From the NCBI GenBank assembly GCA_010405405.1, contig MU004236.1, forward strand, positions 2,176,070 to 2,240,069: 64,000 bases of DNA, in the 5' to 3' direction. Source of the stretch: Microthyrium microscopicum. Its lineage: Eukaryota; Ascomycota; Dothideomycetes; Microthyriales; Microthyriaceae. How positions within the stretch are numbered: position 1 is the stretch's first letter; the number at the start of each line of letters is the position of its first letter. Made by a program: the position numbers and the translations under genes. The notes under the pieces are model-generated. The model saw only the letters and a list, made by a program, of their open reading frames with translations, made no database searches and was not told the DNA's origin. Positions 1 through 64,000 of this stretch are shown one piece after another.

Positions 1-789
1 TCTGCTACGCGCAAAATTGGCATCTTTCACTGGTGAAAGACCGCTGTTATGCAGCTTAATGTTGCTGTTTCTTGAGATTTACAAGTAATAGCAGTCTCCT
101 TGTATGGGGTACTTTGTCACATTTTAGAAAGCAGAAAATCTACAAATGATGAAATCGCTTGACTTTTGCAATTGTCTGAATTGTTTGTATAGTTTTGTGA
201 TGCGCCATGATACTCGAGACTGAATGCATCAGCCGCAGCAGAACAGGATGGGCTGGTGGCAAAAGAAGGGGGCCCGGAATCAAAAACTCTTCAGGAGAGG
301 AGTCCATAGGGTATAGCTTTGCCTCACTATTTCCTAATCAGGTAGAAAAGCCCAAACCCCATCATCAGAGCGTTCTTGGCTTGTGGTCGAGTGAGAGGCA
401 AAACGTTAATAATCCAAGATGAATGGTTGGTCAGACTACCTAGTGAGTCAGACCGTCCCGATACCTCCTGGGATATGCCATGTTGAGTATATGCTCAAAG
501 AGCAAGGAAAATGACTGCAAAATGCTCCGCGGGCTGCCAACTATGGTGCCCAAAGCGTGAGCTTACTTGGTCTAGACGATGAAGCTGAGATATGCAAGGC
601 TGGCCTTTCATGGATGGATCGGCGAGATATGGTCTTTGTTAGCAGAATGGATAGTGGTCCTTGAGCATGCACATGCAGTAGTCGGATCTTCAGGGGGCAC
701 GGGTATCCATGTACGACTCATGGAGGCCGCGCTGGTCTGTTTTGTGGAATGGTATGCTTTGATGGTGTGAAGGTTGACGGGTAGCGGCC
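1..789. other. Gene-free left flank
   Basis: No gene is supported here. The open frames present are short and have no family-like composition. The right end is the 3' flank of CSN12, whose stop lies at 790-792 on the minus strand. Confidence 0.5.
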
Positions 790-2535
790 TCAAGTTTTTG
801 TTCCAGGGAAGGGCTGGTTCTTGCTTAGGACGACGATCCCACGCTCTCGGTGGATATAACCTTTCATGAGATCCTACGGAACCTGTTAGCTGGATCATGT
901 TGTGATTGGGTTGGCGCGGCTCATGTGACTCCTCTGCCTAGCCAGGCACCGGCCGCTGGCGATGAGGTCTTGATATGAAACCAAGCATAGAAGACCACGT
1001 CGAATATAGAGAGCATTCGACTTACCTTGTACATCATATTGGCCAATAAGCACTCTACCTCGTCTCGGTCGATGGTCTCCCCAGAGTTGGAGGCTTTGGA
1101 GCTCAGGCGAACAGCAGCCACGAATTCGGTAATAGGAATTCGTGTTCTTCTCTTGCGATCGGCTTCCGTTTGGCCCTCCAGGAGTGGCTCGTACCCGCCA
1201 GTGACAAAGACTTTTCGTAATAGGTTGCGCAGTGCAATGTCCCTTGCGCGTTCCAGGGTCAAGTAAATGCGACGTTTGACAAAGTATGGCTCGCCGGCCT
1301 GCAAGGCTGCATCAAACTCGGCCAGTGAAGCGTGTTTGATAGCCGCAGCCAATGGCAGAAATAGTGAAGCTAATTGTGGGAACGGTGCCAAAAGTTGTGG
1401 GGTTGGAAGTTGATGTGAGGTGAGAATATGACATGGAATAAGATATGTCAAGATTAGTCTGCAACTTGTCAGTTATGTCTGCCTGCTCTGTTCTTGTGCG
1501 AAATACTCCTGGTTTTTGGTTGCTTGGGGATGACATTTTTCAAATGCTTCTTTTAGAAATTCTTCAGCCTGGAGAATCATGAGTACAACGTTTTAGTAAT
1601 GTCGATCTGCGCCATACTTTACTATAATCCTCCTCAATAAAACTCATTACGCCAGAATAGTAGTTGAATGTAACCTGATGTGATAATGGATATTGATTAA
1701 GGGGCGGCAGCTCAGTTACACTCACTGAGCGAATTAGACTTTTGCAAAGATTGAGAGAATTGAGCTATCACGAGTTAGCAAGTCACATCTCAACCAGGCA
1801 GTGATCTGACAATACCTGAAAGTAGATTTTGAAGCACAAGTTGGCCATGTTGTATATTCCCCATTTTCGAGATTGTTCTATTGGAGCACTGCTCTGTGGT
1901 TAGTATACTATATTGTAATAAATCGTGTCCACTTGCCGATCATTTGCACAAGAACCAAAGACAGAGTTCATGACCCTTGCAGCATCTTCTAACTTTTCCA
2001 TCTTGCGCACTGACTTGACAATGTCTTCGTCGTCAAAGCCTCCAGAGTATGCGACGTTCCCGGACCGTTCCCTGGAGGCATCATCGGCCTTGATGGCAAG
2101 AAGTCGAAGATATTTGCCAGCAGTGTATAGACAGGGAATTGCCCAGTATGGAAACAACGAACGATTAAAGTATCGTTGCAGGAGGGTAGTCACACCACGC
2201 CAACTTTCGTACGCTTTATTCCAGTTGGCAAAGTCTGCTTGGCCTTGACCGATCATCTCTTCGCATAGAAGAATCTCTCCAATGGCACTCCAATAGCTAG
2301 CAAAGACCTCGACCCAAGCACTCGCTTCCTCCTTTGACAGGCTCAGACCACCAGAGTGGTAGATTAGTGCTGAGCGTAGTTCGTTTGAAACATGCATTGC
2401 ATTGGAACTGCGATAGAACGCTACCAGTCGATTTGGGTCGGTTTCTGGAGCCACTGGCGTGAAGATTGCAGCCAAGCCATAGCCGTCCTCCTGTCCATAT
2501 AGATATTTAAACTCGTCAACCAGCAGGAAACTCAT
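790..2535 (-). CDS. CSN12: CSN12-like PCI-domain protein
   Basis: Six exons were read on the minus strand: 2535-1933, 1893-1816, 1764-1618, 1568-1507, 1458-1026 and 873-790. Together they give 468 residues, a normal CSN12 length. The start [15 protein letters not shown] and the blocks [10 protein letters not shown] and LMKGYI are typical of fungal CSN12 (COP9-signalosome-associated, Thp1/PCSD1-related). The PCI domain lies in the C-terminal half, around [24 protein letters not shown]. Known family roles are binding to the signalosome or to a TREX-2-like mRNA export/splicing complex through PCI contacts. Every intron is GT-AG; the first has a perfect TACTAAC branch site. The methionine at 2535 was chosen over the one eight codons upstream because family conservation begins there. 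It shares a 326-bp divergent promoter with the eL20 gene. The last acceptor, at 874, is the least certain join. Confidence 0.9.
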
Positions 2536-2797
2536 CTTGCTGATGTGGTTAAGCAGCACAGAGATTGATATTAATCGATTTAGTTGGTGTATGAGGATGG
2601 CCCTGAGTTCGCGATCATGTTGTTGGTGAGAGGGCTAACAGAGCCAATGAGAGATAGAGTTGGAGGGTAAAAGTTGTCCAAATGGAGCTAACCTAATCGC
2701 GGCTAGTGCGCACACTGCCATTTTCAATTCACAATCTCAACACCCTCCTAACTCCAATACAACCTTCACGACAACTATCCACCACGATAAAGTCAAG

Positions 2798-2861
2798 GTA
2801 CGCCTGATCACTATACCAATTCCCTTCTTGAAGTCTTCTCGCTAACTAACTCCTTTTATAG
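2798..2861 (+). other. 5' UTR intron of the eL20 gene
   Basis: A GTACG donor at 2798 and a TTTTATAG acceptor at 2860-2861, with GCTAACTAAC branch-like sequence before it, define a 64-bp intron. It ends exactly at the ATG, so the first coding exon has no leader of its own. This is inferred from splice signals only. Confidence 0.6.
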
Positions 2862-3652
2862 ATGGGTAAGACCTCCCTCCTCCCCCCGATCCTCCTCATT
2901 ACGTTCACGTTCCCCACCCGCCGCCAATCGAAGACCACACAAATCCGCTTAGAACCCGTTGGAATCGCCAGGAAGGCTAACAAAATCCAGGTCGTCTCAA
3001 TGAATACCAGGTCATTGGCCGTCATCTGCCATCAGAGACCAACACAACCCCAAAACTCTACCGCATGCGCATCTTCGCACCAAACGATGTCGTAGCCAAG
3101 TCCCGCTTCTGGTACTTCCTAGGAAAATTGCGCAAGGTCAAGAAGGCAAACGGCGAGATCGTTTCGCTCAATCAGGTACATACACCCCTCAGGCCGAAGG
3201 AATTATCGAGTTTGGAGATGTGAAGGAGAATAGAACAGAGGGCTAACTGGGCTTGTAACAGATCCATGAGAAGCGCCCACAGCGTGTGAAGAACTTCGGT
3301 ATCTGGGTGCGCTACGACTCTCGCTCGGGTACCCACAACATGTACAAGGAGTACCGCGAGATGTCGAGAACAGAGGCTGTCGATGCTCTCTACCAAGACA
3401 TGGCCGCCCGCCATCGTGCTCGTTTCCGGTCCGTTCAGGTATGTTGCATCCAGCCCTCCAAGGTATATTTCTGGTCGCTAATCCCTTTTCCAGGTCCTGA
3501 AGGTTGTCGAAATCGAGAAGACCGATGATGTCAAGCGCCCATACATGAAGCAACTCCTCACCAAGGACCTCCAATTCCCACTCCCACATCGCACTCCCAA
3601 GGCCGTCGGCAAGAAGATCTTCTCTGCCAAGCGACCAGCTACTTTCTACTAG
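2862..3652 (+). CDS. RPL20: 60S ribosomal protein L20 (eL20)
   Basis: This is a structural protein of the large ribosomal subunit. Coding exons are 2862-2865, 2991-3175, 3262-3438 and 3494-3652, giving 174 residues, the usual eL20 size. The first coding exon is only ATGG; joining it to GTCGTCTCAATG gives [15 protein letters not shown], the conserved fungal amino terminus. The body matches the family closely ([55 protein letters not shown]) and the protein ends KRPATFY, like yeast RPSTFY. All joins keep frame. An additional intron in the 5' UTR abuts the ATG. The gene is divergent from CSN12. Multiple introns near the 5' end are common in fungal ribosomal-protein genes. Confidence 0.96.
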
Positions 3653-3856
3653 TGTGCCTCTTGCATGGGTTGTGTTGTTGCGGGTCAAAATAGGATACTA
3701 CCGGGTTTTGTAGTCTAGCTTTATCACGGCGAATGGGAGAGCTAGTCATGACTGAATTCAATTTTCAAGCATTCGGCAAATGAGCCAGCGTAGAAAACAC
3801 AAAACCATTGTTCCCAAACTGCCGTAATTGAATTTTTGTCTAATCACAGATTTAAC

Positions 3857-4879
3857 CTATAGCTTTGGTCCATTGACTTTACCCTTCGCTGGATAGACAA
3901 TATTCGTAGGCGTCCACCATGGATACGTCTGCGGCGCATGTTCATACATGGTTCCCACAAACTTTGGTGGTCTCTTCTCCATGAAACTCTTGACACCCTC
4001 ACCATTATCCGCTGTTCCAAACAGCTCATAGATAATCCTCGAATCCAACAAATGCGTCTCCTCTGCACTACCCTTGCCTCGCCACATCAAATCCCGCATC
4101 AGCGCCCAGCTCACACTGCTCACGTTCACCGCAATATCCTCAGCCAACTCAATGGCTCGTGGCAGCACTTCGGCTGGTGTGTCGACAACTTCGCTGAACA
4201 GACCATCCATCAGCCGGTGTGCTGGTGAATAGGTCAAACCCGTAGTGACAAGATGCATCGCGCGCGAACGACCAATCAAGCGTGGCAGAAAGAAACTGCT
4301 CGCCGCTTCCATAATGAGGCCACGACGGCCAAAAACAAAGCCGATTTTGGCGGTTTTAGGCGCGATGCGAATGGCCATAGGCAGGGTCATGGTGATACCA
4401 ATGCCAACAGCCGAACCATTGATGGCGGCGATGACGGGTTTGCGGCATGCGTGGATTGATGTTGTTACGCGTCCACCACTATCATATCTCATTAGCCCAC
4501 ATCCACACACAGAGAGAGTTCTATTTCTCATTGAAAGGCGGTGGAGGTTGACTTACCCATCACGATGTTCCCCAATCCTCTCGACACTTCTTCTAAATCC
4601 AACCTGCAAATCCGCACCGGGACAAAACATCTTCCCTTGCCCAGTTACCACAATGACCTTGACACGGTCATCAACGTCAAACATGCGGAAGCACTGCACC
4701 ATCTCCTCGCCCATTTGCTCTGTGAAGGCATTGTTGGCTTTTGGGCGGTTGAGGGTGAGGATGATGATGGGGGTAACTTCTTTGGAGGTCGCGGGGTGGT
4801 GCGAGAGGGAGATGGAGGTGTAGTCGAGGGAGGCGTAAGATTGAGGGAGTTGAACTGGGGGAAGTGGTGGGGCTGGCAT
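3857..4879 (-). CDS. Enoyl-CoA hydratase/isomerase, peroxisomal type
   Basis: A crotonase-fold enzyme of 314 residues in two exons (4879-4557 and 4478-3857), with the intron splitting a glycine codon in GEHRDGGGRV. Visible family features are ILTLNRPKANNAF, the oxyanion-hole segment GADLQVGFRR, the second oxyanion strand INGSAVGIGITM, and a glutamate in GLIMEAASSFFLPRLIG at the usual catalytic position. The protein ends in PKL, a permitted variant of the peroxisomal targeting signal PTS1. A role in peroxisomal beta-oxidation, as delta3,delta2-enoyl-CoA isomerase or hydratase, is therefore likely. Which of these reactions it catalyses cannot be settled by eye. It is convergent with eL20, with about 200 bp between their stops. 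Confidence 0.9.
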
Positions 4880-5418
4880 GGTGATAGTATGCTACGGGGT
4901 AGCAAGTACTTGGGTGGTGGATAAGGGATAGATGTTAGAGTAATTTGTGGAGTCTAGAAATAAATCAAGGCCCACAGAAAAGAGGCAATTGGGGAGTTGG
5001 GAAGTGCTTTAAAGAGGTGGGCAGTTATAGATTCTAGACGCTAAGCATGGTGTTGAGTTTTTGGAATTGCATATCCGAGGCAATTCGGTATTTTTGAAGT
5101 AGCGTTTCTTAGCCGGCTCCTCGTTGACCAGAAGTTACACCTTCAGTCAAAACATTCTTGAACAATTGCACCGGAGTGAAATCTGTGTATTTGTATCCAA
5201 GAAAACTTCTTGTGCACATAGGCACGAGCTACTATTTCAACTAAAAAACAAATGACATGGTCTGTGGTATCAAAGAATGACAAACGCTAAAATCAGAATT
5301 ATATGCAAAAGAAACCTGGCCAATATATTACCCTTCTACCTGTGTAGTATCATCCTGGATATCATGGTCGTAGATGGGATTAGAATGGAAATTATTGTAG
5401 CCGCCATCATCTCTGTCG
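4880..5418. other. Intergenic spacer
   Basis: Promoter side of the enoyl-CoA hydratase and 3' flank of the Boi-like gene. No coding or RNA feature is seen. Confidence 0.5.
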
Positions 5419-8359
5419 TCAAGTAACAGCCACCTCTTTGGTAGGTTCAACTGTGCTGCTGTTGATTATGCTCCAGCCTTCAAGATCAGTCACAGGATCA
5501 CGATCATCCTCTTTACTCTCGCTAAGGGTAAGCGGTATTTCCTTCTCTTTCGTGTCGTTCTCTTCGACAGTCTCCAAAGTATCCATGGTGGGTTGATCTT
5601 CTAGGCTTCCAATCTCATTACCATTAGTGAATTCCTTGGGGCGGACTTGAAGCTCTTTCGCACGATTAAGAGATATAGTCTTCTCCTTGTATGTTGTTTG
5701 CAGCGGCTTTAGTTCGTCTCGCTCAATTGTTGCCTTCATGAGCGCAGCCATCCAGGCGCGTCCTTCTTGGAGTGAATTGACTGCGAAGAAATGTACCTTT
5801 GGTTGTGTAAAATTAACGGCCTTGGACATTCCAGGACGAGGAGGCACCAGCTTGAAGATGAATACTCCTGATGCTTCCGCGCCGTCCTTTGGAGCATTGG
5901 CGGCGTCCACTTGAGCGGCCGTTTGGAGCGACGTTCCTAGAGGACTAACCGGACCAGAGCCAGATCTTAAAGTCGCACTCAAACTCGTCATGATGTCTTT
6001 GTTTGCTGGCAGTACACGATGAAACGAGATATCGATCAGACCTTTCTCTTCCGTGTCGTCTTCCGAGTAATAGTAAGATAGTCTACGACCTCTTAGAACG
6101 AAAAGTCTGGGATGCCATTTTCCAAGTTTCTTGGATTTCTTCTTCATCCACCCCGAATAATCAGAGCCAGCGATTTGCACTTCTGGGGTTTTCTTTTCCA
6201 GTCCTGATTTGTAGGCGCTTGTTTCATGCTTTTGCTTTCGGCGAAGGTTTTGCGCATTGGTTGGGAAGCTGACATATTTCGCTGCTGGGAGACCTGATGG
6301 ACTTTCCTTTTTCTCATCAAAAGATACGGATTTGCTGGTAGAAGTTATGGACTGATTGCTCGAGTCTGTGCGGGTAGGAGATTGAACAATCAGATCTTTC
6401 GACCCCGTTATGCCAAGCGCATTTTTTGATGCCAGTGATCTTTCATTACCAGTTATAGCATCGGAGATCGCTCTTAGTCCAGTCACTCTCGACTTTGTTG
6501 ACTTTTGCTTTGCTGGGGCAGGACTGCTTTCAGTAATGGAGGAGTTGTGGGCTGTTGAGGAAGCCGCGACAGAGAGAATGCTGGGAGTGTCATGCTCGGA
6601 TTTGGTTGGAGAATCCTTGGAGCTTGATGTAAATGCTCTTGATACACCCTTGAGAAATCCAGATTCGTTATGCGTGGTATCGGCCACAGAATCTGAACTA
6701 CCAGTGCGAATATGCTTGAACACTCCACTGAGCCGCAGAGAACCATGACCATCACTTGGAGCACGAGTATGGCTTCCACTGTCGCGTTTTCGTAAAAAGT
6801 TTCGAACTCGTCGTGAATCAGTTTCGTTACTAGAGAAATATCCACGATCCAGATCTACAGCATTTGCCATGTTTGAACGGTAGTCGGGCGATTGAGGGGA
6901 AAGATGTGAGGTATCCAAGCTTGGTGAGAGGCGATGACCAGATGCTGAGCTAGGTTGCGAGTCAGGTACAACAAGGGTACGACTATCGGAAGTCATTGTC
7001 CATGTTTTATCGAATGAACGTTGCTTAGTATGGCTTGGTGATGAAGGAACTGGCATGTGTGTCTGCTCAGGTGTATTTGGAGCACTATAGTCAATGGACG
7101 AATGCCTTCTGTTATGCGGAACACTTCTTGCTGAGTTGGAGGAAAGTGTAGCTGCATGTCCAGCGCGAGTGGGTTCAACAGATAATGTGGAAGTGATTTC
7201 GTGTCGGCCGGTCGACTGTGACCTCTGTCGGTTATTGCTGTTGAATTGCAAGTATTGTGTCTGCGAGCTTTCATTCAGGCCAGGGATCTTTGGTAGTACG
7301 GTTCCAGTGGAGACAGCCCTGTCTCTGGTTGCTTCTGAATAGGATGTCATGGAAGCTGATCTGTGAGACTGAGATGGCTTCCTGGACACGGGCTTTTCGT
7401 TCTTTATCTCAGCTTGAAACCTTTGGATCTTCTGGAATAGCGCTAATCGTCTTCCAAGTGTCCCTAGATCAAACTCTTTCAACAAAACTGTCTCTCGGTC
7501 CATATCGAGAAGCACGTCTCCTGTGATTTCCTGGTCTTGAAATACTTCGCAGTGGGAACGCTCTGCACCAAGTGACTCTAGGTGTTCAGCCACTTGAATC
7601 GGTGACCAGCCTCTGACTTCACTTTCAGTCAGGTGACCCACATCTTCTTCATCAGTCTCATCGCCGTTAATGTATGATAGCCGATTAGCCGGAGTTTCCA
7701 TATAGTCATCGTCAGGCGAATGATACGTGGTCCCATTCAGAAAGCTTTGCCTCGGGGTATGCATGTCTGTAATGTGCTCTTCTATAACACTGAGTGTCTC
7801 GTTCATGACTGCATTATTTGTCTGATGAGATAGGTTGCCCATACTCGCGCTGCGCGTACCGTTGCTTTGGTTGCGTTTGGCGAAAGCATTTCCAGAAGGC
7901 ATGCCCATAGAAACGGGCTTGACTGCTGCACTGCGCTCGCCATCCATGGAAAACCCGGAATCGTGCTTATCGGAATGGTACGGAGAGTTAAGGCCTGACA
8001 TGGGAGATTTCATCGCGACTTTGGCAACTGGTGTTGTGTAGACTATTTTGCAGGGTTAGCTTACCACCGGCAGATTGTTTCAGCGGATGCACAGGGAATA
8101 ATCGAACCTTCAGGAAACAGACCAGACTCGCCTGTCTTGGTCTGTTTACCCAAGTACCAGCCATCGCCAAACTCATCATCGCGCTCGATCAATTCGATTC
8201 TCTCTCCACGACGGAGGGTGAGTTCGTCCTCGGATCTTGCTATGAACTCATCTGGACCTGGTTAGCAGTCGTTTTTCCCCCGACAGGTAGGCTGTAATTG
8301 AGGGAGGGGAAAGTCGTACGAATAACGATGAGAATGTCGCCATTTTTCGACGAAGCCAT
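5419..8359 (-). CDS. BOI1: Boi1/Boi2-like SH3-SAM-PH scaffold protein
   Basis: Three exons (8359-8320, 8251-8108 and 8042-5419) encode 935 residues. An SH3 domain occupies about residues 9-65 (ALYDY-like EFIARSEDELTLRRGERIEL and the conserved DGWYLG). A SAM domain lies at about 203-270 (VRGWSPIQVAEHLESLG to LALFQKIQRF). A long Ser/Thr-rich linker follows. A PH domain covers about 688-837 (SGWMKKKSKKLGKWHPRLF to GRAWMAALMKATIE) with a roughly 55-residue insertion, a familiar trait of this family. SH3-SAM-PH in this order is diagnostic of the fungal Boi proteins, which act at the plasma membrane in Cdc42/Rho-dependent polarised growth and exocytosis. The two small N-terminal exons supply the SH3 domain; the join CAT between exons 1 and 2 restores IVIHEFIARS. 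Confidence 0.92.
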
Positions 8360-10414
8360 GATGAAGAATAGCTCGCGATTGATGATGGTGGCACGATGGC
8401 GGGAGAGCCGGCTTCTAGCTATCGCATCGAGGACTCAGTGGTTTGTATGTTCTGGTTGCAAAAGAAAAGGCGGGGAAAGCGGCTAGTGAGCGGAGGGTGT
8501 GAGGTTGATTTACGGTCCCAATGATGTGGTGGGTTAGGAAGAGGCGGAGATGGAGAAGGTTTCTGGGACGAAGACCAGACGAGTAAAAGTTGAGACTGGG
8601 AATGGCGAGAGGAACCGTCGATGGTCGGATGGGATGAATGACACCAGTGCTGGACAGCCAAACAGACTGGGAACTTGGTGGTAGGCAGTAGGCAGTAGGC
8701 AGTAGGCACGGATCCTTTAGGCTCGCAGGCTCAGGCTGGCACTGCTGGCATGCATCAAATGTCAACTGGCAGAAGGGAAGAGAAGACCAAAAACGACCAA
8801 AGGTTTCTTTCGACAAGGACCAGGTCGCATCGACATGGAAGTACTCTTGAGTAGTCTCAGTGGCACTCACGTACTTAGAGTCTTAGACGCTGGTGTGCAA
8901 GTTTTCGCCTAGCAAGTAGCAAAGCGCTGACAGGTCCTTGGCAGGCGTCACGTTGGATTATTGGAGCTTTTGCAAATGAAATCAATGGAATTTCGGGAAC
9001 AGCCTGGCGCACGCTTCCACACTGGCAGACGCACCGGTGGAGCTGAAACGGATTGTTGCAAGTTGGGCAACTGTGCGTCCCGTCTTCTAGAAAGCGCCAC
9101 CGCTCTTTTATAAATACTACTGTTGTATTCTTTCTCCATCAAATTCAATAATAAGACTACGAGTATTTTATGCTCACCATAACCTATCAGGGCAGGTCTT
9201 TTCGTCTCAGATTTTCACAGCACTACCCTCCCGGCTCCGTGAATGTGCAGTCCCGCTCAAACGCTCGCATTATTTAGGCTATTGATGCAGCTGCGAACCA
9301 TTACTCGCCAGCACCTTGCATGGAAATCTTTTGTGAATGGTCCATTTTGCTAGTCCGGGGAGAATCGCTCCCAGGTTCTGCAGAAAAAACCACATGGGCT
9401 ATCAAAAGAGGCAACACCTAGCATTGTAACCCGCATTTAGCCAAAGAGGGTTACTGTCTAAAAAGCTCATGAAACAAGTGGAGCAAACATCACCACCACT
9501 GCAAGGGGCGAGCTCTCATCAACTGCGATATCTACATAGTACACTTTGCTACCGATGGTTAATAAGTTCATTGTATGCGCGATGGAGCAGAAGCCTTTGT
9601 AAATGCTCTGTGAACTAGAGTAAAGCATACTTTGAGACGAGGCTAACATCGTAGCTAATAGGAGCACCGCCAGCTTTTTATTGTTATTATCCGCGGACGA
9701 TACAAACACCAGCCTTCGTATATTGCTCCTTATAATACTCTTACTGCATGACAAAATCTCCTGAGCAATCTTGTAGCTGCGGTTGGAAAATTAAGGTTTC
9801 AGCGGCACGCCATTGCTTGAAGTTACCTTGCAAGATCTAGTGAGCCATGGCCAGGAAACCAATTGAATCATCATTTGTTCAGCCAAACACATTGTACCAC
9901 ATGTAAATTCGATTGGCGTACCAGTACATCATTTCTCATTGGAGAAGCCAATACACAAAACCTCGGGGAAGTCAGGAAGAGCTTGAGTACAGTACCACCA
10001 TCCTTGCATAAGTACCAGGAAAGAATGGCTGGTCTTTGCGCTGGGAGTTGGCGCTGGTCAATGTTGTATTCAATTGCGTATCTTGCAAATGACAACACTA
10101 ACTCAACAAATTAATCAAGGAGTACATGTTGCTGTTTATCAGGGGGCTGGTTGCTAGTTCCAATCTAATACTTTATGTTACTGGGCAGCTCATGGACCAC
10201 TGCAAGGGGACTTTTATTCTCGTCAGAGCAATAGCTATTCCTTTCCATTGCGAGCATACGTAATGGGCAATAAACTGGCAAGATAACTTTGATACCTCCG
10301 GGGTGAACATCCACACTAGTTTCAAGATTCCATACATTTAACATAGACGTCCTTGACGTCCTTCAAGGGTTAAAACATTTTGATGAATTAGATCCCTTGA
10401 ACCTCAATTCCTCA
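8360..10414. other. Long gene-free region
   Basis: Upstream region of the Boi-like gene, then unassigned sequence up to the left end of the Tc1-type element. Apart from a small GTAGGCA tandem repeat no feature is seen. Short open frames near 8415-8870 and 9467-9754 have simple or unrecognisable composition and no splice context, and are not called. Confidence 0.5.
8680..8707. repeat. 7-bp tandem repeat (GTAGGCA)
   Basis: About four perfect copies of GTAGGCA in tandem, roughly 320 bp upstream of the Boi-like start codon. Such a tract is likely length-variable between strains. Confidence 0.85.
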
Positions 10415-11809
10415 TACAGTGCTGCCGGGGATCTGCTTATCCCCCCCCTAAAATAACAGGTTAGCGGATCACGCCGTAATTGGGTGGATGTGCAGGACGG
10501 GATGGGCGTTACAGTGCAAATTTGTAGGGCACCTCCTAGTCGCAGCCCTATAGTGGCCCCTTAAAACCATCCTTCGTAAATACCACTTCTTAGGTCGCTT
10601 TTAAAGCCATGCTAACGACGCGGATAGCGGATAGTGATATTTAATTACTACTTATTTATTAACTTTATAATGTCTTAAAATGGCAGTATTCTTACTAGTT
10701 AATAGCGTTCAAAGCTCTTTAACAGTAATTGCATCTTAACGAAGCTAATTAGGCCGTAATCTCAAGTTAGGTTCCTAAAGATGTTAAAGGTGAAGCGGGT
10801 AGAAGGGCAGTATTCCTACTGGTAGATTTAAAGATCTAGAGTTAAAGATATTAAACGGCATAGGATTATTAGCGTTAAGGGCGGATTATTAATAATTACA
10901 TCTTGAGATTAGACAGAATAACGAGCTCATAGTATTATTAGAGAGCTATTTAAGAGTTAATAAAGCAGTAATAGCGACGACTATAAGATATCCTATTAAT
11001 TTAGTCCAAAATTATTAAAACACACCTATTTAACGTTATCTTACCTTTAACGATTCCTCAACATCTTCTACACAACTTCCTACTAGTCTTTTAGTACTAA
11101 AACACTTCTTAATACCATGGTTCTTATTCGTTAGGTCCTTAGTCCTATCTAATCCCCAAACCGCTATATCTCAACACGCGCTACGGGTAAATACTACGCA
11201 TTAGTACCCAAAAAGGCTGCTAGACAGTCATTTGAGATCCTTGTGGATACAGACAGAATTCCTCTGCCAAAAATACCTACACTAGCCCCAAAGGCTCTAG
11301 CTATATCTTCTTATCTTAGGGATCTAATTCCTGCATCTTATACTAAGTCCACGCCATTACCTGTTCTTCGTAGTAGAGTTAACATAAACACCATTATTCC
11401 TGATCGTTTACTAATACTGCTAGCTTCTTAGGTTCAACTAGCTAAGTATCCTTCACGATAGGATACTAAGACTTAAGATATCTTAGAATACGCTGCTAAT
11501 AAATTATAACTTTAAGATATTAACATTACTTAGCCTCCTCTAGTTAAAGAGACCCAAAATATGCCTAATACTACTTAGGATATTATCTACGAGCATCAAT
11601 ATAGCCTAGACTACGTTAAAGAGACATATTTACCTAGAACCGCTACCCAAAACGCTATAATAAATAGCGCTTAACATCCTAAGATCTTTTCACTTAATTC
11701 TGGCGCCCTAGTTCCCTAAATCAATTCTACGCCCTTAGCTCCACTAGCACCTAAATTCCCTCTTAAAATAATTGTCGTTACCAAGATCTAGAAGCAAGGA
11801 ATAGCTGCG

Positions 11810-12960
11810 ATTAAGAATAAATTCGATTATCTTTACTAGAGCCTAGTTAAAGGCTTCAAAAAGACTTAAGACTAGCTAGATCTACGCCTCAAAGAGCAAG
11901 GAACGATATACGGTTCTTCTATCTCAATATAGACATTTTTAAAGCAAAAGATAAAGAAGGGGACCAAAGATCTTCAATATAGCTTTAGCATTAATTTAGG
12001 CTTAGGCGACAAGGAGCTTAGTGGTGTTCTTACTCCAATTTAGCGCCAAATTACTTGCTGGTATAAGTCTGATTTCCGTAAGAACTCTCAACGCGTTGGT
12101 AATCTAGAATAGGAGATTATATTTAGTATTACTGAGCCTAAACGACCCCCTCTAGCGTTAGCGATGGTGACGGAGATGTTGGAATAGGCAGATCTACGGG
12201 CTGAAGAGCATTAACGTCGACTCAATTTAGCCTCAGAATTTATTGCATTATTAAACAAAACAATGTATTAAGATACTAGATGTCTAAATTACCTGGGGGG
12301 TGGTTATTGTTATCTTAACGCGCGTTAAAAACACCTATTCCTAGATGCTTTCTTTTTAAATAAGTAGGCCCAAAATATTGCTGCTGGTAGCGCTACCATT
12401 AAAGAACTACTATGGGTTATGATGCTTGAATTACTGGAATCTATAGCTGTTTAACGAGCTCGCCATCGTAAAGAGGCTTCTTTAATATCTAATCTATAAT
12501 AGCAACCTATTAACATTAACATCTACCGTGATTAAGAAAGCTCAAACTCGCCTAGAAGAGCCTCCAGCAGGGTGTTTAGTAGCTAAAGCCAGCGCTCGCG
12601 CTCAATATCTCTACTACGCCGTGGTAGCATTCCTATGGCTTTAGCACCTTTAGGACTACTATTAGTAACAAAATACCATCCTAAGAAGGAATTTAGTGAA
12701 TTCAAGATGTGGTTTTCTGATAATTTAGGGTTTAGGTAGTATTTAGTATTTAATCGTATTATAGAAGCCCTTAAAGTAAAGGGGTGTCATTTAGGGCAGG
12801 CTATAAGGCATAATTATGCCTAGTTTAAGCAACTTCTTAGTAAGGGGCCTTTATCTACAATTAACGACATAATTACAATTTGTAAAGAAATCGTTGCTAA
12901 TTTTTGTTAGTACTATGCTTATTGGATTAAGCTTCTTAACGATACCAATTTTGAAAGCTC
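11810..12960 (+). pseudogene. Unrecognised degraded coding-like stretch inside the transposon
   Basis: One plus-strand frame stays largely open for hundreds of bases, with stops only as TAA or TAG, as expected when CAA, CAG or TGG codons suffer RIP. Readable islands include LGLGDKELSGVLTPI, EPKRPPLALAMVTEML, LASEFIALLNKTMY and KEFSEFKMWFSDNLGF. I do not recognise the family. It could be an accessory protein of the element or a captured host gene fragment. It is oriented opposite to the transposase. Extent and frame continuity are approximate. Confidence 0.4.
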
Positions 12961-13189
12961 TAGATAAGATTTGTGGTGGTGGTAGTTTAATATCAAATTC
13001 TTATTATGGTGTAAAGAAGTTAGAAGTAGAAGTAATAATTAAAGCTATTTCCTAAATATTCCTACATAACCCTAAGCCCTAACGTGTTCTTTAACATATC
13101 CGCTATGTTAAATATATCCTATAGCTTAATTCCTACTTGCTACTCCCTTACCTAAAACCTTTATTCCTATCCTTAAAAACTGCTTAAAA

Positions 13190-14095
13190 GACATAGAATT
13201 TTTGTATATATACTACTAGACGTTGTTCGTCTTTAACTAGGCCTTTAAATCACCAAAAAATTCCTTAATAAAATTAAAATCTAGGCAATAAGGCAGTAGG
13301 AATTCTAATCGCACCCTCGTAGTCCTAAATATCTCGCGGACCTCTTTACTATAATAAAAGAATGCATTATCTATAATAATAACGCTTCTAGGAAGAGGAT
13401 ATTGCTAACATACTTTTAGAAGCCTATTCTTATACTACTAAGCAAAGCCTTTACCATCACTATTAGCTTTATAAATATCTACTAAAAGGATGCCTTTATA
13501 CCCATACGTAGGAAAGATATTATACTGTTTAACAGCGTTACTAATATTCTTCAATTTCTGCTTATTAGGCGCTAAGAAGCTTTTAATATTAGACTCAACA
13601 CCTAATTTACTCTACCCTATTGTTCTTAAGACGCTACCAATCTCACACCCTGCTTTATTAACGAAGATAAGCTATTTAGTAGTATATTTAATTATCCGTT
13701 TACGGTATTCAAGACGTGCTTTAGCAAAGCGCTAAGCTATAATAACCTTTAACTATAGAAGGTAAGATTACTACTACTTAAAGATCTAGAGATTACTAAC
13801 CTTCTTTTTAGTATATCTATGCCTATTTAGAACCTCTAAGATAACCTGTCAACTCGTTATAATCTTGAATTTATCTTATATAAACTCTAATATCTTAAGT
13901 TATATTAAATTAGGTCAATAAAGAAGATATTTAAACAGTGCGATTTAAATCTCGTAATCTAGTCGTAGTAGAGGGCCTAGTCTAGTATAAACAAGCTTAA
14001 ACAAGCCTCTTATCTTCAGTGTTCAACGCTAGTATTATACAGTAACTATACTATAACTAACATCTTTTGTAATAACGGCCTTAGAGTATCTAAGC
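13190..14095 (-). pseudogene. Tc1-like DDE transposase remnant
   Basis: Reading the minus strand gives LIFVNKAGCEIGS, then YGYKGILLVDIYKANSDG, LPRSVIIIDNAFFYYSKEVR and LEFLLPYCLDFNFIKEFFGD. This is the order and spacing of the DDE_3 superfamily domain of fungal Tc1-like transposases. The central Asp of IIIDNA is present. The position 35 residues after it, where the DD34E glutamate of FNPIE is expected, reads lysine, a change explained by G-to-A RIP. The expected first Asp (VDEAG) reads VNKAG. Several TAA/TAG codons interrupt the frame, so it is a pseudogene. Plain DNA transposon; no virus-like parts are seen. Confidence 0.85.
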
Positions 14096-14406
14096 GTTAT
14101 CAGTTCTTGTACCTATTTTCACTATAGATTACTAAGATGTCGACTTATGGAGGAGGTTAAAGAAGAAGGAGGGCATTTAGATAATATCGCAATACTAAAA
14201 ATTAAGAAATTTGAGGAAGATTTGGCTTCAAAATCGATAATATTGTGAACAGGGAAGATGATAGAGTTAGTAAGATTAATCCAAGGGGCTATACCGCAAA
14301 ATTTGCATACTAACGTACTCTCTAGATCTCCGTGCCCTCTAATCACGCCCTGAAGCGCCATTTTAGCATTTTAGGGGGGGATAAGCAGATCCCCGGCAGC
14401 ACTGTA

Positions 14407-15118
14407 GCAATATATCCAGACTTCAGATCTTATCCATAAGGATGCCACGTGGAGCGCCACATATCAGCGCGCCACGGCTGCCACTTTGGCTTTGCTGGTG
14501 TTTGATAGACGCCATTTTAGGCGATGTGGAAGGCAACCCTGACTGTTGAGGTGGAGGCCAAGGAAACAACAGCTCTCTCTCTATTCTAACCTCACTGCTT
14601 GAGCCGCCAACTTCATCCATACAACAATAGTTGAGCGCGTTCTCATCCATAAATCAATGAAAGTACCTTCAGCAGGCCTCAATTCTTAATATACCCCGTG
14701 GTTGTCACCGTTTCGTCTACTACGTCTTGTCGCTCTAGCTCTTGACCAGCTCTGATCACCAACTATTGATCTATTTCAGCTCTCTCCACAGTCCGTTAGG
14801 TACCAATAGGATGGTTACCCCGGCTTGAGCAACTCAGGTCCTACAGAGCTTGTGTATTGCTAAGTACCACCTATACTTCAATAGAACTCAAATGCTGAAG
14901 GTGTGTTGTTTGCGATCACTTTTCACACCTTTCTTCTTTGCAATATCTTTTATATGTTTAATTGTTTATCAATCCCTTCTCAAGTAATGATCAAGCTTTA
15001 GCCTTAGCTCATATATCTCTGCCTAGACACATTGTTCTTGTTACCTACTAACTTAAGTTTACCAAAGAATGCCTGTCAACCGTTCCAAACGTTTAAGAAT
15101 TTTCTTGGAACCACATGA
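14407..15118. other. Intergenic spacer / promoter of the SP-RING gene
   Basis: Normal-GC sequence between the transposon end and the SP-RING start. No gene is supported. Confidence 0.5.
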
Positions 15119-18100
15119 ATGATGTCCGGAAATAATCGCAGCGCCGGGGACCGGGAACTGGACTCAGCAAGAGATACTCTCTGGCACTTTACCGGTGGAA
15201 ACAGGCCTGAATGGATGACTGCAAACTCTGGTCTAGGTCAGTTCGAGTATTGGATCAATTGAACATTACTGAAAGACTAACGCACATCTAGCAAGAGCGG
15301 CTCGACTTTCCAACATCTCGCTCAGTACTTCAAATCCTTCAGTTGCGTCAAGGCAACATGTTCCTGTGCCTGGACCAACTTCGACATCCACCAACACCTC
15401 TGATCATTCTCCTTCAAATTCTTCAGGTGCATTAAATCCAGACAGCACGAGAAGCCCTGCATTAGGTTCAAGTTCCAGACCTGTTAGCATCACTCATTCC
15501 TCGACCATGGTCAGTCCTCAACAGCCGGAATCGGATCGCGAAGTAGACCTTCACGCCAAGTTTCGACAAGCCAATGGTCTTGATACTCAATTGGATGGTC
15601 TCCAGATTAGGCCTATACGTCGCAAAGATAGGACACCCGCCGCGCCCACCCCAGAAACTACAAGTATGAGAAACACCTCCTCGAGAGCGGCTGAGTCTTC
15701 AAGCTCCAGTGCGATTGATACAAGTTCAGCAACTGCCTCGCCCATTGTGTCTTGGACTGAGCAATTAGCCCAAGCCATTTCTTCTCAGGATTCACGAGCA
15801 CCCTCTCATTCTCTGAGCAACGAAGTCACCGAAACCATATCGCCGGTAGCTCGAAGCGGCCTTGAGTCCAGCATGAATCCTCCGGGCCCAGCTGATTCTC
15901 ACGAATCTCGTCCGCTGTCCGTCAATACCAATCTGCCAAGTGCCTCTTCTTCACGAGTCCTAAGCGAAGGGGGCCCAGCGGAAACAGACTCCATCATGTC
16001 GGACGCTTTGCAAACGACTAGTACTATCGCGACGGCTACCTCAGTGCAAGGAGCAACCACAACTATAGAGTCTGGAGAAGAAAGACACTCTAATCAAGCA
16101 ACGCCTGCGCCTGATACCAGCATGACTACTTCTGTTATTTCAGACGGTTTAGGCATTGGCATAAATACCGCCCCTCAATCAACGCCACAACCCATATTTG
16201 TAAATACTGCCGCAGCTCCCATCGACCTTACAGGGTCTCAATCACCGGATCCCATGGTCATGAGTGGCCACCCGAAACGAAAATCCATTGACCAGCAAAC
16301 AGAATCCCTACTGAAGAAACCAAAAAGTGCAGGACCTGGCACTCCTTCCAGCGCGAATTGGTCGCCAACAACCTGGGGAACGATGGGACCACCCCATGTC
16401 TCCCGCCGAACCTCAGCTCAGGCTGCATCCCCTCCACAACAACAAGGCAGTTCTTTCGCTATCCTCCCGTCCTCGACTTTTTCTCACCCAAATCATCAGC
16501 TACAGGCGCAAACATATCGGCAAGCCGCTCCTAGGCGCCAGAATATTCATATGCCGCAGCAGCGTGTTAACGCTGCGGTCCAACAAATTCGGACCATTTC
16601 GCCGCATCAAATTGCCAATAGCGCTTCTCATCCATTCGCAATGACATATCCAGTCGCAAGTAGCGCTGCGTTGAACTACAACCACGTGGATGCTTTTGCC
16701 AGTGTCCAACAAGTGTCTGCTTCGCCAACCTTTAGCCCCACCAGTGGCTATATTCCTGCTTTAGGCACAGGTCCGCAGTCGATGACAGAGCTCTATCGTA
16801 ACCATACGATAATTTTCATCAATACGCAGCCTCAAGAGCACACGCCCTACCACATAAGCCGAGTTACTCCAGCATGGAACGCTCTCAACCAACGTCTGTC
16901 TGCCATTCCCACGAATGATGGTCCTATTCGCGATCGGCTTCGAGTTGTGCACACTGCGTTGCAAGACCATGATCATCTCTTTCTTTTGATGCAGCAACTT
17001 TACTCCTTGAAAATTCTCATGCGGCCTATACCACAGTCGGTTGATGTTATGAGCGGATTCAGAGCTATGTATGGTGTTATGGGCGACACACGTCTTCCTC
17101 AAGCTGCGGAAGAAGCCTTTGCCGAGTTTCCAATCCCTCTGTCGGAATTCGCAATGGTTTATCCTGATATGTATGCTTTCTGGACCAAACAAATTGCACT
17201 CATGTTCTCGAAGATTCAAGAGTTACAACCATTCCATCAACTATGCATCAAGTAAGTTCCCGTCTCATCTTCAATTCCTTCAAGATCAGATATGTTATTT
17301 CTTGTTGGCATGAACAGGAGCAGCTGTTTTCTTGCGTCCACAATTGCGATCCAAAGTTTTATACTAATTTTAGACAGACGCCACTATCCTCCTACTGTAA
17401 AAGAACTTGTCATAAATGCCGCAATCTGCTCCACGACTATGATGCGACTATCCTTCAGATACATTCTGATACAGCTATGGTCACGACCTCCTCACCTTCG
17501 CGATGGCTTCATTATAGAGGCATTCCGGATATTTGATGCCAACCTCTCCGCCATAAAATCAGCCAACACGTTTGAGGAATTCTACGCGGTTGAAGAAGGC
17601 CCATTCATTTACCATCTACAGCTACTAAATCAGCAGTTTGCGGAGAAAAGCCGAGAGCACGCCCAGCAGCTTCAAGCTCAGCAGCAAGTTTCACAACAGC
17701 AAGCTGTGCAAGCTCAGCATCATGCGCACATGCTCGCCCAGCAATCAGCACACCTGGCTGCTCAACAACATCAAACACACATAGTAGCTCAGCGCCAGGC
17801 CGAGATGGACGCTCAACGTGATGCGGACTTGTTTGCTCAAGCAGGTGCGCAAGCGGAAGCTGAGATGACGGCTAACGCTGAAGCACTTGCTCAAGCTCAA
17901 AATCTGGCGGAATCAGCGATTCAAGAGCAGGATGAATGGCAACGTTTCTTGCATAACCCGCAATCCGATTTGGTAGCTCAAGAACCGGCTCAAGAACCGG
18001 CTCAGCAGCAGCAGGCCCATGAACAGGTTCAGTACCAGACTGGAGATCAATTTCAGCAACAGGCTCGCCAGCAAGCCGACGAGCTCCAGACTCAACGCGA

Positions 18101-19733
18101 GGAGGCTTTACAGCAAGCTCAGCGACGACAGCAAACTGAACAACAGGCTCAACAACAAACTCAACAGCCACTTCCAATTCAGACACAAATACCCGCTCAA
18201 ACAAACTTGTTGGTGGCTACTACTACACCTCTACCTGATGATGTGCCAACGGCGGCACCAATCGACACTGACAACAACAATACAAACCTACTTCAAGGAA
18301 TATTTGGGGACGAACAGTCGGGAACTAGAGCTTCTCCAATTGATCAACTCAGCTTAGCGCTGACACTTGGTTCACCAAACGGCGCTTTCGCAGTCCAGCC
18401 AGTTCCCGATAGCAACGTCTTCCAGGTTGATCAAATCATGGCAGGCGTTCCACCAGTTGAAAATCTAGCTCAAAACACAGGATCTATGCAGCGCAATCAG
18501 CGAGTTGAACCGATTTTCGATCTGTCCGCACCCATAATTCCTCCACAGGGTCTTCTCAGTGCACAACCTCGCGAACCTAATGCCATGACACATGCTCTAC
18601 ATCAAGCGCATCTCGCAGAACCAATTCTTCGTGTTATCGACAACAATGGTCTGCCGACCGAGGAGCCATATTGCCAGTACGTTAATGGCGGAATGGCGCA
18701 TGCGTTGAACCCAGACATTGTCCTGGCTAAATTTCACCATGAGCTTTCCGACCAAGACTTCAGTAACAAGGCAAGCGAATCCCATCCAGTCCATACCGTT
18801 GGAACGATCTTCAAGTTCCGCGACTTGCATCCTACATCTCTTCAATATCGAGTCCGTCTGGTTAAAAGCACAGTCCACTCCGAGAGCATTGATCCCTACA
18901 ATCAAGTCGCCACCGGCTTTCCTACTTGGGTTCATCTAATGCTGAATGATGAGCATCTAGAACCACGATTGAAGCTTCACCATGGTAAGAACTTGCCTAT
19001 CGACATCACAGACAAACTACAGAACGGCATCAACACACTCACCGTCTCAATCAACCTTGCCAAAGGCGATCAACAGTCCAAAAATTGGCACGTCCTCTTC
19101 GAACGAGTCGGCCTCACGAATGCAACCCGGATCTACCAATACGCCAGCACCCACAATGCAATAAGCAAAGAGACCGTCTTGAAGGAATTTGCTAGAACCC
19201 TCAGCAGCAACGACGATGACGATGATATAGTAATCATATCCGATTCTCGAGATATCTGCGTCCTCGATCCCCTATCCCAATCGCTAGTCACTGACAAGCC
19301 AGCTCGAGGCAAAGACTGTAAGCATGCGCAATGCTTTAGCTTAGAGTACTTCCTTGAGAGCCGCCTCAAAGTGAAGATGCCAAAAGATGCCAACGACACA
19401 TGGAAACTTCCCAAAACCAATTTGACTCAGGTCGACGTTTGGAAGTGTCCGATCTGCAATGGCGATGTGCGTCCACTCAATCTCTGTATTGATCAGTGGA
19501 TGCTGGGCGTGCGTCAAGAACTAATTGCTATGGGGCGTGAGGATGTTAGTGAGATCACTGTCAAGGCGGATGGAACGTGGAAGCCCAAGGAGTTCAAGGC
19601 GAAGGGAAAAGATGATGAGCGGAATGGTAGAGCGAGTGCTGGTACTAAAAGTGCTACGCCGAAACCGAAGCAGGAGGAGACGTTGGTGAGTAGATTGACT
19701 CTTCCGGATGATGATATTATTATCATCGATTGA
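15119..19733 (+). CDS. Large SP-RING (MIZ) zinc-finger protein, SUMO E3 ligase-like
   Basis: Three exons (15119-15236, 15292-17251 and 17318-19733) encode 1,497 residues. The first 500 are Ser/Thr/Pro-rich and disordered. A helical, conserved-looking region follows at about 530-800, then a Gln/Ala-rich coiled-coil-like segment at about 810-990. The C-terminal part has an SP-RING: C1360-x-H1362-x2-C1365 followed by WKCPIC with C1403 and C1406, the PIAS/Siz pattern with its typical missing zinc ligands. SUMO-interaction-like motifs are visible as PIDLTGS (350-353 core), DDIVIISD just before the RING, and DDDIIIID as the last eight residues. These suggest binding of SUMO or SUMOylated partners, probably in the nucleus. 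The start ATG at 15119 is followed at once by a second in-frame ATG. The 66-bp intron at 17252-17317 is chosen because it joins two long frames. Substrate unknown. Confidence 0.85.
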
Positions 19734-20543
19734 AGTTGTGCGGGATCGTTGCTGGTATAAATCATACACTGCCTTGACTGCCAAAGCGACCTCCATCCCC
19801 AGCCCTCAATCATACGACACAAAAACCATATTGTATAATACCACTTGCTTTCTTTATACCCCAGCACAAGCTTAAATAGTTTGATTTTACTCAATGATAT
19901 TTTCCATCAAAAAATCAGAGTCTGATACAGATAATGGGACTTTGGGCACGAGTACAGCGACATATCCCACCACCACTTGTTGAAAATATGGATTTGAAAT
20001 TTTATCGCACTGTAAGAATTATAGGATTTCGAAGGCATCAAATAGAAAATACATAAAGTATAGTAATTTCTACTTGGGTACTATTGAAGCTGTTCGAAGA
20101 CCAGTTGTCAGCTTGATATTGGAGGGGTTGCAAGCACGTCCCCATGGAAAGCGATGGACGTCATCAGAAAGGCAAGAGCCAATGGAAATGCGGCAAGCAC
20201 GACTGGTCGATTGCAACTGCCTCAGGCGGTGAAAAGCCCCCGCGCAACACAGCACAGGTCGCTCTTGCCCTTGCAACCCTGGGCTGCTAGGCTGGGCAGC
20301 CACGACTTCCAAATGGGCAGAGTGCTCTGCCCGCGCCATGTCGCTTTTGGCTGGCGTTGTTGCAGGTCACTCAACCGCTACTGGGCAAGAGCCATCGACT
20401 TCTCTTCCGCAAAATCCTCCTCTCGTCAAAACAATATCTCAACCCTCTACTCCATCCCATTAACTATCACGACTTTCTCGCCCACCGTCTATCCCGACTC
20501 TCTTCGTCTATTGACACCACTCAGTCCTCTACTCTCCATCCAG
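19734..20543. other. Intergenic region and 14-3-3 promoter
   Basis: No supported coding sequence. From about 20400 the plus strand becomes strongly pyrimidine-rich (CTCTTCC, CCTCCTCTCG, CTCTACTCCATCC), typical of a fungal core promoter or 5' UTR, leading into a likely 5' UTR intron of the 14-3-3 gene. Confidence 0.45.
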
Positions 20544-21004
20544 GTAATGCTGCTCTCCGCCCTTTTCGTCATCCCCCCCTTCCCACTTGCCTGCGCCAGA
20601 GCCCTGTTCCTATCAAAACACCCATCGCTTTCCCGTTATCGAGGCTACCAACGCATGCGCACACTCTAGCCACGCCGTTTGCCGCTTTCAATGGCATCTA
20701 TCCGCCCATCTGCTCAGATCTTGCGACGTGCCGATGGCTGCTTGACTTGTCATGTCCATCTGCTCGCTACCATCCAACCCCCACCGTGATACAAAGATAC
20801 TCAAATGACAGTCAACGCCATGATTCCTCCGACATACCGTGTCGTTGGAACATTGAAATACGCATTCGGGGATTTTTAGCCGCCACAATTGAGCCCATAG
20901 AACATGGTGCCACCGTTTTCGTTTTGAGGCGCTTCACTAACTCTTATTACCGCGCGCACTTCATTTTCGTCGCCCAAAACTTTTGCTAACATTTGCATCT
21001 CTAG
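20544..21004 (+). other. Probable 5' UTR intron of the 14-3-3 gene
   Basis: CCATCCAG is followed by GTAATG at 20544, and GCTAACATTTGCATCTCTAG ends at 21004, thirteen bases before the ATG. A strong branch site, acceptor and upstream pyrimidine-rich leader support a 461-bp leader intron. Inferred from signals alone. Confidence 0.5.
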
Positions 21005-21017
21005 AATATACATCAAG

Positions 21018-22047
21018 ATGGCTACTCCGAAGTATGAAGAATCCGTCTTCCTCGCCAAGCTCGCCGAGCAGGCTGAACGTTACGAAGGTATGATGTTTCC
21101 CCCTTGCCTAGTTCCAATCATCTGACCCTGAATAGAAATGGTGGAGAACATGAAGCTCGTTGCCTCGGCCGATCAAGAGCTGTCCGTCGAAGAGCGCAAT
21201 CTCCTCTCCGTTGCTTACAAGAACGTCATTGGCGCTCGTCGTGCCTCCTGGCGTATTGTTAGCTCCATTGAGCAAAAGGAGGAGGGCAAGGGCAACAGCG
21301 ACCAAGTTGGTCTCATCAAGGAATACCGCCAGAAGATTGAGAAAGAGTTGGCTACCATCTGCGAGGATATCCTCGATGTGTTGGATAAGCACTTGATCCC
21401 ATCTGCCCAGAGTGGTGAATCCAAAGTCTTCTATCACAAGATGTATGTTCATAAATTCGTCGCATCCATGTCGAGCTCCCTCTAACAAGGTTATTAGGAA
21501 GGGCGATTACCACCGTTACCTTGCTGAATTCGCTATCGGTGACAAGCGGAAGACTTCTGCTGACAAGTCTCTCGAGGCGTATAAAGCTGCCACAGAGGTT
21601 GCTCACACTGATCTTGCTCCAACCCACCCAATCCGCCTTGGACTTGCTCTCAACTTCTCAGTGTTCTACTACGAAATCCTGAACGCCCCAGACCAAGCTT
21701 GCCACCTCGCCAAACAGGCATTTGACGATGCCATTGCCGGTACGTAACCTCGTTTTTCATTCTCGGGTATTTTACTGATATCATTCGTAGAGCTCGACAC
21801 TTTGAGCGAAGAGTCTTACAAGGATTCCACCTTGATCATGCAACTTTTGCGTGACAACTTGGTAAGTTCCCTTACATTATGTAAGAACGCGAACTAACTC
21901 GACTAGACTCTTTGGACCTCATCCGAGACTGAACCACCAGCAGAGGCCGCCCCTGAGGCTGGCAAGGAAGCCGCTGCTCCAGCTGAGGCATCCTCTACTG
22001 CTGCACCTGCCACGACCGAGGCTGAGGCCGCTCCTAAAGCCGAGTAA
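21018..22047 (+). CDS. BMH1: 14-3-3 phosphoserine-binding adaptor protein
   Basis: Five exons (21018-21087, 21136-21442, 21498-21739, 21791-21861 and 21907-22047) give 276 residues. The amino terminus ([20 protein letters not shown]), the signature [20 protein letters not shown] and the second signature [20 protein letters not shown] are all present and intact. The amphipathic-groove residues, including the lysine of AYKNVIG and the two arginines of GARRASWR, are retained. The C-terminal tail is the usual variable acidic/Ala-rich extension ([15 protein letters not shown]). 14-3-3 dimers bind phospho-Ser/Thr motifs in cytoplasmic and nuclear signalling. Every exon join restores frame. A long leader intron probably precedes it. 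Confidence 0.97.
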
Positions 22048-22741
22048 AGGAATTGATCTTGTCTCTTGCATTTCCTTTAGCCCTCCTGTTTGACATACTG
22101 GTAGGTTGGCGTGTGTACACCCCCTCTTGTTGTTGTTATTGGATGGTGCATTGTGCTTTTCATTCAGAATAGGATACCATTCCCTTAGGGTCGGGTAGCT
22201 ACTAGACTGGAAAGAAATCAAAGTTGTGGTTGTTAGTCTCCTGTTGTTGTTCTCTGATTACCCCATCCATCGACCCCTCAAAATCCCTCTTTACCCACTC
22301 AGCAAGCGATTGGTTTGGAAAAGTGCCCCAAGTCTCATTGAGCCCTCTCCAGTTCTCGATGGATATGTGTCACCATTCAGTCCTTGTAGCCTGGATAGGT
22401 TCGTGGTGTCCCTGGTGTGCTGCTTTCTGTTTTATGCGTGTTTTCTTCCAAATGATTGTAGAGAATGTGGTTGTGGATCTTGTGCTCTGCAGGCAATACT
22501 TCCTACTACTGTAACAGACAAAAAATAAAAACTAGACCAAAAGTGTCTTGTCTACTTTAAATTTCTTTCATTCGTTGTGGTGAAGGTCAAATAGCGCCCA
22601 AAAGAAGCCGCTTCAGAACAGGTTGCCAGAACCCGCTCTCTAACAGCATCCATATTGATCAATGTAGAAACCTAGCTTGGTTCCTTGAAATTTAGCCTTG
22701 GAACTCTTCTAGAAGTCTCGCGATTCAAGATGTTCTAAAGT

Positions 22742-22960
22742 ACATCCAGCCTTGCCAAGCACCATCAGTTATGCTAAAGCAAGGCAGCCAATAAGAGGGA
22801 AAGCTCTGGGATTCCTCCTGCATCATGATATCCGTTGACGCTCACTCTATGATCTACCGTAATCATCAATTCTTCATTTCTTTATAAGGGGGTGTATCAA
22901 AATTCATGATAGTCCTGACATCCAGCCTTGCCAAGAAGCAGGTGTTCTATGGCAGCCAAT
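22742..22960. repeat. Pair of ACATCCAGCCTTGCCAAG motifs upstream of uL4
   Basis: The 18-bp sequence ACATCCAGCCTTGCCAAG occurs at 22742-22759 and again at 22918-22935. Each copy is followed 33-41 bp later by GGCAGCCAAT (22783-22792 and 22951-22960). Spacing is 176 bp. It may be a duplicated promoter module of the ribosomal-protein gene or a trace of a small repeat. No known factor is assigned. Confidence 0.6.
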
Positions 22961-23010
22961 CATATCGTATAATTCGATATCGCAGCGATCTTCTGCACAG
23001 ACCCCCTCAT

Positions 23011-23016
23011 CACGTG
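23011..23016. promoter_or_regulatory. CACGTG E-box upstream of uL4
   Basis: A perfect CACGTG lies 90 bp before the uL4 ATG. In fungi this palindrome is bound by bHLH factors such as Cbf1; use here is inferred from position only. Confidence 0.35.
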
Positions 23017-23105
23017 CGCACACTCGCTAAAATCCTCAACACCACAAAGAATTGAACATCGAGTCAATTGCCCACCAACAAATATCTTCCTACAGTACCG
23101 CCAAA

Positions 23106-24368
23106 ATGACGAGCCGTCCAACCGTCACCATCATTGGCGCCGATGGCAAGGGCTCCAACAAGTCCCACCCGCTTCCCGCCGTTTTCCTGGCACCAATCCG
23201 CCCAGATATCGTTCAGTACGGAGCCTTCATGCTAAAATTAATTCCATGGTTATACTGATAGGAAATAGGATCGTTCACACTGGAATGGCCAAGAACAAGC
23301 GCCAGCCATATGCTGTGAGCGAAAAGGCTGGTCATCAGACCTCTGCTGAGTCCTGGGGAACTGGTATGTTGATATTGGCATGGAGCTGACTGAACATCAA
23401 TTAACGCCCTACTTAGGTCGTGCTGTTGCACGTATTCCTCGTGTCTCTGGTAGCGGTACCCATCGTGCTGGCCAGGCTGCTTTCGGTAACATGTGTCGCT
23501 CTGGACGCATGTTTGCGCCCACCAAGGTCTGGCGCAAGTGGCATCAGAAGATCAACCTAGGACAAAAGTACGATATATATTTTATGTACAAGGACATGTT
23601 ACTGATTATAACAGGCGTTTCGCAACCGCTTCTGCCGTCGCTGCTTCTTCCAACGCCGCTCTCCTCATGGCTCGTGGCCACAACGTCTCTGCCGTACCCG
23701 AAGTCCCACTCGTCATCTCCTCCACCGCATTCTCGCTCACCAAGACCGCCGGTGCCGTCAAGCTGCTCCGCGCAGTTGGCGCTGGACCCGATATCGACAA
23801 GGTCAAGAAGTCCAAGAAGCTACGCGCTGGCCGAGGAAAATCACGGGGTCGGCGATTCCGTCAACGACGTGGTCCATTGGTCGTCTACGACGCCGAGGAG
23901 GATGGTTTGGAGCTCGCTCGCAACTTCCGCAACATTCCCGGTGTAGAGTCGTGCCCAGTGCACTCGCTCAACCTTCTCCAGCTCGCACCAGGTGGCCATC
24001 TCGGTCGCTTCATCATCTGGACCTCCGCAGCTTTCGCCGCACTCGACAAGGTGTATGGCTCTACTACTGAGCCATCTCTCCTCAAGAAGGACTTCCTCCT
24101 TCCTTCAGCAGTTGTCAAGCAGCCAGATCTCAACAAGTTGATTAACTCGTCCGAAATCCAGGCTGTATTACGTCCTACCAAGGGCTCTGGTATTCACAAG
24201 CGCACTATTGTGCAAAAGAAGAATCCTCTTCGCAACCATCACGTCATGCTCCGTCTTAACCCATACACTGCTCAATATGCCAAAGATAAGTTGGGTCAAG
24301 CTAAGATCCCACTCGAGAAGAAGAACAAGCTTAACGAGGACTTTGTTACTACATTCAAGTCTGATTAA
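23106..24368 (+). CDS. RPL4: 60S ribosomal protein L4 (uL4)
   Basis: A large-subunit ribosomal protein lining the exit tunnel. Four exons (23106-23215, 23269-23363, 23417-23567 and 23615-24368) encode 369 residues, the normal fungal length. Conserved blocks include [63 protein letters not shown] and LLMARGH, followed by the eukaryotic extension ([30 protein letters not shown]-like). The first three introns are 53, 53 and 47 bp, and each join completes a split codon. Neighbouring 14-3-3 is on the same strand about 1.06 kb upstream. Confidence 0.97.
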
Positions 24369-24670
24369 GCGGTGGGTAGGTCATGGGAATGGTGTTCTGC
24401 GGGTTATCCAGTAGGATAGGCTTCTATAAGAGCCGAAATTCAAAAACGATTCATTGATGAACTCCAGTTTCGTGCCATTATATCATTGTGTTCACTATGT
24501 GCTGTGACTTTAAATTGACGGTATGCAAGTCATTCACGGCAGGCTTCGAAGTGAAAAACATAAGCTGGGGTATCATTTTAAAGCTAAATTCGCTTCCTGC
24601 GCCATAAAATAAATGTTCTTCCATGCCGATATAACTGTCAAAGAGCCGTCTCTCCAACTATGAGATCCAT
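24369..24670. other. Convergent 3' spacer
   Basis: 302 bp between the uL4 and TAF11 stops; nothing else is seen. Confidence 0.5.
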
Positions 24671-25642
24671 TCACCTGAATAGTCTCCGCCCATTCACTCT
24701 CGCCGCCGTATTTTCCTTTCCCTTCATACTCAAACCCAGAAATCCCGCCGCATTCCCCACACTCTCCTTTTTATACCGTCTCAACGCCTCTCTAAAATGA
24801 TCCGGCGTCAACGGTCCACAATCCTGTCTTTTCGTGCGCTCCACAATCGGCGCATTATCATCAATCTTCTCGCCCGTCGGCAACGTCGTGCTCGCCGCCT
24901 GCCATTCGCGCTGCACACCCAACGCCTTCTCGATGAGCTCGCCTAGGAAGATCTTTGTCATGCCGCTGACACTTGTCACGACAGAGGGCGGGACAGATTG
25001 TGAGAGCGTGTGGTTAATTAGTTTGCGAACAGAGGCATTTGATAATTTAGCGCGGCGGAAACGGTCGTAGCGTTCTGTTTGTTCGGGATTGAGTCGGTCA
25101 AGGAGCATACTACCAGACACATGTTAGTCAATGGGATATGCGGGAGGATGCGAGGGTGGTCGTTACTTGTTTCGTTCGCGCTGTGCTTCGGCGCTTTCAT
25201 CATATTCTTCGTTTACTGCGACGAGGCCATCTTCGTCATCTCCGTCTGCTGCATCGTCCGCTTCATTGCCTCCTAAGGCGCTGCCTGCGCGCTCGCCGTT
25301 GACTCCGCTGCCATTGAGGGCGCTGCCATTTACGCCGCTGCCATTGTCGTCGTCGGTTGCTTTGCGCTTGCGGCGGTTGGTGCGCGAGAGGCTGGAGACT
25401 AGGCTGCCGCCGGCTGCGAGGGAGCTTTCGACCGAGGGTGAGCGGGCGGAGGAGAGGGGTGTGCGGGCGCCGGGTGAGAGTGCGGAGACTGGACCGTCGG
25501 GCGGGAAGGATGTTTGGCGGAGATGGGAAGGGCCTGCGCTGGAGGGCTTGCGGCGCTTGGAGGAGGATGGGTTTGTGTTTAGTGCTGGGCGCTTTCGGGG
25601 CAGGTTGAGCGTCATATTGGATGGTTGAGGAGGAGATGCCAT
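24671..25642 (-). CDS. TAF11: TFIID subunit TAF11
   Basis: Two exons (25642-25167 and 25109-24671) give 304 residues. The first 150 are low-complexity and basic/Ser-rich, then acidic (DDAADGDDEDGLVAV), as in fungal TAF11. The second exon carries the TAFII28 histone fold: NMLLDRLNPEQTERYDRFRR, ASVRKLINHTLSQSVPPSVV, MTKIFLGELIEKALGVQREW and LTPDHFREALRRYKKE. TAF11 pairs with TAF13 through this fold within TFIID at promoters. The start at 25642 (MASPPQPSNM) was preferred to one twelve codons upstream because it fits the family leader better; this is a mild preference. It converges with uL4. Confidence 0.93.
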
Positions 25643-25786
25643 GATTTTGGGATCTAAGAGTAGAAGGCTCTGAGACACTGAGGGAGATACTCGTGTTGTT
25701 GTGGTAGATAATGTGGTTGTTGAAGGTGAATGCTCAGTCTAAGATCAGAGATCTTGAGGTTGAATGTTGAATGTTCAATTTGATAT

Positions 25787-25792
25787 CACGTG
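25787..25792. promoter_or_regulatory. CACGTG box upstream of TAF11
   Basis: A perfect CACGTG palindrome 145 bp before the TAF11 ATG. Binding is inferred only. Confidence 0.3.
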
Positions 25793-25914
25793 ACACTCAA
25801 CATGTATGTATGTATGTTTCTAATTTTGAGACGGCTTTGAATTGATCAACGACCAACATCATCCAATTTTATTGATTCAAGGCTAGCAAACCATACAATC
25901 ATTAAACATACTCA

Positions 25915-26730
25915 TTATACGCCCAGGAACATCGCGCCGAATCCCAACACTCCTCCTATCCAAGATGCCCCAGTTGTCGCGCCAATAGCTTTTGAAGGTG
26001 CCGCTGTCGCGCCGACAGTCGTCGCAGCACCAACTGAAGTTGTTGGTGTAGTCTTGGTGGAAGTGCTCGTCAATGTGCTGTTTTTGCTAACCGTAGCTAC
26101 TGAGGTCGAATTCAGTCCCAAAGATGGAGCCGGCGTTGCGCAGAATCCAGGTACCGTTGCACAAATCAGGCCAGAACTACAGCAAGCTGTCATGGTTGTG
26201 CTCCCAGGCCAGGTACAAGTACTGGCCCCTAGGTTGCAAAGTCCTTCGCTGGAAGACGATGTGACTGATGGACCACCTTGAGTTGTAGCCGACCCGGTTA
26301 TTGATCCAGATGTCGTCGCTCCTCCAAGTATCACTGATGTTGTTGTACTGGCTCCTGCTCCTCCGGGGATGCAGGCAGTAGACCCGCAAGCGTCGCCCAC
26401 GTTGCAGCATCCAGCAACGCCGCCATTGAAAGTACAGACTGGTCCACCTGCTGGGCAGGCTTGACTGCATAGGCCGACTCCATTGGAGGTATAGCAGGCC
26501 GCGCCGCTGGAGCAACAGCCTGATCCATCAGGGCAGAGGGTATCAGTCGAGATTGCACAGGCTCCTGCTTGTCGAGCAAAGAGGGCCTCTAATATGTTGG
26601 GCTCTGGGAGAGCTGCTCGAGGCGTAACAGCTGGGCTGCGAGCTACGTGGAGTTCGGCATGGCGAGCGAAAATGCTTGCAGACGCTGAGAGCGAGAAAGC
26701 GAACGTGAGATATTTGAAAGCAAAAACCAT
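25915..26730 (-). CDS. Cys-rich, Ser/Thr-rich secreted protein with probable GPI anchor
   Basis: A single-exon, 271-residue protein. Residues 1-20 (MVFAFKYLTFAFSLSASASI) form a signal peptide. A first Cys-rich module at about 55-120 contains CPDGSGCCSSGAACY and VAGCCNVGDACG. A Ser/Thr-rich spacer follows, then a second module at about 165-200 with CTWPGSTTMTACCSSGLIC. After another Ser/Thr stretch the protein ends with a hydrophobic tail (WIGGVLGFGAMFLGV) after small residues, as expected for GPI attachment. CC doublets in short repeated modules are common in fungal cell-surface proteins. The frame extends upstream of this methionine, but the signal peptide decides the start. No enzymatic function is assigned. 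Confidence 0.8.
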   Translation of the reverse strand: MVFAFKYLTFAFSLSASASIFARHAELHVARSPAVTPRAALPEPNILEALFARQAGACAISTDTLCPDGSGCCSSGAACYTSNGVGLCSQACPAGGPVCTFNGGVAGCCNVGDACGSTACIPGGAGASTTTSVILGGATTSGSITGSATTQGGPSVTSSSSEGLCNLGASTCTWPGSTTMTACCSSGLICATVPGFCATPAPSLGLNSTSVATVSKNSTLTSTSTKTTPTTSVGAATTVGATAAPSKAIGATTGASWIGGVLGFGAMFLGV

Positions 26731-27871
26731 TCTGGCAACGGTAGTTGTGCAGTAAGTTTGACAGTCCGAGAAGACAACACGACACTGTGGAACAGATATC
26801 GCCGCATATTTATCAATACAAATTCCCAAGGCCTCACACCAAGCTATATTTGCATTCAGCCGCAGTGAATCGGACAATTCTAGGCCATGCAATGCTTGAA
26901 CAGCTAAGAAAATGCTCGAGAAGACGGATTTAGAAGGCGGGGATGCAAGCATGGAGCATTGTGGCTGCAGGTTTTCGGTGCCATTGGTGTGTAAAGTCGG
27001 CACTATCTTGTATCTGCAAGAACATGCAGATATTATACGAATACACGCACTCAGCCTCTTCACCAAGACATGCTGCAATGCTCGCTCAGATGTCTCCAGC
27101 TTTGAATCGATCAGTTTGCGGCGAGGCTGTCAAAAACAGTTTGGTGACAGAGCCGCTCAAGAAGAAAACTTTAAGCAATCTCCATACCTTTTTGAGAGTA
27201 TAAACAAATTCCGCCTTTTTCGGAAAATATATTGAGGCTTGAATACATTCAAGAATAGGTATTTTCTTGGCTTCGACGAAAAGCCCGTACATGCGCTTAT
27301 TGGCTCAAAGTGGTGTTACATTACACTTAATCTGATTATAGGAAAAATGCTTCAGTTCCTAGCTTATTCAAAGATTTCACCGTTAATTCAATCATTTCGA
27401 CATAGAAGCTTCAGACAACAAAACATTACGCATGTTCCCATTAGACATCGATCAAGGAGTGACTCTTATCGTCCAGCGGCTCGGAGGTTAATTGTATGGA
27501 ACCCATAAACGGAACTTTCGGAACCAAGCTTGTAGTATCAAGATATAAAATCTTAAACCGGCTCTAGGTTCTACATTCATCGATCACTCAGCAAATTACT
27601 ATTCAGGTCACTGACAAAACCCTACTGACAGATTATTTTGACATGTGGGGATCTACTAGCCCATCCTTGTTTCACTGTTCACATGAACACTTTTGCCTCC
27701 TAAACCTTCTACAAAAACGATGATGTATCGATATCAATCTTTTCAACTTGCTATACTGCTGAAGTAAGGGGCTCACAGGGTACTCAAGCTCTTCTATTGA
27801 GGCATCTTGACATATATTCGAGTTCTTTTATAGGTTTGCCGGAATCATCTGAGCGAGATTATTCCAGAGCA
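26731..27871. other. Intergenic region
   Basis: Divergent promoter region between the GPI-type protein and the oxygenase-like gene. No gene, RNA or repeat is recognised in its 1.1 kb. Confidence 0.5.
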
Positions 27872-29351
27872 ATGTCTGTTCCAATTCCCTTCTATCGTGA
27901 CACCCCCAATACCCGAAGGTCAGTCATATCGACAGTAAGAATTTCCCTTGACTGACAATATCAGGCGATGGGGATATACTTTCGAAAACACTCCAGAGCA
28001 TTTGACTCTGGAAAAGATGCAGCCTCTGAAGCATTCCTACGATAAGATGGCAGATGACTGTCTCATAGAGCTATACAGGATCCGAGATGAGTCAAAACAA
28101 CCGAAGCAGGATGCCGAACTTCAGGCCGAAGTCAGTCAAGCACAGAGCGGTTTAGAGAAGCCAGCAGCAAAGGGACCAGATCTCCTGACTTTACTAAGAG
28201 ACAACAAACACTCTCACCCAGCCATAACAAAGTTCTGGGATCATGTCAACGAACTTCCGCCTTGGGTCTCATGGACACAGATTGAAAGAGGCCAAGACGT
28301 GTTTTATCGGTACGGTGGTGCCGTTCTAACAGGTTTGGCATTTCAGTCACTGTTGGGAGGTATGGGAGGTGCTAGAGTCGTGGAGACACTGACACGTACT
28401 GGTGCCTTCAGCACAAAAAGCGCTCGCAAACGTCTATACGAGACCACACAACATCTTCTTCAGATCACACAAAATCTTGACAGCGTAAAACCTGGTGGCA
28501 AAGGCTGGGAGAGCAGTGTCCGTGTACGTCTCCTGCACGCCATGGTAAGGCAACGCATCTTGAAGCTCGAAAAGGAGAAGCCTGGATACTACGACGTGGA
28601 ATCCTATGGCATGCCAGTCAGTGATCTAGATTCCATCGGAACTATCATGACCTTCAGCTCTTCACTGCTCTGGCAATCGCTTCCTCGCCAAGGTCTTTTC
28701 CCTTCTTCACAAGAATGCGAAGACTATGTCGCCCTCTGGCGGTATATCGGTAACTTGATGGGCACGCCAACAGAAAGCTACTTTGATTCTGCAGCATCCG
28801 CCCGTCGAACACTCGAATCTCTTTTACTGTATGAAATTGACCCATCGCCAACGAGCCGTGTGCTATCATACAACCTCATTGCAGCACTTTCCAATAGCCC
28901 GCCAATCTACGCTTCCCCTGATATGCTACTGGCGACAGCTCGCTGGCTGCTTGGGCATGAGCTCTGTGATGCTCTGGGGCTTGGTCGGCCGCGCTCCTGG
29001 TTCTACTATGCGTTGATGGCTGGCCAGTGTATATTCTTTATGTTTGCGGTATACAGCGCTCGTCTGATACATGCATGGGATGTGCGGAAACAGGCGTTTC
29101 TACGAAAGGCATTTTGGGTAATGATTGTAGAGAGCGATACTGGCCTAAAAGGTCGGGAGGCTTCGTTTGACATGAAATGGGTTCCACGACATGGGAAAAC
29201 AACGGTCAAAGAGCAGTGGCGGGAGAAAGAAAAGGGAGAGCCAGCGGGCATTGAGATGCGTAATTTGAAGGCTTTGGCATATGGTGTGCTCAGTCTGACC
29301 GCTGTTGTAGTTTTAAGCTGGGTTTCATTGCGTGTTTTGCTAAAGAACTAA
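27872..29351 (+). CDS. MpaB/Lcp-type (DUF2236) oxygenase-like membrane protein
   Basis: Two exons (27872-27918 and 27965-29351) encode 477 residues, starting MSVPIPFYRDTPNTRRWGYT. The central region reads YGGAVLTGLAFQSLLGGMGG, ARVVETLTRTGAFS, SVRVRLLHAMVRQRIL and CEDYVALWRYIGNLMGTP. This is the pattern of the ER-bound oxygenase MpaB / rubber oxygenase Lcp catalytic domain family (DUF2236), whose studied members use a b-type heme; the His of RLLHAMVR lies where a heme ligand is expected. Two hydrophobic segments near the C-terminus (ALMAGQCIFFMFAVYSARLI and ALAYGVLSLTAVVVLSWVSL) suggest membrane anchoring, as in MpaB. No biosynthetic cluster is evident around it, so the substrate is unknown. 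Confidence 0.8.
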
Positions 29352-29399
29352 TATGGTTACCTTCAGATTCGCAGGGTAAATACAAGTATGTCCTTGTGA

Positions 29400-29831
29400 C
29401 TATTGCCTCACTGTGGCATATTTCATCCACAATGGATCCTGCTCAAACCTTGGTTGGCACTCTTCTTCCAGGCTAAGTAAAATTTCCAGACCATCACTCC
29501 GGCTTTCTGGCACAGCGGGTAGAACGCCATGCCCTCCACTGAGAAAACCAACGTGAGGCGAATGTACGGCGTCAATATAACCACGCAATTTGGGCCCCCA
29601 TTGTATTTCCAACAAGTTGTAGTCCTTCCAGATCGTCATAAAGCAGTCGTAACCGGGCAGGTCTAGCAAGGCTGTAGGAACCAACTGGATACAATCAAGG
29701 ACGGAAGCCATGAGAGTGGACAAGTTGGCAATCAGCCAGCCAGCTATTGATCGCACATATTTCATGCCGATAGTCGATTCTCTCATTCGTTGTGTTTCTG
29801 CTCGAGGGTACAAGTTGATCTTCGCCGACAT
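29400..29831 (-). pseudogene. C-terminal remnant of a BAHD-type (transferase family) acyltransferase
   Basis: About 143 residues start at MSAKINLYPRAETQ. The tail WKDYNLLEIQWGPKLRGYID, then a Pro/Gly stretch, GLEILLSLEEE and DPLWMKYATV matches the last third of fungal PF02458 transferases (trichothecene acetyltransferase-like). These end in W..F...E.DWGP.LG, a DGG-like turn and a closing W..YA. The N-terminal half with the catalytic HxxxD motif is not found upstream on the minus strand. It is therefore most likely a truncated relic, though a small expressed gene cannot be excluded. It converges with the oxygenase-like gene, 48 bp between stops. Confidence 0.55.
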
Positions 29832-30705
29832 CAATCGAGACACAATCCAACCTCGAACATGTTAGTCTTATGTATGTCGTTCTTAGGCACAGTGATGGCC
29901 AGAAGTCATTCACACGATCGAGAGATCTTCACTTCTTTCAGCATAGCTCAAGACCAACCCAATCATGTTACAGGTCCACGAACTGCTCTGAAGCATTAGT
30001 CTATTTTGTCCCTGTGTGACAAAATAGACAGGTCATTGTGCGCAACTACGCCTTCGCTCTGCAGATTGAGCAGAGGTACTCAGGAGCACGTACAATTATA
30101 TACATACCTAGCCCTTAGTGATGGAGGCAGCCAATTAACGAGATCCAAAATCTACAAAAGTGATACTTAGTCGGCTTAGGCCACATGTATATCTGATCCA
30201 TCCGCATTTGACGACAAGCTGTGCGAACTTATGCTTACCGTTGTCCTGTCGACAACATATCAATCATATGAATTGTAGGTTAGATGGAGGACCCATACAA
30301 CAAATCTTCGTTACAAACAGTTGAAGCAGTTCTAAATCGAGGCGAATCTCAGAGTTGGTGATAGAGCGTACTTCTCGCCTTTGAATACTGCTTCAAAGAA
30401 CCGCTTAGGTATATGCACGAAGGCGAGATGCTTTGCACAATGGAGACAGAAGTGAAGGGTCCAGAGATTCATGAAAACGTAATGATATGTCATATTCCCC
30501 TCTCATAGCTTTGAAGCTCCTGAGCTCCGCAAGGCGGCTTACTAGCTCCCTAGCACATGCATAAGAGACCTTGCTTATTGCTTTGGAATCATCATCGACG
30601 AAGCTACTTGTATAAAAGCAGTACAACCAACTCCACTTACCCTTTCTCCTCCCATCAATCAACAAATCAATAATATAGCATATTCAAAGTGTTCCAAACC
30701 ATACA
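29832..30705. other. Intergenic region with a small hairpin
   Basis: No gene seen. A perfect 11-bp inverted repeat, TCTATTTTGTC and GACAAAATAGA, with a 7-nt loop lies at 30000-30028. It may be a relic of a small element or chance. Confidence 0.4.
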
Positions 30706-31131
30706 ATGGCTCACGCAACAGCTAAACTCAACGGCGTCACGATCGCTGAAGCAGACAGCTATGAAACAGTTGAGGGGTAGACTTATTCCCAAAACATCCA
30801 AATCACAAGAATGATATCTAATCTGAAAGTAGTAACATTTACTTTCCGCCATCATCACTGGTCAATAAGGACCAGTTTACCGAGACAAGCACTCGGACCA
30901 AGTGCCCATGGAAAGGCGAAGCCCGTAAGCTGCACCGTTGGCTATAGCCTGATATGATCAAGAGCCAGACTGACATGATCAGATTACTACACCATCAATG
31001 TAGATGGAAAGGAGGTTAAAGATGCTGCTTGGTTCTATCCGGCTCCATTGGACAAGGCACAGCATATCAAAGATTATGTTGCATTCTACAAGACGAAGGT
31101 TGAAATTACTTCGGAGGGAACGAAGGGCTAG
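30706..31131 (+). CDS. DUF427 family protein
   Basis: Three exons (30706-30776, 30833-30924 and 30983-31131) encode 103 residues. The order ATAKLNGVTIAEADSYETVEG, NIYFPPSSLV, TKCPWKGEAHYYTINVDG and AAWFYPAPLDKAQHIKDYVAFY is the full DUF427 domain, with the signature CPWKG-A-YY and the closing AW.YP.P...A..I..YVAFY. The family is widespread in bacteria and fungi; the biochemical function is unknown and the fold is compact beta-rich. Both introns split codons and restore frame. It lies 0.3 kb upstream of another small-barrel protein gene on the same strand. Confidence 0.88.
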
Positions 31132-31423
31132 TGGATGGCGATATGGAATGTGAGCTTTGATATGTACTATGTAGTTAGAACAACTATGATATATTCGTCC
31201 TCTGGAGTAGAGTATGTAAGAAGTAAACTTCCTAGGTGCAGTTCCATTGAATAATTGAATGTACATACAAATGGCCAGTGATGTTGAGTAGAGGTACCCC
31301 ACTGCCTCGGCAATTCAGGGTCGATTGACATGGCGGAGTCGCATGAAAAACATTGAAAAAGATGAAGAGAGCTCTGCCAATTCCATCCATAGCAGCAACT
31401 CTTACCAACTCATTTCATACGCA

Positions 31424-32218
31424 ATGGTCACTTACAACTTTCATATTATTTCGTTGGTGGAAGGTATATCACCGGCTGATGTTCTAGCAGTCTTGCGCCG
31501 CCAGAACATCAAGCCATTGGTCAAGGCCAAAGTCGTCAGATGGATTATTTTACCAAAAGAAATGTCCAAGATACCTCTCTTAGCCTATAATATCCACTGG
31601 GACATGCTTCTCATCCTACCAGGCGAATCCGAGCTACCACTGGAAGCAAGATCCTTCGTCAAGCATTCATGGAGCGGAAACATCGGCGTCGGATCCAGCC
31701 TCATGCAAGGCTACGAGGAGCGAAACGCCAAACTTCTACGACCACCTCCCGGAAGCGTCAAGCCAGCCGAATCATACCTCAAACCCATCTCAGAGTCATC
31801 CCAAGGACTCTCGCTATCTGCAGAGCTATCTCAATGGGTGTCGAACCTTGAAGACGAACGTCGAAAACACCCAGTCTCCATGCTGAACTTGCTCAAGTTC
31901 GCACCGAATAAACGGCAGCAGTATAAGAAGTATGGGCAGGAGTTTGCGAAACGCGTTGGATCTCGCCATGGAGGAGTCGCGAAGATTGTGGCCCATGTTG
32001 TTGGTGGGCAGGCAAAGGAGCAAGGCTGGGATGAGATCGCCTTCGCTCATTATCCAAGTATTGAACACTTTGCTGCCATGTCGGGGAGTGAGGATTATCA
32101 GGAGGTCAATAAAACGTATCGTCAGGGTGCATTGGTTGACACGTTTATCCTTTGTACGCAGGAGATTGATGATGATGGCAAGTTGGCTGGATACGTGTCT
32201 TCGTCGTCGAAGATCTGA
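31424..32218 (+). CDS. Uncharacterised protein with C-terminal DUF1330-like half
   Basis: A single exon of 264 residues from MVTYNFHIISLVEG. The C-terminal half (PVSMLNLLKFAPNKRQQYKKYGQEFAKRVGSRHGGVA, then WDEIAFAHYPSIEHFAAMSG and ALVDTFILCTQ) resembles DUF1330-type dimeric alpha/beta-barrel proteins, with the MLNLLKF start and the YPS...F..M edge strand. The N-terminal half (residues 1-75) also looks like a small alpha/beta unit and may be a diverged copy. Function is unknown. Two earlier in-frame codons could extend the protein by up to 27 residues (ATG at 31343), but that leader is Ser/Asn-rich and unlike a domain start. Confidence 0.7.
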   Translation: MVTYNFHIISLVEGISPADVLAVLRRQNIKPLVKAKVVRWIILPKEMSKIPLLAYNIHWDMLLILPGESELPLEARSFVKHSWSGNIGVGSSLMQGYEERNAKLLRPPPGSVKPAESYLKPISESSQGLSLSAELSQWVSNLEDERRKHPVSMLNLLKFAPNKRQQYKKYGQEFAKRVGSRHGGVAKIVAHVVGGQAKEQGWDEIAFAHYPSIEHFAAMSGSEDYQEVNKTYRQGALVDTFILCTQEIDDDGKLAGYVSSSSKI

Positions 32219-32808
32219 GTTGAGGGAGCTAAATGGATGTATCAGAGGCGTGCGCGAGAGAAACCTTTGTATGATATTTGTTGACCAAAAAGATGGAGTA
32301 CTTTCCTCAAAATGCATCAAGATTTCAACGAATATCAACACAAGAATCAGGCTAACTAGATCAGGATCTAGTGGCTGAACTGTACTGTGCGTTGATGCTC
32401 GCACTACTTGCGGCTTTGTACCATTTGCCTCTGTTGAATCCAATACCTTTACTAGCAACGACTGCTATGTCCAAGTCATGATGATTATACATTACTTTTG
32501 TTATGTAGCTCGGAAAAGGTCTAGCCTTTCCATGAAGCTTGTGCTGCGGGGCGAAATCGGAGGTTAGCCTTGTCCAAAAAATATCATTGACCGCCCTACA
32601 TTCAACAACTATCGAGGGAGTCATTCCGACACCAATTCACTCTCCATTGACTGCCTTTTGTGACTCTATCCGTGACTCACTTGACCTCTATAAATCCTCT
32701 CATTCTCTCATCCAGTTCAATCCTCTTTCCCACCCATCCATTGAGACAACTCTAGCCCATTGACCAAGAAATTCCTCATCAGGACTACTGCCCCACCAAA
32801 TATTCATC
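32219..32808. other. TRP5 promoter region
   Basis: No gene seen. The right part carries general-control-type sites (separate entry), a TATAAAT at 32689-32695 and a pyrimidine-rich tract before the TRP5 ATG. Confidence 0.5.
32661..32679 (+). promoter_or_regulatory. General amino-acid control (Gcn4/CPC1) sites
   Basis: A perfect TGACTCA at 32673-32679 is preceded by a one-off variant, TGACTCT, at 32661-32667. They lie 130-150 bp upstream of the TRP5 start. TGA(C/G)TCA is the known binding site of Gcn4 in yeast and CPC1/CpcA in filamentous fungi, and tryptophan genes are classical targets. Confidence 0.65.
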
Positions 32809-35132
32809 ATGGAAGGCATCAAAAAGACATTTGCTCGCTGCAAGCGGGACGAACGTGTAAGCCTATCTTCTAGGTCAATTGACATAGAAAACCTTAACTA
32901 ATGACCTCAAAAGCCTGCATTCGTTACATATGTCACCGCAGGCTACCCCAGCGTCGCCGCCACCGTGCCAATTATGCTCGCATTAGAGGCAGGTGGAGCA
33001 GATATCATTGAGCTAGGCGTTCCATTCACCGACCCAATTGCAGACGGCCCTACGATTCAGACAGCCAACACAATAGCATTGAAGAACAAGGTTACTACCA
33101 GCATGTGCCTGCAGATGGTTCGGGATGCGCGTGCAAAGGGTCTCAAGGCGCCAGTACTGTTGATGGGCTACTATAACCCTGTGCTCAGCTATGGTGAGGA
33201 CCGCTTGATCAAGGACTCGAGAGAGGCTGGTGTCAATGGCTTCATCATGGTTGATCTGCCGCCAGAGGAGGCTGTGAAATTCCGCAACCACTGCAAGAGC
33301 GGCGGGTGAGTTTACCTTCGACCATTGGCGAGCGCAATGGCTAACAGTTGTGATGCTTAGACTTTCCTACGTACCCTTGATCGCACCCGCCACGTCCGAA
33401 GCACGCATGAAGCTGCTTTGTAGTATCGCCGATTCCTTCATCTACGTCGTCTCACGCATGGGTGTTACTGGTGCCACAGGAACACTAAACACTGGCCTAC
33501 CCGATCTTCTAAAACGCGTACATTTGTGGTCGAATAATGTTCCAGCCGCGGTTGGATTTGGTGTTAGCACAAGAGATCATTTCCTCTCGGTTGGTAGCAT
33601 TGCCGAGGGAGTCGTAATTGGTAGTCACATCATCACCACGATTGCTGAAGCTGCAGAAGGCCAGGAGGCACAGGCGGTACAGAAATACTGCTCAGAGATT
33701 AGTGGTAGGACTGGCGAACCCTCGACAACAAGAGAGGTGGGGATGATTGAAGCACTCAATGAGGCTCGAGAACCAGAGAACGTCCAGGTTGATGGTGTGA
33801 TTACGGACAAGGATACTGATGGACCTGGATTAGTTGATCAGATCGAGGCGCTCAATACTGATGGGTTCAATCCATCTTTGCCTGCTAGATTTGGCGAGTT
33901 TGGTGGCCAATACGTTCCCGAGTCGCTCATGGATTGTTTGACTGAGTTGGAAGACTGCTTCAACAAGGCCAAAGATGATCCGGAGTTCTGGAAAGAATAT
34001 CAATCATACTACCCATATATGGGACGGCCTGGTCAACTCCATTTGGCCGAACGACTCACTGAGCATTGCGGCGGTGCCAACCTCTGGTTAAAGAGAGAAG
34101 ATCTGAACCATACTGGAAGCCACAAGATCAATAACGCACTCGGCCAAGCACTACTGGCAAGACGATTAGGCAAGAATGAAATCATCGCTGAGACTGGAGC
34201 CGGTCAACACGGTGTCGCAACCGCAACAGTATGCGCCAAATTTGGCATGAAATGCACCATCTTCATGGGCGCCGAAGACGTCCGCCGTCAAGCATTGAAC
34301 GTATTCCGCATCAAACTCCTAGGCGCGCAAGTCATCGCAGTCGAATCCGGCACCAAAACTCTCCGCGACTCCGTCAACGAAGCTCTTCGATCTTGGGTCA
34401 CAAATCTCTCAACGACACACTATATCATCGGATCCGCAATCGGACCTCATCCATTCCCAACAATCGTGCGCACATTCCAATCCGTTATTGGCAACGAGAC
34501 AAAGATGCAAATGCAGCAAAAGCGCGGCAAGCTCCCCGACGCTGTAGTAGCGTGCGTCGGCGGCGGCAGCAACGCAGTCGGCATGTTCTACCCCTTCTCC
34601 AACGATCCTTCTGTCAAACTTCTCGGCGTCGAAGCAGGCGGTGACGGCGTGCATACCGCCAAGCACAGCGCGACCCTAACCGGCGGAACTAAAGGTGTGC
34701 TCCACGGAGTCCGTACCTACGTTCTCCAAAACGAGCACGGCCAAATCACCGACACGCACTCCATATCCGCTGGACTAGATTATCCCGGCGTAGGCCCAGA
34801 ACTCAGTAGTTGGAAAGATAGTGAGCGGGCCAAATTCATTGCTGCGACGGATGCAGAGGCCTTAATTGGATTTCGGATGTTGAGTCAATTGGAAGGTATT
34901 ATTCCAGCTTTGGAATCGGCGCATGGGATTTATGGGGCGATGGAGCTAGCGAAGACGATGAAGAAGGATGAGGACATTGTGATCTGTTTGAGCGGACGTG
35001 GTGATAAGGATGTGCAGAGCGTTGCGGACGAGTTGCCGAATCTTGGACCACAGATTGGATGGGATTTGAGATGTAAGTGCATTGTTGAGTTTGAACTTGA
35101 TAATGAAAATGCTAACAAAGTGAACAGTTTAA
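32809..35132 (+). CDS. TRP5: Bifunctional tryptophan synthase (alpha-beta)
   Basis: Catalyses the last two steps of tryptophan synthesis. Four exons (32809-32856, 32914-33305, 33361-35072 and 35128-35132) encode 718 residues. The alpha domain is N-terminal ([28 protein letters not shown] with the catalytic Asp, [17 protein letters not shown]). The beta domain starts around residue 300 ([14 protein letters not shown]). It contains [15 protein letters not shown] with the PLP lysine in [15 protein letters not shown], the phosphate loop [10 protein letters not shown] and LSGRGDKD. The last exon supplies only TTTAA: the donor GTAAG at 35073 and acceptor AACAG at 35127 join to give the canonical terminus GWDLRF followed by stop. 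Without that splice the frame would run on into about 38 foreign residues. General-control sites lie upstream. Confidence 0.97.
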
Positions 35133-36329
35133 AAGAAGTTCTTCAGTTAAGAGCTTTCAGGCCGCTAACGTATGAGATGGACGTCTAGACAGCGATGCTG
35201 TTGAACGAAGGGAATTATACACATTTCGAAGGGACCTCATTGTAAGATTAGGGAATATTAGAGTATTTTGTACTGTTGAGGTTTTTTTTTTGAGCTACCA
35301 GTGATTTCAGGGGCTTCATAAAAAGTAAAGAGTATGCGGCTCTGCGGGAGAAAAAGGGCTTGTGGCTGAAGTCTGTTTTACATAATTCCATGGCTTTCGG
35401 GACCTGAGTGCTTTGCGTGACCTGAGTTGATGGCAGAGCGTAGCAGAGTGGAAATAGGCAATTAACTCTGGTCCCAAGCTAATATCCACCCATCATGAAT
35501 AGACATGAAGATTTGACAGTAAATGGGTGTGCTTGCCCCTGAAGAAGATGCAGGTTTAAAGTAGCTTTTTAATTTCACATGCTCTATGTAATATGGCTAC
35601 TAGTATCGTGTCGTCACTGCCTAAATGTTCGATTGCGACTGTCGTTTGTATGATATGAGTAATGACGGGAGCTTTACAATGGCAGATATGAGCTGATAAG
35701 ATGTATTATATCGGCTCGGAGAATTGACATTGATATCACGGCAAAGAATAAGATATCCGAAAGTGCAGGAGACGCGATACGATAAATGGCCTGGATAGCT
35801 GCAGCTAGGCCAAGTATCTCCTGCGGGAAGTTAAAGTTCAACGCCAAAAATAGAGATATCAGCTTATTACTGGACCGCAACGTAGACCTAACAATTATAC
35901 TTGTACCTCACACTAATTTGTATGTTGTGGCGTTACCTGTTTGTTCTCCAGAGTCCAGCTGTCAGGTCTGTGTTTAGCTACTTCCTTCAATTGCCCTGAT
36001 CTGACTTGATCTTTCTTTCTTCACTTCACCACTGCCTGCCACCAAGACTTCCATCCCGTCAAATCCACTGTCCCACATTACACAAGTCCTACAATCTCGA
36101 CCGCTCCCAATAACACCTCATCTACCACCTCCGCCCTACCATCGCTCCCTGAGCTACCTCCCATCCACGCGGCATTCTCCGTTATCCATACATCTCTCCT
36201 TTGGGACCAGAGTGATGGCAGCTTGATCTAGGTCCCAAACCTGGAAAGCTGTCTTCTTACTGCTGCGCCTAATAACTTACGCCACCCCCTACAGCACTCG
36301 ATCTCGTACAAGCTATAACATCATTGACA
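35133..36329. other. Intergenic region
   Basis: 1.2 kb between TRP5 and the TBC gene. The right half (from about 35990) is pyrimidine-rich on the plus strand and serves as promoter/leader of the TBC gene. No gene recognised. Confidence 0.5.
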
Positions 36330-39192
36330 ATGGCGACCGTCGAGCAAAACCCCCCCACAACGCCCTCCAAGGCAACCCACGACAAGAGTGATGAAGAACG
36401 GGTATGGCCATCTCAGAGCAGAGCTTATTGTCAAAGCTAATAGTTCTAGGATGCGTTTGAAGACAATACTGATATCACGCCCAAGCCACGAGCTCGTTCT
36501 CCTGCAGCTACCAGATCGTTGACCGAAAGACGACCTTCCTCTGCCTCATCTACAAGCAAAGACATGAAGTCAATTGAGTCTACATCAACGACAGTAGAGG
36601 AGGATAAAGAAAATACTACTAGGGATGATACGATCAAGAAACCATTACCATTGCCTAGAAGGACAGTGGTTCCCAAAACCGAAAACATGGACGAAGTAAA
36701 TCTCGCAGATGGTAAGTGCCACTCTTTTCGCTTGCTATTCAATGGAGGACACTGCTGCAGCTGGCCATTGGCAAAATCTTACATGATCTTTCGGTTTCTG
36801 CACTCTGGACCTAGGGAATGAGGTGTTCTCCCAATTAGTCCATTCATGTTCCACCTCAACACCACAGGCCGCATTTCGGGTCCTTTCACATTTTATCTAA
36901 CCATATACAATAGACAATACTCGGTCAACGTCTCCCTCGAAACTTAACAATGCCGTCTCCGAGCCTAAAAGTACTCCCGTCCACCTTGCTCGAACGCCGT
37001 CCCAAGACTCCCAACCACATCGTTATTCGGACACTTCCCTCAAGTCTCCCGACAAACCACCCCTTGCTCCATCAATTTCAGACAAGGCTGCCAACATGGT
37101 ATCCGGTCGCTTCAAGAGTCCATTTTCGTTTTTTACCCGCAACCAGACAGAAAAGAAGCCAAGCACCGTGACTTCGCCCATCTCTGACCGCCCACATAGC
37201 ATGAATGGGCCGAGATTCGATCGGGCAAATTCCACAGATGGCCAAGATCGCAATAGTCAGGCAAGTTTGAGGGATAGATTCAAGGCTGTGCGTATGCGAG
37301 AAGAAGCGGGCATTGCATCAGTGGGTGAAGAGCTAGTTCCAGATACCCCAGTCTCACCAGCTCTTGATGATCAGGTTGAATCGCCAAGCGCCAATCGACG
37401 AAAGTCGAGCTCGACAATTGCGTCTGTAAATCCGACCATCAATCCCAATTTAGCGCCTGGGACTGCTGCTGGCATAGCTGAAGGGCCTCGAGACGATGGC
37501 AACGCAGTCGATTGGGATCTATGGCAAGCTGTGGTTACTGAAGGACCTGCAGCAGTGGCGCGAACAAGCTCAGAAGAGCTGAGCCATGCAATTGCTGCAG
37601 GTATACCACAAGCCATTCGAGGCGTTATCTGGCAGGTTTTAGCCAACAGCAAGAATGAAGAGATGGAGAAATTCTACTTTGAACTCGTCGCGCGAGGCAC
37701 TGAGAAGGAGCGGGCGCTCAACGGACACGCAGACACCAATGGTCATACTAATGGAAAGGAGTCGATAGCATCCTCTGCTTCATCCATATTGTCAGAAAAA
37801 TCTGGTGCAGCAAATGGTTTGAGTAATTCGCCGCCACCATCAGTTGAGGGATACACAAATCCACAAACTCCAAAACCAAAGTCTGCGAAAGAGGAAGTGG
37901 CCCACATCCAGTCCCTTGAGAAAGTGATCAAACGAGATCTCGGCGGCCGCACGAGTTACTCGAAATACCTCATGTCATCAGGACTACAAGATGGTCTTTT
38001 TGGTATTTGCAAGGCATATGCTCTTTATGATGAAGAGGTCGGCTACGCTCAAGGCATGAACTTCATTGCTATGCCACTACTTTTTAACGTAAGCTGAATG
38101 CAGAAATTAAAGGAAACCACTAACATATATTTAGATGCGTGAAGAAGAAGCGTTCTGTCTCTTCGTGCGACTCATGTCCAAGTATGGCCTTCGCGATCTA
38201 TTTACCCAAGACATGCCAGGTCTACATCTTCAAATTTATCAATTCGAACGCCTCCTGGAAGATTTCGAGCCTGCGCTATACTGCCATTTAAACCGACGCG
38301 GCGTTACCCCAAACCTCTACGCAACGCAATGGTTTCTTACTCTATTCGCCTATCGCTTCCCTTTACAACTAGTCCAGCGTATTTACGACCTCATTCTTTC
38401 TGGCAGCCTCGAACTCGCCATCCTAAAGTTCGGTCTCGTCCTGATGCAGAAGAACAAGGCTGAACTTCTTGCTATGCGTGACATGAGCGCTCTCTCGCAG
38501 TTCTTGAAGGAGAAACTCTTTGACGCCTACATTGACCGCACGCCCTCGTCTAGCAGTATCCTGGAAAGCGGTTTCTTCGGCTCCACCGGTGGTGTTGATA
38601 AGGAGGTTTACCGTGCCGACCTGATGGTGCAAGATGCAGTTGCGCTACCGGTCACCGAGGAGATGCTTCGCGGCTATGCAACTGAGTGGGAAGAGAAGAC
38701 ACGCACTGAACGCGAACGCGAGACTGAACTTGAAGGACTCCGTTCCCAATGTGCCAACTTATCTGTCAAGGTACGCCGCTTAGAGGAGCGTGTGGAGAAG
38801 AACGACCAGGAACATGTCACAGTCGCTTCAGAGCTTGTTCGTACCAAAGTGGACAATGAGACTCTGCTGGACGAGAATGAAAGTCTCAAGGGCCAAGTGG
38901 AAGAACTCAAAGCCGTGGTTGCCCGACAGACGGAAGAGGTGGAGAATCGTCTTCGCGGTGAAATGGACGAGGTCATGAAGCGCAACAGCGAAGTGCATAA
39001 TGCGAACCGGGCTATTGAGGAAGAAAAGTCTGAAATGGAGCGAGATTTGGTTGAGACGAAGATGAAGCATGCACAGGTAAGCGGTCCTGCTCACTAACCA
39101 TCATTACATCACCACTAACGCAATTCTAGATAAATTCTGAGCATGAGGCATTGAAGCAGCGGTGGAACAGTATCATCCAGATGATGAAATAA
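36330..39192 (+). CDS. TBC-domain Rab GTPase-activating protein
   Basis: Five exons (36330-36401, 36450-36711, 36914-38088, 38135-39076 and 39130-39192) encode 837 residues. Residues 1-330 are Ser/Pro-rich and disordered. The TBC domain runs from about 339 (AAGIPQAIRGVIWQVLANS) to about 610. It carries the arginine finger IKRDLGGR (IxxDxxR) and glutamine finger YAQGMN (YxQ), so catalytic activity is expected. A Ser/Pro-rich loop separates the first helix from the finger. A coiled coil follows (about 680-815, heptad-rich EERVEKNDQEHVTVASELVR). TBC followed by coiled coil resembles Gyp5/EVI5-type GAPs acting on exocytic Rabs; the exact Rab is not predictable. The last exon supplies QRWNSIIQMMK. 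Confidence 0.9.
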
Positions 39193-39549
39193 GTCTATGG
39201 CCTCTGTGATCACTTTTCATGATATCCAACCAGCAACCGTCTGTCAACGGTATACTCTGGCTTTCATACTCTGCTTTGCGGTACAAAGCCGTTCTCATAT
39301 GCTCAGGCCACTACAATGGTGTATACCCAGCGTTATGATCTTGTAAAATCAAGTCAATAGTACTACTAATTGATTTGCGTCTCTGCGTGGACGATTCCTC
39401 TCCTGGATGAGTCCTTGGGAGTGGAGGTTTATGTAAATATTATATATGAATATCAAAGCTATGAAAATGCCAACGTTCTCCATCTTCCCTCCCATACTGT
39501 ACACTTCTCTACTTCCCTTTTCTCCCTCACCCTTCGTATATTGTCCCCA
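39193..39549. other. Convergent 3' spacer
   Basis: 357 bp between the TBC and GST-like stops. Nothing further seen. Confidence 0.5.
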
Positions 39550-40272
39550 TCACTTCCCACCTTCCCATCTCGCCCTCCCCTCTTTTGCAGCGTCCGCTGG
39601 ACAATCCTCTTGATTCCACCATCCTCCTTCTCGCACCGCATCCACAGCCATCAAATTCCTAAATACTCTTGCGATGGTCGGCCATTCATCAATGCTCAGA
39701 TTTGCTTTCTCTACAGCATTCCAAATTGCTGGCGCTAGACATACGTCTGCCATCGTCATTTCATCGCCGACACTGTAGAGCCCTGCTGATGGGGCAGCGA
39801 TGGTTTCGTACGCGTTGAATGCTGAGCGCGTAAAATCTTGTAACCACTCCAGCTCAGCCTTTTCTCCAGCTAGCCGTTTCACTCGAGCTACGAGGCGCAT
39901 TGAGGTCGTCGCTTGGTTTTCGGCGACGATTAAGTTTGTTAGGGTGCGGACTGTTGCGCGGGCTCCTGGGTCTTTGGGCAGTAACGGGTTGGTGGTGTGG
40001 GTTTCTTCGAGATATTCGAGGGCTGCGAAGGATTGGGTTATGATGATTGGCTTCTCTTTTGGGTCGGGAGGTGGCGCGATGAGGGTGGGAACTGTCATGG
40101 AGGGATTGATGGCGGCATAGGCTGCTTCGTGGTGGGCTTTTGTGAGAAGGTTGATGGAGATTTTGTGGTAGGGGATTTTGCGGTGGGCGAGGGCGATGCG
40201 CAGGCGGGAGGATGATGAGGAGCGGTAGAAGTGGTAGAGGGTTAGATTGGTGGAGGATGGGTTTAGAGACAT
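39550..40272 (-). CDS. Zeta-class glutathione S-transferase / maleylacetoacetate isomerase-like
   Basis: A single-exon protein of 240 residues. The thioredoxin-like N-terminal domain has YHFYRSSSSSRLRIALAHR at the catalytic position, then INPSMTVPTLI (cis-Pro) and QSFAALEYLEE. The all-helical C-terminal domain includes YSVGDEMTMADVCLAPAIWNA. Zeta enzymes usually show SSCSxRVRIAL; here the cysteine position reads serine (SSSSSR). Zeta GSTs isomerise maleylacetoacetate in tyrosine/phenylalanine breakdown, but no other catabolic genes flank it, so the role is uncertain. Serine at this site may still bind glutathione. An 8-bp tandem repeat lies about 65 bp upstream of its start. Confidence 0.8.
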   Translation of the reverse strand: MSLNPSSTNLTLYHFYRSSSSSRLRIALAHRKIPYHKISINLLTKAHHEAAYAAINPSMTVPTLIAPPPDPKEKPIIITQSFAALEYLEETHTTNPLLPKDPGARATVRTLTNLIVAENQATTSMRLVARVKRLAGEKAELEWLQDFTRSAFNAYETIAAPSAGLYSVGDEMTMADVCLAPAIWNAVEKANLSIDEWPTIARVFRNLMAVDAVREGGWWNQEDCPADAAKEGRARWEGGK

Positions 40273-40335
40273 GGTGGAGTTGGGAATTGAAGTGGGAAGT
40301 TGAGGAGAGTTGGTGATGGTGCTGGCGGTGTATGG

Positions 40336-40470
40336 TGTCTTGATGTCTTGATGTCTTGATGTCTTGATGTCTTGATGTCTTGATGNNNNNNNNNNNNNNN
40401 NNNNNNNNNNNNNNNNNNNNTGTCTTGATGTCTTGATGTCTTGATGTCTTGATGTCTTGATGTCTTGATG
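40336..40470. repeat. 8-bp tandem repeat (TGTCTTGA) with assembly gap
   Basis: About six perfect TGTCTTGA copies lie on each side of a 35-base N run at 40386-40420. The visible array is in phase and identical on both sides, so the gap is probably more of the same repeat and the true copy number is unknown. It sits in the promoter of the GST-like gene. Confidence 0.95.
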
Positions 40471-40729
40471 GCGGGAATAATTGGAAAAGAACTTTGTATG
40501 AGAGGGGGGATCTACTCGCAGAAAGCTTGCGACTTTGCTTATATTGGATTATCTAATGCCAGAACTTAGGAGTTACTACCTCTTGGTATGCTATAGCTAT
40601 ACGAACTCTGTCATACGGGATAGTATTATTGTTTCGCAAAGATGGGTATAAAGTGTACTGGATTCTATAATTATGATGAAAACACTATTTACAAACTATC
40701 ATTGATTACAACCATTGTCAACCTAAACA

Positions 40730-43493
40730 TCAAAGGCTGTTAGACGTATCAGCCTTCAACATCTCCCAGCGATCCAATATCTCCTTCTGCACGACCTCAT
40801 AGTCCGTTCTCGACTGAAGCGTCCGTAAATCCCTATAACTTTGCCAAACTCTCCTCTCAAGGATTCTCTTGCCCATACCTGAGCCCTTTGAATCGTCAAA
40901 CATCATCTGCATACGCGTACGCTCTCCCTTCTTCATCTGCTCCCTAGTAGCCGCCTGGTCCTTCACTGCCATTATGAAGGTGGGATCGCCATGAAGAAAT
41001 ACATCCGAGCCTTTCCACCAACGCTCGATTTCACGCTCCAAGCCTTTGAAGCCATATCCAGGAATGCCGGTGACTGCTGCGCCAGACTTCAAAACAAGTC
41101 CTCCAAAGCCTCTAGCAACTCCTTTGGCAACGCCTCCAACGGCTGAGTGTTGATTCTCTTTGGCGTATTTGTACCCGAGATATGGTTGAGTGACTACACC
41201 GGTTACTGCATCATAAAGGCCAAATCCAAACTCTTTTCCGCTGCGTGACAGCCCAGAGCTTAAATTAGTGATAGGAGGATATGTCCGTACAGTTCGATCT
41301 GACATTAAAAAGGCTGGGCAGTTGTGGAAGCCATTTGCAAGGTTGTAAAAGAAGGCTACAGGAGCTTTGAGCGAGTGTCCAAAAACAGATCCTGCAAAAT
41401 GTGCCCAGGCTTTGCGCTTCTGTTTGGGTCGATGAGTTGTTGTCCTTTCCATATTCTTGTCATTTGATGTATCACTATCAGTTGACTTTCCCGTGCTACC
41501 CTCAATCGGAGTGGATGACAGTTCCTTTGCGAGCTGGCGGCAGTCAGAGATCAGATTCGCAGCAGTGTTTGTTGCTGTGCCTATAATGGCTGAAATGGGC
41601 TGTTGTGACCCTGCAGTGGTATGCCAGTCCTTATGTCGAACACTTACGATGTTAGCAAATCAAGGTGCTACTGCAATGTTATGAAACCTACAGTTTAAGT
41701 TGGTCGGAAGTAATGGTATCAGTTACAATGAGCATTGCAGCAGCTAGTGTGCTAAGCTGAATATTCGTCTTTCTCACTCGCCAGACTGCAACTCTGTCTG
41801 GACACAGGAAACACGACAGATTTTGCATCTGTAATGTTTTATGGAAATCTTCTGCTGCCTTCTTTGTCCCATCTTCACCTCTAATCTTTTCTGCCAGTTC
41901 TTCCGCTCGAGACTGGAGCTCCGTTTTCAGTGCTTCCGTGATATTTTCGGCCAGAGCATCCGCCGTGAGTTCTTTGAAAGGGACGGGCTTTGGACCTGCA
42001 CCAGCGCGGTATATCATTGCTGCCCACCACGGTTGGTCACCGAAAAACGGTACAATGACTGTTGGTTTTCCCAAGGCAATTCCAATGGCAGTTGTTCCAG
42101 CACCACCATGGTGAACCACAGCTGATACTCTCGGAAACAGCCAATCATGTGGAACGTTACCAAGTAGAAAAACATTGTCTGGAGGATTTGTGCCTCCAAC
42201 ATTCCCCCAGCCTTTGGAGACTAGAGCTCGAACTGTCAAGGTAACCTATGATAAGCATACACCAGCTGATTTGAGGACTTGAGACTTACCTCCAGCTTTC
42301 TTGACAGCGTCAAATATCATCTGCGTGAGCTTCTCCGGGTCATCAACCACAATGGAGCCAAATCCGATATACACAGGTGGGGGTCCAGCATCCAGAAACT
42401 CCTGAAGTGCGGGTTCTGGCTTGAAAGAGGAAGCTAAAGGAAGAAACCAGTATCCACTAATGGTTATATGAGGCCCCCAATCGGCAGGTTTTGGAATGAG
42501 CACTTCTGGCCAGCAGTAGGTGAACGGAACTTGAAGTCTTGGAAGTATTTCGTGGCCCCAGATTGGCGTGATAGGATCCAGCATCAAAGTGTCTTCGCGG
42601 AATCTATTTATTAGATCAAATAAGCCTTCCCAAGTCAGGAGATCCATTCTCTTGTACGAAAAGAGGTTGGCCAATTTTGAATCGACCTTTCCAGAATCAA
42701 CGTTAGCCAAGGGATGAGGAAATGCGCCGGTGGGTGACCATGGCATAGTAAACATTATGTGCAAAGGTATAGCCAACTTCTCGGCAATGTGAATATGAGC
42801 GTAAGATGGCGGATTCGCAATGATGGCATCGGCAACAAATGGCTCCGGCAGATGCATCATAATATCTCTATCGTTAAGGTAGTCTTTCATCTCAAATTGT
42901 GTTATTCCATCTCCAGCCAGGGTACATGCTCTCCAGCACCCGTCGAGCATTTCGGCAATTTCCATGCGACGGGCATGTATGTCTCCGGCCTTGACAGATT
43001 CGCGACTTGGAAGGATTCCTGGGTTCTTAACCATGTATGCCATCAACTTGGATGGATCGCCGCCTATCGAGTAGAATTCGAGTCCATTCTCCTCGACAAA
43101 GTCCTTGAAAACTGAATGCGTGCATATCCGCACGCGATGAGAATACGGATCCTTCTGTAATGTCTGGCCCAGTGCAATGAATGGTTGTACGTCTCCGCGG
43201 GATCCAGTGATCAAAATGGCAATGTTCATGCGTGGAATGCCTTTAAACTGAGCGATATTGGGTTCTCGCGTTTCCAATCGTCTCACGCAATGTCGTGGTT
43301 TCCGGGCTTTGGCCTTGTCATCTTGTGCTGCAATTACTGCTGCTGCTTTTGCATGTCGTTTATCCACGAGGTGGACAAATTCCTGGGCCCTAAGATGAAT
43401 TCCTTTAAAACTGATGTCGATACGCCCATCGTCCAGGACGCGGGATTTGACATTTTCGAGATTAGCGCCATCCAGGCCTCCATCATATGCCAT
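40730..43493 (-). CDS. Sterol 3-beta-glucosyltransferase-like protein (UGT80/ATG26-type catalytic domain)
   Basis: Exons 43493-42290, 42232-41692 and 41642-40730 give 885 residues. The GT-B N-terminal domain begins at about residue 89 (MNIAILITGSRGDVQPFIALG) and includes FYSIGGDPSKLMAYMVKNPG. The sugar-nucleotide half has YIGFGSIVVDDPEKL, VFLLGNVPHDWLF and VVHHGGAGTTA with HHGGAG at 442-447, then PFFGDQPWWA. These are hallmarks of family-1 enzymes that glucosylate sterols. A distinct C-terminal part (about 659-870) is Gly-rich and repetitive (GFGLYDAVTGVVTQPYLGYK, GVAKGVARGFGGL) and recurs in fungal relatives. The N-terminal PH/GRAM region of ATG26 is absent. The first splice was placed at TTGACAG (42233) because it yields AGVRALVSKGWG. 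The start is uncertain: the frame opens earlier without ATG, and an upstream exon may have existed. The large AT-rich element begins about 170 bp upstream. Confidence 0.85.
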
Positions 43494-43866
43494 TCCTGAT
43501 AGCGGAACTGGCAAAGTATAAGTCAATAATCAATATATGAGCATTATGAATAAAAATGGTTAGGAATGCGAAGGTTACAAGTTCCTGCTGACAAGACTGA
43601 GGCGTTGCTTTGTCAGATTCAAGATAGAAGCTGAAACCCAAAACAGACTAGATCGGCAGGGGTTTTATGACGGCTCATAACGGCCACCCTAGCCAGTTCA
43701 GCAAAACCAAAAAGTACAAAGCTCTACATTTTATAAATACAATATTCCTATACCTATTTCCCTATTTTAGCGCTTTAAATAAATTCTAAAAGGGATATTC
43801 AAAAATTACGTATTTTTTAATACTTAAATTAAGGTAATTAGTAATAATAACTATAATATAGCAATA

Positions 43867-44120
43867 GTATAGCTATATTAGTAGGTAAGGTATAGCTATA
43901 TTAGTAGGTAAGGTATAGCTACGTTAGTAGAAAAGGGTAAGATAAGTATAGCTACGTTAGTAGGTAAGGTATAACTACGTTAGTAAGTAAGATATAGCTA
44001 CGTTAGTAAGTAAAGTATAGCTACGTTAATAGGCAAGGCACTAAGAAAGATATAGCTATATTAATAATAAAGATAATAAGAAAGATATAGCTATATTAAT
44101 AAGAAAGGTATAGCTATATA
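43867..44120. repeat. 23-bp subterminal tandem array, left side of the large element
   Basis: About ten degenerate copies of TATAGCTAYRTTAGTAGGTAAGG, mostly 23 bp apart with one longer unit, directly inside the left inverted repeat. Subterminal arrays of this kind are used by several DNA transposons as transposase-binding sites. Confidence 0.8.
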
Positions 44121-45679
44121 TTATTAGTTAAGATAATATAATTAGTATATATATAGATTAGTAATAGAAATTAATTAAGAAAGGCTTTTAATTCTTAACG
44201 ATATACTAATAAGTAAAAGTTAACTATTATTATAGAGTCTAATATAAAGTATAATATTTCTCTCTCTTTCTTTAGTATTAGTTATACCTCCTAGGCAACT
44301 TTTATTATACTAAATACTTATATTAATTTAATTATATACTAAGCCTCTATTAAGAGCTTAGTATTAACTAAAGGCTATACTAATACTAAGGTTTACAAAT
44401 AGCTTCTTAATAAATATAATATAGAGGTTTCTATTTAAACTATTTATTAAAGAATTAATAAATAGAGGATTTAAAGAAAAACTATATAGCTTAATAAAAA
44501 TTTAAAAGACGTAATAAAAGCTTTATTTTACGTCTTTAATAATAATAAGAGAAAGATAATATATATTCTATAAGATTATAGATATAAACTTTCCTAAAGA
44601 ACTTTATAATAATATTACTAAAGGCTTAGAATATCTTATTAGTAAAACTATAAATTATATTAAGAATTCTATAAAGTATACTTTAAAGATAATTACGATA
44701 TAATTTAGTATAAGCTTTAATAATCCTATCTTAATATTATAAATTATAGATACTATATATTAGTAATAAGAATTAGAGCCTAAAAACGCAATATATTTCT
44801 AAGAAATATTTATTTTATCTAATAATAATTAGATTTAGAAGCTACTACTACTTAATAAAAATAAGTATATTAAAAATAGGGCGAATATAAAGTTAAAAGT
44901 CTAGATTATATTTAGTCTATTAATAGGTATAATAAACTAAAGCAATTTAGCTTTAAGATTTATAGCTATATTAATACCTACTTAAGATATCTTAACTATT
45001 ATAATATTAGTATATTAAATAAAATAAGTATTAGCTATCTCTACTAATACTTAGATTATTTAGAAAGTAAGCTAATTTAGCTATAATTTATTTAATTAGA
45101 CTAAGATAGTAAAATAATTATACTTACTAATACTTATTATAGATTCTTACTTATCTATAAACCTAATCTTTATTTTAAAGACTATTTCCTATATAGAATA
45201 AGTATTACTAACTAATAAATAGAATATTAGTAGAAAAATCTTAGTAGATCTATACTAAATAAATAAAAAGTAAGTTTTATTTTATTAAAATAATACTAAT
45301 ATATACTCTAAAAGATATATTAATTTCCTATAGGAGTTTTTTAAGTAGCTTTAAAGAGATAGTAAATTCTTATAAGATAGACTTATTAATTATATTATAA
45401 TACTAGCTATATTTATATTTATTTTATAAGATATTATTACTAAATATATTTATAACTAGAATAATTATAAGTTAACTAATACTAAGAAGAGGCGCCCTAA
45501 TACTATTAATAGAAAGCTATAGTACCTATATAATTATTCTTAGAATATAGAGAAGGTTAGCTTACTAATTAATTCTAAACTTATCTATATAGTAAAGTAA
45601 TAAGCTAGTAACTAGAATAAAGATACTTATCTATTTAAAGAAACCCTCTAATAGTACTAATAAGAACTATAGTAAATAG

Positions 45680-45790
45680 AGTTTAATTTCTTTATAGACT
45701 CTTTTAGTAACGCTTAAGATTACTAGAGAAAGACTAATCTATTTAGAGGTATTTACCTAACTCTAAGGAATGTACTAAATAAATATATCC
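45680..45790 (+). pseudogene. Possible CACTA/Plavaka-type transposase remnant
   Basis: One plus-strand frame reads FFIDSF and, after about 17 residues, RGIYLTLRN. This resembles the D-x-F...GIYLTP motif around a catalytic aspartate of CACTA-like (Tnp2/Plavaka) transposases. The flanks are too degraded to confirm, so this is a family hint, not an assignment. Confidence 0.35.
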
Positions 45791-48700
45791 TTAGTAAATA
45801 ATTACTAATTATATATCTTCTAGTAATACTAAGTAGTAAAGAGAATTAGATTAAAGCTAATCCTAGTTAGCTTATTATAGTTATATTAGCTAATATAGAA
45901 TAAAATAAGGTTAGGAAATCTATTAAAATAAAGATAGCTAAGTTCTACGCTATATTAAATATAGTAAAAGTAGACTACTTTTATATAAAGTAAGCTCTAT
46001 ATTTTAATAATAAGTCTTAGCTTACTTACTATAATACTTTACTATAAATAATACTTCTCTAATAGATAGATAATATATTTCTTAACTACTCTTTATCTAA
46101 GAAACTTAATTCTATTATATAAGAACTTACTTTCTACTAATATATATATTAGATTAATACTTATTTACTTCTTTAATATTTATACTCTTATATTTCTAAT
46201 TTTATATTTATTATATTAGCTTTAGGCTTCCTTTATAGATCTACTTAGGTATTTAACTCTTAACTAAAAGATATACTATATCTAGCTTACTAAGATATAG
46301 ATATAGCTTAATAAAGAAGTTATAATTAAGATATAGGTATAGAGTATCTTTCTTACTTTTAAGAAACTAGTATTTACTAAGTAAAGAGAGTACCTTAACT
46401 AGTAGAGGAGTAATTAAAAGAGAATTCTTAACCCTAGATTAGACTACTACTAGAACTAGTAGTAATTAAAGAAGAAACTATTATTTATAATATTAAGTTA
46501 TATCTATTACCTACTTAATAAGTTTTTATAATTAAGACTAAATAATTTAAGTCTATAGGTAGTAGCCTTATATTCTTACTTAATTTACGTATTTAAATAA
46601 AGAATTATTAGAATAGAGAAGAAGATATACTAATATAAATAGAGTCTAAAGCTCCTATTACCTAGTTAGCTCTTTACCTAAACCTAGTATTAGTTAAAAA
46701 CGTAAAGATAAGTTAGCTTTAAAGTATTAAAGATAATTTAAGTTTAATATATTAAAGTGCTAAAAAGACTTAAACTAAATAGTCTTATAATTTTAATACT
46801 TAGAAGCTTTTTTATAATAATATACTACTAGATAGTAAAGAAATATTCTAAAAAGTAGCCTAAATAAGTAAGTTTACTAACTTACTAATAAAATATAGAC
46901 TATTAGCTAATAAGAGCTAGGTTTTTCTAGTAGTATTATCTATTAAGGTAACATAAATAGTATCTTATACTTTATTATAAAGATCTTATTTAAGTATCTA
47001 GACTAAAATATTATTAAATAGTTTTAGGCGTTATATAATAAGGGTAAAGATATAAAGTCTTATATCTTCCTTTATAATAATGTAGAAGATACCTAAGAAG
47101 GTATAAATAAAACTAAAAAGAAAGAACTAAGGTTTAATAAGGTTAGTAGAATATATAATAAACCTTAGAGCTTAGAAGATTTTTTTAAAAATAGGCTATT
47201 TAAGCTAAAAAAGGAAAAAGAAATAGGTAAAGTATAATTTAATATTAACTTTATCTTTTAGATTATAAGAATAAATTATAAGGCCTAGGTAGATTATTAT
47301 AAGTAACTTAATAACCTAGAAACCCTAGTTTTAAAAAGATAAGAATAGCTTAGTAAAATAATACTAAGGCCTAGATACTTAAATACTATATTACTTATAC
47401 TACTTTTAATTTAAAGTATTAAAAAGAAGAATAAGCTTAGTAGTACTATTACTATAGTTAATTCTAATACTTTTTAAAAGATTAAGAAAGAGTTTAAGCT
47501 AGCTATAATTAACCCTAAGGCCTTCCTTAACTTAATTAGATAAGGTAATAGTAAAGACGAAGTTTCTAGTAAATCTAGTAATTCTAATAATAATAGAGAG
47601 CTACTAGAGGATAAAGAGCTACTAAAAGAAACTAAAGGTAATAATAACTATAAACTATACCTAGAGCTAATAAAGAAAACTTCTACTAAAAAGAAAAAAA
47701 AAGATAATAATATAGAAAAGTTAAAGCTATAAACTAATAAGGCGCCTTATAAATATAACGCTTTTAATACTAAGCTATCTAATTAAACCCTTTAAAAGTA
47801 TAGAAAAGGACTAGTAGTAAGCTTAGAATAGAAATAAAAGAAAGTAAAGACTTAACGAGTTATATAGCTTACTACTAAGAAAGGTCTATAAGATAGCTTA
47901 AGTAAGAAAGAAAAAAAAGGATATAGTAGTACTAGTAGGTAAGGTAGGTATAGTAGTACTATTAATAGAAACTAATTTATCTTTACGTCTTTTTACTAGT
48001 ACTCTCTAGTCTTTCCTTTAAGTAGTTTTACTTTGTATTACTAATTAGTAATAATATTACTCTTAGGTCTTATCTTTATTTTAATTTATAGCATAATAAT
48101 ACTACTAAGTAGAGCTTACTAAAAGAAAATAGGCCTAGCGCCTAGCTAGTTAAATAGGATAATATTAGTTTATAAATATAAAATAGCTTCTTACTAATTA
48201 TTTAAAGTGCTAAAATACTTTAGCCTTAAGCCTTAGCCTCTACTAAGAATACTAACTAGGAATACTATATAGATAGTAATATTATCCTTAAGAAGTAGAC
48301 TATACTAAGCTACGCTAAACTTACTAAAAACTAGCTACTTTTTATTATTAGATATAGTATTAATTTCTTTAATTTCTTAAAAGAAATTAATTATTTATTA
48401 TTTCTTTAAGGCTTTAAGTAGAGAGGATTAAGCCTTTATGCTATCTACGTAGGCTTTAACTTATATAGGACTAAATAGTTAGAAAGGACTAATACCTTAT
48501 CCTAAATAAGAGCTACATAATCTAACGATATATCCTTATAAGGCTATATATATATTACTAAATAATAAGTAACTAGCTTATTAAACTATAATGCCTTATC
48601 TTTATATTACTAAACTAAGCTTCTCTAAATCCTTAAGTAATTTATTAACTTATAAGTTAAACCTAAGTAAATGTTAGTAAGTATAGTAATTAATATAACT

Positions 48701-51700
48701 TAGTAAAAAGAAGTTATAAAGTAGGATATAAAAAACTAGTATATAATAATAAAAAAAGTAAATAATAAGCTTAAGGGTAAGTAATATATAATATTTTTAT
48801 AAATACGTTAGAAATAGAACCTAAATTAATAACTAAATTAATTAAAAGCTATACTAAACTAAGAATTTAAATACTAGGAAGTTATTAGTTAAGTATTAAT
48901 ATAATTCTATAAAAAAATTAGTTATATTTCTATCTAATAATATTAACTACTTACTAAGAAATATAATAATAGTAATTAAGCTCTAACTCTAATTCTAAAA
49001 AGACTTTTATAGCTTACTAGTCTATAAAGGAGTTATAGTTTTATTTAAGATAGATATAATATTAGTTAGTAGAAAATAACTTAAGAAGAGTTAATAAAGT
49101 TAATTATTAGGCTACTAGGTACTTAAGAGTATAAGTAGTAAGTCTTTTAATATCTAGACTATATCTTTCTAAGACTTTCTAATTAGAAGTAACTCTATTT
49201 TTTTTCTTATACGTAATATAGTTATCTATATCTTTATTATTAAATTTATAATAGCGCTCTAATAACTTCTTACTATTATACTTATAAAAAAAGTAGCCTT
49301 TATTAAAGTTAACTTCCTAAACTAATTACTTATTCTTTTCTTATTTTTTCTTAATCTTTACTCTATTTATCTCTTTTAAAGCTCTTAAAGATATATTAAT
49401 TTTTTTAGTATTATTTAAAATATAAATAGGCTAGTAGTATTTTTTTTATTTAATACTATCTATCTAAATAAAGCTTACCTTAGCCTTACTTATACTTTTA
49501 AGAATTCTTTTTACTTACTTATATAATTTCTATAGTCTACCTTAAAAGCGTATTAATAATATTAATATACCTTTACCTTTTAGAAGATTTAAGTTACTAA
49601 ACTTAACTAATAAGCCTATTATATTACTATTACGATCTATATATATCTTTATCTTCTCTACTTTTAAAACGTATCTTAAAAATATCTAACTTCTCTTTAT
49701 TATCTACATAGCGCTAAAGGTCTTTATAAAAGGGCTTTAAGTAAGATTCTTTAATTTAATATTATATTATATTAATTTATATCTAGTTATTAGTATTAAG
49801 GACTTAATTAAATCTATAACCCTTAGAGTAAATATTATTAAGATAATATATAGGACGAAATAAAGCTTATAATTCCCTAGCTACCCTTTAGTAAACTAAG
49901 AAAGTAGCTAAAAATATATAAGCTTTATTTATTTTAAAGACTTTTTAGCTAAATCTTTCTATATTAGAATATTTTATAAAGTAGTAACTTTAACTATAGA
50001 GTAAGATCTAAAGAAAGTTATATCTATATTAATTTATAATTTTAATCTACCCTTTATCTTAAATAATATACTACTAAAAGGTATACTATACTAAAAAAAA
50101 ATTAAATATAACTTATATATATTTTTCCTAGTATTTTTAAGTCTTTATCTTTTAATATTAGACCCTAACTACTCCTTAAGTAAATTAAGAGAATAATTAG
50201 GGTCTAATATAGCTCTAGAGGAGCTAATACCTACCTAAATTAGGATTTTTATTAGTCTAATATTAAGTTAGTATTCTTTTTAATAGTAAGAGGAAATAGA
50301 TAAATTCTTACTTATTAGTTATCTTATTACTAATATATATTTCTTCTATATAAAGTATTGCCTTAATTAATAATATAGTAAGTAGAGATCTAGCACTTTA
50401 TTAGTATATATATAATAAAGTCTTTAGTAGAAATATACTATTACGTTAAATATAACTATCTTTTTAAAAAGAAGTACTACTAGCTATACTCTAATTAATA
50501 TCTATAATATATATCTAAGTTTATAATTAGCTTTAACTTATTAATATAATACTATCTCTATAGATAGAAAACTTCCTAAAAAGATAAAAGAACTAAATAT
50601 ATAATAAGTACCTAAAGTAAGTAAAGTAGTATACTTACTTTACTATCCTAAGCATAGTAATAATAAGTAAAAGTAAATATATTAAAAAATAATTACTAAA
50701 ATAAATAGAAATACTAAAGGCAATCTCTACTATCTTAAAGTAAATTAATAAATAATAAAGTAAATTTAGGACTTACCTAAAGTATACGTTATAGGCTTAA
50801 ATCTAGCGAAAGATAGCTTATAATACGCTTTTTATATTTTTGTTTTTATTAGTTATAATATATAAAATATAAGCCTACTATTCTATATTTCTAGATATTC
50901 TAAATAAACCCTTAGTTTATTCTTAAAGCTATTAATCGTTACTAGGTAACAAGATAAATAGATATATAAGCCCTATAAGTTAAAAGTTTAACTACTTAGA
51001 TTTTATAATATCCTTTTATAAATAAGCATAATAACTAGTTAATAACTACTATAGCTAGTAATATATTTTTAGATATTAGCTAACTCTAAGCTACTTTTTT
51101 ACTACTTAATCGTCTAGCATTTAGATATATACTATAGTTATTATTTCTACCTATTAGGAACTAGTACTTTTTAACTTAAGGAGAATACTACTTAAATAAA
51201 GATATTTAGAAGTAGTTAACTAGCTTACCTTTATATATTAATAAACTAATAATAATATTTATTAATATTTATTTACGTTATCTAGTATATATTAATAGAA
51301 AGTATATTCCTACCTTTCTTATAATATACTACTAATTATATACTAAGTAATAAAGTTTCTTTATTTTTTTAGAGGCTTCTATATCTATATTTTTTTAATA
51401 ATAATATTTACTACTTTAGATTAATAATATATACTAAGATTTTTATCTAAGGAAAAATTAAGTATATCTAAAGTATAACTATTAGCTAATAAATAATATA
51501 GTTAAATTATCTTAATAAAGCTACCTAGAGTCTTTACCTAATAAACTTAACCTTCTTAGAAAAGATATATACTTTATACTAAAGTAAAGAGTATAACCTC
51601 TATTATATATTAAGGCTAATATATTAGATATACTTATTAATACTAAATTAAGGTAAGATTACTTTTTATAGATAGGAATACTCTTAGTAAAATTAAGAGC

Positions 51701-54590
51701 CTATAGTTTATATAGGTTAATAATCCTATAACCTACTTATACTATTTATATTATTCTTAATATAGTACTTATACTTTCTAAGAATATAAGGTACTATATA
51801 GAATTATCTCTATATATAATAATAATAAGGCTATAATAATATTAGAAAGTTTTTATATAGCCTAGTTTAAATAAAAATTATAGTAGAAAATTATAGTAGT
51901 TAGCTTTAGTTTTTAGGCTTTATCTTCCTCCTAATTACTAACTTGCTAGTATTTAGTTTAGATAGTATTTAAATAATATACTAGTTTTTAACTAACTTTC
52001 TCTTATATTATAAAATATAAGCTCCTCTAATATATAGAATAATCTAATTACTATACCTTAAACTAGAGTATAACTACTACGTAAGTATAATAGATTATAT
52101 AGAACTATAGCCTTAGGAAAGTATTATTAGTAAAATAGGTAAAGGAAGAATAAGATTAGACTTAAAAGGTATACTAGAATTACTCTATTATAACTAGTAA
52201 GCCTATTTATAAGATAAAATCTCTAAATAAAGAGGTAATTAGTCGTTATTAATAAGCCTACTATAGATAGTAGTCTATAATAGACTATAATTAATAAAAA
52301 GTAGTAATATTATTTATATTCTATATATAGTATCTTTAAGTAGTAAGTAGTTATAGTATTTAGTATAACTAAAATACTAATTAATTAATAGTTAAAAACT
52401 ACTTATATTACTATAAATTAACTTAACATAATATAATATATTAATATAGAACGTATTAATATTAAAGACGTTAAGACTTTTTTTTAAAAGAAAAAAATTA
52501 ATATAAAAAATACCTTACTATTTTAATCTTCTTTAGAAAGCGTATTAGAGAAGGGTAATTAATAAAGTATAATAAGATATTTCTAATAATAAATACTAAA
52601 GTATAAATAGTTATAAAGATTATTATAATATTATTACCTTAAAAGAGTCCTAATATTAATTAAAATCTACTAAGATGCCTCTATAGTAATTTTACTAAGT
52701 ATTAATATAAATATACTACTTAATAAGCTTTATTATAGAAAGCTCTACTTACTTAAGTAATATATAGTATTAAATAATACTACTTAGTAATAGAAAGGCT
52801 TTATAGCTATCCTAGCTAGTTAATACTTATATATCTAAAAAACTAGACTAGGTTATAGAAATAAGTTAGACTAGTAATCTCTACTAGTTTTAACTACCTT
52901 AAAGCTAAGTAATTATTAAATAGTACTTTAAAAAGTAATTATAAGTTATTCTTTTTGTTTTACTAAAATAAATATATATAATAAGTAAAATAATATCTTA
53001 ATCTCTTAATAATATCTTAATTCCTTATATAATAAGTAAAATAATATCTTAATTCTTTATATAAGGTATCTCTCTATAAAGGGTAGATACTTTAATATAT
53101 TCTAATAAATTATCTATAGAGTATGCACTATAAATAAAATACTAAGTATTTTACTATAAGATATCTTATTATATATATTCTCTTAAGTAGTCCTTAGGAA
53201 GAAATAGTATAGTAAGCTTTATAATTAATTTTATATATATAGAAGTATACTATACTAAAGAGTATAAAATTAAGAATAAAAAGAGCCTTTTAGCTAAAAA
53301 GACTTACTCTATAGTAGTAAGATATTATTCCTAAAGTAATACTTACTACTAGATTATTATAGTAAGACTACGTAGGTATAAAACTACTATATAATATAAG
53401 CTTAATATTATTATAGATTCTATGTAATTTTTAATATTACGTATTAGAATTTACTAAGATTTTACTCCTTTTTTTTTATAAAAGAGCTAAAAATCTATTA
53501 TTTCTCTACTTACCTAGCTCTTAATATAGTTATAAAGAAACTTAGTAAGACTTAGGTATATATATTACTTACTATATAAACTAGCTTAGTACTACTTAAA
53601 TATAATAGCTAGATTAAAGTTATAGTCTCTTTTTTACTTAATACTAAAAAATCTTACTTTACTAAACCTTCTCTACTATAATTCTATTATTTAATTATAT
53701 TAGTTATACTTAATTTAATAAGGAAATATAAACTTATATATAATTTAGCTCTATAAGATTATTATATAGTAGTATTAACTATCCTAGCGCTAATCTTATA
53801 CTATTTCTTTACTTTTTTTACGTTCTTATAAATATAGTATTCTATAATAGTAGGCTAGTTCCTTAGATATTTAAGTATAGATATATTTTATAAGATAATT
53901 AGTATTTATAAAGAATACTTATGCTTTTAGCGTTAGTAGTTCTACTAATTAGTAAGCTAAATAGTATATATAATAGTTTAGTATATAAGCTAAGGAATAT
54001 AGGCTTGCTAAAATATAACTTTACCTTATATAATATAAATAGAGAAGTCTAAAATACTCTATATTAACGTCTTAAAGCTTACGTAATTATATTAAAAGCT
54101 AGAAATTACTTTTAAGGATATAAATTAGTAATAGAGGAGCATTAAAAGACGTTATAGCTAAAGAGATAGAAGTTTTTAGTAACTTAAACTTATTAAAAGT
54201 TAATAAAGTAGTTATAAGTAAAAAGGATAACGTACTAGAATAATATAATTTAGTAAGGAATTATGCCCTTTTTGCTATTAAGACATAATACTTAACCTAA
54301 AGGAATAATATATAAAGAAATAATCTAAGAACTTATAAAAGAGATAATATCCTAAAAGGGATATTATAGCTAAGGCTTACCTATAAGCTAATTTAGTAAG
54401 GAATTACTATTACTAAGCTTTACTAAACTTTATTATAGTTATAAATCTATAATCTTACTTTTATTCTTCTAAGGGAGAAGCCTTATAGTGCTAGCCCTAA
54501 TTAAAACCCTTACGTAGAGTTATTTTATTTATTAAAGCTATTTTAAGGAAGATATTATAAGTATAGTCTTCTTAAAGAATATTCTTTTAC

Positions 54591-54870
54591 TAAATTTAGT
54601 AAGCTTCTCTATAAACTAATATCTTTACCTATAATATATCCTTATAACTATACTAAAATCTACCTATAGCTTATAGCCTTTAACTTATAAGAATATTTTC
54701 TAGAGGTGCTTCTTACTAAATTTAGTAAGCTTTTCTACGAACTAATATCTTTACTTATAATATACTTCTATAACTATACTAAAATTTACTTATAGTTTAT
54801 AGCCTTTAATCTATAAGAATATCTTCTAAAGGTACTTCTCCCTAAATTTAGTAAACTTTTAACTAATATC
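54591..54870. repeat. 126-bp subterminal direct repeats, right side of the large element
   Basis: Two full units starting TAAATTTAGTAAGCTT at 54591 and 54717, and a truncated third from 54843, with an exact 126-bp period. They abut the right inverted repeat. The left end has a different, 23-bp array. Confidence 0.85.
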
Positions 54871-55274
54871 TATATTAGTTATTACTAATTATCTTAATTT
54901 AGGTATTAAAAAATACGTAATTTTTAAACATCCCTTTTAGTATTTATCTAAAGCGCTAAAATAGGGAAATAGGTGCAGGAATATTGTATTTATAAAATGT
55001 AGATATTTGGACCTTTTGGTTTTGGTGAAGTGGCCAGGGTGGCCGTTATGAGCCGTCATAGGTTTGGAGAAGATTGAGGCTTTCTTCGACGCGTCTTCTC
55101 ATGAAGAAGATTTGCACTTCAGAAATAAATCATCAAAAAACATTTCAAAATTGAAGTGAGTAATAAGATCTAAAAACAATGACTGAATCGCGTTCAGGAA
55201 CCTAAGCAAGTTACGCCCAATCCAACAGACAATCCGACCATACACCTGATGATTACGATCGCGAGCAACCTCCA

Positions 55275-56509
55275 TCAAGGAGTACTTGCAGGCGTAACCA
55301 TTCCCTCACCGCCATCTAGTGAGCCAATCCATGGGATTTCATCGGGAGTGTATTTGTACGCGCGAAATATGGCATTCGCTGGGTAATCGAATCCCACCTT
55401 GCCCAAGTTCTCACCACCATCCTTGAACTCAGCATAGTTTGCAAAGTGTGGATTGACATATTCCCAAACAACATCGCCATTCTGGGTGACCTCGAAAACT
55501 CGGCCAAACATCGCTTCCGTGATGAGTGTATTACCGTTGCGAAGGCGTTGAGCACCGCCCATGAATGCAGAGAAGAACGACATGGGCATGGACTTGTCGA
55601 CATAGCTCCAGACCACCTCCCCTGTCGAACGCGATACCTCAATGACACGAGAGAATGTAGCGGAGGAGTTCTTGCGGTGCGTACCATTGTCGAAGATAAG
55701 TATGTTGCCATTATCGAGTTCCGAGGCACAGTGCTGTTGCGCGACAATGTTATCATCGATATGCAAAAGGATGTCGCCTGTTTCTCTTGAGATGACAACT
55801 ACTGCGGACACACTGCGAAGGGATGCGAGGATGTTACCGTCCTTCAGAACGGTAACGCTGTTTATGAGCGGCCAGTGTTCTCGGTCGAAGTGTGGGTTGA
55901 GCTTGAACTTTTGAGGGTCTAGGTGGTCAATTGCTCGCCAGTACCAGAGCAGTTCGCCCGTTGATGGGTCAACGTGCTTGATGCAGTCACCGTAGACAAT
56001 GTTGTTTGGAGCCTCGCTTCCTGGTATGCCACCTGATATGGTGGCTGCTGCAGCAGAGGTCAGGGGCTCCACGGTGGTATAGATGAGTTCGCCGTTATCC
56101 AAGTGGTGTTGGTCGTGATGAGCATAAGGATCGCGGTATTCGGAGAGTATTTTGCCAGCAGGAGAGACTTTTATCATAACTCCACCTCGATACTAGGAAG
56201 TAACTATATCAGCCTTGATCGGAATCAATTCGCCATGTCGAGTAAACGTACCTTTTGCCACATCGTGAATAGATCAGGCCCCTCGGGATGAACCCCATTG
56301 TAAGCCAAACTCCCATCTGGTAAGATGCGTGCATGTCGGCCTGGGCGCAAAGGAAGATTCCACGAGTGAACTTCATTTCCATTGTTGTCGACAACGCGAA
56401 CTGTGCCCGTGGAAGTAAGATGGGCGTATACAACATAGCCTGGAGAGACTTTATTGTGATCCACTCCTTTCAGTCCAACGCCACGACGGATAAGTGCGTT
56501 TTGCTCCAT
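55275..56509 (-). CDS. Arylsulfotransferase (ASST) family beta-propeller protein
   Basis: Two exons (56509-56252 and 56192-55275) encode 391 residues. The start MEQNALIRRGVGLKGVDHNK leads into propeller blades: VVDNNGNEVHSWNLPLRPGRHARILPDGSL, HDQHHLDNGELIYT, VDPSTGELLWYWRAIDHLDP, VISRETGDILLHID, IEVSRSTGEVVWSYV and VFEVTQNGDVVWEYVNP. The ASST-type His of HDQHHLDNG and the repeated G-x-VVW strands are typical of the fungal PF14269 branch. Bacterial relatives transfer sulfate between phenols; the fungal substrates are unknown. No signal peptide is seen, though relatives often have one, so an upstream exon could be missing. It shares a 547-bp divergent promoter with the NCS1 permease. Its 3' end lies 210 bp from the large transposable element. 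Confidence 0.85.
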
Positions 56510-57056
56510 GCTTGTTTCGGAATTAAGAGGTGGTAGTGAAATAGTACTGGAAGCTGGATGTATGTAGACGATGAGTGATTATGGAGAAAAATATTGTTAT
56601 GAAAACAATGCGTTCCTTTCTTTTTTATATTCAGCGACATTGCAATTGTCGGCAGAGTCCTATCTGGATCGTCGTTGATGATAAAACTCCCACATTTTCA
56701 ACCACAGCATTCTCAGCCTTGTCCGCAGGCATACCAGTGGGAGGCCGGCGGTTTGCCAATGGTTCCCACGCGGGCTTGCATCCGCCGGTATGCCGCGGCG
56801 TTTTTCTCATCTTCAACTGGATGATAAGACACCAAATCGTTATCACGACATGTCTAGACATGATTTGCGAATTCGAGGCGAGAATGGTCCAAGATAAGGA
56901 TTCACAAATTGATGTCTATAAAGACAATATCCAAGATGCCTTTAAAACAACTCATCTTAGAAAGCACGCGAGGAGTTGATCATCAATCAGATCATATTCA
57001 AAAGCGTTGAGCTGTTATTGATATCTTTTTCTAAATCTGCCATTTCAAATCCACCA
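56510..57056. promoter_or_regulatory. Divergent promoter between ASST-family and permease genes
   Basis: The 547-bp interval between two oppositely transcribed starts. Near 56,735-56,800 it holds GC-rich blocks with CCGGCGG and CCGCCGG, an inverted CGG pair of the kind bound by Zn(II)2Cys6 regulators. A regulator of that class is the next gene on the right. Use by that protein is inference. Confidence 0.4.
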
Positions 57057-58675
57057 ATGGAGAAAAACGACAAGTCAATGACTGACCTTGAGGCAGCACA
57101 ATATGACAACTCTGATGTTGACTCTGGCGAGATCAAACATGAGCCGGGCCTTGGAGGATGGTTGAGAAGGGTTCTCTTGACCGTAGAAACCAAGGGAATC
57201 GAGCGAGTCACTGATGAAGATCGCAAAGAGAACACGACAAAAGTTTGGCATGCTTGCACTTTCTGGTAAGTTGTCCTCAACCCAGTCCATCAGTACACAT
57301 CACTTATTATTCATAAAGGCTCTCGGCGAACATGGCAGTTGCAACGTTGAATGTAGGCACAGTCGGCGGTTCAATAGGCTTGAGCTTATGGGACTGCTTT
57401 GCTATCATTCTTGTTGTGAACCTTTTCAGTTGCCTGATTCCAGCTTGGACCGCTGGGTTCGGCCTCTCTGGTCTACGCATGACAACTTTCTCGTAAGTTC
57501 GAAGACTCCAACGCCCTGGTCCTTCCCCAAGACTAACTTAACTCAGGCGCTACTCTTTCGGCTACTGGGGTAACCTGCTTGTAGTCGTATTCTCCATGAT
57601 TTCAACAACAGGTTGGAACGCTATCAACTCAATTTCTGGCGCATCCGTCCTCAACGCCTTATCAAATGGAGCATGTCCAACATGGGCTGGTGTCATCATC
57701 ATCTGCACTTTAGTTTGGATTGTATGCGCTCTGGGAATCAACTGGATCCAAAAGTTCGACGCCTACTTGTGGATACCACCACTTGCGTGCTGGATTTTCG
57801 CTGCAGCCGGAGGCGCCCCTGAATTCAGCGGCAATGCCGTCAAGTCACCTACTGGAAGCAGCGGTGCTGCTGCAGCTCTCACCTTCATGGCCGTCATCTT
57901 CAGCTTCGCCGTATCGTGGGTCAACTGTGCCAGCGACTACAATGTACGCATGCCACTTCAAACGCCACGATGGAAGATCTTCGTCGCAACATATGTCGGA
58001 ATATGTGTGCCAACAGTCCTCGTCCAAACCCTCGGCGCTGCTATCTATTCTGGAGCGCAGCATAACCACGCCTGGAAGGCTGCGTTCGTGGAATACGGAG
58101 TTGGCGGCCCGCTTGCTCTCTCAGTTGCAAGATTTGGGGGCTTTGGCAAATTGTTGCTTGCCTTTTCAGCATTGAGCGCAGTGCCAAATAACATCCCTAA
58201 CAACTACTCTTTTGCCATGCATGCACAAAACTTTGGTCCATGGGCGATCAGAATTCCTCGAATTGCTCTCGTCACTTTTGGCTATGTCGTTGCTGTTATA
58301 GTTGGATGCCTTGCTACCAAGTTCTTTTCCGATACCTTGCAGACATTCCTCTCCATCATCGGCTACTGGACGATCGTTCATATTGTTGTGGTTGCAGAGG
58401 AGCACATCATCTTCAGAGGAAGCAATTGGAAACGATATGATTGGGAAGCGTGGTACAATCCAGACCTGCTGCCATTCGGATGGGCAGCAATTGGAGCTTT
58501 CATCTTTGGTTTTGTTGGCGCTGTGCTGGGGATGAAAGTGTCCTGGTTTGTTGGACCAGTGGCACATCTCATTGGCAAGAAGGGAGCAAATATTGGTCAT
58601 GAATTGACCTTTGCTTTCTCAAGTATTGCCTTCCCAGCTCTTCGTTATCTAGAGAAGAAGTATACGGGGAAATAA
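57057..58675 (+). CDS. NCS1 family nucleobase permease (purine-cytosine type)
   Basis: Three exons (57057-57265, 57319-57492 and 57547-58675) give 503 residues, a normal fungal Fcy2-type length. A hydrophilic N-terminus ends in VETKGIERVTDEDRKENTTKVWHACTFWLSAN, the family entry to helix 1. Then come FGLSGLRMTTFSRYSFGYWG, FSMISTTGWNAINSISGASV, VTFGYVVAVIVGC, and the conserved WNRYDWEAWYNPDLLPFGWAA-like tail (KRYDWEAWYNPDLLPFGWAA). About twelve hydrophobic segments are visible. NCS1 Fcy-like carriers import cytosine, adenine, guanine, hypoxanthine or pyridoxine with protons at the plasma membrane; the exact substrate cannot be read. Each splice join restores frame. Confidence 0.93.
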
Positions 58676-58757
58676 ATCGATAGTTACTTCGGGTCTGCTT
58701 ACTCCAGGAGTTCGTGGTCAATTGCGGCGTTTGTTTCGAGTGTAGATATCCCAGAGT

Positions 58758-60874
58758 TCACTGATAAAATGGCTCCCAATTAGGAATAAAGTCCCAAGTT
58801 AATCCTGCTTCTGTTTCTGCTCCAATCATCTCTGGAAAGAACTGAGTGAGTTCGCTTGTGCTCCACGGAGTTGGCCAATCTGTCGGCGGCGAAGTGAGTT
58901 GTGCATCTGGTCGAAGCTTTTTATGGAATGCAGCGATGACGGTCCCAAGAGTACACCCGATTTTAGAAAGTCGTTGCGTTTTTGACACCCCCCAATATGT
59001 TAGTTTTCTAACAGAACCACCAATCACACGTAAAGTAGCCTACATTTTCAAAGGTAGAAGCTTTAAGTAGGTACCAAACTTCAAAACGAAAGTTATGATT
59101 GGTTGGATTTTGCAAAATTTAGCATGGAAACATAAGGAGGGGTGTCAACTCGCGCAACCACTTTCTAGAAACGGGTGTATGTCCCACATGGCAAGGTAAC
59201 CCAACGGCGTAGAGCCAGGAGATTAAATCGAGTATAAGGCCGTCTAACTCGGCCACGTTGTGACTTGTTGCAATTTGATTGTCGTAAAGATTGAGGAGGC
59301 GACACAGAGTGACTGCTGCAAAAGTGATCATATGATAGATATGGTCACTCAAGTGCCTCGTTCTCTCATCCATAGTGTTGATTGCAAGCTTGATAATGGA
59401 AAGGGATAAGTTGGCCATTTCTACAAGAATGGGAGTCTTCACTCTAGTCGTTTTCGATTGCAAAGCTCTTTCGTACAATAAAAGGCGCGCGAAGTTAAAG
59501 CCCATTTCTAGAAACTGAGATCTTGGCTGTTCTAGAAAGCGTTAGATAATAAATACTTGCTCAATGATTAGATATAGGATGAAGTGAAGATGATTTCTTA
59601 CCCATCAAAATCTTCCACTCCTGCATCCATGTGTCCAGAATAGTCTGCACTGTCTGCAGATCAACATTTGTAGCCACTGAGCTTTCATAAATGCACCAGT
59701 AAAGATTGATCTCGGCCACCATTCTACTCTGGAAATTGGTAGCACTATCAAACTCTAGAATCTTCCGACAGCGTTCGATTCTTACAGGTCCAATCATTGC
59801 TCTTCTCCTCGTTCCTACGCAGTAGCTTTTGTTGTCAGTAGAGGTTTCTGAACTTCGAATGAAAATGCTGTCTTACTGTAGATGAACTAAGCAAAGGTGG
59901 TTCCATACGGACCATCTAACGTGTAGCTGATGGGTTCCTGTAATATGTGTCTGTTTTCCAAGGACAACGTCGAAGATGCTAGAGGTGAGGCAGTGCTGTA
60001 GAGCAAACCCTGACAACAGCCAACTATCAATGCTCAAAGGGGTTTGTCCTACGGTTGTTGACCACATACACAATATCAACGCTGCCTGAAAAAATTCCAG
60101 AGACTGTGGAGTCGTGAGCAACGCAATTGATAGCTTTGTCTTTGCCCGATCAAATAATATGGGAGCCAACCTAGCCGCTAAATCTTGAGTAGTGTGACGA
60201 ATAGCAATCAGACAACAAGCACAAAGTAACAGATCCGACTTTCGGATCAAGCTCAACCTCGACTCGGCAGTAATGTTATCGTCAAACCCTACCCATCGCC
60301 CATAATGCTCCTGGAAAATGACAATCAGACTAACAGTATCTTGATAAGACAGCACGCCGTCATTAACCATATCAGGAGCAGAGGTCATCGTAGTCTCGTT
60401 AACAGGAGAAGTATCCATAGCCAAGTCTCTGATGATCAACATGGGTGCCGGAGGGGCTTCATTTCTAGTTCGTGACGACGATGCCTGAGATGGAGCAGGG
60501 TTTGGACTTCGTGATGCTCGTTGATTTTCAGATGGGAAATGCTCATCAAGTCGGCTACCTAGCCTATGAACTGTCTGCTCTAATCGACGCAGTCTACATC
60601 TGTTAGCATGACGATATTTTAACTGAAGAACGATAACAAGTGATTCATACCGAGTATCGACATCGCCATTATCAATCTGATTTGCTTGGTTGCTGCTATG
60701 CGTTTCTCCAAGATCCTCACTACTCTCGCCGCGACCTGCGAGAGAACAGACGAGGTTGAGCGTCTGACATCGCAGACAATAGGCTCTTGAGGTTGTGCCT
60801 GGATAACAACGCGTTTTTTGCTTACGGCAAGTGGCACATGCCTTCGATGCACGACCACCACGGTCCGGAGGCAT
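58758..60874 (-). pseudogene. Zn(II)2Cys6 transcription factor gene interrupted by a MITE
   Basis: Exons 60874-60651, 60599-59877, 59807-59602 and 59507 onward. The zinc cluster at residues 13-43 is intact (C13, C16, C23, C33, C36, C43: CX2CX6CX9CX2CX6C), followed by a short coiled region and a fungal-TF middle homology region (HYGRWVGFDDN, DLLLCACCLIAIRHT, GFALQHCLTSS). At 59178 the frame enters a 224-bp MITE and stops at 59119 after 18 element-encoded residues, giving 513 residues. Omitting the MITE and one TA joins PCHVGHT to LGTVIAAFHKKLRPDAQLTS in frame, restoring 558 residues to the stop at 58758. The truncated form keeps the DNA-binding domain. A phase-compatible cryptic splice (donor 59187, acceptor 59040) could also retain the C-terminus. 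Likely regulator of the adjacent permease/ASST pair, by position only. Confidence 0.8.
58952..59179. mobile_element. 224-bp TA-flanked MITE inside the transcription factor gene
   Basis: The element occupies 58954-59177 with TA at 58952-58953 and 59178-59179. The ends are inverted: CACCCGATTTTAGAAAGTCG on one side and CACCCGTTTCTAGAAAGTGG on the other strand. Similarity continues through TTGACACCCC...ATGTT and again at CCAATCA, so about 50 to 75 bp on each side pair to form a near-complete foldback. It encodes nothing of its own. TA duplication and size indicate a Tc1/mariner-type MITE. Low divergence of the outer inverted repeats and the clean host join suggest a fairly recent insertion, with little RIP. 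Confidence 0.85.
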
Positions 60875-61549
60875 CGGAACTGGTGGTGAGCGGAAGAAGC
60901 ATCGACATGGAGGTGGCTTTAAGTGGTAGCTTGATCAGATAGCATCGATTTTTGCCAAGACTTTCGACGTACAACGGTATTTCGATTATTCATTTAAATC
61001 ACAATTCAAGAAATTGAGATTGGTTCTACAATCAAATAATATTATAGATCGAAAAACGGAGCTTGAATTGCCCTTTGTGAATGTCGTTAAACTTCTGCCG
61101 CTTTGTACGCAACATTTACCTTATTCTGAAGGCGCAGAGATGGTCCCGCAGTCTCGGACAGAAAGCTGATCGCTTCTTTCATCTAGGATAATGGAGACCA
61201 TTCAGAAGAATACAGCTTCGCCTACACATAAAGGTAATGTGCATCGACTCCCACACAAGTTGACTCAATAGCGATACGCTTGGCATTGAGATGGTACTCT
61301 ATGGTAGTCGTTGCTTGGATTGGTGTGAATGCCGCAATCATTCGTGCGATGTGCTCATCAAAGAGACTGGAACGTCGATAATCGGCTTCCTGGTTTCCGA
61401 ATATGAGGTTTTGGAGTCAAAGCCGACAGATTTGCTGGCAATAGAAATATCCAGAGAATTTCAGACAATGCGCTTGCGGTAAGAGCGCAACAGATGCTGG
61501 TCAAGACTTCATGCCGCTAAACATGTCTCATGTCTGACATTCAGTGGCC
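60875..61549. other. Intergenic region
   Basis: Upstream region of the Zn(II)2Cys6 gene and 3' flank of MED10. No gene supported. Confidence 0.5.
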
Positions 61550-62036
61550 TCACGATCCAGTCTTAACAGTGCCGCCGGTATGTTCCACCACGCGTTCCAC
61601 GTCCTCACGCAGAGCGGGGATCGCACCCGTCATCTCTCGAGCTAGAATGTCACGAAACGTGCCAAACGCAGCCATTTTGCCACGAAGCCGCTGGTTATGA
61701 AGCATAGACAGCTCGATAAACTCGCGCATGTAGATGTCAGGGTTTCGACCCTGTTCGATATACTGGACGACGTCTGGAGGAATTTGTACGGTGGATGTTT
61801 TGGAGAGGCGCAAGAGTTGGTTTATCGACGCGACGAGCTTGGAGCTTGATGAATTAGCAGGTTGAATTAGTAGGCCAGATGGCATGAATAATGCGGGATT
61901 ACATTTGGTCTTTTAACGCGACCTCTGTGGGAGCGCCTTTGTGATCGTAGACTTGGATGATGATATTGTACAGAGATTCTACGACGGCGCGCAGTTCGCT
62001 GTCGATGGCGGCATGGGTGCGGTTTTCTGGCGCCAT
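61550..62036 (-). CDS. MED10: Mediator complex subunit 10
   Basis: Two exons (62036-61903 and 61844-61550) give 142 residues, a usual MED10/Nut2 size. Conserved segments are ELRAVVESLYNIIIQVYDH, ALKDQISKLVASINQLLRLS, VQIPPDVVQYIEQGRNPDIY (the strongest family signature), TREFIEL-like MREFIELSML and FGTFRDILAREM. MED10 belongs to the Mediator middle module and links activators to RNA polymerase II. The methionine MAPENRTHAAIDSEL at 62036 is chosen over an upstream in-frame one because similarity begins there. The 58-bp intron has a CTAAT branch and AAG acceptor. Confidence 0.93.
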
Positions 62037-62389
62037 GGTGGCGAGATGATGAAGGTTGTCAGAAACTTGTGGGAACAACTTCGCTGAGATTGGTGGTGAG
62101 AACCATAAACAGACTCGGCTTGCGGGTGGGATAGAAAAAGGTGAAGGTGATGTTGAGGTCAACAAACATTCCAACACACATGCACATGCATGTGCACATC
62201 AAGATGCACATGCAGTGAAATTGGAGTCATGGTGCCTCAGGCTCCTCATTCACCAGAATCTTGCTGCCTCAGCCTTATCATTCATATCCATTGTACCAGA
62301 CCTGTTAGTGACGGCTAGTGATGCTGCTCTGGATTAGAGGGCACACCGTTAATCCGCCAAGACCTAATTATCCAATCAGAGGGCTAGAA
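62037..62389. promoter_or_regulatory. MED10 upstream region with a 16-bp palindrome
   Basis: The perfect palindrome TGCACATGCATGTGCA lies at 62181-62196 within a CACATG-rich tract, 145 bp before the MED10 start. Otherwise no feature is seen. Confidence 0.4.
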
Positions 62390-64000
62390 TCCTACTTATT
62401 AAAAACATTAATATCTTAAAGAATTTATAACTTTGTAATTACTTAACTAAATATAATGTTTTTAATATTATTTTAAAGATTAAGACCTATATTAGAATTT
62501 AATATTATTTACTACAACTCTTAAATATAATTTATAATACTAACTAATATCTACTAAGTTAATTCTTCCCTAATATAGACTTTAACTTTAATATTAAGTA
62601 TATTTAGCTAATCTTTATTATTACTCTCTATTTTAATTAAATTTAATCTCTAGTACTTATAAAATAGCTTATTAAGAACGTCTTCTTTATTAGTAGTAAA
62701 TATATACTAATAAACTAGTATAAATAAGTTACTATCTATATAATAAGTACTAAGTTATACTATTATTTAATTAAGCTTTTTACTATTTATATAGCTAAAA
62801 ACTAATATATTTACGTAATCTATAATTAATTATATTTAATAAAGATTTTAGACCTAATTAATTACTAAAAATAATTTTTTAAAGGGTATAGAGTTAGCTA
62901 TAGTATTAAATAGCCTAATAGTAATACTAAATAACTTTAGACTAGCTATTTAAAAATATTCTTAGAAATATAGTAATTATTAGTAATTCTATACTTTAGC
63001 TTAATTATTAAATATTATAAAAATACTCTATTTATTCCTAAAAACTCTAAATATAAAAGTAACTTCTTTAGCTTCTTTTTAAGCTTTATCTTAATTATCT
63101 TTTAGTATAAAATTATAAGCTTTAAAACGTCTTTTAAAAGCTTAAAGATAAACTAAATAGATACTTATATCTAAAAGTTTTAAAAGATTTATAATAGAGA
63201 AATCTAATATATTAGCTAATTAGTTATTATTAATAATTTACTCTTATAATTATTTCTCTAGAAATTAAAGTAGTTCTTATTAAATACTATAAATTTTAAT
63301 AATTTTAGAATATTTTATAGTAAGTATTAACTAATTAGCTTTAATAGCTTTTTATTCTTAAATTACTTTATCTAAATAGTATTTTAAGCTCTCTAAGCTC
63401 TTTTATATAATATAAAGAGGCTTATAGATTTATTAAAAGAACCTTATATTATACTAAAACTATAAGCTCTTTATAAGCTTAAAAATTAGTTTATTTTTAG
63501 CCTACGCTACTATAATATTACCTAATATGTTTATATAATAAGTAAAAGCTTTAAATATAACTTTACTACGTAAAAGTAATTAAATAATACTAAATTAGGA
63601 CCCTTAATAAGTAATTACTAATAATCTAATACTATTAATTTTACCTATAAGCTTCTAATATTAAAACTTATAAAGTTATTTAAAATATAGCTTCCTTATC
63701 CTAAACTAGACTATAAGCTTAGTAATCTTTACTAAAATAGCTTCTAAAGTAAGAATTCTTTTTAAAATATCTTTTATAAGAAGCTAAAGACTATAAGAAT
63801 TATAAAGTATAAAAGAATACTTCTTAAAAGCTTCTTAAAAGTATTTTAAAAGTATATTTATAATAGTACGTATAATATTATATATATTAAAGCTAATTAA
63901 ATTAATATATATAAGATTTTCTTTAATTTACTTCTCTAAGGTATATAATAGATATATTATTAATACTATAACTATAGCGTATTCTTTACCTAAATTAATA
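62390..64000. repeat. RIP-degraded AT-rich block running off the window
   Basis: From about 62.39 kb the sequence changes abruptly to strongly AT-rich DNA with stop codons in all frames and near-absence of CA and TG, as in the 43.7-55 kb element. No right boundary is visible, and I could not identify a family or ends. It is most likely another old transposable element or its fragment. Confidence 0.7.

What the first reader, a model, noticed from the sequence alone, without database searches (positions are those of the whole stretch)
58952..59179. MITE splits a Zn(II)2Cys6 regulator; excision in silico restores the frame
A 224-bp foldback element with TA duplication sits inside coding sequence. 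The host frame is continuous across the empty site (GHT joined to LGTVIAAFHKKL). The current allele ends 18 residues into the MITE, losing about 64 C-terminal residues but keeping the zinc cluster, so activity could be altered rather than lost.
Basis: seen in the sequence. Interest (0 to 1): 0.75.

Follow-up and report, generated by a model that had tools for sequence, protein, structure and literature searches.

The report
Mobile DNA interrupts a fungal regulator
A 224-base mobile DNA element with no genes of its own has landed near the end of a fungal gene-regulator gene, so the protein probably ends early; this is a clear example of an ordinary kind of mutation.

Summary
A 224-bp element (58954-59177) with imperfect inverted ends and TA on each side lies in the last exon of a Zn(II)2Cys6 regulator (minus strand). 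It is mobile DNA: the same unit with the same ends occurs at two other, unrelated sites in this genome (97% and 87% identical), and 28 similar ends occur genome-wide against 0 for the reversed-pattern control. A 3.8-kb relative carries a stop-riddled DDE_3 transposase relic, pointing to a Tc1/mariner-type MITE.

The regulator is open for 506 codons plus a threonine split by the site, then reads 18 element residues and stops. The right flank, in the phase the left flank leaves, is open for 63 codons. The lost tail ends acidic and aromatic-rich, possibly an activation region.

An intron is unlikely: no GTRNGT donor. But 49 of 407 GT-AG pairs would bring reading back to the native stop, all with weak signals, so splicing is not excluded without cDNA.

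Not shown: strain polymorphism, transcript, protein effect, any orthologue (no relatives held). 'Excision restores the frame' is true of the sequence only; real excision often leaves extra bases (recalled). New member of a known kind; modest interest.

The parts
58954..59177 (.). MITE core, 224 bp
   Evidence: Ends and fold. Copies elsewhere:
58952..58953 (.). TA target-site copy, plus-strand left side
   Evidence: Sequence
59178..59179 (.). TA target-site copy, plus-strand right side
   Evidence: Sequence
58952..59001 (+). Left terminal inverted repeat with its TA, about 50 bp, imperfect
   Evidence: 80.4% over a 51-column match to the opposite end; alignment
59129..59179 (-). Right terminal inverted repeat with its TA, about 51 bp, imperfect
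59180..60874 (-). Zn(II)2Cys6 regulator from ATG to the insertion: 506 full codons in four proposed exons (introns 60650-60594, 59876-59826, 59601-59532)
   Evidence: Pfam PF00172
58758..58951 (-). Displaced 3' end of the regulator frame: 63 codons and stop codon 58760-58758
57057..58675 (+). Neighbouring gene, convergent: cytosine/purine/uracil/allantoin permease family (NCS1-type); the two stop codons are 82 bases apart
   Evidence: Pfam PF02133 on frame 57542-58675; ATG at 57057 read by eye and checked as letters only

Best explanation
A non-autonomous Tc1/mariner-type MITE inserted at a TA in the last exon of a Zn(II)2Cys6 regulator gene. The insertion adds 226 bp (224 bp plus the duplicated TA), shifts the frame and brings a stop after 18 element-encoded residues. 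The predicted product keeps the DNA-binding zinc cluster and the first 507 residues, but loses the last 63, which end in an acidic, aromatic-rich stretch. Shown in the sequence: the element, its copies, its family of ends, the frame on each side. Inferred: that the transcript reads into the element as predicted, and that the short protein, if made, works less well or not at all.
For: TA-flanked inverted ends at 58952/59179; fold z -7.74. Two further copies with the same ends, 221/227 and 204/227 identical over aligned bases, whose 1-kb flanks share with this site only matches of 12-17 bp at E 0.73. 28 similar ends in the genome at up to 2 mismatches against 0 for the reversed-pattern control. 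A 3,785-bp element at C4:985245-989029 with identical 27-bp ends and TA on each side contains the best of 33 DDE_3 matches; its ends share a terminal 29-bp (24/29) and a subterminal 26-bp (24/26) match with the MITE, and the four end comparisons score 33-42 against maxima of 21-24 in 300 single-base shuffles. The frame continues for 63 codons in the expected phase. There is no GTRNGT donor in 58740-59330.
Against: No orthologue or second strain could be seen, so the empty allele is inferred from the target duplication and the frame, not observed. The last exon found no convincing paralogue in the genome (one match at E 1.03 besides itself), so conservation across the junction is untested. Splice sites are predicted by eye. 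49 of 407 GT-AG pairs across the element would return reading to the native stop, though none has a GTRNGT donor and none joins the flanks exactly. The tail's activation role rests on composition alone (7 W/F/Y, 6 D/E, no K/R in the last 34 residues; aromatic plus acidic minus basic 13, against a maximum of 10 in the retained part).
Confidence: 0.86

Rival explanations
1. The extra sequence is spliced, as an intron or in part, so that a protein with the native C-terminus (plus or minus some residues) is still made.
For: The gene has three other proposed short introns. A CTAAC branch-like motif lies in the element at 59003. 49 of 407 GT-AG pairs return reading to the native stop; some keep most of the tail, for example 59187-59040 and 59161-59008, both ending in TAG.
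Against: No GTRNGT donor in 58740-59330. The pairs named have no YTRAY branch motif within 60 bases of the acceptor; of the 49, only those ending at 58773 or 58761, next to the native stop at 58760, do, and these lose the tail. 5 of 407 passed the stricter donor, branch and pyrimidine-acceptor rules, all ending at 58761; that rule set would also have missed an AAG acceptor such as the one I propose for intron 2. About a third of pairs would be in phase by chance.
Confidence: 0.07
2. The truncated regulator is retained for a use of its own, for example as a DNA-binding competitor lacking its activation region.
For: The retained part is free of stops in the proposed exons, and the lost end is acidic and aromatic.
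Against: A recent insertion also leaves the frame open; the displaced 63 codons are open too, which fits recency without selection.
Confidence: 0.06
3. The gene was already a dying pseudogene when the element landed.
For: The zinc-cluster score is barely over the Pfam cut-off.
Against: No other stop or frameshift is needed in the retained and displaced codons, given the proposed introns, and the gene's RIP indices (0.70; 1.31) are outside the RIP thresholds (thresholds in PMC4188875, passages).
Confidence: 0.05

Closest known systems
mimp elements of Fusarium (miniature impala)
   Same: Small (about 180-220 bp) non-autonomous elements with short inverted ends, related to a Tc1/mariner transposon (impala) whose copies in strain Fol4287 are all broken (PMC3599309 and PMC5579170, passages).
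   Different: The published mimp end consensus (passage) does not match the ends here; the best of its 15 columns in the element is 12, at an internal place. The relative here is a 3.8-kb element with a DDE_3 relic; it was not compared with impala. Those papers stress promoters and virulence genes; this copy is in the coding sequence of a regulator.
Tc1-Mariner MITEs of Sclerotinia sclerotiorum
   Same: MITEs tied to Tc1-Mariner families (PMC4188875, passages).
   Different: Those are 481-813 nt, and that paper reports no sign of RIP in the elements; here the 3.8-kb relative is AT-rich with RIP-like indices and 32 of 33 DDE_3 matches carry stops.
Transposon-disrupted fungal genes, such as SIX1-H disrupted by the hAT element Drifter
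   Same: Insertion in coding sequence breaks the reading frame (PMC3599309, passage).
   Different: Different element superfamily and a different kind of gene.

Membership tests
MITE (non-autonomous DNA transposon) | Short, terminal inverted repeats, no transposase | tested here: met
   224 bp, paired ends, strong foldback; too short to hold a transposase gene
MITE (non-autonomous DNA transposon) | Target-site duplication | tested here: met
   TA on both sides here and at 5 of the 6 other elements printed; the sixth (C1) has TA on one side and AA on the other
MITE (non-autonomous DNA transposon) | Multiple dispersed copies with unrelated flanks | tested here: met
   Three copies of this subfamily, flanks unrelated between sites. 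Of 28 ends, 20 pair by position into 10 elements (nine of 181-240 bp, one of 3,785 bp) and 8 do not; for one of the 8 (C6:1721087) a partner end appears
Tc1/mariner superfamily derivative | TA target | tested here: met
Tc1/mariner superfamily derivative | Ends shared with an element encoding a DDE transposase of that superfamily | tested here: inconclusive
   A 3,785-bp element with related ends holds a DDE_3 (PF13358) relic with 9 stops; catalytic residues and helix-turn-helix part not examined; that DDE_3 marks this superfamily is recalled
mimp (Fusarium) | Ends matching the mimp consensus | tested here: not met
   Best 12 of 15 columns, at an internal position; consensus from a PMC5579170 passage
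Fungal Zn(II)2Cys6 regulator | Binuclear zinc cluster near the N-terminus | tested here: met
   PF00172, residues 11-44, 21.8 bits against cut-off 21
Fungal Zn(II)2Cys6 regulator | Middle homology region (fungal-specific TF domain), common but not universal | tested here: inconclusive
   No other Pfam match up to E 1; no PDB sequence relative up to E 1 for the 507 residues. The fold was not predicted
Spliceosomal intron | Donor, branch and acceptor that remove the element and keep the frame | tested here: inconclusive
   No GTRNGT donor; 49 of 407 GT-AG pairs return to the native stop, all with weak signals

The most novel reading that the evidence does not exclude
The MITE converted an activator into a shorter DNA-binding protein with an 18-residue element-encoded tail, kept by selection as a repressor or altered regulator of its targets, perhaps including the convergent permease next door.
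Probability: 0.06. Interest if true: 0.5.

Novelty: new member of a known kind. Interest (0 to 1): 0.22.

Why it matters
It is a clean, testable case of a tiny mobile element changing a regulator in a fungus whose transposase relics of the related kind nearly all carry stops (32 of 33 DDE_3 matches). If strains differ at this site, it gives a natural pair of alleles for asking what the regulator's C-terminus does. By itself it is one insertion mutation.

Tried and rejected
An intron was considered and judged unlikely, not excluded. My first wording, that no candidate restores the frame, was wrong: the check found 49 of 407 pairs that return to the native stop, so I lowered the best explanation from 0.88 to 0.86, raised the splicing rival from 0.04 to 0.07, and set the rival of a retained short regulator at 0.06 (first 0.08) to agree with the novel case. 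A segmental duplication was rejected because flanks are unrelated. A pogo/Fot-type DDE_1 parent was looked for: 5 of 5 DDE_1 places were over the cut-off; two of those loci, 7 kb each, were examined for inverted ends and hold neither TACACCC nor GGGTGTA; the other three were only included in the BLAST with the MITE, with no match listed. Naming the organism failed: no 5.8S rRNA match, and a search on assembly size gave a listing in which I could tie no paper to this genome (PMC8146201 passages). A paralogue to align across the junction was looked for: the N-terminal 353 aa matched only itself; the last exon matched itself and one place at E 1.03. In paper searches I saw listings with titles and abstract openings and found no title naming such an insertion; the library lacks most subscription papers and the organism is unknown, so this says little. 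One discrepancy is unexplained: one search gives an open frame of 148 for the match in the 3.8-kb element, while my six-frame count finds no stop-free stretch over 77 codons in it.

Full report
Observation. The window looks fungal (short introns, a Zn(II)2Cys6 cluster, AT-rich blocks) and lies on contig C7 of a 36.9-Mb genome in 20 contigs. In a scan of boundaries the best inverted-end pair is 58952/59179, with 18 of 20 end bases matching. Taking TA as the target copy gives a core of 58954-59177, 224 bp. The strand 58954-59180 folds with z -7.74, and 0 of 200 shuffles do as well.

It is mobile. A search of the genome with the element finds it also at C5 (97%) and C1 (87%); the other two of the five matches are end-to-opposite-end matches of those copies. 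Aligned, the window and C5 copies agree at 221 of 227 bases, the window and C1 copies at 204 of 227. Their 1-kb flanks share only 12-23 bp matches between sites, E 0.21 or worse. A looser end pattern finds 28 ends with at most 2 mismatches, against 0 for the reversed control. By position 20 of these pair into ten elements, nine of 181-240 bp and one of 3,785 bp; 8 do not, though for one of the 8 (C6:1721087) a partner shows up in the BLAST. The tool says repeat counts are lower bounds.

Its kin. The 3,785-bp element (C4:985245-989029) has identical 27-bp ends, TA on both sides and GC 0.33. The best of 33 DDE_3 matches in the genome lies inside it with 9 stops; its longest stop-free stretch in six frames is 77 codons, although one search prints an open frame of 148 for that match, a discrepancy I could not explain. 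Its end stretches resemble the MITE's in four comparisons (scores 33-42, maxima of 300 single-base shuffles 21-24). The MITE is best read as a derivative of a cousin of this Tc1/mariner-like element, not of this copy, since the outer ends differ. Of the 33 DDE_3 places 32 hold stops; the exception is a short match at C5:1323246, under the cut-off, with a 176-codon open frame. A present source of transposase was not found, but is not excluded.

The gene. From ATG at 60874, with introns of 57, 51 and 70 nt proposed by eye from donor, branch and acceptor signals, the frame runs 506 full codons plus a threonine codon split by the site, then 18 residues into the element. The first intron is a multiple of three without a stop; retaining it gives 544 residues instead of 525. 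The right flank in the expected phase is open for 63 codons to the stop at 58760-58758; the other phases close at 41 and 9. Pfam finds only the zinc cluster, just over threshold, and the 507 residues have no PDB sequence relative up to E 1. The last 34 residues hold 7 aromatic (W/F/Y) and 6 acidic residues and no K/R; aromatic plus acidic minus basic is 13, above every 34-residue stretch of the retained part (maximum 10). Acidic, aromatic C-termini often activate transcription in this class (recalled), so loss of activation with binding retained is the likeliest molecular effect; it is not shown.

The intron reading. There is no GTRNGT donor from 58740 to 59330, and 5 of 407 GT-AG pairs passed donor, branch and acceptor rules, all ending at 58761, next to the native stop. 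A fuller check with no signal rules found that 49 of the 407 would return reading to the native stop. None of them joins the flanks exactly; those with a YTRAY motif within 60 bases of the acceptor end at 58773 or 58761 and lose the tail; others, such as 59187-59040 and 59161-59008, would keep it but have weak signals. In-phase pairs are expected by chance. Splicing is therefore unlikely, not excluded, and cDNA decides it.

On excision. The flanks are in one continuous frame, which fits an ancestral uninterrupted allele. That does not show that the element can leave cleanly: Tc1/mariner elements usually leave a few extra bases (recalled, no call), which would keep the frame only for some footprints.

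RIP. The gene's indices are 0.70 and 1.31, the MITE's 1.55 and 0.82, the 3.8-kb element's 1.46 and 0.69. The MITE's values pass the RIP thresholds quoted in PMC4188875 (passage), which is against the simple idea that it escaped RIP, but 228 bases is short and its make-up may be inherited. MITEs are reported as less affected by RIP in Zymoseptoria tritici, probably for their length (PMC9970103, passages). The window-C5 differences are 4 transitions, 2 transversions and one gap column, too few to tell. I draw no dating from this.

Verdict. A well-supported MITE insertion that probably truncates a regulator: real, ordinary in kind, with the functional consequence open. The largest gap is the absence of any second genome or transcript.

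Noticed in passing
window 44001-54000: A 10-kb block of GC 0.20 in which the (CA+TG)/(AC+GT) ratio is 0.04, that is, CpA/TpG almost absent: extreme RIP-like saturation.
   Followed up: partly
window 13228-13530: A DDE_3 transposase relic with 4 TAG stops lies in an AT-rich block (C7:2189297-2189599, converted to window coordinates).
   Followed up: no
L026 (C5:1392000-1398500): The closest MITE copy sits between flanks that resemble each other (32 bp at 91%, 105 bp at 70%), with two further 8-base end-like words at 2763 and 3429 and a DDE_3 relic about 1.4 kb away: perhaps a nested insertion.
   Followed up: partly
window 57057-58760: The interrupted regulator and an NCS1-type permease are convergent, stop codons 82 bases apart; a regulatory link is possible but untested.
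   Followed up: no
window 40386-40420: A run of 35 N, the only unresolved bases of the window.
   Followed up: no
L052 (C11:411500-418500): A DDE_1 (pogo/Fot-type) element with 46-bp inverted ends (41 of 46 alike, counted by eye) beginning TAACGT and 2 TAG stops in the match; a separate DDE_1 match at C5:2320233-2320742 lies in a 430-codon frame without stops.
   Followed up: partly
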